From Streptomyces sp. Je 1-332 (lineage in GTDB: Bacteria; Actinomycetota; Actinomycetes; Streptomycetales; Streptomycetaceae): a stretch of 64,000 nt of DNA. Shown piece after piece: positions 1-64,000 of this stretch (within the stretch, counting starts at the first letter, position 1; every line of letters begins with the position of its first letter). The notes under the pieces are model-generated. The model was given only the letters and a program-made list of their open reading frames with translations. It was not told the origin of the DNA and did no database searches. The position numbers and the translations under genes were made by a program. The stretch covers positions 7,502,001-7,566,000 of the forward strand of contig NZ_CP160402.1 of the NCBI RefSeq assembly GCF_040730185.1, read 5' to 3'.

Positions 1-394
1 AGGGCTGGTGGATGAGAACCCGGGCGCCGGGCAGCGCGTGTCGCTTGCCCGGGGTGCCCGCGGCCAGCAGGACCGCCGCCGCCGACGCGGCCTGCCCCAG
101 GCATGTCGTCTCCACGTCGCAGGAGACGAACTGGATCGTGTCGTAGATCGCGGTCATCGCGCTGAACGAACCACCGGGGGAGTTGATGTAGAGCGCGATG
201 TCGCGGTCCGGCGCCAGGTATTCGAGGTGCATGAACTGCGCCATCACGTCGTTGGCCGACGTGTCGTCGATCGGCGTCCCCAGGAAGACGATGCGCTCCT
301 CGAGGAGCTTCGAGTACGGATCGAGGGTCCGCTGCCCGGTGCTCGTGCGCTCGGTGAACTCGGGCAGGACATAGCGGGCGGACGGTCGGTTCAT
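1..394 (-). CDS. clpP: ATP-dependent Clp protease proteolytic subunit (3' end outside window)
   Basis: Reading the minus strand from the ATG at 394 gives 131 residues that run off the left edge. They match ClpP, the serine peptidase that forms the tetradecameric chamber of the cytoplasmic Clp protease. The start of the mature barrel ([12 protein letters not shown]), the INSPGGS loop, the nucleophile Ser104 in GQAASAAA and the catalytic His129 in VLIHQP are visible; the catalytic Asp would lie beyond the edge. The GQAASAAA variant replaces the usual GMAASMGA. Streptomyces carry several ClpP paralogues, and I cannot say which this is (ClpP2- or ClpP4-like is my guess). A palindrome upstream suggests specific control. 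Confidence 0.93.
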
Positions 395-435
395 GACATG
401 TCTCTCCTCTGCCGGGGTCGGCTGCTCCCCAAGGC

Positions 436-456
436 TCCTGTAAGAAAAGTACAGGA
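436..456. promoter_or_regulatory. Perfect palindromic operator upstream of clpP
   Basis: TCCTGTA and TACAGGA are perfect 7-bp inverted arms separated by 7 bp (AGAAAAG). A second short palindrome, ACGTACGT, abuts it at 456-463. The site is 42 bp upstream of the clpP start and about 190 bp before the next gene, in a locally A/T-richer patch. This is the layout of a dimeric repressor or activator site. The cognate protein is not identifiable from the window. Confidence 0.6.
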
Positions 457-649
457 CGTACGTAACCGCCTTGTCGAGATCTCCCGTGCCTCGTCGTGAT
501 CTCCCGCGGCCCGACGAGGCCCCCGTCGGCCTTGTCCGGTTACTCCAAATCCAGGAGGAACGGCGGCACTTGACTGGTTCGGCGTGCCCATGGGGAGCGC
601 AGGCCGGGGTGGAGCGTTAAGCGTTCGGACGGCCGGGTACTCGGGCGCC

Positions 650-1114
650 ATGAACCGTTTGGAGCATCTGGACAAGAGCCTCGTCGATGAACTGACGCAC
701 GCGGCCCGCGAGGCCGTGCGGGAAGAGTTGAGAGAGCAGACACGCAAGCAGCGCCGTAAGGCCGCGCTGTACGCCGGTGCGGGGGCCGTCGGCCTCTACG
801 CGGGCGCTGCGCTGGCGCTCGCCCTCGGCCTCGCGCTTGCCCTGGGGCTGCCCGACTGGGCGGCCGCGCTGATCACCGCGGTGGTACTCGGAGTCGTGGC
901 CTTCCTGTTGCGGAGCGCGGCCCGTCCGTCCGCGGACCGGCCTTCGACGGATCGCCCCCGCCCCTCGGCCGATCTGCCCTCCGTCGACGGGCCGTCCCTG
1001 ACTCCTCCGCCCGTGACACCGCAGGCGCCCGCACCGCCTACCGTGCCGCCGACCGTGGACGCGGCACACCCGGGCGGCACGGAGCCCGAGGTTCCGCACC
1101 GGTGGGGCCAGTGA
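650..1114 (+). CDS. Phage-holin-family-like small membrane protein
   Basis: 154 aa from the ATG at 650. The N-terminal 40 residues are a charged amphipathic helix (LDELTHAAREAVREELREQ-like). Two hydrophobic helices follow, rich in Ala/Leu/Gly and separated by LPDW. The tail is low complexity, with Ser-Ala-Asp-Arg-Pro repeats and then a Pro/Thr-rich segment. The helix-TM-TM core resembles the actinobacterial phage-holin-like family of unknown function. It lies directly upstream of the gas vesicle genes on the same strand and might be cotranscribed. No role in gas vesicles is shown. An in-frame upstream ATG at 584 exists, but the extra residues look non-coding. Confidence 0.7.
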   Translation: MNRLEHLDKSLVDELTHAAREAVREELREQTRKQRRKAALYAGAGAVGLYAGAALALALGLALALGLPDWAAALITAVVLGVVAFLLRSAARPSADRPSTDRPRPSADLPSVDGPSLTPPPVTPQAPAPPTVPPTVDAAHPGGTEPEVPHRWGQ

Positions 1115-1183
1115 GCCGGGACACCTCAAGAGAGATGTTTGGCCAACGGATTACGGGCCACTCGTGAAGAAGAGGTGGCCATA

Positions 1184-1546
1184 TTGAACACATCGTCGGA
1201 TCCAGAGAAGAAGAAGGCGAGTTCGCAGAACTCGCGCAATTCAACCGAAAACGCGGATAGCGGCGGGACGAAGCGCCGCCCGGGTCCCATGGAGGTGCTG
1301 CGCACCGCACGCACCCAGCTCGCGGAGCTGACCGGGATGGTCGCCGAGTCCGTGTCGTCCTTCGAGCAGACCGAGGACGGCTGGACGTTGGAGATCGAGG
1401 TCCTGGAACTCACCCGGGTTCCGGACACGATGAGTCTCCTCGCCAGCTACCAGGTGGAGTGCGACCCGCAGGGCGAACTCCTCGGTTACAAGCGCGTCCG
1501 CCGCTACGAACGCGGGCGCGCCGACCAGAAGGCCGGCGGCCGGTAG
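1184..1546 (+). CDS. gvpO: Gas vesicle protein GvpO
   Basis: 120 aa from a TTG at 1184 preceded by GAAGAAGAGG; in-frame GTG 1175 and TTG 1139 are alternatives. The Lys/Ser/Asn-rich N-terminus is disordered. The conserved domain follows, with GPMEVLRTARTQLAELTG, a segment with VSSFEQTEDGWTLEIEVLEL, and a DPQGELLGYKRVRRYERGR ending. This is the GvpO family, an accessory protein needed for gas vesicle formation in haloarchaea and present in actinobacterial gvp clusters. It opens the ten-gene gvp run here, 68 bp before gvpA. Start choice is uncertain; family assignment is firm. Confidence 0.88.
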   Translation: MNTSSDPEKKKASSQNSRNSTENADSGGTKRRPGPMEVLRTARTQLAELTGMVAESVSSFEQTEDGWTLEIEVLELTRVPDTMSLLASYQVECDPQGELLGYKRVRRYERGRADQKAGGR

Positions 1547-1614
1547 CGCACCCGTCGCGCGGGTTTCTCCGCGGATTTTCCAACAGACTCCCCAGATAAG
1601 GAGGGCCGGTCGTC

Positions 1615-2040
1615 ATGACCGTTGTCCCTGCACAGCAATCCGGTGGATCGGGCGGCACCAGTGGCCTGTACGACGTCCTGGAGCTCGTTCTCGACCGAGG
1701 CCTCGTGATCGACGCCTTCGTGCGTGTCTCGCTGGTCGGCATCGAGATCCTGAAGATCGACGTGCGTGTGGTCATAGCCAGCGTGGACACGTATCTGCGC
1801 TTCGCCGAGGCGTGCAACCGCCTCGACCTGGAGGCGGGACCGCGCAAGGATCCCGGGCTCCCCGACCTGGTGGGCGAGATGACCGAGTCCGGCGCGCGTG
1901 GCAAGTCCAAGGGCGCGCTGTCCGGTGCCGCCGAGACCATTTCCGACGCGTTCAAGCAGTCCCGTGAAGAGAGCCAGACGGAGTCCCGTCCGCGCGCCCG
2001 TAAGAGCACGTCGGCGCGGAGGAAGGAGGAGCAGGAATGA
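1615..2040 (+). CDS. gvpA: Gas vesicle structural protein GvpA
   Basis: 141 aa. Residues 17-75 are the GvpA core that builds the gas-permeable, water-excluding shell: LYDVLELVLDRGLVIDAFVRVSLVGIE, then VRVVIASVDTYLRFAEA. Classical GvpA is about 70-75 aa, so roughly 65 residues are an added C-terminal tail. The tail is charged and Ser/Lys/Arg-rich, ending in a KSTSARRKEEQE-like segment. A strong AAGGAGGG ribosome-binding site precedes the ATG, the best in the cluster, as expected for the major shell protein. The stop overlaps the gvpF start (ATGA). Long tails are more usual in minor shell proteins, so this could instead be a GvpJ-like paralogue used as GvpA. Confidence 0.92.
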   Translation: MTVVPAQQSGGSGGTSGLYDVLELVLDRGLVIDAFVRVSLVGIEILKIDVRVVIASVDTYLRFAEACNRLDLEAGPRKDPGLPDLVGEMTESGARGKSKGALSGAAETISDAFKQSREESQTESRPRARKSTSARRKEEQE

Positions 2041-2816
2041 GCACCTACGTCTATGGCATCGCCGCGAGTTCACACCCGGCACTGCCCGAAGGCATGGACG
2101 GCGTGGGCAAGCCCTCTCGCCCCGTGCGCATCGTCAGGGAAGGCGACCTGGCGGCGATCGTCAGTGAGGCGCCCGAGTCGCTGCGCGCCAAGCGCCACGA
2201 CCTGCTGGCCCACCAGAACGTGCTGAACGAGGCAGGCGCGGCGGGCCCGGTCCTTCCCATGCGGTTCGGCAACGTCGCACCGGACGACGCGTCCGTCACG
2301 AGCGTCCTCGCCGAACGCGCTGAGCACTACCGCGAGCGGCTCGCCACGCTGGCCGGCAAGGTCGAGTACAACGTCAAGGCGAGCCACGAGGAGCAGGCCG
2401 CCCTGCACCGCGTGATGGCCGACAACCCCGAGGTGCAGGCACTGGCCGAGGCCAACCGGCAGGCGGGCGGCGGCAGTTACGAGCAGAAGCTGCAGCTCGG
2501 CGAGATGGTGGTGAACGCGCTCCAGGCCCGCGAGGCCGAGGACGCGGTGGAACTGCACCGCGCTCTGGAGCCCACCGCGCACGCCGTCAGTGTGGGCCCC
2601 GAGTCCACCGGATGGCTGGCCAACCTGTCGTTCCTGGTGGAGCGCGACTCGTCCGCGGTGTTCCTCTCCGCGGTCGACGAGGTCCGCAAGAGCCATCCGC
2701 ACATCGAGCTGCGGGTCAACGGCCCGCTGCCGCCCTACAGCTTCGTCGAGCCCGGGCCCTCCGAGCCGACCGGAGCCACGCCGGAGTCCGCTTCCTCGAA
2801 GGCGGGCGGCGAGTAG
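2037..2816 (+). CDS. gvpF: Gas vesicle protein GvpF (GvpL/GvpF family)
   Basis: 259 aa. It has the GvpL/F family hallmarks: an N-terminal MSTYVYGIA strand, the LPMRFGNV motif around residue 80, the VEYNVKA segment, and a C-terminal SFLVERD...F...V.GPLPPYSFV block near 195-240. GvpF is a minor accessory protein thought to act with GvpA at assembly nucleation. The last 20 residues are Pro/Ser/Gly-rich. It overlaps gvpA by 4 bp and lies 3 bp before gvpG, so the genes are translationally coupled. A second family member, gvpL, lies 2.5 kb downstream. Confidence 0.95.
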   Translation: MSTYVYGIAASSHPALPEGMDGVGKPSRPVRIVREGDLAAIVSEAPESLRAKRHDLLAHQNVLNEAGAAGPVLPMRFGNVAPDDASVTSVLAERAEHYRERLATLAGKVEYNVKASHEEQAALHRVMADNPEVQALAEANRQAGGGSYEQKLQLGEMVVNALQAREAEDAVELHRALEPTAHAVSVGPESTGWLANLSFLVERDSSAVFLSAVDEVRKSHPHIELRVNGPLPPYSFVEPGPSEPTGATPESASSKAGGE

Positions 2817-2819
2817 CGG

Positions 2820-3083
2820 ATGGGACTCATCGGCGAAGTACTGATGCTGCCGTTCGCCCCGGTGCGCGGCGGCCTCTGGGCGGTGAGCCAGGTACTCGCC
2901 GAGGCCGAGCGCCTGTACTACGACCCGGCCACCGTCCGGTCCGAACTCGCCCTTCTCGAGCAGCGGCTCGAGTCGGGCGAGCTCGGAGAGGAGGAATTCG
3001 ACCGCTTGGAGGACGAGTTGCTCGACCGACTGGAAATTGGCCTGCGCGGCGGCGCGGGAACCGACAACGGGACCACATCATGA
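2820..3083 (+). CDS. gvpG: Gas vesicle protein GvpG
   Basis: 87 aa, typical for the family. It begins with the characteristic amphipathic MGLIGEVLMLPFAPVRGGLWAV segment. A helical, acidic coiled-coil-like region follows (residues 23-73) with YYDPATVRSELALLEQ. GvpG is a small helical accessory protein found next to gvpF in most gas vesicle clusters and is presumed to act in assembly. It starts 3 bp after gvpF and its stop codon overlaps the gvpY ATG (ATGA). Confidence 0.95.
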   Translation: MGLIGEVLMLPFAPVRGGLWAVSQVLAEAERLYYDPATVRSELALLEQRLESGELGEEEFDRLEDELLDRLEIGLRGGAGTDNGTTS

Positions 3084-3769
3084 ATCGACTGGGAATGGGC
3101 CTCGCCGTAGGGGCCGGATACTTCCTCGGACGTACGAAGAAGATGAAGCTGGCGTTCGCGGTCGGCACGATGGTGGCCGGCAAGCGGATGAACCTGAGCC
3201 CGCGCGCCCTGGGCGACCTGCTGTCCCAACAGCTGCAGAACAACCCGCAGTTCAAGGAGATCGGCGACCAGCTGCGCGAGGACATGCGCGGGGTCGGCAA
3301 GGCCGCGACCGGTGCGCTGGTCGAGCGGCAGATCTCGGGCCTCGCCGACCGGCTGCACGGTCGGACGGCGGACGTGCGCGACCAGCTCTCGGGCGTGAAG
3401 CCGGACATACCCGGCCGCGGGCGCGATGAAGACACCGAGGAGTCCGACGACGCGTACGAGGAGTACGACGACGAGGACGATCGGGACGAGCAGGACGATC
3501 GGGACCGTGAGGACACCGCGGACGCGGAGTCCGACGAGGAGTCCGACGAGGAGTCCGACGAAAGGCCGCGGGCGAGGAAGAAGGCTCCCGCGAAGAAGGC
3601 CGCCCCGAAGAAGGCGGCGGCCAAGAAGACCCCCGCGAGGAAGACGGCGGCGCAGAAGAGCCCGGCGAAGAAGACGGCGAAGAAGGCCCCGGCCAGGGCC
3701 GCGGCGAAGAGCTCCACGCGCCGCGCCACCGGGTCCCGCGCGCCGAAGGAGGGGGGCCGCGATGAGTGA
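3080..3769 (+). CDS. gvpY: Streptomyces gas vesicle accessory protein GvpY, with acidic-then-basic tail
   Basis: 229 aa from an ATG overlapping the gvpG stop. Residues 1-110 are the conserved part, starting with a Gly-rich helix (GLAVGAGYFLGRTKKMKLA) and continuing with amphipathic helices around LLSQQLQNNPQF. Residues 115-161 are almost entirely Asp/Glu/Arg with ESDEESDEE repeats. Residues 163-223 are a histone-H1-like Lys/Ala/Pro run of KKAPAKK-type repeats. GvpY is known from Streptomyces gvp clusters by position, and its biochemical role is unknown. The sharp acid-to-base switch makes the tail a diblock polyampholyte, likely disordered, able to bind acidic partners such as the GvpZ tail, or DNA. 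Confidence 0.88.
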   Translation: MNRLGMGLAVGAGYFLGRTKKMKLAFAVGTMVAGKRMNLSPRALGDLLSQQLQNNPQFKEIGDQLREDMRGVGKAATGALVERQISGLADRLHGRTADVRDQLSGVKPDIPGRGRDEDTEESDDAYEEYDDEDDRDEQDDRDREDTADAESDEESDEESDERPRARKKAPAKKAAPKKAAAKKTPARKTAAQKSPAKKTAKKAPARAAAKSSTRRATGSRAPKEGGRDE

Positions 3770-4925
3770 CACCCTGAAGTCCGCGACCGGCAAGGCGAAG
3801 GACAATCCGCTCGCCGGCATCGCGCAGAGCGAGGCGGCCGACCGCCTGAAGTCGGAGTTGCAGGCATATCTCGGCGCACAGGCGCAGCGGCTGCTCGTCG
3901 GTGTGGGCCACAAGCTCGGCGAGACGACGGGCAAGCTCAACGACATAGCCGAGGGCAACAGCCCCGGCTTCGCCAAGCTCGCTCTCGACGGCGGCCGCAA
4001 GATGGCCGAGGGCAAGGGACCGCTGCGGTCCGCCGTGGAGGTCGGCGCCGGGCGCGCCAAGGACAGCGTGGTCGATGCCTTCAAGAACATGACCGGAGGC
4101 AAGGGCCGCCGCAAGGGCGGGGCCGGCAAGAAGCCGACGGTCATCATGGAGTTCATCGACGTCGGCGTGCCGCTGCGCACGGCGTACGACCAGTGGACCC
4201 AGTACCAGGACTTCAGCACCTTCGCCAAGGGCGTCAAGAGCGCGAACCGCGCCGACGACACCACCTCCGACTGGCAGGCCAAGGTCTTCTGGTCCAACCG
4301 GAGTTGGAAGGCGCACACCACCGAACAGATCGCGGACGACCGGATCGCGTGGACCTCGGAGGGTGCGAAGGGCACGACGAAGGGTGTCGTCTCCTTCCAC
4401 TCGCTGGCCGAGAACCTCACCCGCGTCCTGCTGGTCCTGGAGTACTACCCGAAGGGTCTCTTCGAGAAGACCGGCAACATCTGGCGCGCTCAGGGCCGCC
4501 GGGCCCGGCTCGACCTGAAGAACTACGCGCGCTTCATCACCATCAAGGGTGAGGCCGAGGACGGCTGGCGCGGTGAGATCCGCGACGGCGAGGTCGTCCA
4601 CAGCCACGAGGACGCGCTCGCCGAGGAGCAGGAGCAGGAGCAGGACCAGACCGAGGGCGAGCCGGAGGACGTCGCGGAGGACGAGGACGAGCGCGACGAC
4701 GAGGAGCAGCCCGAGGAGTCCTACGAGGACGACGAGGAGCAGCCCGAGGAGTCCTACGAGGACGAGGACGAAGAGGGCGCGGAAGACGAGGGCGAGGACG
4801 AGGCAAAGTACGAGGAAGACGAAGAAGAGGGCGAGGACGAGGCGAAGTATGACGAGGACGACGAGGGTGTAGAGGACGAGAAGTACGAAGAAGAAGAGCC
4901 CGCGACGAGCGGGAGTCGCCGATGA
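3762..4925 (+). CDS. gvpZ: Streptomyces gas vesicle protein GvpZ: SRPBCC domain plus polyacidic tail
   Basis: 387 aa from the ATG at 3762, which has GAAGGAGGGG upstream and overlaps the gvpY end by 8 bp. Residues 1-120 are helical and Lys/Gly-rich. Residues 126-262 form a START/SRPBCC (polyketide cyclase-like) fold: VIMEFIDVGVPLRTAYDQWTQ, WQAKVFWSNRSW, TRVLLVLEYYPKG. Residues 283-380 are about two-thirds Glu/Asp and hold two copies each of DDEEQPEESYE and EGEDEAKY. SRPBCC domains bind hydrophobic ligands; its ligand here is unknown. The tail charge is opposite to the GvpY tail. Internal repeats suggest length variation between strains. Confidence 0.88.
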   Translation: MSDTLKSATGKAKDNPLAGIAQSEAADRLKSELQAYLGAQAQRLLVGVGHKLGETTGKLNDIAEGNSPGFAKLALDGGRKMAEGKGPLRSAVEVGAGRAKDSVVDAFKNMTGGKGRRKGGAGKKPTVIMEFIDVGVPLRTAYDQWTQYQDFSTFAKGVKSANRADDTTSDWQAKVFWSNRSWKAHTTEQIADDRIAWTSEGAKGTTKGVVSFHSLAENLTRVLLVLEYYPKGLFEKTGNIWRAQGRRARLDLKNYARFITIKGEAEDGWRGEIRDGEVVHSHEDALAEEQEQEQDQTEGEPEDVAEDEDERDDEEQPEESYEDDEEQPEESYEDEDEEGAEDEGEDEAKYEEDEEEGEDEAKYDEDDEGVEDEKYEEEEPATSGSRR

Positions 4926-5359
4926 CCATGCCCAGCCGGATGCCGGAGCCGTACGGACAGGGCGGCGGTGCGAACCTCGCGGACATCCTGGAGCGCGTGC
5001 TCGACAAGGGGATCGTCATCGCCGGGGACATCCGGATCAACCTGCTCGACATAGAACTGCTCACCATCAAGCTGCGGCTCATCGTCGCCTCCGTCGACAA
5101 GGCGAAGGAGATGGGGATCGACTGGTGGGAGGACGACCCCGCGCTGTCCACCCGTGCGCGTCGCGACGAACTCACGCGTGAGAACGCCGAGTTGCGCGCC
5201 CATGTCGCCGAACTGGAGCAGGGCAGGACGGGCGAGGTGGAGCGAGGAAAGTCGAACAGCGGCAAGTCGGAGCCGAGTAAATCGGAACCGAGCAAATCGG
5301 AACCGAGTAAGTCGGCGCAGAGCAGGACAGCGCAGAGCAAGACGGAGGAAAGCACATGA
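4922..5359 (+). CDS. gvpJ: Gas vesicle protein GvpJ (GvpA-related)
   Basis: 145 aa. Residues 18-65 are a GvpA-family core (LADILERVLDKGIVIAGDIRINLLDIELLTIKLRLIVASVDKA). A GIDWWEDDP segment follows, as seen in GvpJ/GvpM-type minor shell proteins, then a predicted coiled coil (80-101). A Ser/Lys/Glu tail contains tandem KSEPS units (about 116-132). GvpJ is a minor shell protein thought to help nucleate or shape the vesicle ends. It overlaps gvpZ and gvpL by 4 bp each. The name follows the order in Streptomyces clusters. Confidence 0.9.
   Translation: MTMPSRMPEPYGQGGGANLADILERVLDKGIVIAGDIRINLLDIELLTIKLRLIVASVDKAKEMGIDWWEDDPALSTRARRDELTRENAELRAHVAELEQGRTGEVERGKSNSGKSEPSKSEPSKSEPSKSAQSRTAQSKTEEST
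5264..5323 (+). repeat. Four 15-bp tandem repeats inside gvpJ
   Basis: Four consecutive 15-bp units begin at 5264, 5279, 5294 and 5309. The second and third differ only at the last base (AAATCGGAACCGAG + C/T); the first and fourth are diverged. Each adds five residues (KSEPS). The unit preserves frame, so copy-number change would lengthen or shorten the GvpJ tail without breaking the gene. Confidence 0.9.
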
Positions 5360-6144
5360 GCGGACTGCGGTACGTCTACGCGATCTGCCGGCCCTTCGAC
5401 GCGGCGCTCCAGGCGCAGGTGACCGGAGTGGACGGCGCGCCCCCCGGTCAGCTGTCCCACCACGGCCTGATCGCGGTGGTGGGCACGGTGCCGGAGGAGG
5501 ACTTCGGCGAGGAGCCGCTCCGGCGCCACCTGGAGGACCTGGACTGGCTGAGTGCGACCGCACGCGCCCACCAGGCCGTGATCGACGCGCTGACCGTGGT
5601 CACCACGCCGCTGCCGCTGCGGCTCGCGACCGTGTTCCGTGACGACGCGGGAGTGCGCGCCATGATGGAGGCGCGGGAGGACTCCTTCAGGCGCACGCTC
5701 GACCGGCTCGACGGCCGGGTGGAATGGGGCGTCAAGGTCTATTCCGACGCGCAGGCCGCAAGTCCGGCCGCCGAGCCGGAGAAGCCCGCCTCGGGCCGCG
5801 ACTACCTGCGCCAGCGCCGACAGCGCAACAAAGCTCACGAGGAGATGTGGGAGAGCGCGGAGAAGTTCGCGCACCGACTGCACGACACGCTCTGCGAGGG
5901 GGCGGAGGACGCTCGGCTGCACGCGCCCCAGAACTCCGCGCTCTCCAAGGAAACGGGTCGCAACGTACTCAACGCGGCCTACCTGGTGTCACGTTCGGAC
6001 TCGGAGGCCTTCGTGGAACTGGTGGAAGGAGTGAAGGGCCAGGAGTCCGGCATGCGCGTCGAGCTCACCGGACCGTGGGCCGCGTACTCCTTCGCGGGCC
6101 TGGAGGCCGAAGGGGACGACACGCCGGGGGAGGCGGGACTGTGA
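5356..6144 (+). CDS. gvpL: Gas vesicle protein GvpL (GvpL/GvpF family)
   Basis: 262 aa. The second GvpL/F paralogue of the cluster: LRYVYAICRPF at the N-terminus, TPLPLRLATVF near 80, RVEWGVKVY near 115, LNAAYLVSRSD near 205 and LTGPWAAYSFA near 235. Compared with GvpF it has an insertion rich in Pro/Arg/Gln (about 130-160). GvpL is an accessory protein proposed to bridge minor Gvp proteins during assembly. It overlaps gvpJ (ATGA) and gvpS (GTGA), so expression of the three is coupled. Confidence 0.95.
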   Translation: MSGLRYVYAICRPFDAALQAQVTGVDGAPPGQLSHHGLIAVVGTVPEEDFGEEPLRRHLEDLDWLSATARAHQAVIDALTVVTTPLPLRLATVFRDDAGVRAMMEAREDSFRRTLDRLDGRVEWGVKVYSDAQAASPAAEPEKPASGRDYLRQRRQRNKAHEEMWESAEKFAHRLHDTLCEGAEDARLHAPQNSALSKETGRNVLNAAYLVSRSDSEAFVELVEGVKGQESGMRVELTGPWAAYSFAGLEAEGDDTPGEAGL

Positions 6145-6329
6145 CCGTCATAGAACGCCGGGAGGTCGCCCTCGTCGACCTGCTCGACCGGTTGCTCGCG
6201 GGCGGGGTCGTCATCTCCGGTGACCTCACGCTGCGCATCGCGGACGTCGATCTCGTCCGCATCGACCTGAACGCGCTCATCAGCTCGGTGAACGAGCAAG
6301 TCCCCTCGCCCTTCGAGGAGTTGCTGTGA
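6141..6329 (+). CDS. gvpS: Gas vesicle protein GvpS (short GvpA-family protein)
   Basis: 62 aa from a GTG that overlaps the gvpL stop (GTGA). It is almost entirely a GvpA-like core: VALVDLLDRLLAGGVVISGDLTLRIADVDLVRIDLNALISSV. It lacks the tails of GvpA and GvpJ here, so the cluster encodes three shell-type proteins of graded length (62, 141 and 145 aa). It overlaps gvpK by 4 bp. It probably acts as a minor shell or capping component by family analogy. Confidence 0.9.
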   Translation: MTVIERREVALVDLLDRLLAGGVVISGDLTLRIADVDLVRIDLNALISSVNEQVPSPFEELL

Positions 6330-6664
6330 GCGAGGCCGAGCGCGAGCGTGAGCAGATCCGCGAGCAGGCCCGGGAGCGGCCCGCGGGGAAGAAGAACCGG
6401 CTCGAACTGGAGCCGGACACCGTGGAACGCGATCTGATCAAACTGGTCCTGACCGTCGTGGAGCTGCTGCGGCAGCTCATGGAGCGGCAGGCCGTGCGCC
6501 GGTTCGACACCGGCGAGCTGGACGAGGACCAGGAGGAGCGCATCGGCCTCACGCTGATGCTCCTCGACGATCGCATGGCCGAACTCCGCGACCGTTACGG
6601 CCTGCGGCCCGAGGACCTGAATCTGGACCTCGGGCCGCTGGGGCCGCTCCTGCCGAGGGACTAG
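6326..6664 (+). CDS. gvpK: Gas vesicle protein GvpK
   Basis: 112 aa from a GTG overlapping the gvpS stop. The GvpK family core is clear: RLELEPDTVERDLIKLVLTVVELLRQLMERQAVRRF, then LTLMLLDDRMAELRDRYGL. GvpK is an accessory protein of unknown biochemical role, required in several systems for full-size vesicles. The first 20 residues are Arg/Glu-rich. It is the last gene of the run; its stop overlaps by 4 bp the stop of the convergent pfpI-like gene, and I see no hairpin terminator between them. Confidence 0.94.
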   Translation: MSEAEREREQIREQARERPAGKKNRLELEPDTVERDLIKLVLTVVELLRQLMERQAVRRFDTGELDEDQEERIGLTLMLLDDRMAELRDRYGLRPEDLNLDLGPLGPLLPRD

Positions 6665-7212
6665 CCGCCGGAAGCGGCCGACTTCGCGAACTCCCTCATG
6701 AACGCCTCGCAGAACGCCTTCAAGTCGTCCGGCTTGCGGCTGGTGATCAGCGTGTTGGGCCCGTCGTCGCAGATCTTCACCTGCTCGTCGACCCAGGTGC
6801 CGCCCGCGTTGCGGATGTCCGTACGGACGCTCGGGAACGAGGTGAGTCCTCGGCCCGACAGGACGTCGGCCTCGACGAGGATCCACGGGGCGTGGCAGAT
6901 CGCGGCCACCGGACGGCCGGTGTCGAAGAAGCCGCGTACGAAGGACACGGCCCCCTCGTCGAGGCGCAGCGCGTCAGGGTTGGCCACACCGCCCGGCAGG
7001 ACGAGGCCGTCGAAGGAATCGGCCGACACATCGCCGACGACCTCGTCCACGGGAAACGTGTCGGCCTTGTCGAGATGGTCGAAGGCCTGGATACGGCCCG
7101 GCTCGGTCGACACGAGGACGGGCTCGCCACCCGCGTCGGTCACCGCCTTCCAGGGGTCGGTGAGTTCGATCTGCTCGACGCCCTCGGGTGCCATCAGAAA
7201 TGCGATGCGCAT
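6661..7212 (-). CDS. PfpI/DJ-1 family protein (type 1 glutamine amidotransferase-like)
   Basis: 183 aa. The fold signature is complete: MRIAFLMAPEGVEQIEL at the N-terminus, FDGLVLPGGVANPD around 68-80, the nucleophile elbow AICHAPW with the conserved Cys, and RTDIRNAGGTWVDEQV near 130. The family includes PfpI-type peptidases, glyoxalase III and deglycases; substrate cannot be assigned from sequence. It is convergent with gvpK and transcribed away from the next minus-strand gene, 53 bp upstream, which may be cotranscribed. A GAAAGGGAGC ribosome-binding site precedes the ATG. Confidence 0.9.
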   Translation of the reverse strand: MRIAFLMAPEGVEQIELTDPWKAVTDAGGEPVLVSTEPGRIQAFDHLDKADTFPVDEVVGDVSADSFDGLVLPGGVANPDALRLDEGAVSFVRGFFDTGRPVAAICHAPWILVEADVLSGRGLTSFPSVRTDIRNAGGTWVDEQVKICDDGPNTLITSRKPDDLKAFCEAFMREFAKSAASGG

Positions 7213-7264
7213 GGTTGCTCCCTTTCTTCGGGTGGAGTCTGCGGGTGGGGACTGTGGGTATTAC

Positions 7265-8737
7265 CTAGCCGTCCGTGTCCCGCACGACCCGCACGGTGTC
7301 GAGGCCGGGGTCCGCGGCGTCCGGCAGGTTCATGCCGGCGTTCTTCCCGGTGCGCAGATAGCGCAGCACCGGCTCGGTGAGACGTTCGCCGGGCAGCGCC
7401 GCGGGAATGCCCGGCGGGTACGGCGTCAGCATCTCGGCCGCCACGCGACCCGCCGCCTCGGTCACCGGAACGTCGACGGTGGGCCCGAAATAGGCGTCAC
7501 GGGGCAGATCGACCTGGGCGAGCCGCAGCGCGCCGGGGGAGGGGACGTCCACCTCCGGCACCGGACGCAGGCCGGGAGCGGCGTGGGCCAGGGCGCGCAG
7601 AGCTGCCAGGAGTTCGTCCGTCGTCTCCCGGTCGTCGGCGTGGGTGAGCTGGGTGCTGATGCGGCGGTGGTCGGCCAGGTGCGCCTCGACCGAGCGGTGC
7701 TCGCGCAGCCAGTCCGCGGCCCGGAATCCCGAGGTGCCCAAGCCGCTCACGTCGATGACGACCGGCAGCGGGTCGAAGTCGGCGGCGGGCCCGCAGAAAT
7801 CGACACGGTCGTTCACGTGCAGCCCGTCGATCCGCTCGATCGCCGCCCGGACGTCGGCCGCCAGATCCAGGGCGCCCCCCAGCAGGTCCTTGCCGCGCAG
7901 AGCCATCTGGCGGCGCCAGCCGTCGAGACCGGCGTAGATGAGCACGGACGGGCTCGTGGTGCCGAACAGATCCGCGCGGGACTTCAGCACCGTCGGGTCG
8001 ATCAGATCGCCCTGGAGATGGAAGACGGAACCCTGTTCGAGGCCGCTGCCCATCTTGTGGATGCTCGTCACGCAGATGTCGGCGCCCGCGTCCATCGCCC
8101 AGGACGGCAGGTCGGGATGGAAGGGCAGATGCGCGCCCCACGCCTCGTCCACGATCAACGGCAGGGAATGCCGGTGGCAGACCTCCGCGATGCCCCGCAG
8201 GTCGGCGCAGCTCCCGTACGGGGTGGGGCTGGTGACCAGGGCGCCCTTCGCGTCGGGGTGGGCGGCGAACGCCTCGGCGAAGGTCTCGGCCGTGGGCGGG
8301 TGCGCCAGGTGCCGTTCGGGGTCCCAGGAGGGCTCGACCCAGACGGGCCGGATTCCGGAGAGGATCAGCGCCGACACGACGGACTTGTGCGCGTCACGCC
8401 CGATCAGCAGTTTCTCGTGCGGGCCCGCGGCCGAGAGCATCGCCGCCTTCACCGACAGGGAGCTGCCGCACGTGGAGAAGAAGGTGTGCGACGCGTGCAC
8501 GGCGTCGGCCATCAGCCGTTCGGCCCGTTCGAGGACCCGGCCGCGGCCCAGTCGGTCGTCCAGACTCCCGGATGCGAGGAGGTCGCCGTGGAAGACCGCG
8601 TCGCCCAGCACCTCCCGCACCAGTGGATCGGCGCCCCGGGCCTGTTTGTGGCCGGGCGGCGTGAAGGAGATGCGGCCCTGCCTGCGGTGGTCGGCCAGGG
8701 CTTCGAGTACGGGGGCCCGGGCGTGATCGACAGTCAT
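7265..8737 (-). CDS. PLP-dependent Orn/Lys/Arg decarboxylase-family protein
   Basis: 490 aa. It has the aminotransferase-fold major domain: ISFTPPGHKQARGAD near residue 23, HTFFSTCGSSLSVKAA, VTSPTPYG, the cofactor Asp in LPLIVDEAWGAH, and the Schiff-base lysine in VTSIHKMGSG (about 230). A C-terminal domain ends with TPYPPGIPAALPGERL. It lacks the N-terminal wing domain of inducible enterobacterial decarboxylases, as is usual for short Gram-positive members. Lysine, ornithine or arginine decarboxylation is likely but not resolved. It lies divergent from the Ppx/GppA gene. Confidence 0.9.
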   Translation of the reverse strand: MTVDHARAPVLEALADHRRQGRISFTPPGHKQARGADPLVREVLGDAVFHGDLLASGSLDDRLGRGRVLERAERLMADAVHASHTFFSTCGSSLSVKAAMLSAAGPHEKLLIGRDAHKSVVSALILSGIRPVWVEPSWDPERHLAHPPTAETFAEAFAAHPDAKGALVTSPTPYGSCADLRGIAEVCHRHSLPLIVDEAWGAHLPFHPDLPSWAMDAGADICVTSIHKMGSGLEQGSVFHLQGDLIDPTVLKSRADLFGTTSPSVLIYAGLDGWRRQMALRGKDLLGGALDLAADVRAAIERIDGLHVNDRVDFCGPAADFDPLPVVIDVSGLGTSGFRAADWLREHRSVEAHLADHRRISTQLTHADDRETTDELLAALRALAHAAPGLRPVPEVDVPSPGALRLAQVDLPRDAYFGPTVDVPVTEAAGRVAAEMLTPYPPGIPAALPGERLTEPVLRYLRTGKNAGMNLPDAADPGLDTVRVVRDTDG

Positions 8738-8775
8738 GGATCACGAGTTCCCTGGTCCCGTCAAGGTCAATCAGA

Positions 8776-8805
8776 GTGACTGAGGTCGGGCCTGTTGGGT
8801 ACTCA
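8776..8805 (+). promoter_or_regulatory. Candidate promoter giving a leaderless ppx/gppA transcript
   Basis: GTGACT (8776-8781) and TACTCA (8800-8805) are spaced by 18 bp. The -10-like element ends 7 nt before the ATG at 8813, and no ribosome-binding site lies in between. Transcription would therefore start at or next to the start codon. The match is moderate. Confidence 0.4.
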
Positions 8806-8812
8806 GAGTTAC

Positions 8813-9820
8813 ATGCGGATGAGTGTGATGGATGTGGGTTCGAACGCGGTCCGGCTGGTCGTGGTGGACGCGGAGGACGGTGTGCCCTTGCCGGTGCACA
8901 CCGCCAAGTGGAAGGTGAGACTCTCCGAAGAGGTCGGCCCGAGCGGGGTGATCCCCGAAGAATCGCTGGGGCAGCTTGTGACGGCGGTCGCCGAGGCGGC
9001 CAGGACCGCTCGCAGATGGGGCGCGGCGGAGCCGCTGGCCTTCGCGACGACGGTCGTCCGCAGCGCGCCGAACCGGCTCGACGTGCTGGGCACGATCGGC
9101 GAGGAGACCGGCGTACGACTGTGCACGCTGCCCGGAGAGGTGGAGGCCGAGCTCACCTTCCTCGGCGCCCGCCGGTGGATGGGCTGGCGGGCCGGACCGC
9201 TCGCCATGTTCGACATCGGCGGCGGCTCGCTGGAGGTGGCCTTCGGACGCGGACGGCTTCCGGACTACGTGGCGTCGCTGCCCCTCGGCGCGCGCCGGCT
9301 GACCCGGGAGTTCTTCGACGGCGAAGACCCGCCCACCGAGCAGAGCGTGAAGGCGCTGCGGCGCAAGGTGCGGCACCAGCTGCGGGACGTCGCCGCCCGC
9401 ATCCGCTGGGAGGGGCCGCGCACCGCCGTCGCGACATCCCGGACGTTCCAGCAGCTCGCCCGCCTCGGCGGCGCCGCCCCCGGCCGCCACGGGCCTTTCA
9501 TGGCGCGGCAGTTGAGCCGAGCGGAGTTGCGCAACTGCCGCGACCGGCTGGCCGCGCTGCCGGTGGCCGAGCGCGCCGAGCTGCCGGGCGTCTCCGCACC
9601 GAGGGCCGCGCAGAGCCTGGCCGGCGCGATCGTGGGACACACGGCGATGAAACTGACGGGCGTCAAGACGGTGACCCTCTGCCCCTGGGCCATCCGCGAA
9701 GGCGTGCTCCTGCGGCATATGGAGGACGGCGAGGCGTGGTGGGCGGAGGTCAGTACGGGGGAGACCGCCGCGCCGGCAGCGGAGCCGGCGCCGCTGCGAA
9801 TAGCCGCGCTGGGGCACTGA
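8813..9820 (+). CDS. Ppx/GppA phosphatase-family protein
   Basis: 335 aa from the ATG at 8813; an in-frame TTG at 8795 is less likely. It belongs to the ASKHA-fold exopolyphosphatase / pppGpp phosphohydrolase family. VMDVGSNAVRLVVVDAE is the phosphate-1 loop, FATTVVRSAPNR follows, and MFDIGGGSLEVAFG is the second phosphate loop. It is a short form lacking the C-terminal HD-like domain of E. coli Ppx. It could hydrolyse polyphosphate, pppGpp, or another phosphate ester. The gene converges on the WhiB-like gene with only 21 bp between stops. Confidence 0.88.
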   Translation: MRMSVMDVGSNAVRLVVVDAEDGVPLPVHTAKWKVRLSEEVGPSGVIPEESLGQLVTAVAEAARTARRWGAAEPLAFATTVVRSAPNRLDVLGTIGEETGVRLCTLPGEVEAELTFLGARRWMGWRAGPLAMFDIGGGSLEVAFGRGRLPDYVASLPLGARRLTREFFDGEDPPTEQSVKALRRKVRHQLRDVAARIRWEGPRTAVATSRTFQQLARLGGAAPGRHGPFMARQLSRAELRNCRDRLAALPVAERAELPGVSAPRAAQSLAGAIVGHTAMKLTGVKTVTLCPWAIREGVLLRHMEDGEAWWAEVSTGETAAPAAEPAPLRIAALGH

Positions 9821-9841
9821 TCCGGTGTGCGGCGGTGCGGG

Positions 9842-10111
9842 TCAGTGCGCGGCGGTGCTGAGAGGGGCACGGGGGGCGCCGGGGCCCCGGCGCCGACGCA
9901 GCGCCGCGCGCTCCTCGGCGTTGGTACCGCCCCAGACGCCGTGGGCCTGGCCGCTGTCGAGAGCCCAGGCGAGACAGGGCCGTAGCACGGGGCAGCGCAC
10001 GCAGATCCGTTTGGCGGCCAGTTCCTCGCGCAGCGTGGGGCCGGCCGTGCCGACGGCGAAGAACAGGTCGGGGTCCGCTCGCGCGCAGAGCGCGCCTGTC
10101 ATCCACTCCAT
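9842..10111 (-). CDS. WhiB-like [4Fe-4S] transcription factor
   Basis: 89 aa from the ATG at 10111, which overlaps the upstream ANTAR stop by one base (TGATG). The four cluster cysteines are present: one in GALCARADPDLFF, then CVRC and PC in AKRICVRCPVLRPCLAWAL. The GVWGG turn and basic RRRR tail that contact DNA follow. WhiB-like proteins are actinobacterial regulators that bind DNA with the housekeeping sigma factor. Translational coupling to an ANTAR protein suggests joint control. It is not recognisable as a named developmental WhiB (whiB, whiD, wblA) from sequence alone. Confidence 0.93.
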   Translation of the reverse strand: MEWMTGALCARADPDLFFAVGTAGPTLREELAAKRICVRCPVLRPCLAWALDSGQAHGVWGGTNAEERAALRRRRGPGAPRAPLSTAAH

Positions 10112-10569
10112 CAACGCCTCCCCTCGGGTTCGTCGTTCGCCGCCGCCCGCGCCACCTCGAGCTGGGCGATCGTGGTGGCCACCTGCTGTCGGAACGCCTT
10201 CGGGATCGTGCCTCCTGTGACGGCGCTGACCAGTTCGCCGGCCACGAGATGCAGCTTGGTGTTCGTGTGCTGGGAGATGGAGACCAGCACGCTCCAGGCG
10301 TCATCCGCGCTCAGACCGAAGGAGGCCATCAGGATTCCGCGCGCCATGTCGATGACGGGCCGCGTCTCCATGGCCCGCCGCAGCTGACCGAGTTCGACGC
10401 GCGGGTCCTTCTCGGTGTCGCCCTTCGACACGGTCACCAGGTCGCCCGCGAGGGGCGGTTCGATCGGCAGCAGTGGCGCCGTGCCCTCCTCGCCCTGCGG
10501 GTACGAGGGCATGCTGAGCGTGGCTTCGCTGTCCTCCGCGAGCTGAGCGGGAACTGCACGTTCTGTCAT
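10111..10569 (-). CDS. ANTAR-domain protein (RNA-binding antiterminator-like)
   Basis: 152 aa from the ATG at 10569, preceded by GGAG; a GTG at 10578 is an alternative. The first 60 residues are variable and acidic. Residues about 65-130 carry an ANTAR-type three-helix domain: LRRAMETRPVIDMARGILMASFGLSADDAWSVLVSISQHTNTKLHLVAGELV. ANTAR domains bind paired hairpins in nascent RNA to block terminators. No recognisable sensor domain (GAF/PAS) is attached. It lies immediately upstream of and coupled to the WhiB-like gene. Confidence 0.9.
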   Translation of the reverse strand: MTERAVPAQLAEDSEATLSMPSYPQGEEGTAPLLPIEPPLAGDLVTVSKGDTEKDPRVELGQLRRAMETRPVIDMARGILMASFGLSADDAWSVLVSISQHTNTKLHLVAGELVSAVTGGTIPKAFRQQVATTIAQLEVARAAANDEPEGRR

Positions 10570-10667
10570 GGCGGCCACTCCGTAGGCGTCCTGGCGTCAT
10601 CACCTCGTCCAGAGTCGGCCCGACGAGGCACACACGTCAAGTGATACCTGAAATGTAGTTCGCCCTT

Positions 10668-10696
10668 TTGAATGCGCGAAACAAACGCCCTATCTT
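10668..10696 (+). promoter_or_regulatory. Near-consensus promoter, TTGAAT-17-TATCTT
   Basis: TTGAAT at 10668-10673 and TATCTT at 10691-10696 are separated by exactly 17 bp. The ATG at 10703 begins 6 nt after the -10 element, so the message would be leaderless. This is the closest match to a housekeeping promoter that I found in the window. Confidence 0.6.
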
Positions 10697-10702
10697 GGGG
10701 TG

Positions 10703-11074
10703 ATGGCTGGAGTACCTGAACCCCACAGCGGTTGGACCTTCCTCACCAACCACGCACGTGTGCTGGCCGCGATCGCCGACGACCCCGCCACCCGCATTCG
10801 GGACATCGCTGCTCGCTGCAGGCTCACCGAACGTGCCGTGCAGAAGATCGTTTCCGATCTTGAGGAGGGGGGGTATCTGTCTCACACGCGTCAGGGACGC
10901 TCCAACACGTATCGCATCGAAGCGGGCACGATCCTGCGGCACCCGGCCGAGTCGGGGCTCGCCGTGGCGGAACTCCTCTCGCTCCTCGCCCAGCACGACG
11001 TCGACCACGGTGAAGGGGCCCGGCAGTTGGAGTCGTCACCGCCGCACGCGCGCCGCCCGGGTTCCGGCGGGTGA
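10703..11074 (+). CDS. Small winged-helix (MarR/ArsR-like) DNA-binding protein
   Basis: 123 aa from the ATG at 10703 (a GTG at 10700 is possible). A single winged helix-turn-helix fills residues 8-75: WTFLTNHARVLAAIADDPATRIRDIAARCRLTERAVQKIVSDLEEGGYLSHTRQGRSNTYRI, with the wing at HTRQGRSNTY. The remaining residues form a short helix and a disordered Pro/Arg/Gly tail. No ligand domain or metal-binding cysteines are seen. It is divergent from the ANTAR-WhiB pair and may regulate across the shared intergenic region. Target unknown. Confidence 0.85.
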   Translation: MAGVPEPHSGWTFLTNHARVLAAIADDPATRIRDIAARCRLTERAVQKIVSDLEEGGYLSHTRQGRSNTYRIEAGTILRHPAESGLAVAELLSLLAQHDVDHGEGARQLESSPPHARRPGSGG

Positions 11075-11369
11075 CCTGCGGCGTCCGCGGAACCGGCTGT
11101 GGGCGCCGCCCTGGCGCGCTCCCGGGACCGGCCACCCGGCGGGTCCCCTCGCCGGACGGCCGGTGGCGGGCTCACTGCCGAACCCTCCCGGGAGCGGTTG
11201 GGCGGCGGGCCGCCACTTCACAGGTACCGGGATCGATCCGGTCCAAACGACCCCACGGTGGGCCGCACGCCCCCACACCGGACCTGAGCAGCCTGCGACC
11301 CCTCTGACCTGCGGCGGATCCGTTCCGTGGGCCGAATCGTCATGCCGGGCGCCGGTTAAGCTGGGGAAC
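11075..11369. other. Intergenic stretch with no recognised gene
   Basis: This G/C-rich 295-bp stretch between the winged-helix gene and the antitoxin gene shows no convincing coding pattern on either strand. Its only clear element is the hexamer TAAGCT at 11357-11362, 7 nt before the antitoxin ATG, which would give a leaderless message. Confidence 0.5.
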
Positions 11370-11657
11370 ATGGCCTACGAGATTCCGGTGACGCAAGCCC
11401 GAGCAGAGCTCGCCGACCTGATCAACCGCGTCGTGTACGGCGGCGAGCGGGTGGTCGTCACCCGTCACGGCAAGCCACTCGTGGCCCTTGTCTCCGCCGC
11501 CGACCTGGAACGACTCGAGGCGTTGCCGGAGGGCGAAGAGGAGCAGGTGGTCAGCTCCGTCTCGTCGCTGCGCGCCACGTCGTCCCCGGCGCCCGGCGCG
11601 GGGGAGCGGCAGCGCTTCGGCATCGCCGCCGAGCACCGCGGCCCCGACACGGCGTAG
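11370..11657 (+). CDS. Phd/YefM-family antitoxin-like protein
   Basis: 95 aa. The N-terminal half is a typical Phd/YefM DNA-binding domain: MAYEIPVTQARAELADLINRVVYGGERVVVTRHGKPLVALVSAADLERLEAL. In toxin-antitoxin pairs it binds the operator and its C-terminal tail blocks the toxin. Here the tail (55-95) is Ser/Ala/Pro-rich and no RelE-, Doc- or PIN-like toxin gene follows; the next gene is convergent. It is therefore an orphan antitoxin or a stand-alone regulator. The start lies 7 nt after a TAAGCT hexamer. Confidence 0.88.
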   Translation: MAYEIPVTQARAELADLINRVVYGGERVVVTRHGKPLVALVSAADLERLEALPEGEEEQVVSSVSSLRATSSPAPGAGERQRFGIAAEHRGPDTA

Positions 11658-11699
11658 CCGTACGGCAATTGAGCACGTGAGCATGTGAACACAGGAATG

Positions 11700-11737
11700 G
11701 CCGTACGCCCCCGTCCGCTACAGCAGGGGCGTACGGC
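11700..11737. terminator. Strong bidirectional hairpin terminator
   Basis: A perfect 12-bp stem (GCCGTACGCCCC / GGGGCGTACGGC) with a 14-nt loop lies between the convergent antitoxin and YhgE-like genes. It is followed by TGTCT on the plus strand. Its position suits termination from both sides. Confidence 0.8.
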
Positions 11738-11757
11738 TGTCTCCGTGTGCCGCCGGG

Positions 11758-12771
11758 TCAGGCGGCCGGCGCCGCTTCCCGCGGCTTCGGAGCCTCCTCG
11801 CGCGCCCCGGCGGCGGGGCGGCGGCGGAGCGCGCCGAGCAGCACGGCCGTCAGGCCGAGCAGGGCCCAGAGGGCGAGGGTGAGGAGCGGGCCCGCGACGC
11901 GCGCACCGTCGAAGAAGGACACCGAGCGCAACAGGGTGCCTCCGGCGCCCGGCGGCAGCAACTGGCCGAGGAATCCGACCGGTTCGGGCAGCAGCTGGGG
12001 CGCCGACGTCACGCCGGAGAACGGGTTGCCGAGGAGCACCATCGTCAGCGCGCCGACCCCGATGCCCGCCGGACCGAGGAGCGCGGCGCACCCGGCGACG
12101 GTGGCGCCCACCGCGAGCGTCGAGAGCCCCAACACCCCGGCTTCCGCCCACCAGTTGCCGGTCAGGATGCCGAGCCAGCTGTGTGTCAGGGCGGCGGCGA
12201 CCACGCCGATCATGGCGGCAGCCGAGACGAGTGAGGCCAGCGCGCGTATGCCGCGCAGGCCGAGCATCGACACCAGTGCGCCGGCCGCGACTCCCGCGAT
12301 GGCCATCGGCAGGATGCTCGCGCCGAGGGCAGCGCCTCGCGGGTCGGCCGCGGGCGCTGCCACCACATCGGTGGTCGGCACCTCGGCTCCCTGCGGGGCC
12401 TGAGCGGTCACCGCCTGCTCCAGTAGCTGGGCGACCACGGGGCTCGCCGCCGTCGCGGTCAGCAGCTTCGTTCCCTGTGGCGTGACGACGACCGCTCCGT
12501 ACACGGCCCGGTCCGCGATGGCGTCGAGGGCCGCGGCCTCGTCGGCGTAGCGATGAACCTCGAACGCGCCCTCGCGCTCCTTCAGTTGCGTCTGGAGGGG
12601 AGCCGTCGCCGCGGCGGGTCCCGCGACGCCGAGCGGCAGGTCGCGCGGGGCGGTCCGCGCGGCGGGCCAGGCGAAGGCCCACAGGGCGAGGGCCACGATG
12701 GCGGAGACCAGGATGGCCACCGCCACCATGCGGCGGCCCTGCCGGGGCGAGGTGGTGACCGACGTGGACAT
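11758..12771 (-). CDS. YhgE/Pip-like (ABC-2 permease-type) membrane protein
   Basis: 337 aa. One N-terminal transmembrane helix (about 16-36) is followed by an extracytoplasmic domain with DLPLGVAGPAAATAPLQTQLKEREGAFEVHRYADEAAALDAI-type sequence and VYGAVVVTPQGTKLLTATAASPVV. Five or six further helices lie between 150 and 315, and the tail is Arg/Ala/Pro-rich. This resembles the YhgE/Pip and DUF3533 group of membrane proteins linked to drug or envelope stress export. No ATPase partner is adjacent. It is divergent from a TetR gene with duplicated operators, so it is probably repressed by it. Confidence 0.8.
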   Translation of the reverse strand: MSTSVTTSPRQGRRMVAVAILVSAIVALALWAFAWPAARTAPRDLPLGVAGPAAATAPLQTQLKEREGAFEVHRYADEAAALDAIADRAVYGAVVVTPQGTKLLTATAASPVVAQLLEQAVTAQAPQGAEVPTTDVVAAPAADPRGAALGASILPMAIAGVAAGALVSMLGLRGIRALASLVSAAAMIGVVAAALTHSWLGILTGNWWAEAGVLGLSTLAVGATVAGCAALLGPAGIGVGALTMVLLGNPFSGVTSAPQLLPEPVGFLGQLLPPGAGGTLLRSVSFFDGARVAGPLLTLALWALLGLTAVLLGALRRRPAAGAREEAPKPREAAPAA

Positions 12772-12854
12772 GATCTGTGCTCCTTGGGGTGGTCGACTGG
12801 GTGGCCGGGAGAGCGTTCGACTCGGGGTGGCCGAAGAGCGTTCACTTCAAAAAG

Positions 12855-12868
12855 AAGGATCGTTCGTT
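12855..12868. promoter_or_regulatory. Candidate TetR operator, copy 1
   Basis: AAGGATCGTTCGTT is an imperfect copy of the palindrome at 12914. The block GTTCGTTTTA is repeated exactly 59 bp apart at 12862-12871 and 12921-12930. Copy 1 lies nearer the YhgE-like gene and could control it. Confidence 0.5.
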
Positions 12869-12905
12869 TTACGTGATGTCCTCACTGTGCTGCCGAGTGC
12901 CGAGC

Positions 12906-12934
12906 TTGTCAAGAATGAATGTTCGTTTTAGTTT
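12906..12934 (+). promoter_or_regulatory. tetR promoter overlapping operator copy 2
   Basis: TTGTCA (12906-12911) and TAGTTT (12929-12934) are spaced 17 bp. The near-palindrome AATGAATGTTCGTT (12914-12927) sits inside the spacer. The ATG follows 7 nt after the -10, predicting a leaderless, autorepressed tetR message. Confidence 0.6.
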
Positions 12935-12941
12935 TGCCCGC

Positions 12942-13562
12942 ATGGCCCGCGTATCCCAGGAGCACCTCGACGCACGCCGCCGCCAGATCCTCGACGGCGC
13001 CGCCCTCTGCTTCGCCCGTAATGGCTTCCATGCCACTTCCATGCAGGATGTGCTCAAGGAGGTCGGCCTCTCGGCCGGAGCGGTCTACCGCTACTTCCGG
13101 GGCAAGGAAGAGCTGATCGGGGCGATCGTCGGCGAGGTCCTGGAGTGGATTCAGGCCACGTTCGAAGCCGCGGCCAAGGAGACCCCGCCACCTCCGCCGG
13201 ACGTGTTGGTGGGCCGCGCGCTGACCCAGGTGCTCGGGCGCGGGGCCGGCGCCCAGGAGGGGCAGGCCTCGTACTTCCCGCGCCTGATCGTGCAGGTGTG
13301 GGCGGAGACCCTGCGCAACGAGGAGCTCGCGGCGGTGATGCGCGAGGGGTACGCGAAAGTGCGCGTGGCGTGGGTGAAGATCGTCGAGGGCTATCAGGCG
13401 GCGGGAATGATGCGGGACGACGTCCAGGCCGACCATGTCGCGCGGGTGATGGTCGCCGCGGCCCAGGGCTTCGCCGCGCAGCTGGCGCTGTTCGACGAGG
13501 TTCCGGTCGAGGCGCTGCAGGACGGCCTGCGCGGACTGATGAGTATGGGGCAGCCCAGCTGA
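12942..13562 (+). CDS. TetR-family transcriptional regulator
   Basis: 206 aa from the ATG at 12942. The N-terminal helix-turn-helix is standard: [51 protein letters not shown] (about 11-62). A helical C-terminal ligand domain follows. In-frame codons upstream exist but run through the operator. The divergent partner is a YhgE-like membrane protein, and two related operator copies lie between them, so this regulator most likely represses that gene and itself. The ligand is unknown. Confidence 0.93.
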
Positions 13563-13587
13563 TGGTCATGGAGCGGTCAAGCGCTGG

Positions 13588-13603
13588 TTAACCTCGTTGA
13601 AAC
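13588..13603. promoter_or_regulatory. Candidate GlnR box upstream of the urease operon
   Basis: TTAAC-N6-GAAAC fits the GlnR half-box pattern gTnAc-N6-GaAAc, differing only at the first base. It lies about 160 bp before ureA. GlnR control of urease is established in Streptomyces. A second adjacent half-box is not clear, so the site may be weak. Confidence 0.5.
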
Positions 13604-13761
13604 TCCTCCCAACTAGCCTGCCATGCCACGCCACCAGGGGATTTCGTAACAGGGGTGCGCAAGATCAAGCGCACTGTCTGTGTGTTACATCTATATCCGT
13701 CGCGGTGGCCGCGGCAGCCGGATCCCGCACGGTCCGGAGCGAGGACTGTGAGGTGGGACGC

Positions 13762-14064
<303 letters not shown>

Positions 14065-14078
14065 CGGGGGCCGGCCGC

Positions 14079-14408
14079 ATGAGTCCCACGCATCCCGTGG
14101 TCCCCGGCGAGATCCTCTTCGCCGACGAGCCGGTCGCCTACAACGTAGGCCGTGAAGTCACCGCCCTCACCGTCCTCAACGCCGCCGACCGTCCCGTCCA
14201 GGTCGGCTCCCACTACCACTTCGCCGAGGCCAACCCCGGTCTCGATTTCGACCGCGGGGCCGCACACGGCAAGCGGCTCAACATCGCCGCCGGCACCGCC
14301 GTGCGCTTCGAGCCCGGAATCCCCGTCGACGTCGAACTCGTCCCCCTGGCCGGTCTGCGCATCGTGCCCGGACTGCGCGGCGAGACCGGAGGTCCTCTCG
14401 ATGCCTGA
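14079..14408 (+). CDS. ureB: Urease beta subunit
   Basis: 109 aa. It is recognised by [45 protein letters not shown] and [16 protein letters not shown], the urease beta-subunit core. It is a separate small subunit, as in most bacteria other than Helicobacter. Its stop overlaps the ureC start by 8 bp (ATGCCTGA), coupling translation of the two subunits. Confidence 0.97.
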
Positions 14409-16122
14409 GCTGTCCCGCGCCGCGTACGCCGACCTGTTCGGTCCCACCACGGGTGACCGGATCCGGCTCGCCGACACCGACCTCCTCGTCGAGATCGAGG
14501 AGGACCGCTCCGGCGGCCCCGGGCGCTCCGGCGACGAGTCCGTCTTCGGCGGCGGAAAGGTCATCCGCGAATCGATGGGGCAGTCGCGCACCACGCGCGC
14601 GGAAGGAGCCCCCGACACCGTCATCACCGGCGCCGTGATCATCGACCACTGGGGCGTCGTCAAGGCCGACATCGGCATACGCGACGGCCGCGTCACCGGC
14701 ATCGGCAAGTCCGGCAACCCGGACACGATGGACGGTGTGCACCCCGATCTCGTGATCGGCCCGGAGACCGAGGTCATCTCCGGCAACGGCAAGATCCTCA
14801 CCGCCGGCGGCATCGACACCCACATCCACTTCATCTCGCCGACCATCGTCGACGAGGCGCTCGCCTCCGGGGTCACCACCCTCATCGGCGGCGGCACCGG
14901 ACCCGCCGAAGGCAGCAAGGCGACCACGATCACGCCCGGCTCCTGGCACCTGGCCCGGATGTTCGCCGCGATGGACTCCAGCCCCGTCAACATCGGCTTC
15001 CTCGGCAAGGGCAACACCGTCTCCACCGAGTCCATGCACGCCCAACTGCGAGCCGGAGCCGTCAGTTTCAAGATCCACGAGGACTGGGGCGCGACCCCCG
15101 CCACCATCGACGCCTGCCTGAACGTCTGTGAGGACACCGGCGCCCAGCTCGCCGTCCACACCGACACCCTGAACGAAGCGGGCTTCATCGACGCCACGTT
15201 CGCCGCCGTCGCGGGCCGCACCCTGCACGCCTTCCACGTCGAGGGCGCGGGCGGCGGACACGCCCCCGACATGATCACGGCGGTGTCGCTGCCGAACATG
15301 CTGCCCAGCTCCACCAACCCGACCCGGCCGCACACCGTCAACACCGTCGAGGAACACCTCGACATGCTGATGGTCTGTCACCACCTCAACCCCGCGGTCC
15401 CCGAGGACCTCGCCTTCGCCGAGTCGCGCATCCGGCCCACCACCATCGGGGCCGAGGACATCCTGCACGACCTCGGCGCCATCTCGATCATGTCGTCGGA
15501 CTCGCAGGCCATGGGGCGCATCGGCGAGGTCGTCATGCGGACCTGGCAGACCGCGCACGTGATGAAGCGGCGGCGCGGTTTCCTGCCGGGGGACACCCGC
15601 GCCGACAACAGGCGCGCACGTCGCTATGTCGCCAAGTACACGATCAACGCGGCCGTCGCGCAGGGCGTCGACCACGAGATCGGCTCGGTCGAGAGCGGCA
15701 AGCTCGCCGACCTGGTGCTGTGGGATCCGAAGTTCTTCGGCGTCAAACCCCAACTGGTCATCAAGGGCGGCCAGATCGCCTACGCGCAGATGGGCGACGC
15801 CAACGCCTCCATCCCCACGCCGCAGCCGGTCCTGCCGCGGCCCATGTTCGGTGCGCACGGCAAGGCTCCGGGGCTCAACTCGCTCAACTTCGTGACCCGG
15901 TCGGCGCTGGACGACGGGCTGCCGGAACGGCTCGGCCTGGCCAAGGAGTTCACCGCGATCCGCTCCACCCGCGGGCGCACGAAGGCGGACATGCGGGAGA
16001 ACGACGCCCTGCCGAGGGTGGAGGTCGCGCCCGACAGTTTCGCCGTCACCATCGACGGTGAGCTCGTCGAGCCATCACCCGCAGCCGAACTGCCGCTCGC
16101 CCAGCGGTATTTCCTCTTCTGA
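14401..16122 (+). CDS. ureC: Urease alpha (catalytic) subunit
   Basis: 573 aa, full length. All nickel-site residues are present: His141 and His143 (DTHIHFI), the carbamylated Lys224 in SFKIHEDWG, His253, His279 in [12 protein letters not shown], and Asp367 in SSDSQAMGR. The mobile-flap Cys326 sits in MVCHHLN. Sequence conservation is high throughout, so the enzyme should be active once matured by UreF/G/D. It overlaps ureB and lies 15 bp before ureF. Confidence 0.98.
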
Positions 16123-16137
16123 TGGCGGTCGACCACC

Positions 16138-16812
16138 ATGTCTAGCGCCGCACTTCTCGTCCTGGCCGACGGCCGCTTCCCCGCGGGAGGGCACGCACAC
16201 TCCGGCGGGGCCGAGGAGGCCGTCAAGGCGGGCCGGATCACCGGCGCCGCGAACCTGGCGGAATTCTGCCGGGGGCGGCTGCACACGACGGGTCTCGTCT
16301 CCGCCTCGCTGGCGGCGGCCGCCGCACTCGGGCTCGATCCGCTGGACCTCGACGAGGCCGCCGACGCGCGGACACCGTCGGCCGCGCTGCGGGTCGCGGG
16401 ACGGCGGCTCGGGCGGCAGATGATGCGGGCCGCGCGAGCCGCGTGGCCCGACCCCGCCCTTGACCAGCTGGCCGCCGCCCGGCCCAAGGGGGCGCACCAG
16501 CCCGTCGTGCTCGGTCTCGCCGCGCGGGCGGCGGGACTCGGCCCCGTGGACGCCGCGTACTGCTCCGCGTACGAGTGCGTCAGCGGGCCCGCGACGGCGA
16601 CCGTGCGGTTGCTGAGCCTGGACCCGTTCGACGCGACCGGGGTTCTCGCGCGTCTTGCGCCCGAGCTCGATCTCGTCGCCCGGGCCGCGGCGGAGGCGGG
16701 CCGCGCGGCCCTGGCGGAAGGAGTCGACGCATTGCCCGCGGCATCAGCTCCGCTGCTGGAGGTCGGGGCCGAGGCGCATGCGGCCTGGCCGGCGCGGCTG
16801 TTCGCGTCGTAG
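16138..16812 (+). CDS. ureF: Urease accessory protein UreF
   Basis: 224 aa. Family features: ALLVLADGRFPAGGHAHSGGAEEAV at the N-terminus, helical core, and AYCSAYECVSGPATATVRLLSLDPF near 140-165. UreF links UreD-bound apo-urease to the UreG GTPase during nickel insertion. The start has no good ribosome-binding site and lies 15 bp after ureC, so it probably depends on coupling. An interspersed repeat separates it from ureG. Confidence 0.93.
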   Translation: MSSAALLVLADGRFPAGGHAHSGGAEEAVKAGRITGAANLAEFCRGRLHTTGLVSASLAAAAALGLDPLDLDEAADARTPSAALRVAGRRLGRQMMRAARAAWPDPALDQLAAARPKGAHQPVVLGLAARAAGLGPVDAAYCSAYECVSGPATATVRLLSLDPFDATGVLARLAPELDLVARAAAEAGRAALAEGVDALPAASAPLLEVGAEAHAAWPARLFAS

Positions 16813-16842
16813 GGGCGGTTCTTCTCCCCGCACCCACCCCTT

Positions 16843-16895
16843 CCCGAAGCTGGGGCTCCGCCCCAGACCCCGCTCCTCAAACGCCGGAGGGGCTG
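16843..16895. repeat. Streptomyces interspersed intergenic repeat (CTGGGGCTCCGCCCCAG type)
   Basis: The stretch contains a perfect CTGGGGC/GCCCCAG hairpin (16850-16866 region), then CCCCGCTCCTCAAACGCCGGAGGGGCTG. I recognise this as the common short repeat scattered between genes in many Streptomyces chromosomes. It sits inside the urease operon between ureF and ureG, where it could act as a partial terminator or RNA-processing site. Only one copy was noticed in this window. Confidence 0.75.
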
Positions 16896-16923
16896 TCCAT
16901 CCGTGAACCACTGGAGTCGCACC

Positions 16924-17603
<680 letters not shown>

Positions 17604-17607
<4 letters not shown>

Positions 17608-18377
17608 GCACGCAGACCGTCCCCGCGTCGGGTGTCCGCGGCACCGCCCGCATCACCGCACGCGGCGACGGGCGGGGCGGCACCGTCCTGCCCGTGCTCG
17701 ACGGGGAGGGCCAGCTCGCCCCGCGCCGCACCCGGTCGGCGGGCAAGGGCGCCCATGTCACGCTCGTCGGGGCGATGAGCGGCCCCCTCGGGGGCGACCA
17801 CCTCTCGGTCGAGGCCGCCGCCCACGACGGGGCCAGGCTGCACATCGGCTCGGCCGCCGCCACCCTTGCCCTGCCGGGCCAGTCGAAGGCGCCGGCGCGC
17901 TACGACGTGCGGATCACGGTCGGCGACGACGCGGAACTGTCGTGGCTGCCGGAGCAGTTGATCTCCGTACGGGACAGTGATCTGCGGGTGTCCACCCGGG
18001 CCGAACTCGCCGGGAGCGCGCGCCTCGTGCTGCGGGAGGAGCAGGTGCTCGGGCGCACCGGTGAAGAAGCGGGACGGCTCACCAGCCGCCTCACCGTGCG
18101 CCGGGCGGGGCGGCTCCTCCTCGATCAGGAGCTCTCCTGCGGGCCCGGCGCGCCCGGCGGGTGGGACGGTCCCGCTGTCGTGGCGGGGCATCGCGCGATC
18201 GGGCAACTCGTCGTCGTACGGCCGGAGTCCGAGCAGGAACGGCCAGAGCCCGCGCTTCTCGGTGACGGGGTCGCGCTCACTCCGCTCGCAGGACCCGCCG
18301 TGCTCGTCACCGCCGTCGCCCCCGACGCGCTGCGGGTCCGCCGCGCTCTCGACGGGGCGTTGCGCACACTCACGTGA
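17604..18377 (+). CDS. ureD: Urease accessory protein UreD (UreH)
   Basis: 257 aa. Family features include [29 protein letters not shown] near the start, [31 protein letters not shown] around 50-80, [22 protein letters not shown] near 115-135, and LVVVRPE. UreD binds apo-urease as the scaffold for UreF and UreG. It is the last gene of the operon. No hairpin terminator was found immediately after it. Confidence 0.92.
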
Positions 18378-18528
18378 ACAGGGGCATAACCGCTCAGCGG
18401 AGTTCCCAGCACCGTCTATCGGATTGGTAAAGAAACCCCTGCCCGGTCTGTCGCACTGAACCCGATGACCGACAGGATCCTCCTACTGTTCGAAAATCGA
18501 CAGGTAAATCGACAGGGGGAGGAACCAG

Positions 18529-20133
18529 TTGAGACGCACCACAGCATTCGGCGCCGCGGGCACGCTCATCACGGGCTCGCTCATAGCGGGCGCGATCATG
18601 GCGCCCGTCGCCAATGCCGACGCTCGCGGAGGCAGCGGCAGCGCTGACGCCCGCCAGCGCACCAGCGCGGAGGCACGCGGTGTCGCGCTCGCGGCGCAGC
18701 GTGCGGCCAAGGCGGGCATCGACTGGCAGGCGTGCCCCGCGGACTGGGGTCTGGAGAAGGCCGTCACGTGCGGCTGGGTGACCGTTCCGGTCGATTACGC
18801 CAAGCCCAACGGCAAGAAGATCAAGCTCGCCGTGGACCACATCGGCAACACCGGGACGAAGAAGGAGCGCCAGGGCGCGCTCGTCTACAACCCCGGCGGC
18901 CCCGGCGGTTCCGGGCTCCGCTTCCCCAACCGCGTGGCCACCAAGGCCAAGCTGTGGGAGAAGACGGCCAAGGCCTACGACTTCGTGGGCTTCGACCCGC
19001 GCGGCGTCGGCCACTCGGCGCCCATCTCCTGCGTGGACCCGCAGGAGTTCGTCAAGGCCCCCAAGCTCGACCCGGTCCCGGACTCCGAGGCGGACAAGCG
19101 CGCCCAGCGCAAGCTCGCCGCCGAGTACGCGGACGGCTGCGCCGAGCGCAGCGGCGACATGCTGCCGCACATGACGACGCCGAACACCGCGCGTGACCTG
19201 GACGTCATCCGGGCCGCGCTCGGCGAGAAGAAGCTGAACTTCCTCGGCGTCTCGTACGGCACCTACCTCGGCGCGGTCTACGGGACGCTGTTCCCGTCGC
19301 ACGTGCGCCGCATGGTCGTCGACTCGGTGGTCAACCCCTCGAAGAAGAAGATCTGGTACGAGGCCAACCTCGACCAGGACGTCGCCTTCGAGATCCGCCT
19401 CAAGGACTGGATGAAGTGGGTCGCCAAGCACGACGCCACCTTCCACCTCGGGGACACCGCGGGGAAGGTCGCCAAGAACTGGGACAAGCTCCGTGCCGCC
19501 GCGAAGAAGGAGCCCCTGGGCGGAGTGGTCGGCCCCGCCGAGCTCATCGCCTACTTCCAGAGTGCTCCGTACTACGACTCCGCCTGGGTGGAGATCGCGA
19601 CGAACTTCGGCAAGTACGTCGCCGGTGACGCCAAGCCGCTGATCGAGGCCGCGAGCCCCGACCTGTCGGACACCGCGGGCAACATCGCGTCGGAGAACGG
19701 CAACGCCGTCTACACGGCCGTCGAGTGCGCGGACGCCAAGTGGCCCACCAGCTGGAAGAAGTGGGACCGCGACAACACCCGCATCCACCGTGACAACCCG
19801 TTCATGACGTGGTCCAACGCCTGGATGAACCTGCCCTGCGCCACCTGGTCGAGCAAGCAGCACGAGCCGGTCGAGGTCAAGACCGGCAAGGGCCTGCCGC
19901 CCGTCCTCATCGCGCAGTCGACCCGCGACGCGGCCACCCCCTACGAGGGCGCCGTCGAGCTGCACAAGCGGTTCAAGGGCTCGCGTCTGATCACGGAGAA
20001 GGACGCCGGCTCGCACGGCATCACGAACCTGGTCAACCCGTGCCTCAACGACCGTGTCGACACCTACCTGCTGACCGGCAAGGTGGGCGGCAAGGACGTG
20101 ACGTGCGCCCCGCACGCCACCCCCAAGCCGTGA
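18529..20133 (+). CDS. Secreted S33-family (tripeptidyl) aminopeptidase
   Basis: 534 aa from a TTG at 18529 with GGGGAGGA just upstream. A signal peptide ends near residue 32 (VANADA). The alpha/beta-hydrolase core has the oxyanion region NPGGPGGSG, the nucleophile in LGVSYGTYLGAVYGTLFP, Asp in STRDAATPYEGA, and His in DAGSHGITN. A C-terminal TAP-like domain carries the last two. It resembles the Streptomyces Tap/SlpD/SlpE exported peptidases that remove tripeptides from proteins. The upstream region has a direct repeat AAATCGACAGG (18494 and 18506). It has its own terminator. Confidence 0.93.
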   Translation: MRRTTAFGAAGTLITGSLIAGAIMAPVANADARGGSGSADARQRTSAEARGVALAAQRAAKAGIDWQACPADWGLEKAVTCGWVTVPVDYAKPNGKKIKLAVDHIGNTGTKKERQGALVYNPGGPGGSGLRFPNRVATKAKLWEKTAKAYDFVGFDPRGVGHSAPISCVDPQEFVKAPKLDPVPDSEADKRAQRKLAAEYADGCAERSGDMLPHMTTPNTARDLDVIRAALGEKKLNFLGVSYGTYLGAVYGTLFPSHVRRMVVDSVVNPSKKKIWYEANLDQDVAFEIRLKDWMKWVAKHDATFHLGDTAGKVAKNWDKLRAAAKKEPLGGVVGPAELIAYFQSAPYYDSAWVEIATNFGKYVAGDAKPLIEAASPDLSDTAGNIASENGNAVYTAVECADAKWPTSWKKWDRDNTRIHRDNPFMTWSNAWMNLPCATWSSKQHEPVEVKTGKGLPPVLIAQSTRDAATPYEGAVELHKRFKGSRLITEKDAGSHGITNLVNPCLNDRVDTYLLTGKVGGKDVTCAPHATPKP

Positions 20134-20168
20134 CGGCCCGCCACTAGGCAGCCGCCGGGCAACTGAGC

Positions 20169-20199
20169 AAGGGGCGGCCGGTAACCCCGGCCGCCCCTT
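20169..20199. terminator. Bidirectional hairpin terminator
   Basis: An 11-bp stem GGGGCGGCCGG / CCGGCCGCCCC with a 5-nt loop is extended by AA/TT pairs. It lies between the convergent aminopeptidase and acyltransferase genes and can serve both. Confidence 0.8.
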
Positions 20200-20232
20200 C
20201 GCCATGCCGCCTCCCGCGCCGCGAAGTGCCCC

Positions 20233-20961
20233 TCAACTCAGCGGCAGCCGGGGGAACTTCCGCCTGCTCGCCGCGGCGGCGCGTTCGGCCTCCTCCGCCT
20301 TCACGACCGCGGCGTACTTGTCCACGTACTCCTGGCCCGAGAGTCCGAGGATCGCGTACATGATCTCGTCCGTGACCGCGCGCAGGACCGCCTTCTCGTT
20401 CTCCATGCCCGCGTAGCGCGAGAAGTCCAGCGGTGTGCCGAAGCGGATGGACACACGGCGGAAGTTCGGTACCTTCTGGCCCGGCGGCTGGGCCTCGAAG
20501 GTGCCGATCATCGCGCACGGAATGACCGGTACCTGTCCCTTGAGCGCCATCGCGGCGACGCCGACCTTCCCCTTGTAGAGGCGCCCGTCGTGCGAGCGTG
20601 TGCCCTCCGGGTAGATGCCGAGCAACTCACCCTTGCTCAGCACCCCGAGGCCCTCGCGGATCGCCGCACGGCCCGCCTCCTTGCCCGAACGGTCCACCGG
20701 GATCTGCCCGGCGCTGCGGAAGAAGCCGGCGGTCAGGCGGCCCTTGATGCCGGGTCCCGTGAAGTACTCGGCCTTCGCCAGGAAAGTGATCCGCCGCTTG
20801 ATGATGGCGGGCATCAGAAAGTGGTCCGAGAACGAGAGGTGGTTGCCCGCCACGATCGCCGCACCCGATTCCGGTACATGTTCAAGACCCTCGATGCGCG
20901 GCCGGAACATGAGCCGCAGCAGCGGCCCCAGGACGACGTACTTGAGCAGGTAGTAGAACAC
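20233..20961 (-). CDS. 1-acyl-glycerol-3-phosphate acyltransferase (PlsC) family protein
   Basis: 242 aa. It begins with a hydrophobic helix (MFYYLLKYVVLGPLLRLMF). Then come the acyltransferase motifs NHLSFSDHF (catalytic HX4D), GFFRSAGQIPVDR (motif II), YPEGTRSHDGRLYKGKVG (motif III) and VIPCAMIGT (motif IV). The enzyme acylates lysophosphatidic acid or a related acceptor at the membrane surface in phospholipid synthesis. The C-terminal 40 residues are charged. It is a monocistronic unit bounded by the terminator downstream. Confidence 0.93.
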   Translation of the reverse strand: MFYYLLKYVVLGPLLRLMFRPRIEGLEHVPESGAAIVAGNHLSFSDHFLMPAIIKRRITFLAKAEYFTGPGIKGRLTAGFFRSAGQIPVDRSGKEAGRAAIREGLGVLSKGELLGIYPEGTRSHDGRLYKGKVGVAAMALKGQVPVIPCAMIGTFEAQPPGQKVPNFRRVSIRFGTPLDFSRYAGMENEKAVLRAVTDEIMYAILGLSGQEYVDKYAAVVKAEEAERAAAASRRKFPRLPLS

Positions 20962-21248
20962 CCGTTGCTCCTTGACGTAGGTGGACCGGCCTGGGTGCTG
21001 CGTCGTCGCAGGTCACGGGTCCTCGCGCAGCGGTCAGTTTAGGTGCGCCGCCCCGACGGGAGAAGGGACCGAGGCCGGGCGGCCTGGATCACTTCGGGGA
21101 CCGGCGCGCCCGGCCGGTGGGACGCCCATCCGGGTGCCGCGCCGGACTCGTCCGGGTGACCGCCCGGCGTGTCGCCCGCGCGGGCGGCGGGTGCGGGGGT
21201 GGCCTGGCCTCGCTCCGACGCAGTACGTCACCGTCACAGGAGGTCCCC

Positions 21249-21665
21249 ATGAGGTCTCGTCCCCCGTCCTGCCTGCGCCCGGCCGTGGCCACCGCCGCCG
21301 CGCTGATCTCCCTCGCCGTGGCCGCGCCCGCCCACGCGGCCGGTGAAGCGGTCCCCGAGCGGTCGAGCGGCGTCTTCCTCACCGTCACCGGGCAGGACAA
21401 CGCCTGGGTCCGCGGCGTGCTGCTCGACTGCGTGACCCAGCGGCCCGCGCACCATCCGCACGCGGCGGAGGCCTGCGCGGCGATCGACAAGGCGGACGGC
21501 GACTTCGAGGCGCTGCCCGCGAAGTCGGGCATCTGCACCAAGCAGTACGCCCCGGTCACCGTGAGCGCGACGGGGCTCCACCGCGGCAAGCCCATCAGCT
21601 GGCAGAAGAAGTACGGCAACGCCTGCGAGATGGAGTACTCGACGGGCGTGGTCTTCCGCTTCTGA
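21249..21665 (+). CDS. Subtilisin inhibitor-like protein (SSI family), secreted
   Basis: 138 aa from the ATG at 21249, five bases after a perfect AGGAGG. A signal peptide ends at APAHAAG (about residue 31). The mature domain has four cysteines for two disulfides. The reactive-loop Cys is followed by T-K-Q-Y-A-P. By alignment to Streptomyces subtilisin inhibitor (C-P-M-V-Y-D-P), P1 is Lys and P1' is Gln, predicting inhibition of trypsin-like as well as subtilisin-like proteases. SSI proteins are stable extracellular dimers secreted during mycelial development. A second family member lies at 49.8 kb. Confidence 0.93.
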   Translation: MRSRPPSCLRPAVATAAALISLAVAAPAHAAGEAVPERSSGVFLTVTGQDNAWVRGVLLDCVTQRPAHHPHAAEACAAIDKADGDFEALPAKSGICTKQYAPVTVSATGLHRGKPISWQKKYGNACEMEYSTGVVFRF

Positions 21666-21729
21666 CGGGCGCCTGCGACACTCCCCGAGGCGGCCGCCCC
21701 CGCACCTTTCCTCAAGCTCGCGCGGCCCC

Positions 21730-21891
21730 TCAGGGGGTGCTGCGCGAGAGCACCATCGCCAGCGTGAGCATCCCGACGACGACCCAGCCGAACCACAGCC
21801 AGCCGTTGCTCCCGAGCGCGACCGTGTACGCGGTCACCGCGACCAAGCCTCCGATGGTGAATACACCCATCGTCTTCGTAGAATCAGGCAT
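21730..21891 (-). CDS. Small two-helix membrane protein, unknown function
   Basis: 53 aa from the ATG at 21891 with GGGAGGAGG upstream. Two hydrophobic stretches (about 9-26 and 31-48) are joined by GSNGW; termini are short and polar. It lies 85 bp downstream of the CtaG-like gene on the same strand and may share its transcript, hinting at a link to respiratory oxidase assembly. No known family recognised. Confidence 0.7.
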   Translation of the reverse strand: MPDSTKTMGVFTIGGLVAVTAYTVALGSNGWLWFGWVVVGMLTLAMVLSRSTP

Positions 21892-21976
21892 CGCCCTGCC
21901 TCCTCCCGGCAGCCCCGACGCCTCGACGCCGGAACCGCGGCCTGAGACCATCCTCACCCGCGAAGACCCTTTGCCG

Positions 21977-22927
21977 CTAGCGCCCGCGCGCGGCCAGTGA
22001 TGCCAGATAGGCGTTGTACGCCTCCAGCTCCTTGTCACCGTCGCGGTCGGCGGCCCGGTCCGTACGCCGTGCCTGGCGCTGGTCGGAGCGGTACCACTGG
22101 AAGAGCAGCGCGAGCAGCACGAGGACCGATGGCACCTCACTGAAGGCCCACGCGATGCCGCCCGCGGCGGTCTGATCAGCGAGTGCGTCGATGCCCAGGG
22201 AGGAGGGCGGGTTCTTGTACGTACCGACCATCGGCTCAGAAGCCATCATCAGCGCGATGCCGAAGAACGCGTGGAAGGGCATGCCCGCGAAGAGCTCCAG
22301 CATCCGCATGATGTAGCCGGGGCGGTGCGGGCCCGGGTCCACGCCCATGATCGGCCAGAAGAAGACCAGGCCGACGGCGAGGAAGTGCACCATCATCCCG
22401 ATGTGGCCCGGCTTGGACCCCATCAGGGTGTCGAAGAGCGGGGTGAAGTACAGCGCGTACAGGCTCGCGATGAACAGCGGGATCGTGAACGCGGGATGCG
22501 TGATGATCCGCATGTAGCGGCTCTGCAGGACCCACAGCAGCCACTCGCGGGGCCCCTTGCTGCCGCGGGCCGCGACCGGCAGCGCGCGCAGGGCGAGGGT
22601 GATCGGCGCGCCCATCAGGATCAGGATCGGCGACAGCATGCTGATGATCATGTGCTGGACCATGTGCACGCTGAACATGACCATGCCGTAGTCGTTCAGC
22701 TTGGTGCACATCACGAGCAGGATGGTCAGCACGCCCGCCACGAAGGAGATCGTGCGGCCCACCTGCCACTTGTCACCGCGTCGCACGAGCCGGACCACGC
22801 CCCAGCCGTAGAGCGCGAGGGCCACCAGGCAGCTGATGAGGAAGAAGGGGTCGGCCGAGAGTTCGAGCCCGCGCCCCAGCGTGAACGGCGGCAGATCCAT
22901 GTTCATGCCGTGCCCGCTGTGATCCAT
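21977..22927 (-). CDS. Cytochrome c oxidase assembly factor CtaG-like membrane protein
   Basis: 316 aa with seven or so transmembrane helices. The actinobacterial caa3-type CtaG family is indicated by MFSVHMVQHMIISMLSPILILMGAPITLALRALP, HPAFTIPLFIASLYALYFTPLFDTLM, MMVHFLAVGLVFFWPIMGVDPGP and GMPFHAFFGIALM. CtaG-type proteins take part in copper delivery to the oxidase. The N-terminus MDHSGHGMNMD is rich in His and Met, typical metal ligands, which supports a copper role. It precedes the small membrane protein gene on the minus strand. Confidence 0.9.
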   Translation of the reverse strand: MDHSGHGMNMDLPPFTLGRGLELSADPFFLISCLVALALYGWGVVRLVRRGDKWQVGRTISFVAGVLTILLVMCTKLNDYGMVMFSVHMVQHMIISMLSPILILMGAPITLALRALPVAARGSKGPREWLLWVLQSRYMRIITHPAFTIPLFIASLYALYFTPLFDTLMGSKPGHIGMMVHFLAVGLVFFWPIMGVDPGPHRPGYIMRMLELFAGMPFHAFFGIALMMASEPMVGTYKNPPSSLGIDALADQTAAGGIAWAFSEVPSVLVLLALLFQWYRSDQRQARRTDRAADRDGDKELEAYNAYLASLAARGR

Positions 22928-22979
22928 CCACTGGCTCCTGATTCGTGCGGTTGTGCGCTGTGTGTCCGCACCAGACTAG

Positions 22980-23015
22980 AACGGCCCCCGGACGCCGAAG
23001 CGTCCGGGGGCCGTT
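22980..23015 (-). terminator. Very strong hairpin terminator of pfkA
   Basis: A perfect 16-bp stem (AACGGCCCCCGGACGC and its complement) closes on a CGAA tetraloop. It lies 17 bp beyond the pfkA stop, before the ctaG-like start, so it separates the two minus-strand genes. Confidence 0.9.
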
Positions 23016-23031
23016 CCGTCACCGCCGGGCT

Positions 23032-24057
23032 CTACAACACGCACTCCGCCTCGGCGTACCGCTCGTCCGGCACCGTCTTCAGCGTCTCGACGGCCTCGGC
23101 GAGCGGGACCATCGTGATGTCCGTGCCGCGCAGCGCCGTCATCTTGCCGAACTCGCCGCGGTGCACGGCCTCCACGGCGTGCCAGCCGAAGCGGGTGGCG
23201 AGGACACGGTCGTACGCGGTGGGGGTGCCGCCGCGCTGGACGTGCCCGAGGATCACCGGGCGCGCCTCCTTGCCCAGGCGCTGCTCCAGTTCGATGGAGA
23301 GCTGGCGGGCGATGCCGGCGAACCGCTCGTGGCCGTACATGTCCTTGATGCCCTCGTCGAAGTCCATCGAGCCCTCACGGGGCTTGGCGCCCTCCGCGGC
23401 CACGACGATCGCGAACTTCTTGCCCGCGGAGAACCGTTCGCCGACCTTCCGCGTCAGTTCCTCGATGTCGAAGGGGCGCTCCGGCACGACGATCGCGTGC
23501 GCGCCCGCGGCCATGCCCGAGTGCAGCGCGATCCAGCCGGTGTGCCGGCCCATGACCTCGACGATCAGGACCCGCTGGTGCGACTCGGCGGTCGTCTTGA
23601 GCCGGTCCAGGGCTTCGGTCGCCACGCCGACGGCGGTGTCGAAGCCGAACGTCACGTCGGTGACCGCGATGTCGTTGTCGATCGTCTTGGGCACCCCGAC
23701 GATCGGCAGACCGGCGTCCGAAAGGAGCCGGGCCGCCTTCAGCGTGCCTTCGCCGCCGATCGGGATGACCGCGTCCAGGCCCAGGTCGGCGAGGTGGCCC
23801 TTGGCCCGCTCGACGCCGCCGCGCAGCTGCGCGGGCTGGACACGCGAGGAGCCGAGAATCGTTCCGCCACGCGCCAGGATGCCGCCCACCGCGTCCAGGT
23901 CGAGCTTGCGGTAGTCGCATTCCAGCAGACCGCGCCAGCCGTCGTGGAAGCCGATGACCTCGTCGCCGTGGTCGACGACGGCACGGTGCACGACCGAGCG
24001 GATGACGGCGTTGAGACCGGGGCAGTCGCCGCCGGACGTGAGGACACCAATGCGCAT
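23032..24057 (-). CDS. pfkA: 6-phosphofructokinase
   Basis: 341 aa from the ATG at 24057. It catalyses phosphorylation of fructose 6-phosphate. Motifs: MRIGVLTSGGDCPGLNAVIR, IPIGGEGTLKAA (a Gly rather than Asp after GGE favours ATP over pyrophosphate), PKTIDNDI with the catalytic Asp, VEVMGRHTGWIA, and HVQRGGTPTAYDR. The length and motifs fit the actinobacterial group III ATP-dependent enzymes. A longer in-frame start at 24144 lacks support. It is monocistronic, with a strong terminator. Confidence 0.96.
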   Translation of the reverse strand: MRIGVLTSGGDCPGLNAVIRSVVHRAVVDHGDEVIGFHDGWRGLLECDYRKLDLDAVGGILARGGTILGSSRVQPAQLRGGVERAKGHLADLGLDAVIPIGGEGTLKAARLLSDAGLPIVGVPKTIDNDIAVTDVTFGFDTAVGVATEALDRLKTTAESHQRVLIVEVMGRHTGWIALHSGMAAGAHAIVVPERPFDIEELTRKVGERFSAGKKFAIVVAAEGAKPREGSMDFDEGIKDMYGHERFAGIARQLSIELEQRLGKEARPVILGHVQRGGTPTAYDRVLATRFGWHAVEAVHRGEFGKMTALRGTDITMVPLAEAVETLKTVPDERYAEAECVL

Positions 24058-24221
24058 AGCCCGCCAACGTCTTTCATAAAGAGGGGCCCTGTGTGCTGCG
24101 TGGGCCGGAGTCCGGACCACGTCGTCCGGCGGGAACCCCGCCACCCTATAGGCGACAGGGGGCGGGGCCGCACCGGGCGTCCGACTGCTGGACTGTGCCG
24201 CTCACCTGTGCGGCGGGAGCC

Positions 24222-24956
24222 TCAGGCGGGCTGCTGAGCCGCGTTCATGCGCTCGGCGCGCAGCGCCTCGTACCACCGGTCGTCCGTCGGCGGCAGCGCG
24301 TTCACGTCGAGGGCCAGCTTCAGGAGCAGGTCCGCGATCAGCGGGTTGCGGGCCAGGACGGGACCGTGCATGTACGTGCCGAAGACGGTGCCGTTGTACG
24401 CGCCCTCGGTGCCGTCGCCCGTGCCGTTGCCCCGGCCGAGCGAGACGCGGGCGAACGGCCGCGCGGACGGGCCGATGTGCGTGATGCCCTGGTGGTTCTC
24501 GAAGCCCGTCAGCGGGGGCAGGCCCAGCTGCGGGTCGATGTCGCCGAGGACGTCGCCGACGCAGCGGTCGCCCTCGCCGCGGGTGGAGATCACGTCGAGC
24601 AGGCCGAGGCCCGGCTCGCGCTGGCCGAGGTCGTTGATGAACTCCTGGCCCAGGATCTGGTAGCCCGCGCAGACCGAGAAGACGATCGCGCCGTTGCCCA
24701 CGGCGCGCTGCAGTCCGCCGTCGCGGCGAAGGCGCTCGGCCGCCAGGCGCTGCGGGCGGTCCTCACCGCCGCCGATCAGGTAGATGTCGCCGGAGGTGGG
24801 CACCGGCTGGTCGCTGCGCACGTCGTAACGCTCGACCTGGAGGCCGCGCTGGTGGGCGCGGCGCTCCACGACCAGGGCGTTGCCCTGGTCTCCGTACGTG
24901 CTGAGCAGGTCGGGGTAGACCCACACCAGCCGCAGGCTGTTGTCGCTCATGCTCAT
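24222..24956 (-). CDS. gatD: Lipid II isoglutaminyl synthase, glutamine amidotransferase subunit GatD
   Basis: 244 aa. Class I glutaminase (CobB/CobQ-like) features: LVWVYPDLLSTYGDQGNALV, DIYLIGGGEDRPQ, the nucleophile Cys in VFSVCAGYQILGQEF, and the catalytic His in FGTYMHGPVLARNP. With MurT it amidates the D-glutamate of lipid II, a step important for peptidoglycan crosslinking in Gram-positives. It lies 34 bp downstream of murT in the same operon. Confidence 0.95.
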   Translation of the reverse strand: MSMSDNSLRLVWVYPDLLSTYGDQGNALVVERRAHQRGLQVERYDVRSDQPVPTSGDIYLIGGGEDRPQRLAAERLRRDGGLQRAVGNGAIVFSVCAGYQILGQEFINDLGQREPGLGLLDVISTRGEGDRCVGDVLGDIDPQLGLPPLTGFENHQGITHIGPSARPFARVSLGRGNGTGDGTEGAYNGTVFGTYMHGPVLARNPLIADLLLKLALDVNALPPTDDRWYEALRAERMNAAQQPA

Positions 24957-24990
24957 TCGTCCCTACGAGGGTCTAGAGGGTCCGGTGGGG

Positions 24991-26229
24991 TCAGTTGCCG
25001 ACGCGGCGGCGCAGATCCTGGAACGCGGTGTAGTTCGCGATCGTCTCGATCCGTCCGGGCGGCGCCAGCTGCACGGCCTCGTCGAGGGACTCGCAGACCC
25101 GGAAGTCCAGGCCCGCGACCTCAAGACGCACGGCGAGGTCCAGCTTGCGGTCGCCGAGCACGAAGATCGGGTGGCCCGCGAGACGGGTGTAGTCGACGTC
25201 CCACAGCCAGGAGGTGTCGGTGCCGTCGGCGCCACGGGCGTTGACGGAGAGCACCACCGGGGTGGGCGGCGGGTCGATCAGCGAGAACGTCTCGAGCCAG
25301 CCCGCGGGGTTCTTCGCGAGCAGCAGGCGCAGATCGCGGCCCTGGAACTGCACGACGTCATAGCGTCCGGCGACGGCCTGCACCTGGTACATCCGCTCCA
25401 GGGCGACCTGCGGCGGCACGCCGAAGACGGCGGCGACGGCGGCCGACGTGGTGGCGTTGGCCTTGTTCGCGCGGCCCGGCAGCTGGAGGTGGATCGGCCA
25501 GGCCGAGCCGTGCGGGTCGAGGACGTGGTCGCCGGAGAGCACCCAGCTGGGCGCGGGACGGCGGAAACCGCACTCGCCGCAGAACCAGTCGTCGCCGGGG
25601 CGCTGCATCACACCGCCGCAGGAGGGGCACGACCAGGCGTCGTCCTTCCACTCCTGTCCTGCGGCCACCCACACGACGTTCGGAGAGGAGGACGCGGCCC
25701 AGACGACCAGCGGGTCGTCCGCGTTCGCGATCACGACCGCCTTGGAGCCGGCCAGACCCTCGCGCCAGTTCTCCGCCATCATGCGGGTCTCGGCGGCGCG
25801 GTCCAGCTGGTCGCGCGAGAGGTTCAGGAGCGCGATCGCCTTCGGCTCCACGTCACGGGCGACACCGGCGAGGTACTTCTCGTCGACCTCGATCACGCCG
25901 AACCTGGCGTCCGAGCCGCCCGCGAGGGCCGATGTGATGCCCGCCGGCATGTTCGCGCCCAGGGCGTTCGACACCACGGGCCCGCTGGCGCGCAGCGCCT
26001 CCGCGAGCAGCCGGGTCGTGGTCGTCTTGCCGTTCGTGGCGGAGACGAGCACCACGTCCAGGTGCGTGGCGAGACGCCCGAGCAGGTCGGGGTCGAGCTT
26101 GAGTGAGACGCGGCCGCCGATCACCGATCCGCTGCCGCGGCCCGCCGCGCGCGACACCGCCGCGGCCGCCTTGCCCGCCGTCACGGCCAGCTTGGCCCGC
26201 GGCGACAGCGGGTCCGTGTTGCCTGCCAT
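24991..26229 (-). CDS. murT: Lipid II isoglutaminyl synthase, Mur ligase-like subunit MurT
   Basis: 412 aa. The Mur-ligase P-loop is SATNGKTTTTRLLAEAL (about 50-65). The central domain contains VIEVDEKYL and NLSRDQLDR. The inserted Cys4 zinc ribbon, CPSCGGVMQRPGDDWFCGECGF (about 200-225 in two halves), is characteristic of MurT. The C-terminal DUF1727 domain ends the protein. MurT activates the glutamate carboxylate with ATP for amidation by GatD-derived ammonia. It is the first gene of the murT-gatD pair and divergent from def. Confidence 0.95.
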   Translation of the reverse strand: MAGNTDPLSPRAKLAVTAGKAAAAVSRAAGRGSGSVIGGRVSLKLDPDLLGRLATHLDVVLVSATNGKTTTTRLLAEALRASGPVVSNALGANMPAGITSALAGGSDARFGVIEVDEKYLAGVARDVEPKAIALLNLSRDQLDRAAETRMMAENWREGLAGSKAVVIANADDPLVVWAASSSPNVVWVAAGQEWKDDAWSCPSCGGVMQRPGDDWFCGECGFRRPAPSWVLSGDHVLDPHGSAWPIHLQLPGRANKANATTSAAVAAVFGVPPQVALERMYQVQAVAGRYDVVQFQGRDLRLLLAKNPAGWLETFSLIDPPPTPVVLSVNARGADGTDTSWLWDVDYTRLAGHPIFVLGDRKLDLAVRLEVAGLDFRVCESLDEAVQLAPPGRIETIANYTAFQDLRRRVGN

Positions 26230-26371
26230 CAGTTCTGGATCCTCCTTGCGTACGGCGCCGCGCCTGCCCCCGGCAACGCGATGAACCTCAGCCTATCGAG
26301 ATCCATTGTCAAGGCCGAACCGCGGCACCACCCCGACCCCGGGGCTCTGCAAGGACCGTACCCTTGCGGCC

Positions 26372-26911
26372 ATGCGAAGCGGCTCGATCCCGGGCGCCTC
26401 AGGGCGCGTACGACCCCTGACCCTGCTCGGTGACCCCGTGCTGCACACGGCCTGCGAGGAGGTCACCGACTTCGGCCCCGAACTGGCCCGGCTCATCGAG
26501 GACATGTACGCCACGATGTACGCCGCCCAGGGGGTGGGCCTCGCCGCCAACCAGATCGGCGTGAACCGGCGGGCGTTCGTGTACGACTGCCCCGACGACG
26601 ACGATGTGCGCCATCTGGGGCACGTGGTGAATCCGCGCCTCGTGGTGGCGGACGGGGTCAGTGTGCGCGGCCCCGAGGGCTGTCTGTCGCTGCCGGGCCT
26701 CGAAGCGGGCACCCCGCGCTTCGACCACGCCGTGGTGGAGGGCGTCACCATGCTCGGCGAGCCGGTGCGGGTCCGCGGGACGGGCTGGTTCGCGCGCTGC
26801 CTGCAGCACGAGTGCGACCACGTGGAGGGCGGCGTCTACACCGATCACCTCGCGGGCTGGCGGCGGCGCAGGGTTCTGCGGGCCGCCGCCAGGGCGTCCT
26901 GGAGCAGCTGA
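26372..26911 (+). CDS. def: Peptide deformylase
   Basis: 179 aa from the ATG at 26372. All three family motifs are present: GVGLAANQIG, EGCLSLPG (metal-ligand Cys) and QHECDHVEG (HEXXH-type; both His are metal ligands and the Glu would be catalytic, here read HECDH). It removes the formyl group from nascent proteins. No ribosome-binding site is seen; TACCCT lies 7 nt before the start, so the mRNA may be leaderless. Streptomyces usually have several deformylases; this looks like an accessory, not an operonic def-fmt, copy. Confidence 0.93.
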   Translation: MRSGSIPGASGRVRPLTLLGDPVLHTACEEVTDFGPELARLIEDMYATMYAAQGVGLAANQIGVNRRAFVYDCPDDDDVRHLGHVVNPRLVVADGVSVRGPEGCLSLPGLEAGTPRFDHAVVEGVTMLGEPVRVRGTGWFARCLQHECDHVEGGVYTDHLAGWRRRRVLRAAARASWSS

Positions 26912-26942
26912 CTTCCGGCGGTCGGCCGGTTCTGAGCGGGTT

Positions 26943-27590
26943 TCAGAACCCGGGGCCGCCGACGCGGTCGCCCGCCGCGGCGAGCCGCCCCCACAGCAGG
27001 TCGGCCAGGCTGCTGACCAACTCCGCGCGCGGGCACGGCCGTTCGCCGAGCCACCAGTCGCCTGCCGCGTGCATCATGCCGACGATGCCGTGCCCCCACA
27101 CGCGCGCGAGCTGCGCGCTGCCGGGACCGAGGTCGACCCGCTCCTCTATGACCTGGGCGAGCTCCTCGCCCATGCGGCGAAGGACGGGTGCGGAGTGCAG
27201 GCCCACGTCGAAGCCCTGGTCGCCGGGGGCCGCGGCGTCCGAGGGGTGCATGAGGAAGCGGTAGACCTGCGGGCGGGCCTCGATCGCCGCGAGGTAGGTG
27301 TCCAGGGTCTGTTCGACCCGCTCCCGGCGCTCGGCCGGGGCGTCCAGGGCGGCGCGCAGCGCTTCGAGGAGCGCGTCGGTGTGCCGCTTGGCGAGCGCGG
27401 CGTACAGTCCGCCCTTGTCGCCGAAGTGCCGGTACAGGATGGGCTTGGTGATGCCGGCCTCCGCGGCGATGGCGTTCATCGAGGCTCCGGGGCCGTCGCG
27501 CAGCACCACCCGGTCGGCGGCCTCCAGCAACTCGCGCCGCCGGCGCTCGGCAGACCGCTGCTGATCGGTCTGCTGTGTGGTGGTCTCCAT
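26943..27590 (-). CDS. TetR-family regulator, probably of the divergent acyl-CoA dehydrogenase
   Basis: 215 aa, with GGGGAGAG before the ATG. The helix-turn-helix is RRRELLEAADRVVLRDGPGASMNAIAAEAGITKPILYRHFGDKGGLYAAL (about 17-66). The C-terminal domain is helical, with GHGIVGMMHAAGDWWL. It is divergent from an acyl-CoA dehydrogenase gene, and a perfect 12-bp palindrome lies in that gene's promoter. By analogy to FadR/KstR-type TetR repressors it may respond to acyl-CoA; ligand not shown. Confidence 0.93.
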   Translation of the reverse strand: METTTQQTDQQRSAERRRRELLEAADRVVLRDGPGASMNAIAAEAGITKPILYRHFGDKGGLYAALAKRHTDALLEALRAALDAPAERRERVEQTLDTYLAAIEARPQVYRFLMHPSDAAAPGDQGFDVGLHSAPVLRRMGEELAQVIEERVDLGPGSAQLARVWGHGIVGMMHAAGDWWLGERPCPRAELVSSLADLLWGRLAAAGDRVGGPGF

Positions 27591-27678
27591 AGCGTTTCTC
27601 TCCCCGCCCGTGCGATTGCGTGACGCACGCGCAACGTAACACCCCGGGCGTGGCGCCGATCGAACGGGCGGCCGGGAG

Positions 27679-27708
27679 TTGACATCGGCTACCGGCCGGT
27701 AACAGACT
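27679..27708 (+). promoter_or_regulatory. Acyl-CoA dehydrogenase promoter with operator in the spacer
   Basis: TTGACA (27679-27684) and CAGACT (27703-27708) are 18 bp apart. The perfect palindrome TACCGGCCGGTA (27690-27701) occupies the spacer. A second inverted repeat, GTTAC-N5-GTAAC, follows at 27712-27726. A bound TetR dimer would directly block RNA polymerase. Confidence 0.65.
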
Positions 27709-27757
27709 CCAGTTACCGCAAGTAACGTACGTCTTCACCGCAGGTCCTGGAGGGGTC

Positions 27758-28984
27758 ATGGCCGAGTTCACCATGGAGCTCAACGACGAACAGAAGGAGG
27801 TCAGGGACTGGCTCCACGGGTTCGCCGCTGACGTGATCCGTCCCGCGGCCGCCGAGTGGGACGAGCGCGAGGAGACGCCGTGGCCGATCATCCAGGAGGC
27901 CTCGAAGCTCGGGATCTACTCCCTCGACTTCTACGCCCAGCAGTTCTTCGACCCCTCCGGCCTCGGCATTCCGATGGCCACCGAGGAGCTCTTCTGGGGT
28001 GACGCGGGCATCGGCCTGTCCATCATGGGCACGGGCCTCGCCGCGGTCGGCGTTCTCGCCAACGGCACCGAGGAGCAGATCGGCACCTGGATCCCGCAGA
28101 TGTACGGCGACGTGAACGACGTCAAGGTCGCCGCCTTCTGCTCCTCCGAGCCCGACGCGGGCTCCGACGTGGCGGCGATGCGCACCCGCGCCGTCTACGA
28201 CGAGGCCAAGGACGAGTGGGTCCTCAACGGCACCAAGACCTGGGCGACCAACGGCGGCATAGCCAACGTCCACGTCGTCGTCGCGGTCGTCGACGCCGAG
28301 CTCGGCTCCAAGGGCCACGCCTCCTTCATCGTCCCGCCGAGCACCCCCGGCCTCTCCCAGGGCCAGAAGTTCAAGAAGCACGGCATCCGCGCCTCGCACA
28401 CCGCCGAGGTCGTCCTGGAGGACGTCCGCGTCCCCGGCCACTGCCTGCTCGGCGGCAAGGAGAAGCTCGACGAGCGCCTCGCCCGCGCCCGTGAGCGCGC
28501 CAAGGCCGGCGGTGAGCGCGTGAAGAACGCCGCGATGGCCACCTTCGAGGCGTCCCGCCCGGCGGTCGGCGCCATGGCCGTGGGCACGGCGCGCGCCGCG
28601 TACGAAGAGGCCCTCGAGTACGCCAAGACGCGTACGCAGTTCGGTCGCCCGATCATCGACAACCAGGGCATCGCCTTCCAGCTCGCCGACATGCGTACGC
28701 AGATCGACGCGGCGCGTCTGCTCGTCTGGCGTGCCTCGTGGATGGCGAGCACGGGCAAGAAGTTCGAGTCGGCCGAGGGCTCCATGTCCAAGCTGTACGC
28801 GAGCGAGGTCGCCAAGAAGGTCACCGCGCAGGCGCTGCAGATCCTCGGCGGCAACGGCTTCACGCGGGAGTACCCGGTGGAGCGCATGCACCGCGACGCG
28901 GCGATCTACACGATCTTCGAGGGGACGAGCGAGATCCAGCGCCTGGTGATCGCGCGCACGCTGTCGGGGATGCCGATCCGGTAG
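27758..28984 (+). CDS. Acyl-CoA dehydrogenase
   Basis: 408 aa. FAD-dependent acyl-CoA dehydrogenase of beta-oxidation-like pathways. Motifs: AAFCSSEPDAGSDVAAMRTRA and WVLNGTKTWATNGG of the middle domain, TRTQFGRPIIDNQGIAFQLADM, LQILGGNGFTREYPVERMHRDA, and IFEGTSEIQ with the catalytic-base Glu position. A charged insertion (ERLARARERAKAGGERV) lies in the middle, as in several actinobacterial members. GGAGGGGTC precedes the ATG. It stands alone in its transcript, next to a divergent TetR gene. Confidence 0.95.
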   Translation: MAEFTMELNDEQKEVRDWLHGFAADVIRPAAAEWDEREETPWPIIQEASKLGIYSLDFYAQQFFDPSGLGIPMATEELFWGDAGIGLSIMGTGLAAVGVLANGTEEQIGTWIPQMYGDVNDVKVAAFCSSEPDAGSDVAAMRTRAVYDEAKDEWVLNGTKTWATNGGIANVHVVVAVVDAELGSKGHASFIVPPSTPGLSQGQKFKKHGIRASHTAEVVLEDVRVPGHCLLGGKEKLDERLARARERAKAGGERVKNAAMATFEASRPAVGAMAVGTARAAYEEALEYAKTRTQFGRPIIDNQGIAFQLADMRTQIDAARLLVWRASWMASTGKKFESAEGSMSKLYASEVAKKVTAQALQILGGNGFTREYPVERMHRDAAIYTIFEGTSEIQRLVIARTLSGMPIR

Positions 28985-29027
28985 GCATCGAGTCGCCGTC
29001 GGCGACCGAAGAGTGGTTCGGGAGATG

Positions 29028-29055
29028 GACAGGCAAGTTTGCAAGTTTGCCTGTC
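29028..29055. promoter_or_regulatory. MarR operator: 9-bp inverted repeat overlapping the marR promoter
   Basis: GACAGGCAA and TTGCCTGTC are perfect arms with a 10-bp spacer. Inside are two direct GCAAGTTT copies (29033, 29041). A possible -35, TTGCAA (29039-29044), pairs with TACGGT (29063-29068) at 18 bp, so the operator covers the -35 of the marR gene. Autoregulation is likely. Confidence 0.65.
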
Positions 29056-29074
29056 TGTCTCCTACGGTCGTTTC

Positions 29075-29518
29075 ATGACCGGTAAGCCTGAGGACGCGAC
29101 CCCCGAGCAGGTCGCCGCAGATCTCACGGCCGTCATCGGACGCGTCGTGCGACGGCTGCGGACGGCGTCACCCGGGGTCGGGCTCAGCGCGTCGCAGCGC
29201 ACCGTCCTCGCCCTCCTGGACCGGGAGGGTCCCGCCACCACGGCCGCTCTGGCCCGTGCGGAGCTCGTGCGGCCGCAGTCGATGCGGATGACGGTGGGCG
29301 CCCTGGAGAGCATGGAGCTGATCGAGCGCGCCCCCGATCCGAACGACGGGCGGCAGTCCGTCGTCTCCGTGACGGACAAGGGCCGCCGCACCCTCGCGGA
29401 CGCGCGCGCCGCCAAGCACGGATGGCTTTCGGGTGCCATCGCCGACGGCCTCGACGCCGACGAGCGGCGCCAACTGGCCGACGCGGCTCAGCTGTTGGAG
29501 CGGCTGGTGCAGCAGTGA
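29075..29518 (+). CDS. MarR-family transcriptional regulator
   Basis: 147 aa from the ATG at 29075, 6 nt after TACGGT with no ribosome-binding site. The winged helix is LSASQRTVLALLDREGPATTAALARAELVRPQSMRMTVGALESMELIERAPDPNDGRQSVVSVTDKGRR (about 38-106), flanked by dimerisation helices. The DPNDGR wing motif is typical. A large inverted repeat covers its promoter. The downstream isochorismatase-fold gene on the same strand is a plausible target; the ligand is unknown. Confidence 0.93.
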   Translation: MTGKPEDATPEQVAADLTAVIGRVVRRLRTASPGVGLSASQRTVLALLDREGPATTAALARAELVRPQSMRMTVGALESMELIERAPDPNDGRQSVVSVTDKGRRTLADARAAKHGWLSGAIADGLDADERRQLADAAQLLERLVQQ

Positions 29519-29611
29519 GCGCGCGGTCCACCGCACGTACCGGGCCGAGGCCCGACGCCGCCGCCGACGGTCAACTCCCCGGTCACACCCACGCATAGAG
29601 AGATCCGAGCC

Positions 29612-30160
29612 ATGACTGCCACCACACTCGACCCCACCACGGCCCTCGTCCTGGTCGACCTCCAGAAGGGCATCACCGCCCTGCCCACGGCGCACCCGTC
29701 CGCGGAGATCGTCGAGCGGTCCGCCCGCCTCGCCGACGCCTTCCGCGAGCGTGGCCTGCCCGTCGTCCTGGTCCGGGTCACCGGCGGCGCCCCCGGGCGC
29801 ACCGAAGGCCCGGTCCGCGGCGGTGAAGCGCCCGCCGACTGGGCCGACCTGGTCCCCGAACTCGGCCGCCGGGACAGCGACATCGTCGTCACCAAGCAGC
29901 AGTGGGGCGCCTTCTACGGCACCGACCTCGACCTCCAGCTGCGCCGCCGCGGTGTCACGCAGGTCGTCGTCGCCGGTATCGCGACGAGTATCGGCGTCGA
30001 GTCGACGGCCCGCGCGGCGCACGAGCACGGTTACCACGTCACGGTCGCCGTCGACGCCGTGACCGACATGGACGCCGACGCGCACCGCAACAGCGTCGAG
30101 AAGATTTTCCCGAGGCTCGGCGAGACGGACACGGCGGAGGCGATCGCGAAGCTGCTGTGA
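29612..30160 (+). CDS. Isochorismatase-fold hydrolase lacking the catalytic cysteine
   Basis: 182 aa. Cysteine-hydrolase-fold motifs are clear: ALVLVDLQKGI with the catalytic Asp, VTKQQWGAFYGTDLDLQLRRRG with the conserved Lys, and VVVAGIATSIGVESTARAAHEHGY with the cis-peptide turn. The usual nucleophile Cys of nicotinamidases (I-C-V-E) is Gly here (I-G-V-E). True isochorismatases such as PhzD and EntB also lack it, so the protein may use non-covalent chemistry or be a different hydrolase. It lies 93 bp after marR and probably belongs to its regulon. Confidence 0.88.
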   Translation: MTATTLDPTTALVLVDLQKGITALPTAHPSAEIVERSARLADAFRERGLPVVLVRVTGGAPGRTEGPVRGGEAPADWADLVPELGRRDSDIVVTKQQWGAFYGTDLDLQLRRRGVTQVVVAGIATSIGVESTARAAHEHGYHVTVAVDAVTDMDADAHRNSVEKIFPRLGETDTAEAIAKLL

Positions 30161-30178
30161 GCGGCGCTACGGCCTGTA

Positions 30179-30967
30179 CTACGGCTTGTACACATACGGC
30201 GTCGTGACGCTCAGCGGCACGAAGCCGAGGCGTCGCAGGATCGGGCGGCTGTCGTCGGTGGCGTCCACCTGGAGGTAGCGGTATCCGCGCTCGGCGGCGA
30301 TGCGGGCACGGTGGGCGACCAGGGCGCGGTAGATGCCCTTGCCCCGCCACCGCGGGGCGGTGCCGCCGCCCCAGAGTCCTGCGAAGTCCGTGCCGGCGCA
30401 GAACTCCGTCCGGGCCGAGCTGACCGGCTCGTCGCCCGCCATCGCGACCACCGCCGCGACGGCCTCCGGGGTCTCGGTCAGCTGGGTGAGGACGCGCCTG
30501 GCGAGGCGTTCGCCGAGTCCCGAGCTGCCCTCGCCGAACGCCACGTCGTGGGCGTCCGCCATGAGCCGTACGCCGCGCGCGTCGGTCACCGGCAACAGAC
30601 GTACCCCTTCGGGCAGTTCGGGCTCCGAGGGCAGGTCGGCGACCTCGGCCACCATCACGGTCTCCGGCGGCTCGGGAACGAAGCCGGCCGCCCGCAGCCG
30701 GTCGGCGAGGTCGGCGGGGCGGTCGTGGGAGTGCAGCTTCCACTCGAACTCGCGGCCCAGAGACGTGAAGTGCCGCACCTGCTCGGCGATGACGGCGTCC
30801 GCCGTTGCGGCGTCGACGTCCGCCCAGTGGACGCCGTTCCAGTCGTGCGCGGCGCCGGTCTGCCGGACGACGGCCCCGTCACGTTCGACGCGAGCGCCGG
30901 GGCTGTCCGGCTGCGCGCCGCGCCGGAGCTGCTCGTCGTAGGCGGCCAGTACCGCTTGATGATCCAT
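30179..30967 (-). CDS. GNAT-family N-acetyltransferase
   Basis: 262 aa. The acetyl-CoA binding motif A is RWRGKGIYRALVAHRARIAAERGYRYLQVDATDDSRPILRRLGF in the C-terminal third, with the R-x-x-G-K/G-I loop. The N-terminal 110 residues are a divergent helical region with HSHDRPADLADRLRAAGF. Substrate not predictable. It converges on the isochorismatase-fold gene with 18 bp between stops. Confidence 0.88.
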   Translation of the reverse strand: MDHQAVLAAYDEQLRRGAQPDSPGARVERDGAVVRQTGAAHDWNGVHWADVDAATADAVIAEQVRHFTSLGREFEWKLHSHDRPADLADRLRAAGFVPEPPETVMVAEVADLPSEPELPEGVRLLPVTDARGVRLMADAHDVAFGEGSSGLGERLARRVLTQLTETPEAVAAVVAMAGDEPVSSARTEFCAGTDFAGLWGGGTAPRWRGKGIYRALVAHRARIAAERGYRYLQVDATDDSRPILRRLGFVPLSVTTPYVYKP

Positions 30968-31018
30968 GCGGGTACTCCAGCAGCGGCGATGAGGGGCGGC
31001 AACCGAATTAGGGGCGGG

Positions 31019-32062
31019 TCACTCCTGCCATCGACAGCGCAGGGCTGCGGTGGCGAAGCCGGGGCCGAAGGCGACCATGACGCCGCGGGCGCCGTCGGCG
31101 GGGGGAGCGGCGTGGGTACGCTCGAGCACCCTCAGGACGCTGACGCCACCGAGGTTGCCCTCGTCGGCGAGGGTGTCGGTGGAGTGGCGGGAATCGTGCG
31201 GGGTCAGCCCGAGGGCGGTGGCGGTGTCGGAGATGATGCGGGGGCTGCCGGGGTGGATGACGGCGAAGTCAGGCGTCTCTGTCGGGCCGTACCACTGTGT
31301 GAAGTGGGGCAAGACCTCTGCGGCCGCGCTGAGAGCCTTCTTGCTGGAGTCGAAGTGGATTCCGTCCACGTCGATGCGACCGCGCTGCCGATCGAGGCTG
31401 TCGGCCAGGACGTACTCGAAGGTGTCGTCGATCACGAGTCCCGGCCCGAGTGGGCTGTCCGTGACCACGGCCGCAGCCGCCGAGTCCCCGAACAGGGCCT
31501 TGTAGATCATCGATTCGATGCTGGTGTCGGAGTGCTGGTAGATGGCGGACAGTACCTCCGCGCCCACCACGAGGATCTTGCTTCCGGGGCGTGCGGCGAC
31601 CAGTTCCGCGGCACGGATGAGGGCGTGGGTCCCCCCGGGGCAGGCCACAGTTGTCAGCGCTATGCGGCGCACCGTAGGGCGCAGGCCGAGACGTTCGATG
31701 AGGTTGACGTCGAGATTCGGAATCGCCCAACTCGTGGTGTGCGTGGTGACGATCGCGTCGATGTCCGTGGCGGTCGTTCCGGCCGCGTCGAGGGCCGCGA
31801 TGGCGGCGCGCTCGGCCATGGCGAGAGCATCGTTGAACGCCACGCGAGCACGTTCTCCCATGTCGGCCGAGCCGGAGACCGTGGGCGAGTCCAGAGGCCG
31901 GGTGAAGTGACGGGTGCGCACTCCGCAGTTGCCGATGACACGGAGGATCGCCCGGAGCCGGGGGTGGCCACCGTGATGGGCGATTATGTCGTCGGCTATC
32001 TCGGAGGTAGTGACTTTGTGTTCACCCAGAACTGTCGTGGGTCTGGAGACATGGACGGGCAC
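31019..32062 (-). CDS. Type III polyketide synthase (chalcone/RppA-type superfamily), divergent
   Basis: 347 aa from a GTG at 32062 with GTGGGAG upstream; an upstream TTG at 32110 is an alternative. It has the ketosynthase triad: Cys141 in TVACPGGTHAL, His270 in VIHPGSPRI, Asn303 in DEGNLGGVSV. The His-Asn spacing of 33 equals that of chalcone synthase. The AFGPGFATAAL loop matches the type III GFGPG motif. The N-terminus has HPRLRAILRVIGNCGVRTRHFTRPLD. These enzymes condense malonyl-CoA units on a CoA starter to make pyrones, resorcinols or naphthols. The starter is unpredictable. No tailoring genes are adjacent. Confidence 0.85.
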   Translation of the reverse strand: MPVHVSRPTTVLGEHKVTTSEIADDIIAHHGGHPRLRAILRVIGNCGVRTRHFTRPLDSPTVSGSADMGERARVAFNDALAMAERAAIAALDAAGTTATDIDAIVTTHTTSWAIPNLDVNLIERLGLRPTVRRIALTTVACPGGTHALIRAAELVAARPGSKILVVGAEVLSAIYQHSDTSIESMIYKALFGDSAAAAVVTDSPLGPGLVIDDTFEYVLADSLDRQRGRIDVDGIHFDSSKKALSAAAEVLPHFTQWYGPTETPDFAVIHPGSPRIISDTATALGLTPHDSRHSTDTLADEGNLGGVSVLRVLERTHAAPPADGARGVMVAFGPGFATAALRCRWQE

Positions 32063-32111
32063 GAGGCGACTCCCACGGGGGCTTGGTCGGATGTGGGGAA
32101 TGGGCCACAAC

Positions 32112-32128
32112 GTACTTCATGGTACTTC
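32112..32128. promoter_or_regulatory. Two GTACTTC direct repeats upstream of the polyketide synthase
   Basis: GTACTTC occurs at 32112-32118 and 32122-32128. The 10-bp period puts both on one helix face, 50-66 bp before the predicted GTG start. This suits an activator site. Confidence 0.45.
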
Positions 32129-32138
32129 CGGCGTCCCC

Positions 32139-32155
32139 CCTCCGAACCGCGGAGG
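32139..32155 (-). terminator. Short hairpin after the MmyB-like gene
   Basis: CCTCCG and CGGAGG form a 6-bp stem with a 5-nt loop just past the regulator stop codon. It is weak and may only attenuate read-through into the polyketide synthase gene. Confidence 0.35.
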
Positions 32156-32174
32156 CAACAGACTTGATCTGCCG

Positions 32175-32996
32175 TCAGTGCGCGCGCAGCATGGGCGCGC
32201 GCGTGTGGCCACGCTGTGCACCTGCATGGAACACGAGGATCATGAGGCGAGCTCCGGGCGCGGTCAAGGGCTGCGCAGCGCACATGGTGACCCAGCCCGG
32301 GCCCTGTTCGGCGTGGAGCAGCGGACGCTCGTCGCCGTCCGGGTGAGGATAGGGATTCCCGGCATCGTAGGGAGCGGCGGTCTCTGGATCGGCGAGGACT
32401 TCCTTTTCTATCTGGCGCAGAGTGCCGTCCTCCGGACGCGACGCGAGGGCGCCCCGCAGCTGCGGCAGAACCATGGGCGCCCAGGCGTTGTGCCAGTCCA
32501 GCAGAGTCCGGCGGCCGACGGGGTCGAGAACCATCCATCGCATGATGTTGCCGGGAACATCACGGCCGGGGAACATGGCAGTGAGTGCGTCGTTATAGGC
32601 GAGCATGTCCCACGAGGCATCTGTGACGTACGCCATGTGCCGGACACCGTCAACCGCCTCCTGCCACACTCCGGGCACTTCCTTCCCGGAGGACGGATGA
32701 AGGGGCCCCGGCGGCTCCTGCAGCAGCGCGTACCGACACAGCGACACCCACTCCTGCTCATTGAGCCCGAACAGCTGCGCCACATCCCGCAACAGCGAGG
32801 CGGGCGGGTTGGGGTAACTGCCTGACTCCAGGCGGTGGTACGTCCCGATGGCCCGGTGCAGGAGCTGGTCCACCTGGTGCTGGGAGAGGCCCCGGGCGCG
32901 GCGGCCCTGGCCTGTGGGGCGGCTGAAGCCGTGCGACTCGGGGGCGATGAGGGCGCGTCGTTCGCGGAGCAGAGCGCGGAGCGCCGTCTTGTTCAT
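32175..32996 (-). CDS. MmyB-like XRE-family regulator with ligand-binding (PAS-like) domain
   Basis: 273 aa from the ATG at 32996. An N-terminal XRE helix-turn-helix reads ARGLSQHQVDQLLHRAIGTYHRLESGSYPNPPASLLRDVAQLFGLNEQEW (about 35-85). The C-terminal MmyB-like ligand domain has VTDASWDMLAYNDALTAMFPG, NIMRWMVLD.GRRTLLDW and LRQIEKEVLADPE. The family is strongly expanded in Streptomyces and is often paired with a divergent redox gene. Here no such gene follows on the other side. The nearest downstream gene is the type III polyketide synthase on the same strand. Sequence composition is A+T-richer than neighbours. Confidence 0.9.
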   Translation of the reverse strand: MNKTALRALLRERRALIAPESHGFSRPTGQGRRARGLSQHQVDQLLHRAIGTYHRLESGSYPNPPASLLRDVAQLFGLNEQEWVSLCRYALLQEPPGPLHPSSGKEVPGVWQEAVDGVRHMAYVTDASWDMLAYNDALTAMFPGRDVPGNIMRWMVLDPVGRRTLLDWHNAWAPMVLPQLRGALASRPEDGTLRQIEKEVLADPETAAPYDAGNPYPHPDGDERPLLHAEQGPGWVTMCAAQPLTAPGARLMILVFHAGAQRGHTRAPMLRAH

Positions 32997-33445
32997 GGTG
33001 GGTAATCCCTCTTGGTGCACGCCGAGTTGAGCATCAGCAGTCTAAATATTCCCACCAGATTTGGTAGTAAAGATTGCCCGAAGAAAAACGATCAGTCGAT
33101 GTTGCATCATGGTCGCAGCGGGACCGCCGACCTGCTAGTTCCATCGTCGGCGGGCACGCGGACACAACTGTGGGGCATCTTGACCGAGGAGCTCGAAATT
33201 GGCTGAAATTCCTCGGTGTTGGATACCCCCTAGGCCCATTGGGCCGCTGCGGGACGAGTATGGATCGGTTGTTCGTATTCCGATGTGTGTGGTCGGAAAC
33301 GTCGCACTCGGGACGTACGGCGCATGACTTCCCGAATCGGTTCCTGGGTCCACTGGCTGCGGCCGGTGCCGTCACTCGCCATTACGTAGCGGCCACGGTA
33401 CCGGCCGCCCGCGGTTGCCCCCGGGCGGTTCCCCCGGTGAGAGCG
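32997..33445. other. A+T-richer intergenic region with an inverted repeat
   Basis: I see no convincing gene on either strand in this 449-bp stretch. It is about 48% G+C over 33001-33120 by hand count, far below the rest. ACCA-GATT-TGGT (33054-33065) is an inverted repeat 58 bp upstream of the MmyB-like start and is a candidate binding site for it; an A/T block TAAATATT lies beside it. The rest may hold a non-coding RNA or decayed sequence, with no direct evidence for either. Confidence 0.55.
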
Positions 33446-34342
33446 TCAGCCGGCGGGAAGCTGCTCCTCGGCGCGCGCCAGAATCTCCGTCACGCGCAGC
33501 CCGAACCGCACGTCGCAGGCGTGCGGCCGGCCGGATCGCGCCGACTCGACAAGCGCGTCGACCGCCGCGCGGAACGCGTCGAGCGCGCCGCCTCCCGACG
33601 GCATCAGCGCGATCCCCGCCTCGCCGCGCAGCTCCACCGTCGACCCCGAAGCCTTCGCGGGTGTGCTCAGGCTCAGCGTCGCGGTGCTCGAAGCGCCGCC
33701 GCTGTGCCGCAGGATCAGATGGACCAGGTCCGCGAGGCCGGCCGCCGCCTTCACTTCGGTCACATCGCCGAGCACCGGCAGCAGGACGGAGAGGGCGTGC
33801 GGGCCGACGTCCCACAGGCCGCCCCGCTGCGCCCGCCACGGCGAGGAGAACGGGCTGGAGCCGTCCGCCGCGTAGAACGAGCTGTACCAGTCCGCGCGTC
33901 CGGCGAACCAGCCCTCCGTCGCCGCCTGCTCCGTCACCCACGTCGCCGTCGGCTCGGCGAAGCGCAGCGTGCAGAAGACCACGGACGCCACCTGGGCCGC
34001 CTCGGCGGCCGCCGCGAGGTCGCGCGCGGCGGTCACCGTCGTGGCCACCGGCTTGTCCAGGAGCAGATGGCAGCCCGCCGCCGCGGCCCGTGCGGCGAGC
34101 GGCGCCTGCACGTCCGGCGGTACGGCGAACGCCACGGCGTCGCTCGCGGCGAACAGTTCGTCCACGTCCGCGTAGGCGGTGGTCGCGTGCGCGGATGCCA
34201 GCGAGGCTGCCGCGTCGGGCCGCCGGCCCCATACACCGGTCAGCTCCACGTCGGGGTGCGCCGCGAGCGCCGGGGCGTGCGTGGACGAAGCCCAGGGGCC
34301 CGTGCCGACCAGCCCCATTCGCAGTCTCTTCATGGTCGGCAT
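33446..34342 (-). CDS. Gfo/Idh/MocA-family oxidoreductase
   Basis: 298 aa from the ATG at 34342 with GGAGT upstream (an ATG at 34333 is also possible). The Rossmann start is LRMGLVGTGPWASSTHAPALAAHPDVELTGVWGR. The substrate-domain motif CHLLLDKPVATTVTAARDL contains the conserved Lys of the (E/D)KP motif. Family members oxidise or reduce sugars, inositols or biliverdin with NAD(P). The C-terminal domain is shorter than typical (about 340 aa usual). Substrate unknown. Confidence 0.9.
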   Translation of the reverse strand: MPTMKRLRMGLVGTGPWASSTHAPALAAHPDVELTGVWGRRPDAAASLASAHATTAYADVDELFAASDAVAFAVPPDVQAPLAARAAAAGCHLLLDKPVATTVTAARDLAAAAEAAQVASVVFCTLRFAEPTATWVTEQAATEGWFAGRADWYSSFYAADGSSPFSSPWRAQRGGLWDVGPHALSVLLPVLGDVTEVKAAAGLADLVHLILRHSGGASSTATLSLSTPAKASGSTVELRGEAGIALMPSGGGALDAFRAAVDALVESARSGRPHACDVRFGLRVTEILARAEEQLPAG

Positions 34343-34687
34343 TATGGCTGACTCCATACCGCCGGCGATGACGACGCCCAGTTCCCGCAGGGCAGTTGGC
34401 CGTTCTTCGCCCGTGTGCCCACGCCGCACATGGCTTGATCTCGGGATCGAACTCGTCGGTAAGGAAAGCCCATTCACCCGCTATGGCGAATTCCGCTTCA
34501 CTTCGCTTTGTCTCCGTTCGCTTCTCCGGACTTTCGTGCCCGCGCTGGAGTGATCAGCAAGTTCGCCCCGATATCTTCTGTAGCCTCCGCAGAGAGCGTG
34601 GGCATATGCGCCCGCCGTGCAGGCTTTCCTCACGCCCCCAGGGGCGCCGTCCGGCGCCCCGCCGACCCGCGAAACGGAAGAGCTCGT
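34343..34687. other. Intergenic region before the cupin gene
   Basis: No gene is supported in these 345 bp. The G+C is moderately low around 34470-34590. The one clear structure is the hairpin at 34641-34660. Confidence 0.45.
34641..34660 (+). other. Hairpin in the presumed 5' UTR of the cupin gene
   Basis: GGGGCGCC-GTCC-GGCGCCCC is a perfect 8-bp stem with a 4-nt loop, ending 27 bp before the start codon. It could attenuate transcription or stabilise the leader. No U-run follows. Confidence 0.45.
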
Positions 34688-35134
34688 ATGAACGACGCGA
34701 CGGAACGTCCTGTACTGGCACGCGAGTTGGGAATGGAGCCGCACCCGGAAGGCGGCTGGTTCGTCGAGACCTGGGCCTCGGGCCACTCCTTCACGCCCAC
34801 CGGTTACCCCGGCACGCGTACGGCGGCCACCGCCATCTACTTCCTGCTCTGCCCGGGCGAGGAGTCACGCTGGCACGTGGTGCGCTCCGACGAGATCTGG
34901 CTGTGGCACCGCGGCGGCCCCCTGGACCTGCGCCTCGGGGGCGACGGCGCGCTCCCGAAGGAGGGCGCTGCCCCCATGCGCCTCGGGCCGGGCATCGAGC
35001 ACGGTGAGCGCCCGCAGATCCTGGTGCCCGGGGGTGTGTGGCAGGCGGCGCGCCCCACCGGCGGTGAGCCGGTCCTGGTCAGCTGCGTCGTCGCGCCCGG
35101 TTTCGACTACGCGGACTTCCGGCTCGCGGACTGA
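34688..35134 (+). CDS. Cupin-superfamily protein (DUF985/COG3542)
   Basis: 148 aa from the ATG at 34688. The family pattern is complete: LARELGMEPHPEGGWFVETWAS, TAIYFLLCPGEESRWHVVRSDEIWLWHRGGPLDLRL, then ILVPGGVWQAARPTGGEPVLVSCVVAPGFDYADF. The H-x-V...E...H residues of the first cupin motif could hold a metal. Function is unknown; related structures are RmlC-like barrels. Its 3' end overlaps the remnant of a transporter gene on the other strand. Confidence 0.9.
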   Translation: MNDATERPVLARELGMEPHPEGGWFVETWASGHSFTPTGYPGTRTAATAIYFLLCPGEESRWHVVRSDEIWLWHRGGPLDLRLGGDGALPKEGAAPMRLGPGIEHGERPQILVPGGVWQAARPTGGEPVLVSCVVAPGFDYADFRLAD

Positions 35135-35490
35135 AGCGGCGGCGTCGCGGACATCTCCCGCCGGGCGTGCACGGTCGTGGCCGTCGAGCGCTTCCCCCGG
35201 TGTACGACCGCGACCGCCGCGAGCCCGACCGCGAGACCCGACGCCGTCTGTATGCCGAAGGGTTCGCCGAACATCAGCGCTCCCCACAGGGCCGTCACCG
35301 GCGCCATCAGGAACATCAGGGTGTTGACCTGAGTGACCCCCGAGCGCCGCAGGATCAGCCAGTAGAGTCCGTACCAGCCGAAGGTGGAGAGCGTCACCAG
35401 CCAGCTGATCGCCACCCAGAACGACGCCTCCATCGGCGGCGTCGCGGCTCCCGCGCCCACGGCGAGCGCCGTGAAGATGACCGCGCTGGT
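35107..35490 (-). pseudogene. 3' half of an EamA-family transporter gene (5' half deleted)
   Basis: The minus strand encodes the last four helices of an EamA/DMT drug-metabolite exporter: SFWVAISWLVTLSTFGWYGLYWLILRRSGVTQVNTLMFLMAPVTALWGALMFGEPFGIQTASGLAVGLAAVAVV-type sequence in order, then a polar tail. A whole protein has about 300 residues and ten helices; homology stops near 35490, where the opposite-strand TetR remnant begins. The reading frame continues upstream only as antisense of that remnant. The gene has lost its start and is almost certainly non-functional. The boundary is approximate. Confidence 0.8.
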
Positions 35491-35857
35491 CACGCAGTGG
35501 GCCAGGATCCTCGCCGTGTTCGACGCCTCGCGCGACTGGGCCGAAGCGCACAGCGGCAAGGGCTGCAGCATGGTCAACGCGCACGCCGAGATCAGTGACC
35601 CCGCGCACCCCGCGTACCGGGTCATCACCGGCCAGAAGGCCTGGATGCTCGCCCTGTTCACCGGCCTCGCCCGCGAGATCGCGCCCCGGCGGGCGGCGAA
35701 GCTGGGGCGGACGCTCATGCTGCTGCACGAGGGCGCCCTGGTCGCACACGGCCTGCGCATCTTTCCGGACGCGATCGAACACGCCCGTGACGAGGCGGCG
35801 ACGCTCCTGCGTGCCGCTCGCGATGCCGCCGCTGCCGCTGATGAAAAGCGCAGGTGA
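35480..35857 (+). pseudogene. 3' part of a TetR-family regulator gene (DNA-binding domain deleted)
   Basis: The plus strand encodes a TetR C-terminal domain: WARILAVFDASRDWAEAHSGKGCSMVNAHAEISDPAHPAYRVITGQKAWM, then LGRTLMLLHEGALVAHGL. The GC-N-A-E-x-x-D-P pattern is typical of this TetR subgroup. The N-terminal helix-turn-helix is absent; upstream sequence is the antisense of the EamA remnant. A fused open frame begins at 35384 (157 codons) and could in theory be expressed, but without a DNA-binding domain. The pair looks like what remains of a divergent regulator-exporter unit. Confidence 0.8.
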
Positions 35858-35968
35858 CAGGCCCTTTGGGGAAGTCTTTGCCGTTGGCCGGAATGTGTCG
35901 TTCCGTGTTGGCGGCTCATTGACCGCGCGCAGTTACGGGGAGCACGCTGACCATATAGCTGCCCTTTA

Positions 35969-36003
35969 CACCTAGTGGGATCTACACCTAGATCCGCACC
36001 TAG
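35969..36003. promoter_or_regulatory. CACCTAG repeats and a 7-bp inverted repeat upstream of asnB
   Basis: CACCTAG occurs at 35969, 35985 and 35997. A perfect inverted repeat, GGATCTA-CACC-TAGATCC, spans 35978-35995 and includes the middle copy. The cluster ends 47 bp before the asnB ATG. This is a candidate multi-site operator. Confidence 0.5.
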
Positions 36004-36049
36004 TTCCTCGGGTGGTGGCGCACAGGCAGCGTGAAGCAGGAGGTAGCGC

Positions 36050-37891
36050 ATGTGTGGCATTACTGGCTGGGTCTCTTTCGACCGTGACCTGCGATCCGCG
36101 TCCGGCACGCTGGACGCGATGACCGAGACGATGTCCTGCCGCGGCCCCGACGACCGCGGCACCTGGATCGAGGGCCCGGCCGGACTCGGGCACCGCAGGC
36201 TCGCGATCATCGACCTGCCGGGCGGGCGCCAGCCCATGACCGTGCGGACACCGCACGGCACCGTCGCCCTCGTCTACTCGGGAGAGACGTACAACTACAC
36301 CGAACTGCGTCGCGAACTGGCCGGGCGCGGACATGAGTTCACCACCGAATCCGACACCGAGGTCGTCCTGCGCGGCTACCTGGAGTGGGGCGAGGCGGTC
36401 GCCGAACGGCTCAACGGCATGTACGCCTTCGCGGTGTGGGACGGCAGGCACGACAAGCTCGTCATGATCCGCGACCGCATGGGCATCAAGCCCTTCTACT
36501 ACTACGAGACCCCGGACGGCGTCCTGTTCGGCTCCGAACCCAAGGCGATCCTCGCCAACCCGCTGGCCCGCGCCCGGGTGACCACCGACGGACTGCGGGA
36601 GCTGTTCACCTTCGTCAAGACGCCCGGACACGCCGTGTGGGACGGCATGAACGAGGTCGAGCCCGGCACTGTCGTGACGGTCGACCGCTCCGGCCTGCGC
36701 CGCCACGTCTACTGGCAGCTGCAGACCCGGCCGCACCCCGACGGCCGCGACGAGTCCGTCGCCAAGGTGCGCGAACTCCTCGACGACATCGTGCGCCGCC
36801 AGCTCGTCTCCGACGTGCCGCGCTGCACCCTGCTCTCCGGCGGTCTCGACTCCTCGGCGATGACCGCGCTCGCCGCACGTCAACTCGGCGAGGTGGGCGA
36901 GACCGTACGCAGCTTCGCCGTGGACTTCGTCGGCCAGAGCGAGAACTTCGTCGCCGACGCGCTGCGCTCCACCCCCGACACGCCCTACGTGCACGACGTG
37001 GCCAAGGCCGCGGGCACCGATCACCGCGACATCGTCCTGGACTCGCACGCCCTGGCCGACCCCGAGGTCCGGGCCAGGATGATCCGCGCCCGCGACCTGC
37101 CCATGGGCTTCGGCGACATGGACGCCTCCCTCTACCTCCTCTTCCGGGCCATCCGCGAGCACTCGACGGTCGCGCTGTCGGGGGAGTCCGCGGACGAGGT
37201 CTTCGGCGGCTACCTCCAGTTCTTCGACGAGGAGGCACGCTCGGCCGACACCTTCCCCTGGCTGGTGAAGTTCGCCGAGCAGTTCGGCGACGACGCCGAC
37301 GTCCTGCGCCCTGACCTGACCGCCGCCCTCGACCTGCCCGCGTACATCCAGGGCAGCTACGACACGGCCGTCGCCGGAATCCAACGCCTCGCCGGCGAGA
37401 GTGACTTCGAGTTCCGGATGCGGAAGATCTGCCACCTTCATCTGACCCGCTTCGTACGCGTCCTGCTCGATCGCAAGGACCGCGCGAGCATGGCGGTCGG
37501 CCTCGAGGTGCGGGTGCCGTTCTGTGATCACCGTCTTGTCGAGTACGTCTACAACGCCCCCTGGTCCCTGAAATCCTTCGACGGCAGGGAGAAGAGCCTG
37601 CTGCGGGAGGCGACCGCGGACGTCCTGCCGCGCTCCGTGTACGACCGCGTGAAGAGCCCCTATCCCTCCACGCAGGACCCCAAGTACGCCATCGCGCTCC
37701 AGGGGCACGTCAAGGATCTGCTCGCCGAGTCCGCCCACCCGGTCTTCGACCTCGTCGACCGGGACCGGGTGACGCGGGCGGCGGAGCGCGACGTACCCCA
37801 GATCACGCAGGCGTCCCGGCGTGGCCTCGAACGCACGCTGGACCTGGCGCTCTGGCTCGAGATGTACAAGCCGGAGATCTCCCTGGACTGA
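36050..37891 (+). CDS. asnB: Asparagine synthase (glutamine-hydrolysing)
   Basis: 613 aa. The N-terminal Ntn glutaminase starts MCGITGWVSF, with Cys2 exposed as nucleophile, and has MSCRGPDDRGTW and LNGMYAFAVWDG. The C-terminal synthetase has the pyrophosphate loop LLSGGLDSSAM (about 263-273), VALSGESADEVFGGY and VRVPFCDHRLVEYV. AGGAGGTAGC precedes the ATG. The enzyme forms asparagine from aspartate, ATP and glutamine. Paralogues of this type amidate secondary metabolites or cell-wall precursors, but no such genes are adjacent. Repeats upstream suggest specific regulation. Confidence 0.93.
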   Translation: MCGITGWVSFDRDLRSASGTLDAMTETMSCRGPDDRGTWIEGPAGLGHRRLAIIDLPGGRQPMTVRTPHGTVALVYSGETYNYTELRRELAGRGHEFTTESDTEVVLRGYLEWGEAVAERLNGMYAFAVWDGRHDKLVMIRDRMGIKPFYYYETPDGVLFGSEPKAILANPLARARVTTDGLRELFTFVKTPGHAVWDGMNEVEPGTVVTVDRSGLRRHVYWQLQTRPHPDGRDESVAKVRELLDDIVRRQLVSDVPRCTLLSGGLDSSAMTALAARQLGEVGETVRSFAVDFVGQSENFVADALRSTPDTPYVHDVAKAAGTDHRDIVLDSHALADPEVRARMIRARDLPMGFGDMDASLYLLFRAIREHSTVALSGESADEVFGGYLQFFDEEARSADTFPWLVKFAEQFGDDADVLRPDLTAALDLPAYIQGSYDTAVAGIQRLAGESDFEFRMRKICHLHLTRFVRVLLDRKDRASMAVGLEVRVPFCDHRLVEYVYNAPWSLKSFDGREKSLLREATADVLPRSVYDRVKSPYPSTQDPKYAIALQGHVKDLLAESAHPVFDLVDRDRVTRAAERDVPQITQASRRGLERTLDLALWLEMYKPEISLD

Positions 37892-37910
37892 TCCGGGGAG
37901 GACCCGGCTC

Positions 37911-38246
37911 TCACTGCCCCGAGCAGCTGCGGACCGTCGGCTGAGGTGGCACCCGTTCCTCGGGGGCGGGCTCCACCGCGGCCGCCGTGGTCGCGAGGGT
38001 GTCGAGGAAGCGCTGGAGCGCGGGCGCGCCGTCCGGGCCGACGCTGCGGCGGATCGGCGGCACGGTCACCGGAGCGTCGGAGCCGCGCCGGGCCCCGGCG
38101 TTCGGGCAGGGGAGATCCGTGGCGTCGACGGTCGCGGCCCGGCGTATGAACTCATCGACCGTAAGGCCGAGTTGGTCCGCGTTCCGCTGGACCGCTGCGT
38201 ACTCGTCGGGTGTGAACAAGACCTGCACAGGCTTGGCACCGTCCAT
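37911..38246 (-). CDS. Hypothetical protein with ribbon-helix-helix-like segment
   Basis: 111 aa from the ATG at 38246. Residues 5-38 (KPVQVLFTPDEYAAVQRNADQLGLTVDEFIRRA in outline) resemble an Arc/CopG-type strand-helix-helix. The rest is Pro/Arg/Ala-rich and probably disordered, ending in a lone Cys. It converges on asnB with 19 bp between stops. It may be a small DNA-binding protein; no partner toxin gene is next to it. Confidence 0.65.
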   Translation of the reverse strand: MDGAKPVQVLFTPDEYAAVQRNADQLGLTVDEFIRRAATVDATDLPCPNAGARRGSDAPVTVPPIRRSVGPDGAPALQRFLDTLATTAAAVEPAPEERVPPQPTVRSCSGQ

Positions 38247-38351
38247 GAACGCATGATGCCGTCCTGGGGGTGTGCCGCGCGGTGCGGTTGGCATATTCAC
38301 GCTCGAAGGCGTGAAACGGACCGGACTCGACATGAACGGTCGGAAAGAGAG

Positions 38352-38392
38352 GTAGGCCCCGACCGGACGGGGGAATCGCGATCGGGACCTAC
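38352..38392 (-). terminator. Hairpin downstream of the first ECF42 operon
   Basis: GTAGGCCCCGA pairs with TCGGGACCTAC over 11 positions with one mismatch and a 19-nt loop. It lies 85 bp beyond the sigma-factor stop. Moderate terminator candidate. Confidence 0.45.
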
Positions 38393-38476
38393 GTACTGTT
38401 CAACGGTGAACCAACCACCGATGTTCCCAGGTGGCAGCCCCACGGCTGTGAGCTGCGTTACGTGCCGGGAGGGTAC

Positions 38477-39715
38477 TCACGTCGACGAAAGGCGGGCCGC
38501 GCGCATCTGCAGGTAGCGCGTCTCGGGGACGCTCAGGGTGCGCTTGGCCGCCAGCTGGTAGGCGGCGCGGGCCGCGTCCGTCTCGCCCGCCCGTTCCAGG
38601 AGATGGGCGCGCACGGCATCGAGCCGGTGGTGGCCCGCCAGCCGGTCCTCGAGCGTCGCGACCTCGTCGAGCCCGGCGCGTGGCCCGTGGACCATCGCGA
38701 AGGCCACGGCCCGGCTGAGTTCGGCCATGGGTTCGGGAGCACGCCGTACGAGGATGTCGTACAGGGCCAGGATCTGCGGCCAGTCGGTGTCGTCGGCGCG
38801 CGTGGCCTCGTCGTGCAGCGCGGCGATCGCCGCCTGCAACTGGTAGACGCCCGCCGGGCCTTGGGACAGGGCCTTCTCGACCAGCGCGGAGCCTTCCTCG
38901 ATCGCGCGGCGGTCCCAGCGTGAGCGGTCCTGCTCGTCGAGCGGGATCAGTTCCCCGTGCGGTCCGGTCCGGGCCGCGCTGCGGGCCTCGGTGAGCAGCA
39001 TGAGCGCGAGCAGTCCGGTCACCGCGCCGTCACCGGGCAGCAGCGTACGCACGGAACGGGTGAGCCGGATCGCTTCGCGCGCCAGGTCAGAGCGGTGCAG
39101 GGCGCTGCCGGACGTCGCCGTGTATCCCTCGTTGAAGATGAGGTAGAGCACCTGGAGCACCACCGCGAGCCGCTGATCGCGGTCCTCCGGGCCCGGCTGC
39201 CGGAACGGCACCCCCTTGACCTTCGCCTTCGCCCTGCTGATGCGCTGCGCCATCGTCGCCTCGGGAACGAGATGCGCACGCGCGATCTCGGCCGTGGTCA
39301 GGCCGCCGACCGCGCGCAGCGTGAGCGCGACCTGCGCGGCCGGGCTCAGCGCCGGATGACAGCACAGGAAGAGCAGGGTCAGGGTGTCGTCGTCGGAGGG
39401 CGCGCGGCTCTCGCCCGGCGCGGGCGCCGTGAGGGCGTCCCGGGGCGACAGCTGGGCGGCCTCCTCCTCACGTCTGCGCCGCGCCTCGTCACTGCGCAGC
39501 TGATCCATCAGCCGCCGCGACGCGACCCTGATCAGCCAGCCGCGCGGATTCTCCGGAACACCCTGCTCGGGCCATTGCCGGGCCGCGGCGAGCAGAGCCT
39601 CCTGCACGGCGTCCTCGGCCTCGCCGAAGTGCCCGTACCTGCGTACGAGCGCGCCGAGGACCTGCGGCGCGTGGAGGCGCAGCAGGTCCTCGACCACGGC
39701 GGTGCCGTTCAGCAC
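38477..39715 (-). CDS. ECF42-type RNA polymerase sigma factor (module 1)
   Basis: 412 aa from a GTG at 39715 that overlaps the upstream YCII stop by 7 bp. Sigma region 2 is LLRLHAPQVLGALVRRYGHFGEAEDAVQEALLAAARQWP...PRGWLIRVASRRLMDQLR. Region 4 is LTLRAVGGLTTAEIARAHLVPEATMAQRISRAKAKVK. The DUF6596 block with VLYLIFNEGYTATSG and a helical TPR-like C-terminal extension (about 290-412) mark the ECF42 group, which lacks anti-sigma factors and is encoded beside DGPF/YCII proteins, as here. The extension is thought to be needed for activity. Confidence 0.92.
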   Translation of the reverse strand: MLNGTAVVEDLLRLHAPQVLGALVRRYGHFGEAEDAVQEALLAAARQWPEQGVPENPRGWLIRVASRRLMDQLRSDEARRRREEEAAQLSPRDALTAPAPGESRAPSDDDTLTLLFLCCHPALSPAAQVALTLRAVGGLTTAEIARAHLVPEATMAQRISRAKAKVKGVPFRQPGPEDRDQRLAVVLQVLYLIFNEGYTATSGSALHRSDLAREAIRLTRSVRTLLPGDGAVTGLLALMLLTEARSAARTGPHGELIPLDEQDRSRWDRRAIEEGSALVEKALSQGPAGVYQLQAAIAALHDEATRADDTDWPQILALYDILVRRAPEPMAELSRAVAFAMVHGPRAGLDEVATLEDRLAGHHRLDAVRAHLLERAGETDAARAAYQLAAKRTLSVPETRYLQMRAARLSST

Positions 39716-40125
39716 GCCTCGTCGGGGCCGCTCATGATGGGGCGGATCACGACGGGGTAGTTCGGCGCGCCCTCGGGAACGGGGCACTGCTGGATGCGGT
39801 TGGCGATCTCCGTGACGCGGTCCAGGCTCGCGCAGTCGAGAACCCAGTACCCGGCGAGGACCTCCTTCGTCTCGCCGTAGGGGCCGTCCGTGATGACCGG
39901 CCGGCCGTCCTTGTCCACGTCGACAAGACGGGTCTGCGCGGGCTCGGCGAGGCCCTGCCCGTCGACGATCTCGCCGGACTCGGCCAGGTCGTCGTTGAGC
40001 GCGCCCATGAAGGCGAACATCGCCTGCAGGTCCTTCTCGCTCCACGCCGGGCTGGTCGAGTTGCCCTTGCCGCTCTGCGCCTCGTAGTCCGCCTGCGTTC
40101 CCTGAACCATCACCAGGTACTTCAT
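39709..40125 (-). CDS. YCII/DGPF-domain protein paired with ECF42 sigma factor (module 1)
   Basis: 138 aa from the ATG at 40125 with AGGAGCG upstream. MKYLVMVQGTQADY starts a YCII-related ferredoxin-like fold; VITDGPYGETKEVLAGYWVLDCASLDRVTEIA holds the DGP-F/Y motif that names the family. DGPF proteins accompany ECF42 sigma factors and are likely their regulon or signal partners; chemistry unknown. It is translationally coupled to the sigma gene. Confidence 0.9.
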   Translation of the reverse strand: MKYLVMVQGTQADYEAQSGKGNSTSPAWSEKDLQAMFAFMGALNDDLAESGEIVDGQGLAEPAQTRLVDVDKDGRPVITDGPYGETKEVLAGYWVLDCASLDRVTEIANRIQQCPVPEGAPNYPVVIRPIMSGPDEAC

Positions 40126-40245
40126 GATGTCGCTCCTCGGCTGTGCGGTGTGGTCACCCCTTGTGGGCAACTCTCACAGGGGACGTCGGAGCGGACGACC
40201 CGTTCTCGACATTACGCCGGAACAATTTTCACGCCCTGTCGAAGC

Positions 40246-40295
40246 GACGTACGGTCCGACCATGACGACGTACGGTCCGACCATGACGACGTACG
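40246..40295 (+). repeat. 21-bp tandem duplication carrying a -10 hexamer and start codon
   Basis: Two perfect 21-bp copies (40246-40266, 40267-40287) plus 8 bp of a third. Each full unit places TACGGT 6 nt before an ATG, so both the promoter element and the start codon are duplicated (TACGGT at 40250 and 40271; ATG at 40262 and 40283). Confidence 0.85.
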
Positions 40296-41092
40296 CACAG
40301 CGAGCCGACCAGTTCCGCGCCCTGCACCGCACCGGCGAGCCCCTGCTGCTGCCCAACGCCTGGGACCACGCCTCGGCGGCGGCGCTCGCCCACGGCGGCT
40401 TCCCGGCGATCGGCACCACCAGCCTGGGGGTGGCGGCAGCCGTCGGCAAGGCGGACGCCACGGGCGGCACACGGGAGGAGACCCTGCGTCTCGCCCACGG
40501 CCTGGCCCGGCTGCCCGCGCTCATCACCGTGGACATCGAGGGCGGCTTCAGCGACCGGCCCGGGGAGGTGGCGGCGCTCGCGGCGGAGCTCGTCGGGGCG
40601 GGAGTGGTGGGCGTGAACATCGAGGACGGCCGCCCGGACGGGACGCTGACCGACACGGCCCTGCAGTGCGAGCTGATCCGGGCCGTCAAGGAGAGCGCCC
40701 CCGACCTGTTCGTCAACGCGCGCACCGACACGTACTGGCTGCGCGCCGGGGGAGCGGGCGAGACCGAGCGCCGGGCCGCTGACTACCAGCTGGCGGGCGC
40801 CGACGGTGTGTTCGTGCCCGGCCTCCAGGACGAGAAGGTCATCGGGGGGCTGGTCGACGGGCTGGCCGACGCCCCGCTGAACATCCTCTTCGCGCCGGGC
40901 GCCCTGACGTACAGGCGCCTCGCGGAGCTCGGCGTGCGCCGGGTGAGCAGCGGCTCGCTGCTGTTCCGCGCCGCGCTGCACGGAGCCGTCGAGGCGGCGC
41001 GCTCGATCGCCCGCGGGGGCGCGGTGCCGGAGGACCTGCCCTCGTACGCGGACGCCCAGGCGCTCTCGGCGGCTTACGGCGATGGCGTGTAG
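40262..41092 (+). CDS. Isocitrate lyase/PEP mutase-family protein
   Basis: 276 aa from the ATG at 40262, or 269 aa from the ATG at 40283. The two starts sit in a 21-bp tandem duplication, which makes the N-terminus MTTYGPT-MTTYAQR. TIM-barrel family motifs: PLLLPNAWDHASAAALAHGGFPAIGTTSLGVAAAVG, ITVDIEGGFSDRPGEVAALAAELVGAGVVGVNIEDG (metal-binding Asp/Glu), LFVNARTDTYWLR and ADGVFVPGL. It lacks the KKCGH loop of isocitrate lyase, so C-C or P-C lyase chemistry on an oxaloacetate-like acid is only a family inference. It has no ribosome-binding site and is probably leaderless. Confidence 0.88.
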   Translation: MTTYGPTMTTYAQRADQFRALHRTGEPLLLPNAWDHASAAALAHGGFPAIGTTSLGVAAAVGKADATGGTREETLRLAHGLARLPALITVDIEGGFSDRPGEVAALAAELVGAGVVGVNIEDGRPDGTLTDTALQCELIRAVKESAPDLFVNARTDTYWLRAGGAGETERRAADYQLAGADGVFVPGLQDEKVIGGLVDGLADAPLNILFAPGALTYRRLAELGVRRVSSGSLLFRAALHGAVEAARSIARGGAVPEDLPSYADAQALSAAYGDGV

Positions 41093-43221
41093 GGCGGCGT
41101 CGGGGGCGGGTCGTCCTTGTCGCGCTTCTTCTCGTCCCCGTGCCCCGGCCACCACGCCGCGTGCCCGATGAGGGCCGTCAGCGCGGGCGTGAAGATCATC
41201 GCCATGACGAAGGCGGCGATGAGGATGCCGAAGGAGAGGGAGAAGCCCATCTGGGAGAGCGTCGAGTTGCCCGCGAGCATCAGCGTCGCGAACGTGCCCG
41301 CGAGGATCACGCCCGCCGAGCCGATCGTCGGGCCCGAGTGCCGCACCGCCGTGCCCGCCGCGTCGTGCGGGCCGCGGCCCGCGCGGGCCTCCTCGCGCAG
41401 CCGCGACACCATCAGGATGTTGTAGTCCGTGCCGAGGGCGACCACGAACAGATACATGATCACGGGCAGCATGAACATCAACCCGGGCTGACTGCCGACC
41501 TGTTGGAACAGCAGCGAGGTCGCGCCCAGGGTCGCGCCGAAGCCGAGCGCGACCGACAGCATCAGGTACCAGGGAGCCACCAGGCTCCGCAGGAGCAGGC
41601 CGAGGATGACCATGATGGCGAGCGCGGCCACCGGGAAGACCACCGAGTAGTCGCGGTCCACGGCCTTGTTGATGTCCACGTACACCGCCGTCGTCCCGCC
41701 GACGAGCGCCTCGGTGCCGGCCGGCGCGTCCTCGTGGGCGATCGGCCGCAGGCGGTCCTTGACGGTCTCCAGGGCCGTGTCGGACGCGGGCGGGACCGAG
41801 AGCACCACGGAGTACGACGCCGTCGCGCCGTCCGGGCTCAGACGGGGAGCGGTGACTTCGCCCACGCCGCTTACCTCGTCCAACTGGCCTCGGAATGCGG
41901 CCGTCTGGGCTTTCGGGAGCGGCCCGTCGTCCGTCGAGGTGAGGTAGACGAAGGTCGGGTCGGTGGTGCCCGCGGGGAAGCCCTTCTGGAGGTTCTTCAG
42001 GGCGACCATCGACTCCTTGTCCTTGGGCAGCGAGGAGCCCGCCAGGTCGAAGTTGGCCTTGTAGCCGAGCGCGCCGAGGGTGAGCGCGCCCATGAACAGC
42101 GCCGACACCAGGGCCCAGACGGCGGGCTTACGGGCGATGGACGCGCCGAGGCGCGCGAAGCCGGTGCCCTGCGGCTCCCGCTGCCACGACTTCGAGGGCC
42201 AGAACACCTTCGTGCCGAGCAGCGAGACGACGGCGGGGACCAGCGTGAGCCCGGCGAGCAGCGTCACGAAGACCGCGATGGCCAGAGCGGGGCCCATGGA
42301 CCGCAGCATGCCGAGCGAGGAGAGCGTGAGGGCGGCGAACGCCACGATGACGGCGCCCGCGGCCGAGGTGATCGCCTCACCGACCCGCTCGACGGCATGC
42401 ACCATGCCGCCCTTGGGATCCTCGCCGGCCCGCAGGGCCTCTCGGTAGCGGAAGAGCAGGAACAGGATGTAGTCCGTGCCGACGCCGAACAGGACGACGG
42501 TGAGCAGTTCCTGGATGGAGGAGTCGGCCTTCATGTCGAAGGCCTTGTTGGCGGAGGCGATCAGGCCCGTCGCCATCGGCGAGATGAGGCCGATCAGGAC
42601 CACGGGGAGCAGCGCGATGATCGGGCTCCGGAAGATCACCAGAAGCAGCACGATGATGATCACGATGGTGCCGACCCCGACGAGGATCCCGGCCCGCTCC
42701 GACGCGTCGCTCTCGTCGAGCGCCTGGGCGGCGGAGCCGGTGATCCCGGCCGAGAGGTCCGTGCCCTTCAGCTCGGGCTTGAGGTCCGAGCGCAGATCCT
42801 CGACCGCGTCCTGCTGAGCGGTGTCCTCGGGGTTGGTGATCTTCGGCATCGCGACGACCGACGTCTGCACGAGCTTGTTGGGGGAGACCGCGCCGGGCAC
42901 GACCGCCTGCACCTGGGGGATCTTCTTGGCCTGCAGATCCTTGGAGACGCGGGTGACGTCCGCGGAGTCGGCCGCCGTCAGCTTTCCGCCGTCGGAGCGC
43001 TGGAAGACGATGATCGCGCCGACGTTCTGCTGTTTGGGGAACTCCGCTTCCTGCACGTCCGCCGCGCGAATGGACTCGTAGTGGTCCGGGAGGAAGCTCG
43101 CCTCGTCGCTGCTGGAGGTGAGTTTGGGCGCCAGGGAGATCACGGCACCGGCCACCACGACCCACGCCAGGATGATCCACCACGGGCGACGGACCACGAA
43201 TCGGCCCAGGCCAGAGAACAT
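41074..43221 (-). CDS. MMPL-family RND transporter
   Basis: 715 aa. Two repeats of a transmembrane helix, large extracytoplasmic loop and five-helix bundle. The first has WIILAWVVVAGAVISLAPKLTSSSDEASFLPDHYES then GTIVIIIVLLLVIFRSPIIALLPVVLIG and FGVGTDYILFLLFRYREAL with the proton-relay Asp-Tyr pair. The second has DRDYSVVFPVAALAIMVILGLLLRSLVAPWYL and ALGTDYNILMVSRLREEARAG. Such pumps move lipids, siderophores or drugs across the membrane. The tail is Asp/Lys/Pro-rich. It converges on the lyase-family gene, with an overlap of 19 bp. Substrate unknown. Confidence 0.93.
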   Translation of the reverse strand: MFSGLGRFVVRRPWWIILAWVVVAGAVISLAPKLTSSSDEASFLPDHYESIRAADVQEAEFPKQQNVGAIIVFQRSDGGKLTAADSADVTRVSKDLQAKKIPQVQAVVPGAVSPNKLVQTSVVAMPKITNPEDTAQQDAVEDLRSDLKPELKGTDLSAGITGSAAQALDESDASERAGILVGVGTIVIIIVLLLVIFRSPIIALLPVVLIGLISPMATGLIASANKAFDMKADSSIQELLTVVLFGVGTDYILFLLFRYREALRAGEDPKGGMVHAVERVGEAITSAAGAVIVAFAALTLSSLGMLRSMGPALAIAVFVTLLAGLTLVPAVVSLLGTKVFWPSKSWQREPQGTGFARLGASIARKPAVWALVSALFMGALTLGALGYKANFDLAGSSLPKDKESMVALKNLQKGFPAGTTDPTFVYLTSTDDGPLPKAQTAAFRGQLDEVSGVGEVTAPRLSPDGATASYSVVLSVPPASDTALETVKDRLRPIAHEDAPAGTEALVGGTTAVYVDINKAVDRDYSVVFPVAALAIMVILGLLLRSLVAPWYLMLSVALGFGATLGATSLLFQQVGSQPGLMFMLPVIMYLFVVALGTDYNILMVSRLREEARAGRGPHDAAGTAVRHSGPTIGSAGVILAGTFATLMLAGNSTLSQMGFSLSFGILIAAFVMAMIFTPALTALIGHAAWWPGHGDEKKRDKDDPPPTPPYTPSP

Positions 43222-43360
43222 CGGCTGCTGCCTCTCGTCGCCCCCGAGGCGTAACGATGCGTCCTGACCAAGGATCTTCCGGACCGGGCGGCCCCGCCAC
43301 CTGAGCCGTTCGGCGCAAGGGCGGGAGCGCGCCCGGAGCCCGCGAGGGCCGCGCGCGACG

Positions 43361-44764
43361 TCAGAAGTTGATCATGTGCCCGGCCAGGCCGTGCACCGCT
43401 TCCTTGACCGCCTCGCCGAGCGTCGGGTGCGCGTGCACGTTGCGGGAGACCTCGTGCACGGTCAGGTCCCACTGCTGGGCCAGGGTCAGCTCGGGCAGGA
43501 GCTCGGTGACGTCCGGGCCGATCAGATGGGCGCCGATGATCTCGCCGTACCGCGCATCGCTGATGATCTTCACGAAGCCGACGGTGTCGCCGAGGCCGTG
43601 CGCCTTGCCGTTCGCCATGAACGGGAACTTGGCGACCTTGACGTCGAAGCCCTTCTCCTTGGCCTGCGCCTCGGTCCAGCCGAAGCTGGCGATCTGCGGC
43701 TGGGAGTAGGTGGCGCGCGGGATCATCGGGTAGTCGAGCTCCATCGTCTCGGCGCCCGCGAGGGTCTCGGCGGCCACGACGCCCATCGCCTCGGCGGTGT
43801 GCGCGAGCATCAGCTTCGCGGTGACATCACCGATGGCGTAGATGTGCGGCACGTTCGTCCGCCCGCGCCCGTCGATGTCGATGGCGCCGCGCTCGGTCAG
43901 CGCCACGCCCGCCGCCTCCAGACCGAAGCCCGTCACGTTCGGCGCGAAGCCGATGGCCTGGAGGACCTTGTCCGCCTCCAGGACCTCCTGCTTGCCGTCC
44001 TTGCCCGTCACCGTGACCTTGACCTTGGCGCCGGACTCGTCGATCGACTCGACGCGGGTCGAGGTCTTCACGTCGATGCCGAGCTTGCGGTACTGCTTGG
44101 CAAGCTCCGTGGAGACGTCCGCGTCCTCCAGGGGCGCGACACGGTCCAGGAACTCGACGATCGTGACCTTCACGCCGTAGTTGTGCAGGACGTAGGCGAA
44201 CTCGATGCCGATGGCGCCCGCGCCCGCGATCACGATGGACTCCGGCACGGAGTCGGCGAGGATCTGCTCCTCGTACGTCACGACCCGCTCGGAACGCCGC
44301 GTGCCGGGCAGCAGCTTCGGCGTCGCGCCCGTGGCGATGATGCAGTTCTCGAACGTGATCGTGTCCGTGGAGCCGTCCGACTTGGCGACCTGGAGCGTGT
44401 TCGCGTCGAGGAAGGTGCCCCGGCCGTCGAACTCGGTGATCTTGTTCTTCTTCATCAGGAAGTGGACGCCCTTGACGCGGCCGTCCGCGACCGTGCGGCT
44501 GCGGTTGAACGCCTCGCCGTAGTCGAAGGACACGTTCCCGTCGACCTTGATGCCGTACGTCTTCTGCTCGTGCGTGAACAGATGGGCCAGCTCCGCGTTG
44601 CGCAGCAGCGCCTTGGTCGGGATGCAGCCGACGTTCAGGCAGACACCTCCCCAGTACTTCTCCTCGACGACCGCGACCCGCTTGCCCAGCTGGGCGGCGC
44701 GGATGGCGGCCACATAGCCGCCGGGTCCTGCTCCGAGCACGACGACGTCGAAGCGGTCTTCCAT
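43361..44764 (-). CDS. lpdA: Dihydrolipoyl dehydrogenase
   Basis: 467 aa from the ATG at 44764. FAD motif [22 protein letters not shown], redox-active disulfide in [17 protein letters not shown] (Cys-X4-Cys), NAD motif [21 protein letters not shown], and the catalytic [13 protein letters not shown] near the C-terminus. It reoxidises lipoamide in pyruvate/2-oxoglutarate dehydrogenase complexes. No E1/E2 genes are adjacent, which is usual in Streptomyces. It is divergent from the region carrying the TauD-type gene. Confidence 0.96.
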
Positions 44765-45025
44765 GGGGAGGTCCTCTCTGGTGGTACGTGTCCGGTGACA
44801 CGTATCCGGTGGTGGGTGACTCGCGCACGTCCGATCATGCGTCATCCGGCCGTCTCGCGGGCGGTGGGGTGTCCGATGTCATGCCGCCCGCCCTGCCCCG
44901 TTTCCCCAACCACCCCTGAGGGTGTGCCCGTTGGTGATCCGTCCCAGGTTCACCCGGTCGTGAGTCACGGGATGGTGCGCGTACGAGGGTTTGCTCCGCG
45001 AGGCATAGCCATACACAATGGCCGC

Positions 45026-45103
45026 ATGATCCAGCACCTGACCGCCGCCGCGAGGACCTTCCAGGTTCCGTGGCGCTGTGGGTGCGAGCGATCGGGTCGC
45101 TAG
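45026..45103 (+). CDS. Possible leader peptide (25 aa) upstream of the dioxygenase gene
   Basis: ATG at 45026 opens a 25-codon frame, MIQHLTAAARTFQVPWRCGCE plus four residues, ending 79 bp before the dioxygenase start. TTGCTC (44991) and CACAAT (45014) are 17 bp apart, and the -10 lies 6 nt before the ATG, so the message could be leaderless. Two Cys codons near the end would suit cysteine-sensing attenuation, but no clear terminator/antiterminator pair was identified. It could be chance. Confidence 0.3.
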   Translation: MIQHLTAAARTFQVPWRCGCERSGR

Positions 45104-45182
45104 CTGCCCGGGGATTCGTCTCCAGCCGTCCGGAGTTTCCTCTCCGTGACGCCGCCCGCTCACTCACAACTGAAGGATCACC

Positions 45183-46139
45183 ATGGCCGTGGTTTCCCCT
45201 GCCGTCTCTCCTGCCGCCCCCGCCTCTCCCACGCTGCGTGACGCCCGCGTACCCGCCGACGGCATGTACGAAGGCCGCCGCACCCTGCGCCGCGTCCCCG
45301 AGGGCTGGGAAGAGCGCCCGTACGAACTGATCGACGTCGTCCCCCAGGGGCGCCTCATCGGCGCCGAGATCCGTGGTGTCGACCTCGCTCGGCCGCTCAC
45401 GCCCGCCCTGCGCGAGGAACTCAACCGCGCCCTCCTGGAGTGGAAGGTGCTCTTCTTCCGGGGCGCCGGAATCACCTCCGAGCAGCAGCGCGCCTTCGCC
45501 CTCAACTGGGGCGAGTTGGAGACCAACCCGCTGCTGGCGCGCGGCTCGGCCGAGGACGTCGTGCGGTTCGACAAGGGCGGCAGCGCGACACCCACGTACG
45601 AGAACGTCTGGCACGCCGACGTCACCTTCCGCGAACGCCCCGCGCTCGGCGCCGTCCTGCAGCTGCGCGAGGTGCCGCCGGTGGGCGGCGACACGATGTG
45701 GGCGGACATGGCGGCCGCGTACGACAACCTCCCCGACGAGGTGAAGGCCCGCATCGAGGACGCCCACGCGGTGCACGACTTCATACCCGGCTTCGTCCGT
45801 TTCTACGGACCCGAGAAGCTGATCCCGCTCCAGGAGCAGTTCCCTCCCGTCACGCACCCCGTCGTGCGCAGGCACCCGGAGACCGGGCGGAAGATGCTCT
45901 TCGTGAACACGTCCTTCACCACGCACATCGTGGGCATGGAGCGGGCCGAGAGCGACCGGCTCCTGAGCTACCTGGTGCGGCAGGCGCAGGTCCCGGAGTA
46001 CCAGGTGCGGTTCCACTGGCAGGCGGGTGACGTCGCCTTCTGGGACAACCGCTCCACCCAGCACTACGCGGTCGACGACTACGCCCCGCACCGCCGCGTG
46101 GCCGAACGCGTCGCGATCGCGGGCGACCGCCCGTACTGA
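45183..46139 (+). CDS. TauD/TfdA-family Fe(II)/2-oxoglutarate dioxygenase
   Basis: 318 aa, with GAAGGATC before the ATG. Double-stranded beta-helix motifs: LIGAEIRGVDLARPLTPALREELNRALLEWKVLFFRG, the HxD iron ligands in NVWHADVTFRERPALGAVLQ, and the distal His plus Arg in DDYAPHRRVAERVAI. TauD relatives hydroxylate sulfonates, sulfates or herbicide ethers, releasing sulfite or sulfate. The gene is followed after 30 bp by an epoxide hydrolase and probably forms an operon with it. Substrate not determined. Confidence 0.93.
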   Translation: MAVVSPAVSPAAPASPTLRDARVPADGMYEGRRTLRRVPEGWEERPYELIDVVPQGRLIGAEIRGVDLARPLTPALREELNRALLEWKVLFFRGAGITSEQQRAFALNWGELETNPLLARGSAEDVVRFDKGGSATPTYENVWHADVTFRERPALGAVLQLREVPPVGGDTMWADMAAAYDNLPDEVKARIEDAHAVHDFIPGFVRFYGPEKLIPLQEQFPPVTHPVVRRHPETGRKMLFVNTSFTTHIVGMERAESDRLLSYLVRQAQVPEYQVRFHWQAGDVAFWDNRSTQHYAVDDYAPHRRVAERVAIAGDRPY

Positions 46140-46169
46140 CCCACTTCCTCGGAAGGAACCCGATTCCTG

Positions 46170-47402
46170 ATGTCAGCCGCAGCGCGCTTCCCGTTGACGC
46201 CCGAGCCCATCCACGTCCCCGACGCGGTGCTCGACGACCTCAGGGCGCGGCTGCGGCTGACGAGGTGGCCCGACGACGTCGGCAACGACGACGGGTACTA
46301 CGGCGTCCGCCGCGGCTACCTCCAGGAGTTGGCCGAGTACTGGCTCCACCACTACGACTGGCGCAAGGCCGAAGCGGCGATCAACTCCTACGAGCACTAC
46401 CGGGTGCGGGTCGACGGCGTGCCCGTGCATTTCATGCGCAGGCCCGGCGTCGGCCCCGCCCCCACCCCGCTGATCCTCACGCACGGCTGGCCCTGGACCT
46501 TCTGGCACTGGTCCAAGGTCGTGGACCCGCTCGCCGACCCCGCCGCGTACGGCGGCGATCCGGCCGACGCGTTCGACGTCATCGTCCCTTCCCTGCCGGG
46601 CTTCGGCTTCTCCACACCGCTGCCGGACCACCCCGACATGAACTTCTGGAAGGTCGCCGACCTCTGGCACACCCTGATGACCGAGACGCTCGGCCACCGG
46701 AAGTACGCCGCAGGGGGGTGTGACATCGGCGCTCTCATCGCGGGTCAGCTCGGTCACAAGTACGCGGCCGAACTGCACGGCATCCACATCGGTTCCGGTC
46801 AAAAGCTCACCATGTTCAACGGCGACCGGGGCTGGGACCTCAGCGGCGGACAGCCGATCCCCGAGGGCCTGCCCGAACCCGCGCACCGCCAACTCCTCTC
46901 CCTGGAACGGCGTTTCGCCGCCCACCTGGCCGTACACGTCCTCGGACCCAGCACCCTGTCCTACGGTCTCAGCGACTCACCGGTCGGCCTGCTCGCCTGG
47001 ATCCTGGAGCGCTGGGAGAAATGGAGCGACAGCCACGGCGACGTGGAGAGCGTCTTCTCGAAGGACGACCTGCTCACCCACGCCATGATCTTCTGGGTGA
47101 ACAACACCATCGGCACGTCCGTGCGCTATTACGCCAACGCCAACCGCTACCCCTGGACGCCCTCGCACGACCGGCAGCCGGTCATCGAGGCGCCCACCGG
47201 CATCACCTTCGTCGCCCATGAGAACCCGCCCGGTGTCACCACCACCGAGCAGCGCGTCGAGAGCTGGCTCGCCGGTGACCGGGCCGAGTGGTACCGGCAC
47301 GTGAACCTCACCGCGCACGCGAGCGGCGGTCACTTCATCCCGTGGGAGATTCCCGAGGCCTGGGTGGACGACCTGCGCCGCACGTTCCGCGGCCGACGCT
47401 GA
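46170..47402 (+). CDS. Epoxide hydrolase (EHN-domain alpha/beta hydrolase)
   Basis: 410 aa. The N-terminal EHN domain (about 1-110) has RLTRWPDDVGNDDGYYGVRRGYLQELAEYWLHHYDWRKAEAAINSYEHY in outline. Then come the oxyanion motif THGWPWTFWHW, the nucleophile Asp in GGCDIGALIAG, the lid with two Tyr region (VRYYANANRYPW), and catalytic His in ASGGHFIPWE. It resembles juvenile-hormone-type and microsomal epoxide hydrolases that open epoxides to diols. It follows the dioxygenase gene, with GGAAGGAAC upstream. Confidence 0.93.
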   Translation: MSAAARFPLTPEPIHVPDAVLDDLRARLRLTRWPDDVGNDDGYYGVRRGYLQELAEYWLHHYDWRKAEAAINSYEHYRVRVDGVPVHFMRRPGVGPAPTPLILTHGWPWTFWHWSKVVDPLADPAAYGGDPADAFDVIVPSLPGFGFSTPLPDHPDMNFWKVADLWHTLMTETLGHRKYAAGGCDIGALIAGQLGHKYAAELHGIHIGSGQKLTMFNGDRGWDLSGGQPIPEGLPEPAHRQLLSLERRFAAHLAVHVLGPSTLSYGLSDSPVGLLAWILERWEKWSDSHGDVESVFSKDDLLTHAMIFWVNNTIGTSVRYYANANRYPWTPSHDRQPVIEAPTGITFVAHENPPGVTTTEQRVESWLAGDRAEWYRHVNLTAHASGGHFIPWEIPEAWVDDLRRTFRGRR

Positions 47403-47437
47403 GGCGTCCCGCGCGCGTCACCGCCGCCTCGCGTCAA

Positions 47438-47972
47438 TCAATCCCCCAGTGAGCGCAGCCACTTGACCTCGCCGTCCCGCCACTCGTCCGTGGGGGCGAG
47501 CCCCGCGGCGGTGGCCACGGCCGCCGATGCCCGGTGGTCCGGATGGACGTGGGCGGTGATGCCTCGCACCGCCGGTCGCCCGGCCAGCCAGCCAGCCGAC
47601 CAGGCCGCGGGCCGCCTCCACGGCAATGCCCCGCCCCTGCCAAGGAGTTCCCACGACCCAGGCGATCTCCGCGACCAGCGCACCGCTGCCGTCGTCGGCG
47701 GGCGCCACCGTCGCCTGCACGGTCCCGACGAGGCACTCCTCGTCGCGCAGCCGCAGCACCCAATTGCACCAGGAGACCGCGGGATCGGGGGACCCGGCGG
47801 TCATCCGCCGGTAGCGCGCACGCAGGGCTTCCGGCTCGTCGGGAGAGCCGCCGATGAACGTGTGCAGAGCGGGATCGGAGAGCACAGTCGCCATCTCGTC
47901 GGCGTGCTCGACCCGGAGAGGTACGAGGACGAGGCGGGCGGTGTCGATCTCCTCGGCGTGGACCATGGGCAT
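47438..47972 (-). pseudogene. GNAT acetyltransferase gene with a 4-bp slippage frameshift
   Basis: The first part reads ARLVLVPLRVEHADEMATVLSDPALHTFIGG ... EIAWVVGTPWQGRGIAVEAARGLVGWLAG in one frame. The family C-terminus, RPAVRGITAHVHPDHRASAAVATAAGLAPTDEWRDGEVKW in outline, continues in another frame ending at 47438. The switch lies in (CCAG)3CC at 47584-47597. Deleting one 4-bp unit restores a single 177-codon GNAT frame exactly, so this is a recent slip, a reversible switch or a sequencing error. Uncorrected, translation would end at 47418 with an Arg-rich tail. Confidence 0.88.
47584..47597. repeat. Tetranucleotide repeat at the GNAT frameshift
   Basis: CCAGCCAGCCAGCC (GGCT units on the coding strand). 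One unit fewer gives the intact frame. See the GNAT pseudogene. Confidence 0.88.
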
Positions 47973-47975
47973 GGG

Positions 47976-49265
47976 TCAGGTTAGCCGAGGGGGTGGCCCC
48001 TCCTGCCGGCGGCCGAGCAGGAAGGACCGCTCGGCCGCGTTGTCGGTGTGCGCCAGTGCGGCGTCGTACGCGCGCGCCGCCTCGTCGGGGCGGTTCAGGC
48101 GGCGGAGCAGGTCGGCGCGGATGGCGTGGAAGACGTGGTAGGTGTCGAGGGCCAGGTCGTCCACGAGGGTCAGCGCTTCGGCGGGGCCCTTGACCTCGGC
48201 CACCGCGACGGCGCGGTTGAGGGCCGCCACCGGACTCGGGGCCACGGCGAGGAGCTGGTCGTACAGCTGGAGGATCTGGCCCCAGTCGGTCTCGGCCGCG
48301 GTCGGCGCGTCGCTGTGCACCGCGTTGATCGCGGCCTGGATCTGGTACGGCCCCGGCAGGCCCCGGCGCAGGCAGCGCCGCACGAGCTCCTGGCCCTCGG
48401 CGATGAGTGCGCGGTCCCAGCGGCCACGGTCCTGGTCGGTGAGGAGGACGAGCCCGCCGTCCGCGGTGGTCCTCGCCTCCCGCCGCGACTCGGAGAGCAG
48501 CATGAGCGCGAGCAGACCAAGGGCCTCCGGCTCGTCGGGCATCAGCTCGGTCAGGAGCCGTCCCAGGCGGATCGCCTCCGCGCAGAGGTCGTCGCGGACG
48601 AGCGCGTCCCCCGCACTGGCCGTGTGCCCCTCGTTGAAGACGAGATAGACGACGGCGAGTACGGCCCGAAGCCGCTCGGGCAGATCAGCTTCCCTCGGGA
48701 CCCGGTACGGGATGTGCGCGTCGCGGATCTTCCCCTTGGCCCGCACGATCCGCTGGGCCATCGTCGGTTCGGGCACCAGGAAGGCGCGGGCGATCTCCGT
48801 GGTGGTCAGGCCGCCAAGGAGGCGCAGTGTGAGGGCCACGCGCGCCGCGGGGGCGAGCGCCGGGTGGCAGCAGGTGAAGATCAGACGCAGTCGGTCGTCG
48901 CGCACGGGTCCCTCCCAGGCCGGTGCCTCGTGGACGTGCAGCAGGGCGGCCTGCGCGTGCCGGTCCTCGCGGGACGCCTCCCTGCGGAGGCGGTCGATCG
49001 CGCGGTTGCGGGCGGTGGTGATGATCCAGCCGGCCGGGCTCGGCGGCAGGCCGGCGGACGGCCACCGCTGCGCCGCCGTGGCGAACGCCTCCTGGACCGC
49101 CTCCTCGGCGATGTCGATGTCGCCGAAGACGCGGACCAGGACGGCCACCGCGCGCCCGTACTCCTTACGGAACACCCGCTCGATCACGTCCGAGGTGACC
49201 TCCGGGGGAGGGCCCGACGTGGCCTGCGGGGGGCGTCGACCGGACTCCGGGGGATCCGGCGTCAC
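47976..49265 (-). CDS. ECF42-type RNA polymerase sigma factor (module 2)
   Basis: 429 aa from a GTG at 49265 that overlaps the upstream YCII stop by one base. Region 2: [61 protein letters not shown]. Region 4: [40 protein letters not shown]6596 block: [21 protein letters not shown]-terminal TPR-like extension: about 290-429. It has the same architecture as the gene at 38.5 kb but with a clearly different sequence, so the two are older paralogues, not a recent duplication. A 3-bp gap separates it from the broken GNAT gene downstream. Confidence 0.92.
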
Positions 49266-49615
49266 TAGCAGGATCCGTGCTGCAGCGGCCTGACCTCGAC
49301 GGGCAGGGTGATGGCACGGGCCACCTTCTCGCCCCACGCGAGCGCCTCGTCCAGATCGGCCGCCCTGATGACGGTGAAACCGCCCAGATGCTCCTTGCCC
49401 TCGACGTACGGTCCGTCGGTCGTGAGCACCTCGTTGTCCTTGAGGCGCAGTACGGTCGCCGTGCTCGGCGGGAAGAGGCCCCCGGCGAACACCCAGGCGC
49501 CCGCCTCCCTGAGCTCGGCGTTCACCGCTTCGACGTCACGCATGATCGGTTCGAGGACCTCCGGCTCCGGTACGCCGCCGTCGGGCTGGTAGATGCTGAT
49601 CAGGTACTGGTTCAT
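49265..49615 (-). CDS. YCII/DGPF-domain protein paired with ECF42 sigma factor (module 2)
   Basis: 116 aa, with AAGGAG before the [17 protein letters not shown] at the start and [37 protein letters not shown] carry the YCII/DGPF fold. It is shorter than the module 1 partner. Coupled to the sigma gene through a TAGTG stop-start overlap. Confidence 0.9.
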
Positions 49616-49728
49616 GACTGACTCTCCTTGGCGGATCGCCCCGTGACCGGCACGGTGCCGGTCTCTTCACTGTCTACACGAACGGCGATCGGCCGGATCG
49701 ACATGCCGGATCGAGACGTGAAGAGAAG

Positions 49729-49758
49729 AATCCGCCCGGTGTTCTCGCCGGGCGGATT
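49729..49758 (-). terminator. Terminator of the second SSI gene
   Basis: AATCCGCCCGG pairs with CCGGGCGGATT (11 bp) around an 8-nt loop, followed on the minus strand by a T-rich TTCTTCTCTT. It lies 40 bp past the inhibitor stop codon. Confidence 0.85.
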
Positions 49759-49798
49759 TCTCGGGGACGTCAGCGTTCGGATCGCGGCGTAGGAGGGG

Positions 49799-50239
49799 TC
49801 AGAACGCGAGAGCCGCGCCTCCCGCGATGCTCGCGCGCATCTCGCAGCTGTTGCCGAAGGTCTTGTTCCACGCGACACGCTTGCCCTGCCACACGCCGTC
49901 CACGGTGACCACGATGGGCTTCCACTCCTTCGTGCACATCATGCCGGGTGACTTGCCCACCAACTGCGTGAACTCCCCGTTCACCGCGCGCAGTTCGGCG
50001 CAGGCCGCGGAAGCCGAGGGGTGGCTGCCCGAGGCCTTGGGCGTACAGGTCAGGGTCACGGCGCGCTGCATGATCGCGGTGTCCGCCTCTTCGCCCTGGC
50101 CGACCGCGAGGACCAGCGACGAGGGCGCGTACAGGCTGGCGGCGGCCTGGGGCTGAGCCTGCGCCGTGCCAGCGGTTCCGGACATCACGCAGGCGGCCAC
50201 GACAGCGGTGGCGCCCACCGTCTTGAGGAAGAAACGCAC
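49799..50239 (-). CDS. Subtilisin inhibitor-like protein (SSI family), second copy
   Basis: 146 aa from a GTG at 50239 preceded by AAAGGAGA. The signal peptide ends near AQAQP (about residue 30). Mature domain: LVLAVGQGEEADTAIMQRAVTLTC, ACAELRAVNGEFTQL, the reactive loop CTKEWKP, VTVDGVWQGKRVAWNKTFGNSCEM. Four cysteines for two disulfides. By alignment to SSI, P1 is Lys and P1' is Glu. An acidic P1' and the Trp-Lys in the loop differ from the first inhibitor, so specificity may differ. Confidence 0.92.
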   Translation of the reverse strand: MRFFLKTVGATAVVAACVMSGTAGTAQAQPQAAASLYAPSSLVLAVGQGEEADTAIMQRAVTLTCTPKASGSHPSASAACAELRAVNGEFTQLVGKSPGMMCTKEWKPIVVTVDGVWQGKRVAWNKTFGNSCEMRASIAGGAALAF

Positions 50240-50560
50240 GTCAAGTCTCCTTTGATGCGGGTGTGTTGGGTGGTTGCGGACTGGAGTCTTGCCGGTGCGG
50301 AGAGTGAGTTCCAAATGTATGGTCGATTTCCGGATGCATGTGTCCGCTCAGCGGGCGCCGGATGACTGTTCGGGCAGCTCAGGGCGGGCGCCGGAGGCGC
50401 GGGAAGGCGCGCGAGGGGTGTCCAACATGTGGACCGGAAGCGATGGTGCAAGGCAGAACGACCGCCTGACCTGCGACGACAGTTGTTTCGGTTTTCTACC
50501 GGAATCGATGGTCGACCGGAAAGCATCGGTGGTAAGGCCCCGGGACAGCCCGATCGGGCA
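50240..50560. other. Intergenic region between SSI and the PL8 lyase
   Basis: No gene is supported in these 321 bp. It carries the SSI promoter region (A/T-richer near 50300-50340) and the end of the lyase message. I saw no strong terminator for the lyase, only the small inverted repeat GTCCA-ACATG-TGGAC near 50420. Confidence 0.45.
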
Positions 50561-53005
50561 TCAGCCCAGCCTCACCGTGATCCGCTGGGTGGCGCCCTTC
50601 GTCCCGCTGAGATCCCCGAAGGTCAGCTTCAGGGACGCACCCGTGACCGCCGAGGTGACCGTGGCGGGCTTGGCCGTCACCGCGGAGACGGCGCGGTTCC
50701 AGGTGAGGGCCAGGGAGGCCTGCGCGCGCATCGGGTCGCTGACGCAGATGACCGCGGTGCCGTCGCTCCTCTCGCTGATCTGCACGGAGCAGGGTGCGCT
50801 CGCGTTCACCGTGCCGACCGTGCCGCCGAACCAGAAGTTGACCCCGGTGAAGCCGAGGGACGGCACGGAAACACCCTGCTGGCGGTCGGAGTTGGCGAGT
50901 ATCCGCACCCATCCGGTGTCCGCCGACCGGGCCGCCGTCTGTGCCGCGCTCGCACCCGGCAGCAGGGCGTAGGCGTACGTCCCGTTCGTCGGTGCGGTGC
51001 CGTGGTCGACGTACATCGTGAGGTACTTGCGGGCGATCGCGGTCGTGGCACCGCCCTTGTTGATGTCGCTCCACCTGCCGCTGCGTTCCTCGCGCAGGGC
51101 CTTGACCGTCGCGCCGCCGGGGAAGACGTAGCCGCCGTGGCCCCCTATGTGCGCCCACTTGGCGCCGGTGAGCGTCGCCGACCAAGGAGTGCCGGTCGGC
51201 TTGGCCGCGCCGTCCACCTGGAAGGAAGTGGTGCCCGTCGGGCCGAGGTTGCGGTTCTCGACCGTCGTCTCGACCGCCGCGCCGTCCGTGCAGACGATGC
51301 CCGCGCCCAGGCAGACGACCGAGTCGTCCAGGCAGAACCACGACTTCTTCGCGCGCAGCGTGCTCTGCAGCCCTTTCAAGTACTGGCCGATGGAGGCACG
51401 TTGGCCGTCGCTCGCTCCGCCCACCCACTTGACGTCCGGCAAGGACGCACCCCAGTCGCCGCCCGCCGCGTCCGCGAGCACCTTGCGCGACGCCGTGATG
51501 CCGGGCAGTCGGTACGGGTCGACCGTGGGCCAGAAGGCGTCGCTGTACTGCCCGTTGGCGTAGCTGTCGCCCCACCAGTAGAGCATTCCCGAGCCGGTGT
51601 GCCAGCCGCGCAGATTCTCGCCGTTGCCCGTCTCGTAGTACGTGATGCGGGGATCGGCCATGCTGATCGACGCCGCCCAGCCGGGGCGTCGGTGCGTGGC
51701 GCGGGCCATGTTCGGGAAGAGGCGGTGACCGATGGGCTCGGCGATGGCGGTCACCGACGCGTCGTCCGCAACTCCCTGCAGTCTGGCCAGGCTTGTCAGG
51801 CCGAGTGAGGAGTCGCTCAGGGGTGGGCTGTAGTAGTCGCGCCGCATCCAGCCCTTGACCAGGCCGCGCCAGCGCGCGTTCTCGGCCGCGCTCGCGCCCT
51901 GCCCCAGGAGCACCACGGCCGACATGATGGGGTGGCCGCGCCGGTGATCGTCCGCCTGGATCTTCTTGGCGTCAGCCGCGGCGAGGCCGCGGCTGATGGC
52001 CCGCCCCGCGACGCCGTCCATGACGAGCCCGTTGTAGATGAAGGGGGCCCACGCCTTCTCCACGGCGTCGAAGATGATCTGCTTCTTGGCGTCCGTGACC
52101 TCCCAAGTGGAGCCGCGCAGCAGGGAGAAGAGCATCCCGAGGCCGCCCAGCATGACCGATCCGTACGACCCGGTGTAGGGCACGGTGGTGTGCTGGATGA
52201 ACGACCCGTCGGTGTAGAGGCCGTCGCCGGTCGTCACGTACGGGAAGACGGGGGAGAGCGCGTCCCTGGCGAGCGCGATCTTCGCGGAGGAGCCGCCGAC
52301 GACCCCGCGCAGCGCGAGCACGCGGCACAGGTCGACGCGGTTGGCTCCGGTGCTCGTCCCGGTGTAGCTGCCCACCGCCGAGTCGGGCACGAAGTGGTCC
52401 ACGGCCTTGCAGTAGTTGGCCACTTGGGTCGTGGACAGGTGGTCGTACATCAGCACGCAGATGTCGAGGAGGTGCTGCGGAGCGCCTATCTGCCAGCTGT
52501 ACCAGTTGCCGAACCGTGCCTGGTTCTCGTTGTAGACCTGCGTGTACAGATGATCGAGGCCGGTGAGGATGTCGGCCTTGAGGCCCGCGTCGCCGGTCAC
52601 GCCCGTGCCGTCCTGCCGGTAGGCCTGAGCCATGGTGCTCAGCCTGAGGTAGCCGGTCACCACGTTCGCGGAGTAGCCGTACGACTCCTGGTCGGTGTCC
52701 GGATCAGGGTCGGCGTACGAGGCGTCCGGCCACAGGGAGCCCGTGGCGGGGGTCATGGTGGCGCGCAACTCCCGTGCGGTGGCGCCGAGTTCCGCCAAGC
52801 GGCTCTTGAACGGCTCGGCCGTGGGGGAGAAGCCCTCGCCGAGTACGAGGGTGCGCCACTTGGCCCGCAGTGTCGCGTACGCATCCGCATTCGCACCTCC
52901 CGCCGCTGCCGCCTCGTCGGCGGGCAGCAGTTCCGAGGCCGGCAGGGCGATCACGGAGCCGCCGGTGCCGAGCAGGAAGGCGCGGCGGGACCAGGGAGAG
53001 TGCAT
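50561..53005 (-). CDS. Secreted polysaccharide lyase family 8 (hyaluronate/chondroitin/xanthan lyase type)
   Basis: 814 aa from the ATG at 53005 with GGAGACC upstream. A twin-arginine signal (WSRRAFLLGTGGSVIALPASELLPADEAAAA in outline) indicates Tat export. The N-terminal alpha/alpha toroid has NWYSWQIGAPQHLLDICVLM with the catalytic Asn position and DGLYTDGSFIQHTTVPYTGSYGSVML with catalytic His and Tyr. NMARATHRRPGWAASISM begins the beta-sandwich domains, and GENLRGWHTGSGMLYWWGD is a family landmark. It cleaves uronic acid-containing polysaccharides by beta-elimination; whether hyaluronan, chondroitin or xanthan cannot be told. A palindrome upstream may mediate induction. Confidence 0.93.
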   Translation of the reverse strand: MHSPWSRRAFLLGTGGSVIALPASELLPADEAAAAGGANADAYATLRAKWRTLVLGEGFSPTAEPFKSRLAELGATARELRATMTPATGSLWPDASYADPDPDTDQESYGYSANVVTGYLRLSTMAQAYRQDGTGVTGDAGLKADILTGLDHLYTQVYNENQARFGNWYSWQIGAPQHLLDICVLMYDHLSTTQVANYCKAVDHFVPDSAVGSYTGTSTGANRVDLCRVLALRGVVGGSSAKIALARDALSPVFPYVTTGDGLYTDGSFIQHTTVPYTGSYGSVMLGGLGMLFSLLRGSTWEVTDAKKQIIFDAVEKAWAPFIYNGLVMDGVAGRAISRGLAAADAKKIQADDHRRGHPIMSAVVLLGQGASAAENARWRGLVKGWMRRDYYSPPLSDSSLGLTSLARLQGVADDASVTAIAEPIGHRLFPNMARATHRRPGWAASISMADPRITYYETGNGENLRGWHTGSGMLYWWGDSYANGQYSDAFWPTVDPYRLPGITASRKVLADAAGGDWGASLPDVKWVGGASDGQRASIGQYLKGLQSTLRAKKSWFCLDDSVVCLGAGIVCTDGAAVETTVENRNLGPTGTTSFQVDGAAKPTGTPWSATLTGAKWAHIGGHGGYVFPGGATVKALREERSGRWSDINKGGATTAIARKYLTMYVDHGTAPTNGTYAYALLPGASAAQTAARSADTGWVRILANSDRQQGVSVPSLGFTGVNFWFGGTVGTVNASAPCSVQISERSDGTAVICVSDPMRAQASLALTWNRAVSAVTAKPATVTSAVTGASLKLTFGDLSGTKGATQRITVRLG

Positions 53006-53018
53006 GGGGTCTCCGATG

Positions 53019-53063
53019 GTGGGGGTGGGGTGGGGGTGGAGAGGGGTGGAGAGGGGTGGAGGG
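53019..53063 (+). repeat. G-tract direct repeats upstream of the PL8 lyase
   Basis: A 45-bp purine-rich run with seven or more tracts of three to five G. It includes two exact GAGGGGTGGA units (53041, 53051). The pattern is compatible with a G-quadruplex on this strand. In the lyase mRNA it would be a C-rich leader. Confidence 0.6.
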
Positions 53064-53086
53064 CGCACGGGGGCCGGGCGGGGAGC

Positions 53087-53094
53087 AAGCGCTT
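53087..53094. promoter_or_regulatory. LacI-type operator-like palindrome upstream of the lyase
   Basis: AAGCGCTT, within GCAAGCGCTTTC, is a perfect central-CG palindrome of the kind bound by LacI-family repressors. It is 82 bp upstream of the lyase start and 61 bp before the divergent hydrolase. Substrate-induced control of the lyase is plausible. Confidence 0.5.
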
Positions 53095-53154
53095 TCTAGC
53101 ATGGGTCCGGGCCGCTGCTCAATGGGTTGCGCAGGGCGCTGTAGCGTCAGGGGC

Positions 53155-53838
53155 ATGAACGATCACGCAGTGGTGGATGTGGGCGACGTACGCCTGGCCT
53201 ATCGGACCTGGGGCGACTCGTACGGAGCACCTGTCGTGCTGCTGCACGGGCTCGGCGGCTCCTCGGCGACCTGGGAGCAGGTCGGGCAGACCCTCGGCCA
53301 GGAGTGGCGGGTCTACGCGCTCGATCTGCGCGGGCACGGCGAGAGCGACTGGCCGGACGAGTACTCGGTCGAGCTGATGCGGGACGACGTGCTCGGCTTC
53401 CTCGACGAGCTCGGCCTCGACCGGGTGGGCGTCGTGGGCCACTCCATGGGCGGCGTCGTGGCCTATCTGCTCGCCCAGGAGCATCCGGACCGTGTCGAGC
53501 GACTCGTCCTGGAGGAGACTCCGCCGCCCTACCCGCGCGACATGGTCGACGCTCCGCGCCCCGACGGGGCCATCGACTTCGACTGGCCCGTGTCCCCGGC
53601 GGTCCGCGCCCAGATCTTCGACCCCGACCCCGAGTGGGCCGAACGGCTCGGCGAGATCGTCGCACCGACCCTGATCGTGGCGGGCGGCCCCGACAGCAGC
53701 ATGCCGCAGGGGCGCATCCCCGACATGGCCACGGCGATCCCCGACTCCCGGCTGATCACGATCCCGGTCGGCCACTCGGTGCACGAGGCGAGCCCGCAGC
53801 AGTTCGCGGAGCAGGTCAGCGAGTTCTTCACCAGCTGA
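53155..53838 (+). CDS. Alpha/beta-hydrolase
   Basis: 227 aa from the ATG at 53155, 7 nt after TAGCGT with no ribosome-binding site. Core motifs: VVLLHGLGGSSATW (oxyanion), VYALDLRGHGESDWP, nucleophile in VGVVGHSMGGVVAYLLA, acid in IVAGGPDSSMP, and His in IPVGHSVHEASP. It is a short hydrolase without a large lid; esterase, lactonase or peptidase activity is possible. Divergent from the PL8 lyase, followed by its own terminator. Confidence 0.92.
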   Translation: MNDHAVVDVGDVRLAYRTWGDSYGAPVVLLHGLGGSSATWEQVGQTLGQEWRVYALDLRGHGESDWPDEYSVELMRDDVLGFLDELGLDRVGVVGHSMGGVVAYLLAQEHPDRVERLVLEETPPPYPRDMVDAPRPDGAIDFDWPVSPAVRAQIFDPDPEWAERLGEIVAPTLIVAGGPDSSMPQGRIPDMATAIPDSRLITIPVGHSVHEASPQQFAEQVSEFFTS

Positions 53839-53846
53839 GCGGACGG

Positions 53847-53877
53847 GACGGCCGACGGCTGTCAGCCGTCGGCCGTC
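53847..53877 (+). terminator. Hairpin terminator of the alpha/beta-hydrolase
   Basis: GACGGCCGACGGCTG and its exact complement flank a single T: a 15-bp near-continuous palindrome starting 8 bp after the stop codon. Confidence 0.8.
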
Positions 53878-53985
53878 GCGGTGCGGACAGTGGTGCGGAC
53901 AGAGGTGCGGGCCGCAGTGCGGGGCGTGGTGCGTCCACGCCCCGCGTCACGCCCAGCACCGCCGTCTGCCGGACGCCGGGCGAGC

Positions 53986-54813
53986 CTACGCAGGCCGGGG
54001 GCGTGCCTGGTGGAGGCGGGTGTAGTAGCGCCCCTCGGCCTCAAGGCCCGTGGGATCGTCACCGGCCTCCAGCACGTGCTCCACCGCACTGCGCTGCTCG
54101 GTGAGATCGGTGAACAGCCGCTGTGGATAGGTCCGTTCGGGATCGGTGTCGGTGGCGAGACCGTGGGCGTCCAGAGTCGCCAGGATCTGCTGGAACGGCA
54201 CCGTGCGCAGGACGAACGCGCTCACCCAGACCGGGACGCGCGTCGCGTCGAGGAGCGCGTCGAAGGTGCGGTGGGTGATGTAGCCGATGCCTCCGGTGAC
54301 CGTGATCAGGCCGACGCGCGCCACGGCGCGGCGCAGCCCGTCGCTGGGCGGGTGACGCTCGAGGTTCTCGGCATAGGCCTCGTCGAGCAACCCCGCCTCG
54401 AGGGCGTAGCGCGTCGCGTTGTCGGCGGTGTCGAGACCGATGACCGGGACCGCGTCCGCACGCCGCCGCGACGCGTAGAACTCCTTGTCGGCCTCGATGA
54501 GCTCACCTCGGGTGAGCTCGCCCGTCTCGGCGCTCGTGTAGTGCGCGTAGAGGTCCGCGAGCGTGAGGTCGTGGTTGAGCAGCGCCGCGTTGATCCCGTA
54601 GGAACAGCAGAGGTCGAGGACCGTGACGGGCAGATCGGTGCCGCGCACCGCTGAGCGCTGGGCGAGCGTGCGCCGGAAGACGCCTTGAGCCTGCTGCGGT
54701 ATCTCGTACCGCAAGGGGGCGAGCGTGCGGAAGTACGCGCGGGGGTCAGGCTCGTTGTAGATGTCGTCGAACCGGGTCTTGCCGGTCGCGGTGGTGGTCC
54801 GGGCACCGGTCAT
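53986..54813 (-). CDS. SAM-dependent methyltransferase-like protein
   Basis: 275 aa, with GAGGAGG before the ATG. The N-terminus has RFDDIYNEPDPRAYFRTLAPLRYEIPQQA. VTVLDLCCSYGINAALL is a methyltransferase motif I variant (normally DxGxGxG; here D-L-C-C-S-Y-G). ITVTGGIGYITHRTFDALL is a later beta-strand region. The altered glycine loop makes SAM binding less certain. No partner genes suggest a substrate. Confidence 0.7.
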   Translation of the reverse strand: MTGARTTTATGKTRFDDIYNEPDPRAYFRTLAPLRYEIPQQAQGVFRRTLAQRSAVRGTDLPVTVLDLCCSYGINAALLNHDLTLADLYAHYTSAETGELTRGELIEADKEFYASRRRADAVPVIGLDTADNATRYALEAGLLDEAYAENLERHPPSDGLRRAVARVGLITVTGGIGYITHRTFDALLDATRVPVWVSAFVLRTVPFQQILATLDAHGLATDTDPERTYPQRLFTDLTEQRSAVEHVLEAGDDPTGLEAEGRYYTRLHQARPRPA

Positions 54814-55040
54814 GAGGCATGCCTCCTCGTGCTGAGTGGCGGGTCTACGGCCGCGATACGTCTATCCGACCCGTGGCTCGACCCGGTAGACCTCCTGGCG
54901 GTAACCGGCCATCACGGAACTCAGGAGTCCCGCGAACCACACCGGCCCGTTTGGTTTGCACGCTGGTCGAAGCCCGGTGATGCGCTGCTGACCAAGAACG
55001 CCTCCGAAGCTGGTTCAGGCCCGAACGGCCGGGACCATGC

Positions 55041-55871
55041 CTATGCCGCCGTCGGCCGTGTCGGTTTCGGTTCCGCCCCGGTGTCCGGCGGTGCCGGCGA
55101 CAGCGCCTGCGTCTGCTGTGCCTTCTCCAGGAAGCGCAGGAGCTCCACGGGGAAGGGCAGTACGAGGGTGGAGTTCTTCTCGGCGGCGACGGCCACCACG
55201 GTCTGGAGCAGGCGCAGTTGGAGCGCCGCCGGTTCGTCCGCCATCTCGTGTGCCGCCTGGGCCAGCTTCTTGGAGGCCTGCAGCTCGGCGTCCGCGTTGA
55301 TCACGCGGGCCCGCCGCTCTCGGTCGGCCTCGGCCTGCCGGGCCATCGAACGTTTCATGGTCTCCGGGAGCGACACGTCCTTGATCTCGACCCGGTCGAT
55401 CTGCACGCCCCAGCCGACGGCCGGGGAGTCGATCATCAACTCCAGGCCCTGGTTGAGCTTTTCCCGGTTGGAGAGCAGATCGTCCAGGTCGCTCTTGCCG
55501 ATGATCGAGCGCAATGACGTCTGCGCCATCTGTGAGACCGCGAAGCGGTAGTCCTCGACCTTGATCACCGCGTCCGCGGCGTCGATCACCTTGAAGTAGA
55601 TGACGGCGTCGACGCGCACCGTGACATTGTCCCGGGTGATGCCGTCCTGCGCGGGCACCGGCATCGTCACGATCTGCATGTTCACCTTGTGCAGCCGGTC
55701 CACCCCGGGGACGATCATGGTGAATCCCGGCGGCCGGACGCTCTCCCGCAGCCGGCCCAGGCGGAACACCACGCCCCGCTCGTACTGCTTGACCACGCGG
55801 GCCGCCGTCACCACGTACACAAAACCGGCGGCCGCCACCGCGGCCCCCGCTGTGAGCAGCTCTTCGACCAT
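55041..55871 (-). CDS. Slipin/SPFH (band 7) family membrane protein
   Basis: 276 aa. One N-terminal transmembrane segment (about 5-24) is followed by the band-7 domain: VVKQYERGVVFRLGRLRESVRPPGFTMIVPGVDRLHKVNMQIVTMPVPAQDGITRDNVTVRVDAVIYFKV in outline, then QTSLRSIIGKSDLDDLLSNREKL and GVQIDRVEIKDVSLPETMKRSMARQAEADRERRARVINADAE. Slipins form oligomeric membrane microdomains. The usual NfeD partner is not adjacent. AGAAGGGGG precedes the ATG. The tail is Pro/Thr-rich. Confidence 0.93.
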   Translation of the reverse strand: MVEELLTAGAAVAAAGFVYVVTAARVVKQYERGVVFRLGRLRESVRPPGFTMIVPGVDRLHKVNMQIVTMPVPAQDGITRDNVTVRVDAVIYFKVIDAADAVIKVEDYRFAVSQMAQTSLRSIIGKSDLDDLLSNREKLNQGLELMIDSPAVGWGVQIDRVEIKDVSLPETMKRSMARQAEADRERRARVINADAELQASKKLAQAAHEMADEPAALQLRLLQTVVAVAAEKNSTLVLPFPVELLRFLEKAQQTQALSPAPPDTGAEPKPTRPTAA

Positions 55872-55972
55872 GACGACCCCCTTCTGCCGAGCCGCCGTCT
55901 CCTACCAAAGATATGCCCAGGTTTGTCCATGGTCGAGCCCCCGGCCGTCCGCCGCTGACTAGGGTGGGCACG

Positions 55973-56701
55973 GTGTTCACCTCCCAGGGACCCACACTCC
56001 GCGAACTGGCCGTGCAGGCTCTCTCCTCCATCGAGGACGGCTATGACCTGCTGGCCCCGAAGTTCGACCACACCCCTTTCCGCACGCCGGACCGGATCCT
56101 CGACGCGGTCGCGGACACGCTGGAGGGCCTCGGGCCGTTCGACGCGGGTCTCGATGTCTGCTGCGGTACCGGCGCGGGCGTCGAGACCCTGCTGCCGCTG
56201 TGCGGGGAGCGGGTCACGGGCGTCGACTTCAGCGCCGGGATGCTGACCGAGGCGCGGGCCGCCGTGGCGCCGCGCGACGGTGGGCCCGTGGTGGAGTGGG
56301 TGCGGGCCGATGCCCGCGCCCTGCCCTTCGCCGAGGTCTTCGACCTGGCGGTGAGCTTCGGGGCTTTCGGGCATTTCCTGCCTGCCGAGCGGGCCCGGCT
56401 GTTCGCCGAGGTGTGCGGGGCGCTGCGGCCGGGCGGGGTCTTCGCCTTCCCCATCGGCGCGCCGCCGCCCCCGACGTCGCCGCTCTACTGGGCGCTCCTC
56501 GGCTTCGACGGCATGATGCGGGTGCGGAACCGCCTGTGGCGTCCGCCGTTCGTCATGTACTACAGGACCTTCCCGCTGGGGGGTGTGCGCGAGGACCTGC
56601 TGCGGGCCGGGTTCACGATGAGGTTGCACGCGCTGGAGGAGTTCGGGCGCCGCGCCGACGGCAGCCCGCGCTGGTGCATGGTCGAGGCGCGGAAGGCCTG
56701 A
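55973..56701 (+). CDS. Class I SAM-dependent methyltransferase
   Basis: 242 aa from a GTG at 55973, 7 nt after TAGGGT with no ribosome-binding site. Motif I is GLDVCCGTGAGVETLLPLCG, motif II VTGVDFSAGMLTEARA, then DLAVSFGAFGHFL and CGALRPGGVFAFP. Methyltransf_11/25-type fold. The C-terminal part (GFDGMMRVRNRLWRPPFVMYYRTFPL in outline) is a variable substrate cap. Target unknown. Confidence 0.9.
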   Translation: MFTSQGPTLRELAVQALSSIEDGYDLLAPKFDHTPFRTPDRILDAVADTLEGLGPFDAGLDVCCGTGAGVETLLPLCGERVTGVDFSAGMLTEARAAVAPRDGGPVVEWVRADARALPFAEVFDLAVSFGAFGHFLPAERARLFAEVCGALRPGGVFAFPIGAPPPPTSPLYWALLGFDGMMRVRNRLWRPPFVMYYRTFPLGGVREDLLRAGFTMRLHALEEFGRRADGSPRWCMVEARKA

Positions 56702-56755
56702 GCGTCACCCGACCCGCGGTCCCTGGAAGGCCTTGCGTCACTGAACAGCCTTCCG

Positions 56756-57694
56756 TCACTGGAAGGCCTTCCGGTAGGCCTGCGGGCTGACTCCGGCGAC
56801 GCGCTTGAAACGGTCACGGAAGGCGGTGGGCGAGCCGAAGCCGACCTGGACGGCGATGCGCTCGACGGAGTGCCCGGTCGTTTCGAGCAGGTGCTGGGCC
56901 TGCCGGATCCGGGTGCGGTGCAGCCACTGCAGCGGGGTGCTGCCCGTCTGATCCCGGAAGCGGCGCAACAGGGTGCGGGTGCTCATGCCGGCCCGGTCCG
57001 CGATGTCCTCCAGGGTGAGCTCACGCCGCGCGTTCTCCTCCAGCCAGCGCAGGAGCGGTTCGAGTGCGGACCCCTGCGGGGCGGGCGGAGCCTCGGAGAC
57101 GATGAACTGGGCCTGCCCGCCCTCGCGTTCCAGGGGCATCACCGAGAGGCGGGCTGCGTCGGCGGCCACGGCGGAGCCGTAGTCGCGGCGGATCAGATGC
57201 AGACACAGGTCGAGCCCGGCGGCGGCCCCGGCGGACGTCAGGAGCTGCCCGTTGTCGACGTAGAGCACGTCCGGGTCCACGTCGATGTCGGTGTGGCGTT
57301 CGGCCAGCGTGGCCGCGGCCGCCCAGTGCGTGGTGGCGCGGAGCCCGGACAGGAGTCCTGCCGCGGCCAGCGTGAACGTGCCTGCGCAGATCGAGGCGAT
57401 CCGTGTGCCGTTCGCCGCCGCTTCCCGCAGCGCGTCGAGCACCGCGTCGGGGACCGGCCCCGTCACGTCGGCGGTGCCCGGCACGATGATCGTGTCCGCG
57501 TCCGCGAGCCCCTCCAGACCCCAGGGCGCCTGGAGGGTGAACAGGCCGGCGTCGATCCGGGGCGCGGTGGCGCAGATACGCACCCGGTAGCCGGGCCGAC
57601 CGCCCGGCAGCCGGGTGCGGCCGAAGACCTCGATGGGGGTGGACAGGTCGAACGGGATGACGGTGTCCAGCGCCAGGACGGCCACGGTGTGCAT
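56756..57694 (-). CDS. GlxA-type AraC-family regulator with DJ-1/PfpI domain
   Basis: 312 aa from the ATG at 57694. TACGTT lies 6 nt before it, and no ribosome-binding site is visible. The N-terminal amidotransferase-like domain has VAVLALDTVIPFDLSTPIEVFG, TIIVPGTADV and SICAGTFTLAAAGLLSGLRATTHW. The C-terminal AraC domain has LTLEDIADRAGMSTRTLLRRFRDQTGSTPLQWLHRTRIRQAQHLLETTGHSVERIAVQVGFGSPTAFRDRFKRVAGVSPQAYR in outline. Members sense amines, NAD-related or other small ligands. Divergent from a small membrane protein gene, a possible target. Confidence 0.94.
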   Translation of the reverse strand: MHTVAVLALDTVIPFDLSTPIEVFGRTRLPGGRPGYRVRICATAPRIDAGLFTLQAPWGLEGLADADTIIVPGTADVTGPVPDAVLDALREAAANGTRIASICAGTFTLAAAGLLSGLRATTHWAAAATLAERHTDIDVDPDVLYVDNGQLLTSAGAAAGLDLCLHLIRRDYGSAVAADAARLSVMPLEREGGQAQFIVSEAPPAPQGSALEPLLRWLEENARRELTLEDIADRAGMSTRTLLRRFRDQTGSTPLQWLHRTRIRQAQHLLETTGHSVERIAVQVGFGSPTAFRDRFKRVAGVSPQAYRKAFQ

Positions 57695-57960
57695 GGCGGC
57701 AACGTACGGCAGAGCCGTGATCCCGCCAAGCGCGTACGCGGGCGAAAAGCCCCGGCCGTACCGGTGAACGGACCTCGCACCCGATGGCGGTATCTGTGCG
57801 AAGCCTGTCACTAATGCCACTGTTCCGGGGGGCGGGCCGCTGGCTAATGTCGGCGAGCGGGCCCCGGTCGGGAGCCCTCTGTGACCTCCGCCGTCTCTCG
57901 CGCCCGCCGCTTCTCGCGCCCGCTTCTCGCACCTGCCGTTCTTCGAATCCCGAGGGCCCA

Positions 57961-58479
57961 GTGACCAAGTTCTTCCTGACGCTGCACGTGCTGGCCGCGA
58001 TCCTCGCCGTCGGCCCGGTCACCGTCGCCGCCAGCATGTTCCCCGCGGCCCTGCGCCGCGCGCAGGCCGACCCGGGGGACGCTTCGGCCGTCGCCTCGCT
58101 GCGCCTGTTGCAGCGCATCTGCTCGGTGTACGCGTTCGTCGGCGTCGCCGTCCCCGTCACCGGATTCGCCACCGCGAGCAGCCTGAACGTGCTCGGCAGC
58201 GCCTGGCTGATCGCCTCGATCATCCTCACGGTCGCGGCGGCCGCGGTGCTCATCGTCCTCGTCCTGCCGCGTCAGGAGGCGGCCCTCGACGCGGTGACCG
58301 GGGAAGGCGGCGACGGTACGGCTGGTCAACAGGCCGCGGGAGCGGGCGTGTTGGCGGAGGGGGCCGTGGGCGTGCGCGTCAGTTCTCAACTCGCCATGTA
58401 CACAGGTGTGTTCAACCTCCTGTGGGCCACCGTCACCGTTCTCATGATCATCAGGCCCGGCTCCACGACAGGTGCCTGA
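57961..58479 (+). CDS. Small polytopic membrane protein (DUF2269-like)
   Basis: 172 aa from a GTG at 57961. Four hydrophobic helices: TKFFLTLHVLAAILAVGPVTVAASMF, ICSVYAFVGVAVPVTGFA, WLIASIILTVAAAAVLIVLVLP and YTGVFNLLWATVTVLMII. A loop rich in Gly/Ala/Glu lies at about 105-135. The His in the first helix is typical of DUF2269-type proteins of unknown function. Divergent from the GlxA-type regulator, with 266 bp between them. Confidence 0.8.
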   Translation: MTKFFLTLHVLAAILAVGPVTVAASMFPAALRRAQADPGDASAVASLRLLQRICSVYAFVGVAVPVTGFATASSLNVLGSAWLIASIILTVAAAAVLIVLVLPRQEAALDAVTGEGGDGTAGQQAAGAGVLAEGAVGVRVSSQLAMYTGVFNLLWATVTVLMIIRPGSTTGA

Positions 58480-58510
58480 CCTCCGCGCGACCGCCTGTCC
58501 TGGATCACTG

Positions 58511-58559
58511 TTGACCCCCGTGGAGCGGAAGCCCTAAGTTCGGTGAACGTGCGTTCACC
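58511..58559 (+). promoter_or_regulatory. Promoter and palindromic operator of the 2-hydroxyacid dehydrogenase
   Basis: TTGACC (58511-58516) and TAAGTT (58535-58540) are spaced 18 bp. GGTGAAC-GTGC-GTTCACC (58542-58559), a perfect 7-bp inverted repeat, begins 1 bp later and so covers the predicted transcription start. A repressor here would block initiation. Confidence 0.65.
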
Positions 58560-58589
58560 AGCGCTTTCCTTACCACGGGGGTATCAGGA

Positions 58590-59597
58590 ATGGTCCGTGC
58601 ACCACAACTGCCACCTGCTCGACAAGCCTCTGAACCGACCACCCTGCCACCGGACGCCGCCCTGTACGTGGAGCTGGCGCTCGACGACGCCGAGCAGGAG
58701 CGCCTGCGCGCCGTCGCGCCGGGACCGGTCCATTTCGCCGAACCGGACACCGAATCCGCCGACGACGCGCGTGTACTCGCCGCCTCCCACATCGCGCTCG
58801 GCAACCCGAGGGCCGACCGCATCGAGCAGGCGCCGCACCTGCGCTGGCTGCAGCTCGCGTCCGTCGGCATCGACCCCTACGTGGGCCTCGACTGGACGGT
58901 CATCGGACAGCGGCTCACCGTCACCAACCTCGGCGGTCTCTTCGCCGACCCGGTCGCGGAGACCTGCCTCGCGGGCATCCTCGCGCTCTACCGCGGTGTC
59001 GACGTGCTGGCCGGGCTCCGCGTGGGAGAGTCCTGGTCGAAGCTCGACGTACGGCCTGGCCTGCGGCTCCTGTCCGACGCGAACGTCCTCATCCTCGGCA
59101 GGGGGTCCATCGCCCTGCGCCTCGCCGAGCTCCTCGTACCCTTCGGCTGCTCCGTCGCGCACTTCGCGCGGGGCGACGGTGACCTCCGCAGCCAGCGTGA
59201 ACTCGACGCCAGGCTGCCCGAGTTCGACGTCGTCGTGGGGCTGCTGCCGGGCACGGACGAGACCGCGGACCTCTTCGACCGGCGGCGCATCGAACGGCTG
59301 CGCCCCGGCGCGGTCTTCGTGAACGCCGGACGCGGCACCCTGGCGGACGAGGACGCCCTGGTCACCGCCCTTGCCGCCGGCCGGCTCGGCGGCGCGGTAC
59401 TCGACGTGACCCGCGAGGAGCCGCTGCCCGCACGACACCCACTGTGGAGCTGCCCGAACGTGATTCTCACCCAGCACACGGCGGGCGGTTCACGCGACGA
59501 GATGAAGCGGATCGTCGACCTGTTCGTGGACAACTGGCAGCGGCTCGCCGGTGGTGAGCCGCTGCGCAATGTGGTGCGGTGGTCTCAGGGGTACTAG
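58590..59597 (+). CDS. D-isomer-specific 2-hydroxyacid dehydrogenase family protein
   Basis: 335 aa. Catalytic domain residues: LRWLQLASVGIDPY and VTNLGGLFADPVAETCLAGILALYRG. Nucleotide-binding loop: VLILGRGSIALRLAELLVPFG. Then DVVVGLLPGTDETADLF, VFVNAGRGTLADEDAL, AVLDVTREEPLPARHPLWSCPNVILTQHTAGG with the catalytic Glu and His. NAD(P)-dependent reduction of a 2-keto acid is expected. It converges on the siderophore operon, so it is not cotranscribed with it, although it could still supply a hydroxyacid. Operator upstream. Confidence 0.93.
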   Translation: MVRAPQLPPARQASEPTTLPPDAALYVELALDDAEQERLRAVAPGPVHFAEPDTESADDARVLAASHIALGNPRADRIEQAPHLRWLQLASVGIDPYVGLDWTVIGQRLTVTNLGGLFADPVAETCLAGILALYRGVDVLAGLRVGESWSKLDVRPGLRLLSDANVLILGRGSIALRLAELLVPFGCSVAHFARGDGDLRSQRELDARLPEFDVVVGLLPGTDETADLFDRRRIERLRPGAVFVNAGRGTLADEDALVTALAAGRLGGAVLDVTREEPLPARHPLWSCPNVILTQHTAGGSRDEMKRIVDLFVDNWQRLAGGEPLRNVVRWSQGY

Positions 59598-59697
59598 GCG
59601 CCTGGGGCGCACAGTTGGTGTCGCTGATGCGGAGCCGGAGCCGGAGCCGGCTCCGGCCGACGCCGACGATGAGCCGGTGGGCAGGTGAGCCGGGTGG

Positions 59698-60900
59698 TCA
59701 GAGGAAGTGGAAGCCGGGCCGCGGATGCATGAGGAAGTCGTGGTGCGAGATGTTCCACGCGTACGCACCCGCCATCGCGAACACCACACGGTCGCCGGCC
59801 CGCAGCCCTGCCACCGGAACCCCCCGGGCCAGCACGTCCTTCGGGGTGCACAGCTGACCCGCGAACGTCACCCTGTCCTGCCGTGCCTCGGACCGGGGCC
59901 AGGGGTGCGGCCACGGCTCGCCGGCCGGGAGCACGGTGCAGGGCTGGTCGTGCCCCTTGGCCGCGGGGGTGCGCAGATGGTGGGTGCCGCCGCGCACCAC
60001 CGCGAACTCCTCGCCATGGCTGCGCTTCACGTCCAGGACCTCCGTGGCGTACCAGCCGCAGTACGCGGTCAGCGCCCGCCCCGGCTCGATACGGAGCGTC
60101 AGGCCTGGGTGAGCCGCGCGGAGTCGGGCCAGTCCTTCCCCGTACGCGGTCCAGTCGAAGCGCGCGGCGGGGTCGGCGTAGTCCACGCTCATCCCGCCGC
60201 CGACGTTCACCTCCGCCAGGCGGATGCCGTGCCGCCGGGCCAGCTTCTGCGACCAGGTCACGATGGACTCGGCGACCGCCAGCTGCTGGGGTGCGGCGAG
60301 CCCGCTGGCCAAATGAGCATGGACGCCGAGCAGTTGCAGTGGGGGCAGGCTGCCGTCGGTGAACAAGGAGACCGCGGAGTCCGCGTCGGCGGGGTCGAGA
60401 CCGAAGGGAGTGGGGCGCCCGCCCATCGCGAGTGAACTGCCCGCAAGCGACTCGGCATCGAGGTCGAGATTGAACCGGAGCAGGACACCGACGCGGCTGT
60501 GCGGCACGACACGGGAGGCGAGGGCGGCCAGCATCCGCAGCTCGTAGGCGCTCTCCACATGGAAGCGTTCCACGCCGAGCTCAAGGGCCGCCGTGAGCTC
60601 GTCCGGGGTCTTGCCGGGGCCACCGAAGGCCAGCGGTCGCCCTGCCACCGCCTTGACCACATGGGCGAGTTCGCCTCCCGACGAGACCTCGTAGCCGTCC
60701 ACGTGCGCATCGAGCGCGGCGAGGATCTCGGGCTCCGGATTGGCCTTGGCGGCGTAATAGAGCTCGACCTGCCTGGGGAGTGCGGCGCGCACCGCCGCGG
60801 CATGTGTCTCCAGCGCCGTCAGGTCGTACAGATAGGCGGGAAGTTCCTCCGTGGACAGACCGAGGGCACGGTCACGTACGGCGGGAGTCGGGGCGGTCAT
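59698..60900 (-). CDS. PLP-dependent (LysA-fold, type III) decarboxylase of siderophore operon
   Basis: 400 aa from the ATG at 60900, overlapping the stop of the upstream synthetase (ATGA). Alanine-racemase-like barrel: LPAYLYDLTALETHAAAVRAALP, PLP lysine in VELYYAAKANPEPEIL, SSGGELAHVVKA, HAHLASGLAA, EVNVGGGMSVDYAD and LRIEPGRALTAYCGWY. The C-terminal region GDRVVFAMAGAYAWNISHHDFLMHP corresponds to the active-site Tyr strand. Relatives in NIS operons (SbnH, PvsE, AcsE) decarboxylate an amino-acid-citrate intermediate. Its place behind two synthetases supports that role. Confidence 0.92.
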   Translation of the reverse strand: MTAPTPAVRDRALGLSTEELPAYLYDLTALETHAAAVRAALPRQVELYYAAKANPEPEILAALDAHVDGYEVSSGGELAHVVKAVAGRPLAFGGPGKTPDELTAALELGVERFHVESAYELRMLAALASRVVPHSRVGVLLRFNLDLDAESLAGSSLAMGGRPTPFGLDPADADSAVSLFTDGSLPPLQLLGVHAHLASGLAAPQQLAVAESIVTWSQKLARRHGIRLAEVNVGGGMSVDYADPAARFDWTAYGEGLARLRAAHPGLTLRIEPGRALTAYCGWYATEVLDVKRSHGEEFAVVRGGTHHLRTPAAKGHDQPCTVLPAGEPWPHPWPRSEARQDRVTFAGQLCTPKDVLARGVPVAGLRAGDRVVFAMAGAYAWNISHHDFLMHPRPGFHFL

Positions 60901-62717
60901 TGGACGGTGCTCCAAGGTGCGTAGGTGCGGCCACCCAGGTTCCGTACGTGCTCGGAGAGCGGAAAGGGTGAGGTGAGGCGGACATAGCCCGCGTCCCGGT
61001 CGGCCCTGCGTTCCCAGCGGGTGAGCAGATTGGCCTTGGCGGGCAGCGGTGCCCCGGCGAGCAGGGCGCCGAGCCGGGGCGGGCAGCCGTGCGCGTCGGC
61101 GAACTCCCGTATGACGGCCCGGACATGGGACCAGAGCGCGGCTTCGGTGTGCGGGTGCAGGTCGGCGAGGGCGGCGAGCAGCTCGGCGACGTGGTTGACC
61201 AGGAGGCAGTAGACGACACGGTCCCAGCCGCGCTGCGCGTCGTACGTCATCGGCCCCGCCACCTCGGGCGGGAGGGCGGCCAGGGTCTCCGCGTGGCGTT
61301 CCGGGACCAGCTTGGTGCCCTCCAGGTCGCGGAAGAGCACCTGAGCGGGCATGCCGTCGGCGTGGACGCAGATCAGGACGTTCTGCAGATGCGGTTCGAG
61401 CACTAGGCCGTGGTCGAAGTACGCGGCGAGCACCGGCGGCAGCAGCAGTCGCAGATACGCCTGCCACCAGTCGAGCGTGCGCTGCGGTCCCGCGCCCCCG
61501 ACGAGCCGCGAGATGTGACCCGGCCCGGTCGGGTACTCGTCCGCGACGGCCGCGGCGAGCAGCGGTGTCGTGCCGGGTAGGAGCCGTGCGGCCAGGCCTT
61601 CGCGGACGATGACGCCGAAGCCCTCCAACAGGGAGAGGTCAGGGCGCCCGTCGGGTCCCGGGAGCGCGAGGCTGCGGTAGGCGGGCTCGCGGAGCACGGC
61701 GTGGCCCGGGAAGCGGGCGGTCAGGTCGTCCAGGGCGCCTTCGAGTACGCGGGTGAGCGCGACGGCGCCCGACAGCTCGTAACTGGCGTTCTTGCGCACG
61801 CAGTTGGTGATGCGGACGTTCAGACTGAACTTCAGGAAGGTGTCACCGCCGTACAGCGTGCGCACGGATGCGGTGGCCGCGAAGGGGTGGCCGCCCGGGC
61901 CCAGGTCGATGACATCCCCGCGGTCCAGGGCCGCGCGCAGCCCCCGGTGTCCGCGGAGCAGGTCGAACTGCCAGGGGTGCACCGGGAGCAGCCGGTAGCC
62001 GTCCGGCGCTGTCCCGAGGCGGTCGAGCGGGGCCGCGGCGCCGGGCCGCGTGGACTCCTCGGCGATGAGGTGGTCCCGTACGGCGAGGTGGCGCAGCGGG
62101 AAGACGGACGCCGTCTCGGGAGCGTACGCGGACCAGTCGGCGAGGTCGCCGCCGCGGGCCTTGGGGGTGGGATGGAAGCGGTGGCCGAACAGCAGCGACT
62201 GCTCGGACGCGAGATAGTCCGCGAGCCACTTAGGGGCGGGATGTGCGGCGACGGCCGTCACCATGGCGGGCGCCGGACGGTCGGCGGCGAGCGCGGCGCT
62301 GACGCCTTCGTGGCTGGAGGCGATCTGCTGCAGGAACTCCTCGTTGCTGACGCCCGTACGCAGGGAGAGTTCGGCGTGTGTGTACTCGGCGAGGCGCGGC
62401 CAGTCCACCTCGACCCACGTGCCGTCCCGCTGCTCGGTCACCGGGCCGGTGAAACGGTGGGCGCCGAGGAGGGACGCGCGGCGCAGCGCGACACGCAGGA
62501 GGACCCCGCGGCGCGGCAGCCGGAGCAGGAGGTCGCCGTCGACGACGGCGGTCTGGCGCTCGGGGCCCGAGACCTCGCGCAGCAGGCAGTTGAGGAGGGT
62601 GTGCGTCACCGCTTGGTCGGCGCTGGGCAGACAGGTCGGGGCGGCCCCGGCGACGGGGACGGCGCCCTGGGCGGGCGCCCAGGGCGGTGCGGTGAAGGTG
62701 CCGGTCGGCAAGGACAT
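60897..62717 (-). CDS. IucA/IucC-family NIS siderophore synthetase
   Basis: 606 aa from the ATG at 62717. NRPS-independent siderophore synthetase signatures: the ATP-binding HRFHPTPKARGG, LLPVHPWQFDLLRG, TASVRTLYGGDTFLKFSLNVRITNCVRKN, and HLQNVLICVHADGMPAQVLFRDLEGTKL. The C-terminal FhuF-like helices follow. It adenylates a carboxylate (citrate or 2-oxoglutarate type) and couples it to an amine or alcohol. It overlaps the decarboxylase gene and lies 135 bp after the next synthetase. Confidence 0.95.
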   Translation of the reverse strand: MSLPTGTFTAPPWAPAQGAVPVAGAAPTCLPSADQAVTHTLLNCLLREVSGPERQTAVVDGDLLLRLPRRGVLLRVALRRASLLGAHRFTGPVTEQRDGTWVEVDWPRLAEYTHAELSLRTGVSNEEFLQQIASSHEGVSAALAADRPAPAMVTAVAAHPAPKWLADYLASEQSLLFGHRFHPTPKARGGDLADWSAYAPETASVFPLRHLAVRDHLIAEESTRPGAAAPLDRLGTAPDGYRLLPVHPWQFDLLRGHRGLRAALDRGDVIDLGPGGHPFAATASVRTLYGGDTFLKFSLNVRITNCVRKNASYELSGAVALTRVLEGALDDLTARFPGHAVLREPAYRSLALPGPDGRPDLSLLEGFGVIVREGLAARLLPGTTPLLAAAVADEYPTGPGHISRLVGGAGPQRTLDWWQAYLRLLLPPVLAAYFDHGLVLEPHLQNVLICVHADGMPAQVLFRDLEGTKLVPERHAETLAALPPEVAGPMTYDAQRGWDRVVYCLLVNHVAELLAALADLHPHTEAALWSHVRAVIREFADAHGCPPRLGALLAGAPLPAKANLLTRWERRADRDAGYVRLTSPFPLSEHVRNLGGRTYAPWSTVQ

Positions 62718-62852
62718 CAACGGCTCCAGCGGAAGCGGGGCGAGCGGCGGAACGGGGCGGGAAGAGTGACGGAGGCCGTGGCGAGCAAGGTGGTCGCGGT
62801 ACCGGTCAGGGGGCGCGCGAGACGCCCGGTATTCGTTCCTCGACCAGTGTCA

Positions 62853-64000
62853 TCACGAAGTTCCCGTAGGCCGCGCGTAGTTCTGCCGCGGGTGGTCGAG
62901 CCGCAGGTAGTTGGGTCCCGTCGTGTAGTGCTTGTTGATGTCGGCGGCTCCGGAGCGCTCCTTGGAGAGCAGGGTGCCCGCGGTGACCATCGCCTTGACG
63001 GGCAGCTCCGGCGCGTCAAGGACGTGCGCGCGCAGGAGCCCGCCCGGCTCACCGGGCGCCGAACCGAGCCGCTCGACGGCCTCGGCGAGCCGCTCGCGCA
63101 CGAGCCGGAGAAGTCGCTCCAGCGGGGCGCGGCCGTGTCGCGCGAGCCCGAAGGCGTAGGAACCCGCGCAGAGGTGGAGGGTGATGGTGGTGAACACATC
63201 GAGCACGGGCCTGTCCCCGTCGACGAAGATCCTCTGGTCATCGAACTCAGCGCGCCCGGGGGCCTGTTGGCCCATGGCGTCACGGAGTCGCGCGAGGTTC
63301 ACGCGGGGCCCGTCGTTGTCCTTGAACAGCAGTCGTAGCCGGGTGCGGCGGGGCCCGCCCCCGCTCCCACCCGCGGGGTGGTCCAGCACCAGAGAGATGT
63401 TCTGCTGATGCGACTCCAAGGCGATCCCGTGGGCGAAGAGCGTGGTCTGCCAGTCGAAGAGGAGGGCGAGCGTGGCGTCGAGGAGGGCCAGGGGGTCGCC
63501 GTCGTGGAACCGGTCGGCGAGGTGGTCGATCAGCAGCCGGTCGCCGCCGGGTGCCGGGCACATGAGGGCAGCCATCGGCACGACGACGGCGTCTTCGAGG
63601 CCGGCGGGGTAGCGGCGCAGGAGCACGGCGACGAGTTCATGCCCGGCGTGGGCGAAGAGGGTCTCGTCCGCGTGCAGGATGACCCCCTTGAACCGGGGTT
63701 CGCGGTCGATGACGGCTTCGACCAGGCGCTGGCCCGCGGCGCCGTCGGTGAGGGTGCCCGGCTTGATGGTGCGCCGGTTGCGCAGCCCCAGTGTGGCGGT
63801 GGCGAGCGGCAGTTTGAGGTGCCGCGTGGGGTCGGCTGCGAGCGCGACGGTACGCATCGACAGGGTCGGTACGACGTCGGGCCCGGGTCGGTCGACGAGC
63901 TGGGCCCGGCCTTCGAGCCCCGCCGTCCGCAGCGCGTCCCGCAGGGGGCCGTCCGCGGTCAGAGGGTGCACGGGGAGCACGAGGTGGCTCCCTTCGAGCT
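62853..64000 (-). CDS. IucA/IucC-family NIS siderophore synthetase, 5' end outside window
   Basis: 382 codons are visible and the frame is open to the right edge (EGSHLVLPVHPLTADGPL at the edge). Family motifs: VVPTLSMRTVALAADPTRHLKLPLATATLGLRNRRT, LFDWQTTLFAHGIALESHQQNISLVLD, LRLLFKDNDGPRVNLARL, and FTTITLHLCAGSYAFGLARHG. The C-terminus has VKAMVTAGTLLSKERSGAADINKHY. It differs clearly from the downstream synthetase, so the two probably catalyse successive condensations. More genes (transporter, additional synthetase) are expected beyond the window. Confidence 0.93.
   Translation of the reverse strand, partial: LEGSHLVLPVHPLTADGPLRDALRTAGLEGRAQLVDRPGPDVVPTLSMRTVALAADPTRHLKLPLATATLGLRNRRTIKPGTLTDGAAGQRLVEAVIDREPRFKGVILHADETLFAHAGHELVAVLLRRYPAGLEDAVVVPMAALMCPAPGGDRLLIDHLADRFHDGDPLALLDATLALLFDWQTTLFAHGIALESHQQNISLVLDHPAGGSGGGPRRTRLRLLFKDNDGPRVNLARLRDAMGQQAPGRAEFDDQRIFVDGDRPVLDVFTTITLHLCAGSYAFGLARHGRAPLERLLRLVRERLAEAVERLGSAPGEPGGLLRAHVLDAPELPVKAMVTAGTLLSKERSGAADINKHYTTGPNYLRLDHPRQNYARPTGTS

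Follow-up and report, generated by a model that had tools for sequence, protein, structure and literature searches.

GvpY and GvpZ, two little-studied actinobacterial proteins, may not simply pair with each other but tether something to the chromosome. The explanation we prefer, possible though somewhat short of probable, is that they form a separable pair whose putative nucleic-acid-binding tail ends anchor gas-vesicle assemblies, or some other client, on the nucleoid. It was reached by sequence comparison, and its main supports are an acidic stretch followed by a basic end that recurs across relatives and the retention of the pair in genomes in which no shell gene was found.

Results

The pair in its operon

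The window, the whole stretch of 64,000 nucleotides that was analyzed, contains gvpY and gvpZ within a gvpO-A-F-G-...-J-L-S-K operon, as listed in Table 1, and the pair thus belongs to a gas-vesicle locus. A sequence-only reading of this DNA had described an acidic-then-basic tail on GvpY and an acidic tail on GvpZ; both are real and extreme. It had also counted the Lys/Arg/Ser tail of GvpA and the Lys/Ser/Glu tail of GvpJ as charged partners. These were rejected as parts of the charged system, being near neutral over 167 loci each. Of 111 stretches upstream of gvpO, 26 fitted a loose SigB-like promoter pattern, which was not convincing. When 40 of these stretches were aligned, a GGTTTGG...GGCCAC element was visible.

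Table 1. Genes of the gvp operon and charged segments of GvpY and GvpZ (positions in the window)
Feature	Position	Strand	Description
gvpO	1175..1546	+	PF05800; first gene of the operon; candidate starts 1139 to 1184
gvpA	1615..2040	+	PF00741; conserved tail, near neutral
gvpF	2037..2816	+	PF06386
gvpG	2820..3083	+	PF05120
gvpY	3080..3769	+	229 aa; N-terminal domain, acidic block, H1-like basic block
GvpY acidic block	3422..3562	+	residues 115-161, net -27
GvpY basic Lys/Ala/Pro block	3566..3748	+	residues 163-223, net +23
gvpZ	3762..4925	+	387 aa; N-terminal part 1-130, PF03364 SRPBCC 134-253, acidic tail
GvpZ acidic tail	4608..4901	+	residues 283-380, net -58
gvpJ	4922..5359	+	PF00741; SEPSK-repeat tail, net +2; left out of the charged pair
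gvpL	5356..6144	+	PF06386
gvpS	6141..6329	+	PF00741
gvpK	6326..6664	+	PF05121

The N-terminal domain of GvpY, about 100 residues long, holds a GYxLGRTKK turn flanked by apolar stretches. No Pfam or NCBIfam family reached its cut-off with GvpY. For HC2 (PF07382), the window protein scored 22.3 bits and the best relative 39.0, against a cut-off of 40. The "DNA primase" label carried by many of the 120 GvpY relatives listed was discarded, as neither profile collection supports it. By composition and repeats, GvpY has a basic H1-like C-terminal tail of the kind found in PhaF/AlgP-type tethers, and this type occurs in 145 of 175 Streptomycetaceae rows. Acid and base within the chain almost cancel (median net charge -1). 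The tail varies from 75 to 311 residues with its charge retained, and the amounts of acid and base follow tail length, not a value per residue.

GvpZ belongs to the SRPBCC proteins: it matches PF03364 with 63.4 bits (cut-off 23.4), and a profile search against the PDB matched residues 134-253 to SRPBCC structures such as DR_A0006 (PDB 3ggn, 2kcz). Many matches among PF03364 (Polyketide_cyc) proteins in searches for relatives span the SRPBCC part only, without the N-terminal part of GvpZ. The whole tail has a net charge of about -55, is built partly from tandem repeats of 33-39 nt and closes with a short basic cap; among relatives it is 41-150 residues long and keeps its charge. No window protein matched the AT-hook family (PF02178), the best relative reached 17.2 bits against a cut-off of 17.4, and three of six scanned GvpZ proteins bearing RGRPR gave no AT_hook match even at E 0.1.

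Conservation of the tails

Relatives were drawn from an initial sample of 100 listed places (mostly best matches) and 80 of 308 named loci, two sets that overlap, and from a later one of 12 more stretches, 20 further loci and four of five Rhodococcus plasmid records. Seven duplicate pairs were removed for the 168-pair count; they are still in the sets of 175, 215 and 218 rows and in the tail-length and GvpY net-charge figures. L071, L086 and L145 were left out of the charge counts, their GvpY tails being seemingly out of frame, and L263, a repeat of L243, was dropped from the 218 rows. The apparent lack of GvpY at L055 was not upheld, as a profile recovered a short GvpY (L230). GvpZ was found in eight plasmid records, among them five from Rhodococcus, and was not found in phages.

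The comparison of tail charge across orthologues, proposed in the sequence-only reading, showed conservation in Streptomycetaceae, and the loss of charge named there as damaging was not seen. All 168 distinct pairs have the acid-then-base order in GvpY, and GvpZ tails have a net charge of -20 or lower in 167 of the 168. A C-terminal basic block is present on GvpY, GvpZ or both in 211/218 rows (37/43 outside Streptomycetaceae); a block of +6 is absent from both proteins in the other seven, namely four rows of group f85, both of f16 and L096. Three types of block occur, namely H1-like Lys repeats, Arg-rich ends and RGRPR repeats resembling AT-hooks, and all are familiar from tails that bind DNA. 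Their type and carrier vary, and their position after the acidic stretch is constant. GvpZ carries one to four RGRPR in three of the four Rhodococcus plasmid loci and in three of 18 rows of group f3, and each of these two groups has one H1-like GvpZ. Since the f3 RGRPR rows stem from two genomes and are placed with the Rhodococcus rows on the GvpZ tree, the RGRPR cases represent few events. At L250, where no GvpY was found, the acid of GvpZ is followed by a long H1-like end. For the one pair measured, L106-L226, dN/dS was about 1.1 for the GvpZ tail and 0.6 for the GvpY tail, and these tails look weakly constrained at the residue level.

Covariation of GvpY and GvpZ charge

The acid of GvpZ and the base of GvpY were uncorrelated over the 168 Streptomycetaceae pairs (Spearman -0.05; independent contrasts r 0.06) and weakly linked over 215 pairs from all families (contrasts r 0.19, p 0.004). 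For the 40 pairs that are not from Streptomycetaceae, the Spearman coefficient was 0.53 (p 5e-4) and the contrasts gave r 0.25 (p 0.11). Seven group medians gave a rho of 0.81 (p 0.03), the groups being few and non-independent, with the Rhodococcus plasmids as a group of their own. Covariation of acid and base within a chain was stronger over all pairs (GvpY r 0.28, GvpZ r 0.52); outside Streptomycetaceae, it was absent in GvpY (r -0.30, p 0.06). From these comparisons, mutual charge complementarity of the two proteins appears weakly supported, and the all-family contrasts leave room for direct pairing of the tails.

The pair with and without gas-vesicle genes

Eight Streptomycetaceae genomes without PF00741 (GvpA family) or PF06386 (GvpF/L) matches retain an adjoining GvpY-GvpZ pair with charged tails, so the two are not gas-vesicle-specific proteins. 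The conserved domains had a dN/dS of 0.18-0.33 in the two closest genome pairs of this set. Nine additional pairs lie away from gvp genes in genomes that have GvpA. Most fetched loci place the pair among other gvp genes, and, among genomes with GvpA, 109 of 115 also have GvpZ, against 8 of 85 among those without GvpA (Fisher p 3e-38, kinship ignored). It was considered whether the 29 loci with "YZ" order all lie outside gas-vesicle clusters; they do not, as 20 have gvp genes on the opposite strand of the same stretch. Neighbors shared by the isolated pairs (11 loci) were, beyond the pair itself, mainly the common surroundings of L106 and L226. The suggestion that this is a repurposed system was half right: it is the pair that is separable from gas vesicles.

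Discussion

The tether to nucleic acid, which the sequence-only reading had raised as one option, is the putative function that best fits these data. GvpY and GvpZ would act as a two-protein module, each with a conserved N-terminal side for cargo (the apolar stretches of GvpY; the N-terminal region and SRPBCC domain of GvpZ) and a low-complexity tail. Judging from composition, the N-terminal parts may bind hydrophobic cargo, the basic end would fasten the module to the nucleoid (or to RNA or polyphosphate), and the acidic stretch could serve as a spacer that stops this end from collapsing onto the cargo or its neighbors. For modules in gas-vesicle loci, GvpA-family assemblies or completed vesicles are the presumed cargo, and tethering would distribute them along the hypha and prevent clumping; genomes without shell genes would have a different cargo. 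AT-hooks bind DNA, and charge neutralization alone therefore does not explain the AT-hook-like repeats. Lys-rich tails are known also from proteins with no DNA-binding activity. Taken together, the conserved acid, the end resembling those that bind DNA and the retention without a shell gene suggest that a tie to the chromosome may outdo mere pairing of GvpY with GvpZ. A bolder version, on the unlikely side in our estimate, is that GvpYZ is not a gas-vesicle pair and is instead a portable tether that fastens a hydrophobic body to the chromosome. It would consist of an acidic spacer and a DNA-binding end that either partner can carry and that can be swapped between H1-like, AT-hook and Arg-rich forms. 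Actinobacterial gas-vesicle loci would have recruited it for positioning vesicles, and in several Streptomycetaceae it would serve another body.

The original idea of co-condensation now seems unlikely; here, attraction between the acidic tail of GvpZ and the basic block of GvpY would produce a condensate in which shell proteins are concentrated or stored. Oppositely charged tails on neighboring, translationally coupled genes favor it, as do the weak all-family contrasts, the correlations outside Streptomycetaceae and among group medians, and the joint weakness of both tails in four of seven f85 rows (L235-L238). The condensing accessory protein GvpU of Bacillus offers a precedent (Li 2024, cited in PMC11445434 and PMC12695634). 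However, the correlation is absent within Streptomycetaceae, GvpY is nearly self-neutral, the charge of GvpZ exceeds what GvpY could neutralize, and the charge is able to switch carrier (L243, L250). We regard as slightly less likely still that the tails are solubility bristles, which bind nothing specific and whose sole effect is to keep aggregation-prone hydrophobic cargo, like the N-terminal domains, in solution and separated. Such bristles would suit the wide length ranges at retained charge, the scaling of GvpY acid and base with length and the weak constraint on the L106-L226 tails, but they predict neither the fixed order in GvpY nor the swap to AT-hook-like repeats.

The isolated pairs, both in the eight genomes without PF00741/PF06386 and in the nine cases apart from gvp genes, might point to a general stress or nucleoid-associated module that is independent of gas vesicles everywhere, its location among gvp genes being explained by a shared stress (SigB) regulon. 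The gvp genes of S. coelicolor are described as stress-induced in passages of PMC5733086, PMC3123327 and PMC6629963. This account is quite improbable given the strong co-occurrence of GvpZ with GvpA (kinship ignored) and the placement of most pairs among other gvp genes. Nitrogen storage was suggested in a passage of Botas et al. 2018 (PMC5839063) because of ArgR control and the Arg/Glu/Pro content. A store of nitrogen or amino acids, or an unselected relic, is hardly credible when domains, tail order and tail charge are conserved and the conserved domains of the closest pairs have dN/dS well below 1.

The survival of the tethering candidate pair where no shell gene was found implies that the operon holds a function other than flotation. 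The earlier statement that Streptomyces gas vesicles have no known function stands in the portions of the literature consulted, where the role of these genes in soil actinobacteria is called open (PMC5839063 among the sources); Huang et al. 2019, a reference in PMC11591506, announce in their title that gas vesicles were discovered in a Streptomyces. If the preferred reading is true, GvpYZ would anchor gas vesicles to the chromosome, and would offer a way to control where vesicles sit in work with acoustic reporters. No anchoring factor of this sort is named among the matches listed, and the excerpted text of an organelle-positioning review is silent on gas vesicles.

Among known systems, S. 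coelicolor gvpY/gvpZ (SCO6503/6504 and SCO0653/0654) share gene names and order with the pair; they are "hypothetical" or "conserved hypothetical" in Table 2 of PMC5839063, and the literature passages available do not describe their tails or function. GvpY/GvpZ of Serratia sp. ATCC 39006 share the name only, and are listed in the relevant passage of PMC4982088 as proteins of unknown function within their own cluster. GvpU of Bacillus megaterium, which clusters gas vesicles by a phase transition, can be compared by description only: it is an accessory, non-essential protein from a gas-vesicle locus that governs spatial organization, according to an excerpt of PMC11445434. PhaF, PhaM and AlgP tie granules to the nucleoid through histone-like ends, and the AlgP and PhaF tails are disordered and made of KPAA repeats, as stated in parts of PMC13052382 and PMC9239181. 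In these accounts they combine an N-terminal cargo part with a histone-like C-terminal part, as proposed here for GvpY and GvpZ, a likeness drawn from tails and layout, with DNA binding by GvpYZ being putative. In contrast to these proteins, GvpY has an acidic block ahead of its basic tail, the pair is found in gas-vesicle loci, and the function would be divided over two proteins.

Charged tails in the window and their surroundings

The source genome is a Streptomyces genome of one 8.27-Mb contig, and its nearest named relative by GvpZ, among the matches listed, is S. longisporoflavus (92%). From gvpA onward, the genes of the gas vesicle operon (see table) overlap by 4–8 nt, with a 3-nt gap between gvpF and gvpG. 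At cut-off, neither Pfam nor NCBIfam assigned GvpY to a family, and the "DNA primase" label on many of its 120 relatives listed in NCBI is evidently a mislabel. Outside the window, the same contig carries another gvp cluster that includes both gvpY and gvpZ (L008, G000 C1:278709-283963), and its GvpY, at 409 aa, has a long H1-like tail. At L009, a further PF00741 (GvpA family) match at 8.129 Mb, GvpZ was not found. Just 5' of gvpO is a gene for an Actinobacterial Holin-X membrane protein (50.3 bits, cut-off 28.4). An element resembling the one upstream of gvpO is conserved across 40 aligned upstream stretches, out of 111 related ones.

Gas vesicle operon and upstream features in the window
Feature	Position	Strand	Annotation
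Membrane protein gene	584–1114 (in-frame ATG at 650)		PF07332, Actinobacterial Holin-X
Upstream element	about 1137–1161		GTTTGGccaa...GGGCCAC
gvpO-A-F-G-Y-Z-J-L-S-K	1175–6664		Pfam for every gene except GvpY
gvpY	3080–3769	+	229 aa
gvpZ	3762–4925	+	387 aa; SRPBCC domain, residues 134–253 (Pfam)

The sequence-only reading had proposed that oppositely charged tails of the Gvp proteins could co-condense into an assembly or storage compartment for shell proteins, or tether it to nucleic acid. Its block boundaries were correct: GvpY carries a net charge of −27 at residues 115–161 and +23 at 163–223, and GvpZ carries −58 at 283–380. The tails of GvpA and GvpJ, which it had also included, are net +2 in the window, with medians of +1 and −1 (167 loci each). 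None of 10,000 shuffles matched the charge segregation of GvpY. Among the fetched loci, a 50-residue window that is at least 50% acidic was found in 163/168 GvpZ and 69/107 GvpY proteins, compared to 1 of the 1,662 ORFs that matched no gvp family, and basic windows were found in 77/107 GvpY proteins compared to 38 of those ORFs. The charged tails of GvpY and GvpZ are a real, conserved, and unusual feature, and the interpretation given to them was partly wrong.

Conservation of the tails

GvpZ was searched for in 200 Streptomycetaceae genomes, and 100 of the places listed plus 80 named loci were fetched, giving 182 loci with GvpZ (the window and L008 included). GvpY was upstream on the same strand at 176 of the 182 by a first criterion, and both proteins were present at 178 by a second. 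For the comparison of charge, three GvpY entries with out-of-frame-looking tails were dropped and seven duplicates were removed, leaving 168 pairs. In the three dropped entries (L071, L086, and L145), the GvpY tail frame looks shifted past the acidic repeat, through repeat slippage or assembly error. The charge pattern is kept in Streptomycetaceae: acid precedes base in GvpY in 168/168 pairs, each of the two GvpY blocks carries 8 or more net charges in 167, and the GvpZ tail is at or below −20 in 167. The exceptions are L096, with a weak, mixed GvpY, and L107, with a weak GvpZ. The GvpY stop is −12 to +20 nt from the GvpZ start at 170/175 loci, and at 20 loci gvpY and gvpZ form a unit of two genes, the remaining gvp genes being on the opposite strand. 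GvpZ in this family mostly lacks a basic block (149/175 below +6), yet at least two Lys/Arg occur among the last eight residues in 156/175, compared to 1,152/2,530 background ORFs.

At the class level, the GvpZ profile had matches of 1e-50 or better in 58 of 246 genomes; in some of them (such as G585, G675, and G683) the match covers the SRPBCC part only. Of the 20 loci read in this set, all from families other than Streptomycetaceae, 19 have a GvpY-profile partner (exception L250), and gvp genes occur in the stretch fetched for 19 (exception L247). Further loci came from family f3 (18 loci; 16/121 genomes), Rhodococcus plasmids (four), and family f16 (L219 and L220). The Rhodococcus gas vesicle genes (L251, L253, L254, and L255) are plasmid-borne, with one set near parA/parB. 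The plasmids range in size from 52 kb to 1.36 Mb, and a single strain carries both that of L254 and that of L255.

The type of tail varies. In three Rhodococcus loci, the acidic GvpZ tail is followed by three or four AT-hook-like RGRPR repeats, and in the fourth the tail ends in H1-like Lys repeats. In f3, one to three RGRPR occur in three loci (two genomes) and H1-like repeats in one; the RGRPR entries group with the Rhodococcus ones on the GvpZ tree, which suggests few events. Many GvpY tails of f3 (L256–L273) end in an (A)PVRRxxR-like motif. At L250, where no GvpY was found, GvpZ has a long acid block and then an H1-like end, and at L243 GvpZ is basic and the large acid block is on GvpY. 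The Pfam AT_hook and HC2 models scored below curated cut-offs in all proteins scanned; for one set of entries, the window excepted, they were listed as E-values only. Neither protein has a basic block of +6 in four entries of family f85, two of f16 (no GvpY), and L096, and these speak against a general rule.

Proposed mutual complementarity of the tails

If the GvpY and GvpZ tails were tuned to each other, the acid load of GvpZ should track the base load of GvpY. The two were uncorrelated in the 168 Streptomycetaceae pairs (Spearman −0.05, p 0.53; contrasts r 0.06, p 0.47). Acid and base within GvpY were correlated (Spearman 0.67; contrasts r 0.33, p 1e-5), but per residue this link was gone (0.06, p 0.41), so it mainly reflects a common dependence on tail length. 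Across 215 pairs including other families, a weak GvpZ–GvpY link appeared (contrasts r 0.19, p 0.004), smaller than those within GvpY (0.28) and within GvpZ (0.52). The 40 pairs outside Streptomycetaceae gave a Spearman of 0.53 (p 5e-4) and a contrasts r of 0.25 (p 0.11), with the within-GvpY link absent (r −0.30, p 0.06). The medians of seven groups also correlate (0.81, p 0.03), these groups being few and not independent. Thus, mutual tuning is unseen at the scale holding most of the data and may exist at depth.

Pairs without gas vesicle shell genes

The most surprising part is the persistence of the pair where no shell gene was found. A GvpA-family match was present in 115 of the 200 Streptomycetaceae genomes, and GvpZ (1e-45 or better) in 109 of these (missing from G005, G072, G098, G113, G186, and G196). 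It was also present in 8 of the 85 genomes without GvpA (G008, G085, G100, G109, G116, G127, G135, and G174). These eight had no PF00741 match even at a loose limit and no PF06386 (GvpF/L) match, and their fetched stretches held no other gvp family. Nine GvpZ loci of these genomes were read, and each has a same-strand GvpY upstream. The two genes are immediate neighbors at eight loci and about 1 kb apart at L274, whose genome (G085) also holds an adjacent pair, L275. Charged blocks are kept on both tails (GvpY acid 16–44 and base 12–24; GvpZ acid 11–35), and the GvpZ tails are short, at 28–60 residues.

By simple Nei-Gojobori counts, conserved-domain dN/dS for the closest pairs, L106–L226 and L278–L279, was 0.27 and 0.33 for GvpZ and 0.19 and 0.18 for GvpY; more distant pairs were higher, up to 0.84, near saturation. 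The L106–L226 tails gave about 1.1 (GvpZ) and 0.6 (GvpY), suggesting that charge is kept there more than residues. These two loci share neighbors, one of which, recognized by eye, we take to be guaA.

Nine more pairs lie apart from gvp genes in genomes having GvpA. For five (L060, L077, L078, L081, and L085), the 20 kb fetched beyond each stretch holds no further gvp gene; L093 has none within 20 kb on one side, the other being a contig end; and L280, L281, and L282 were viewed within 6 kb only. L086 was not counted as isolated because a GvpA-family gene is about 10 kb away. At L284 (G042), a GvpZ core has a tail of only six residues, with no GvpY and no gvp neighbors in the stretch.

Discussion

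Among the matches listed in the open-licence PMC literature, in the parts available, no paper describes the tails or function of actinobacterial GvpY or GvpZ. In S. coelicolor, gvpY and gvpZ are named in both of the two gvp clusters, which are upregulated in an argR mutant (PMC5839063), and one cluster is induced by cell-wall antibiotics and is reported to be salt-induced and SigB-controlled (PMC5839063, PMC3123327, PMC5733086, PMC6629963).

That AT-hook-like ends can stand where H1-like ends otherwise do suggests that nucleic acid binding, rather than mere positive charge, is the property selected in the basic ends. From the sequences, GvpY–GvpZ is most likely a tether-like pair akin to granule tethers, in which the N-terminal parts of both proteins would bind cargo and the putative nucleic acid-binding ends would be C-terminal. 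The N-terminal part of GvpZ, as a profile, reached only E 0.06 against apolipoprotein A-IV. According to the passages available, PhaF, PhaM, and AlgP combine a granule-associated N-terminus with a histone-like C-terminus, through which they bind DNA and space granules on the nucleoid (PMC13052382, PMC9239181). Their layout is like that of GvpY, which differs from them in its acidic insert.
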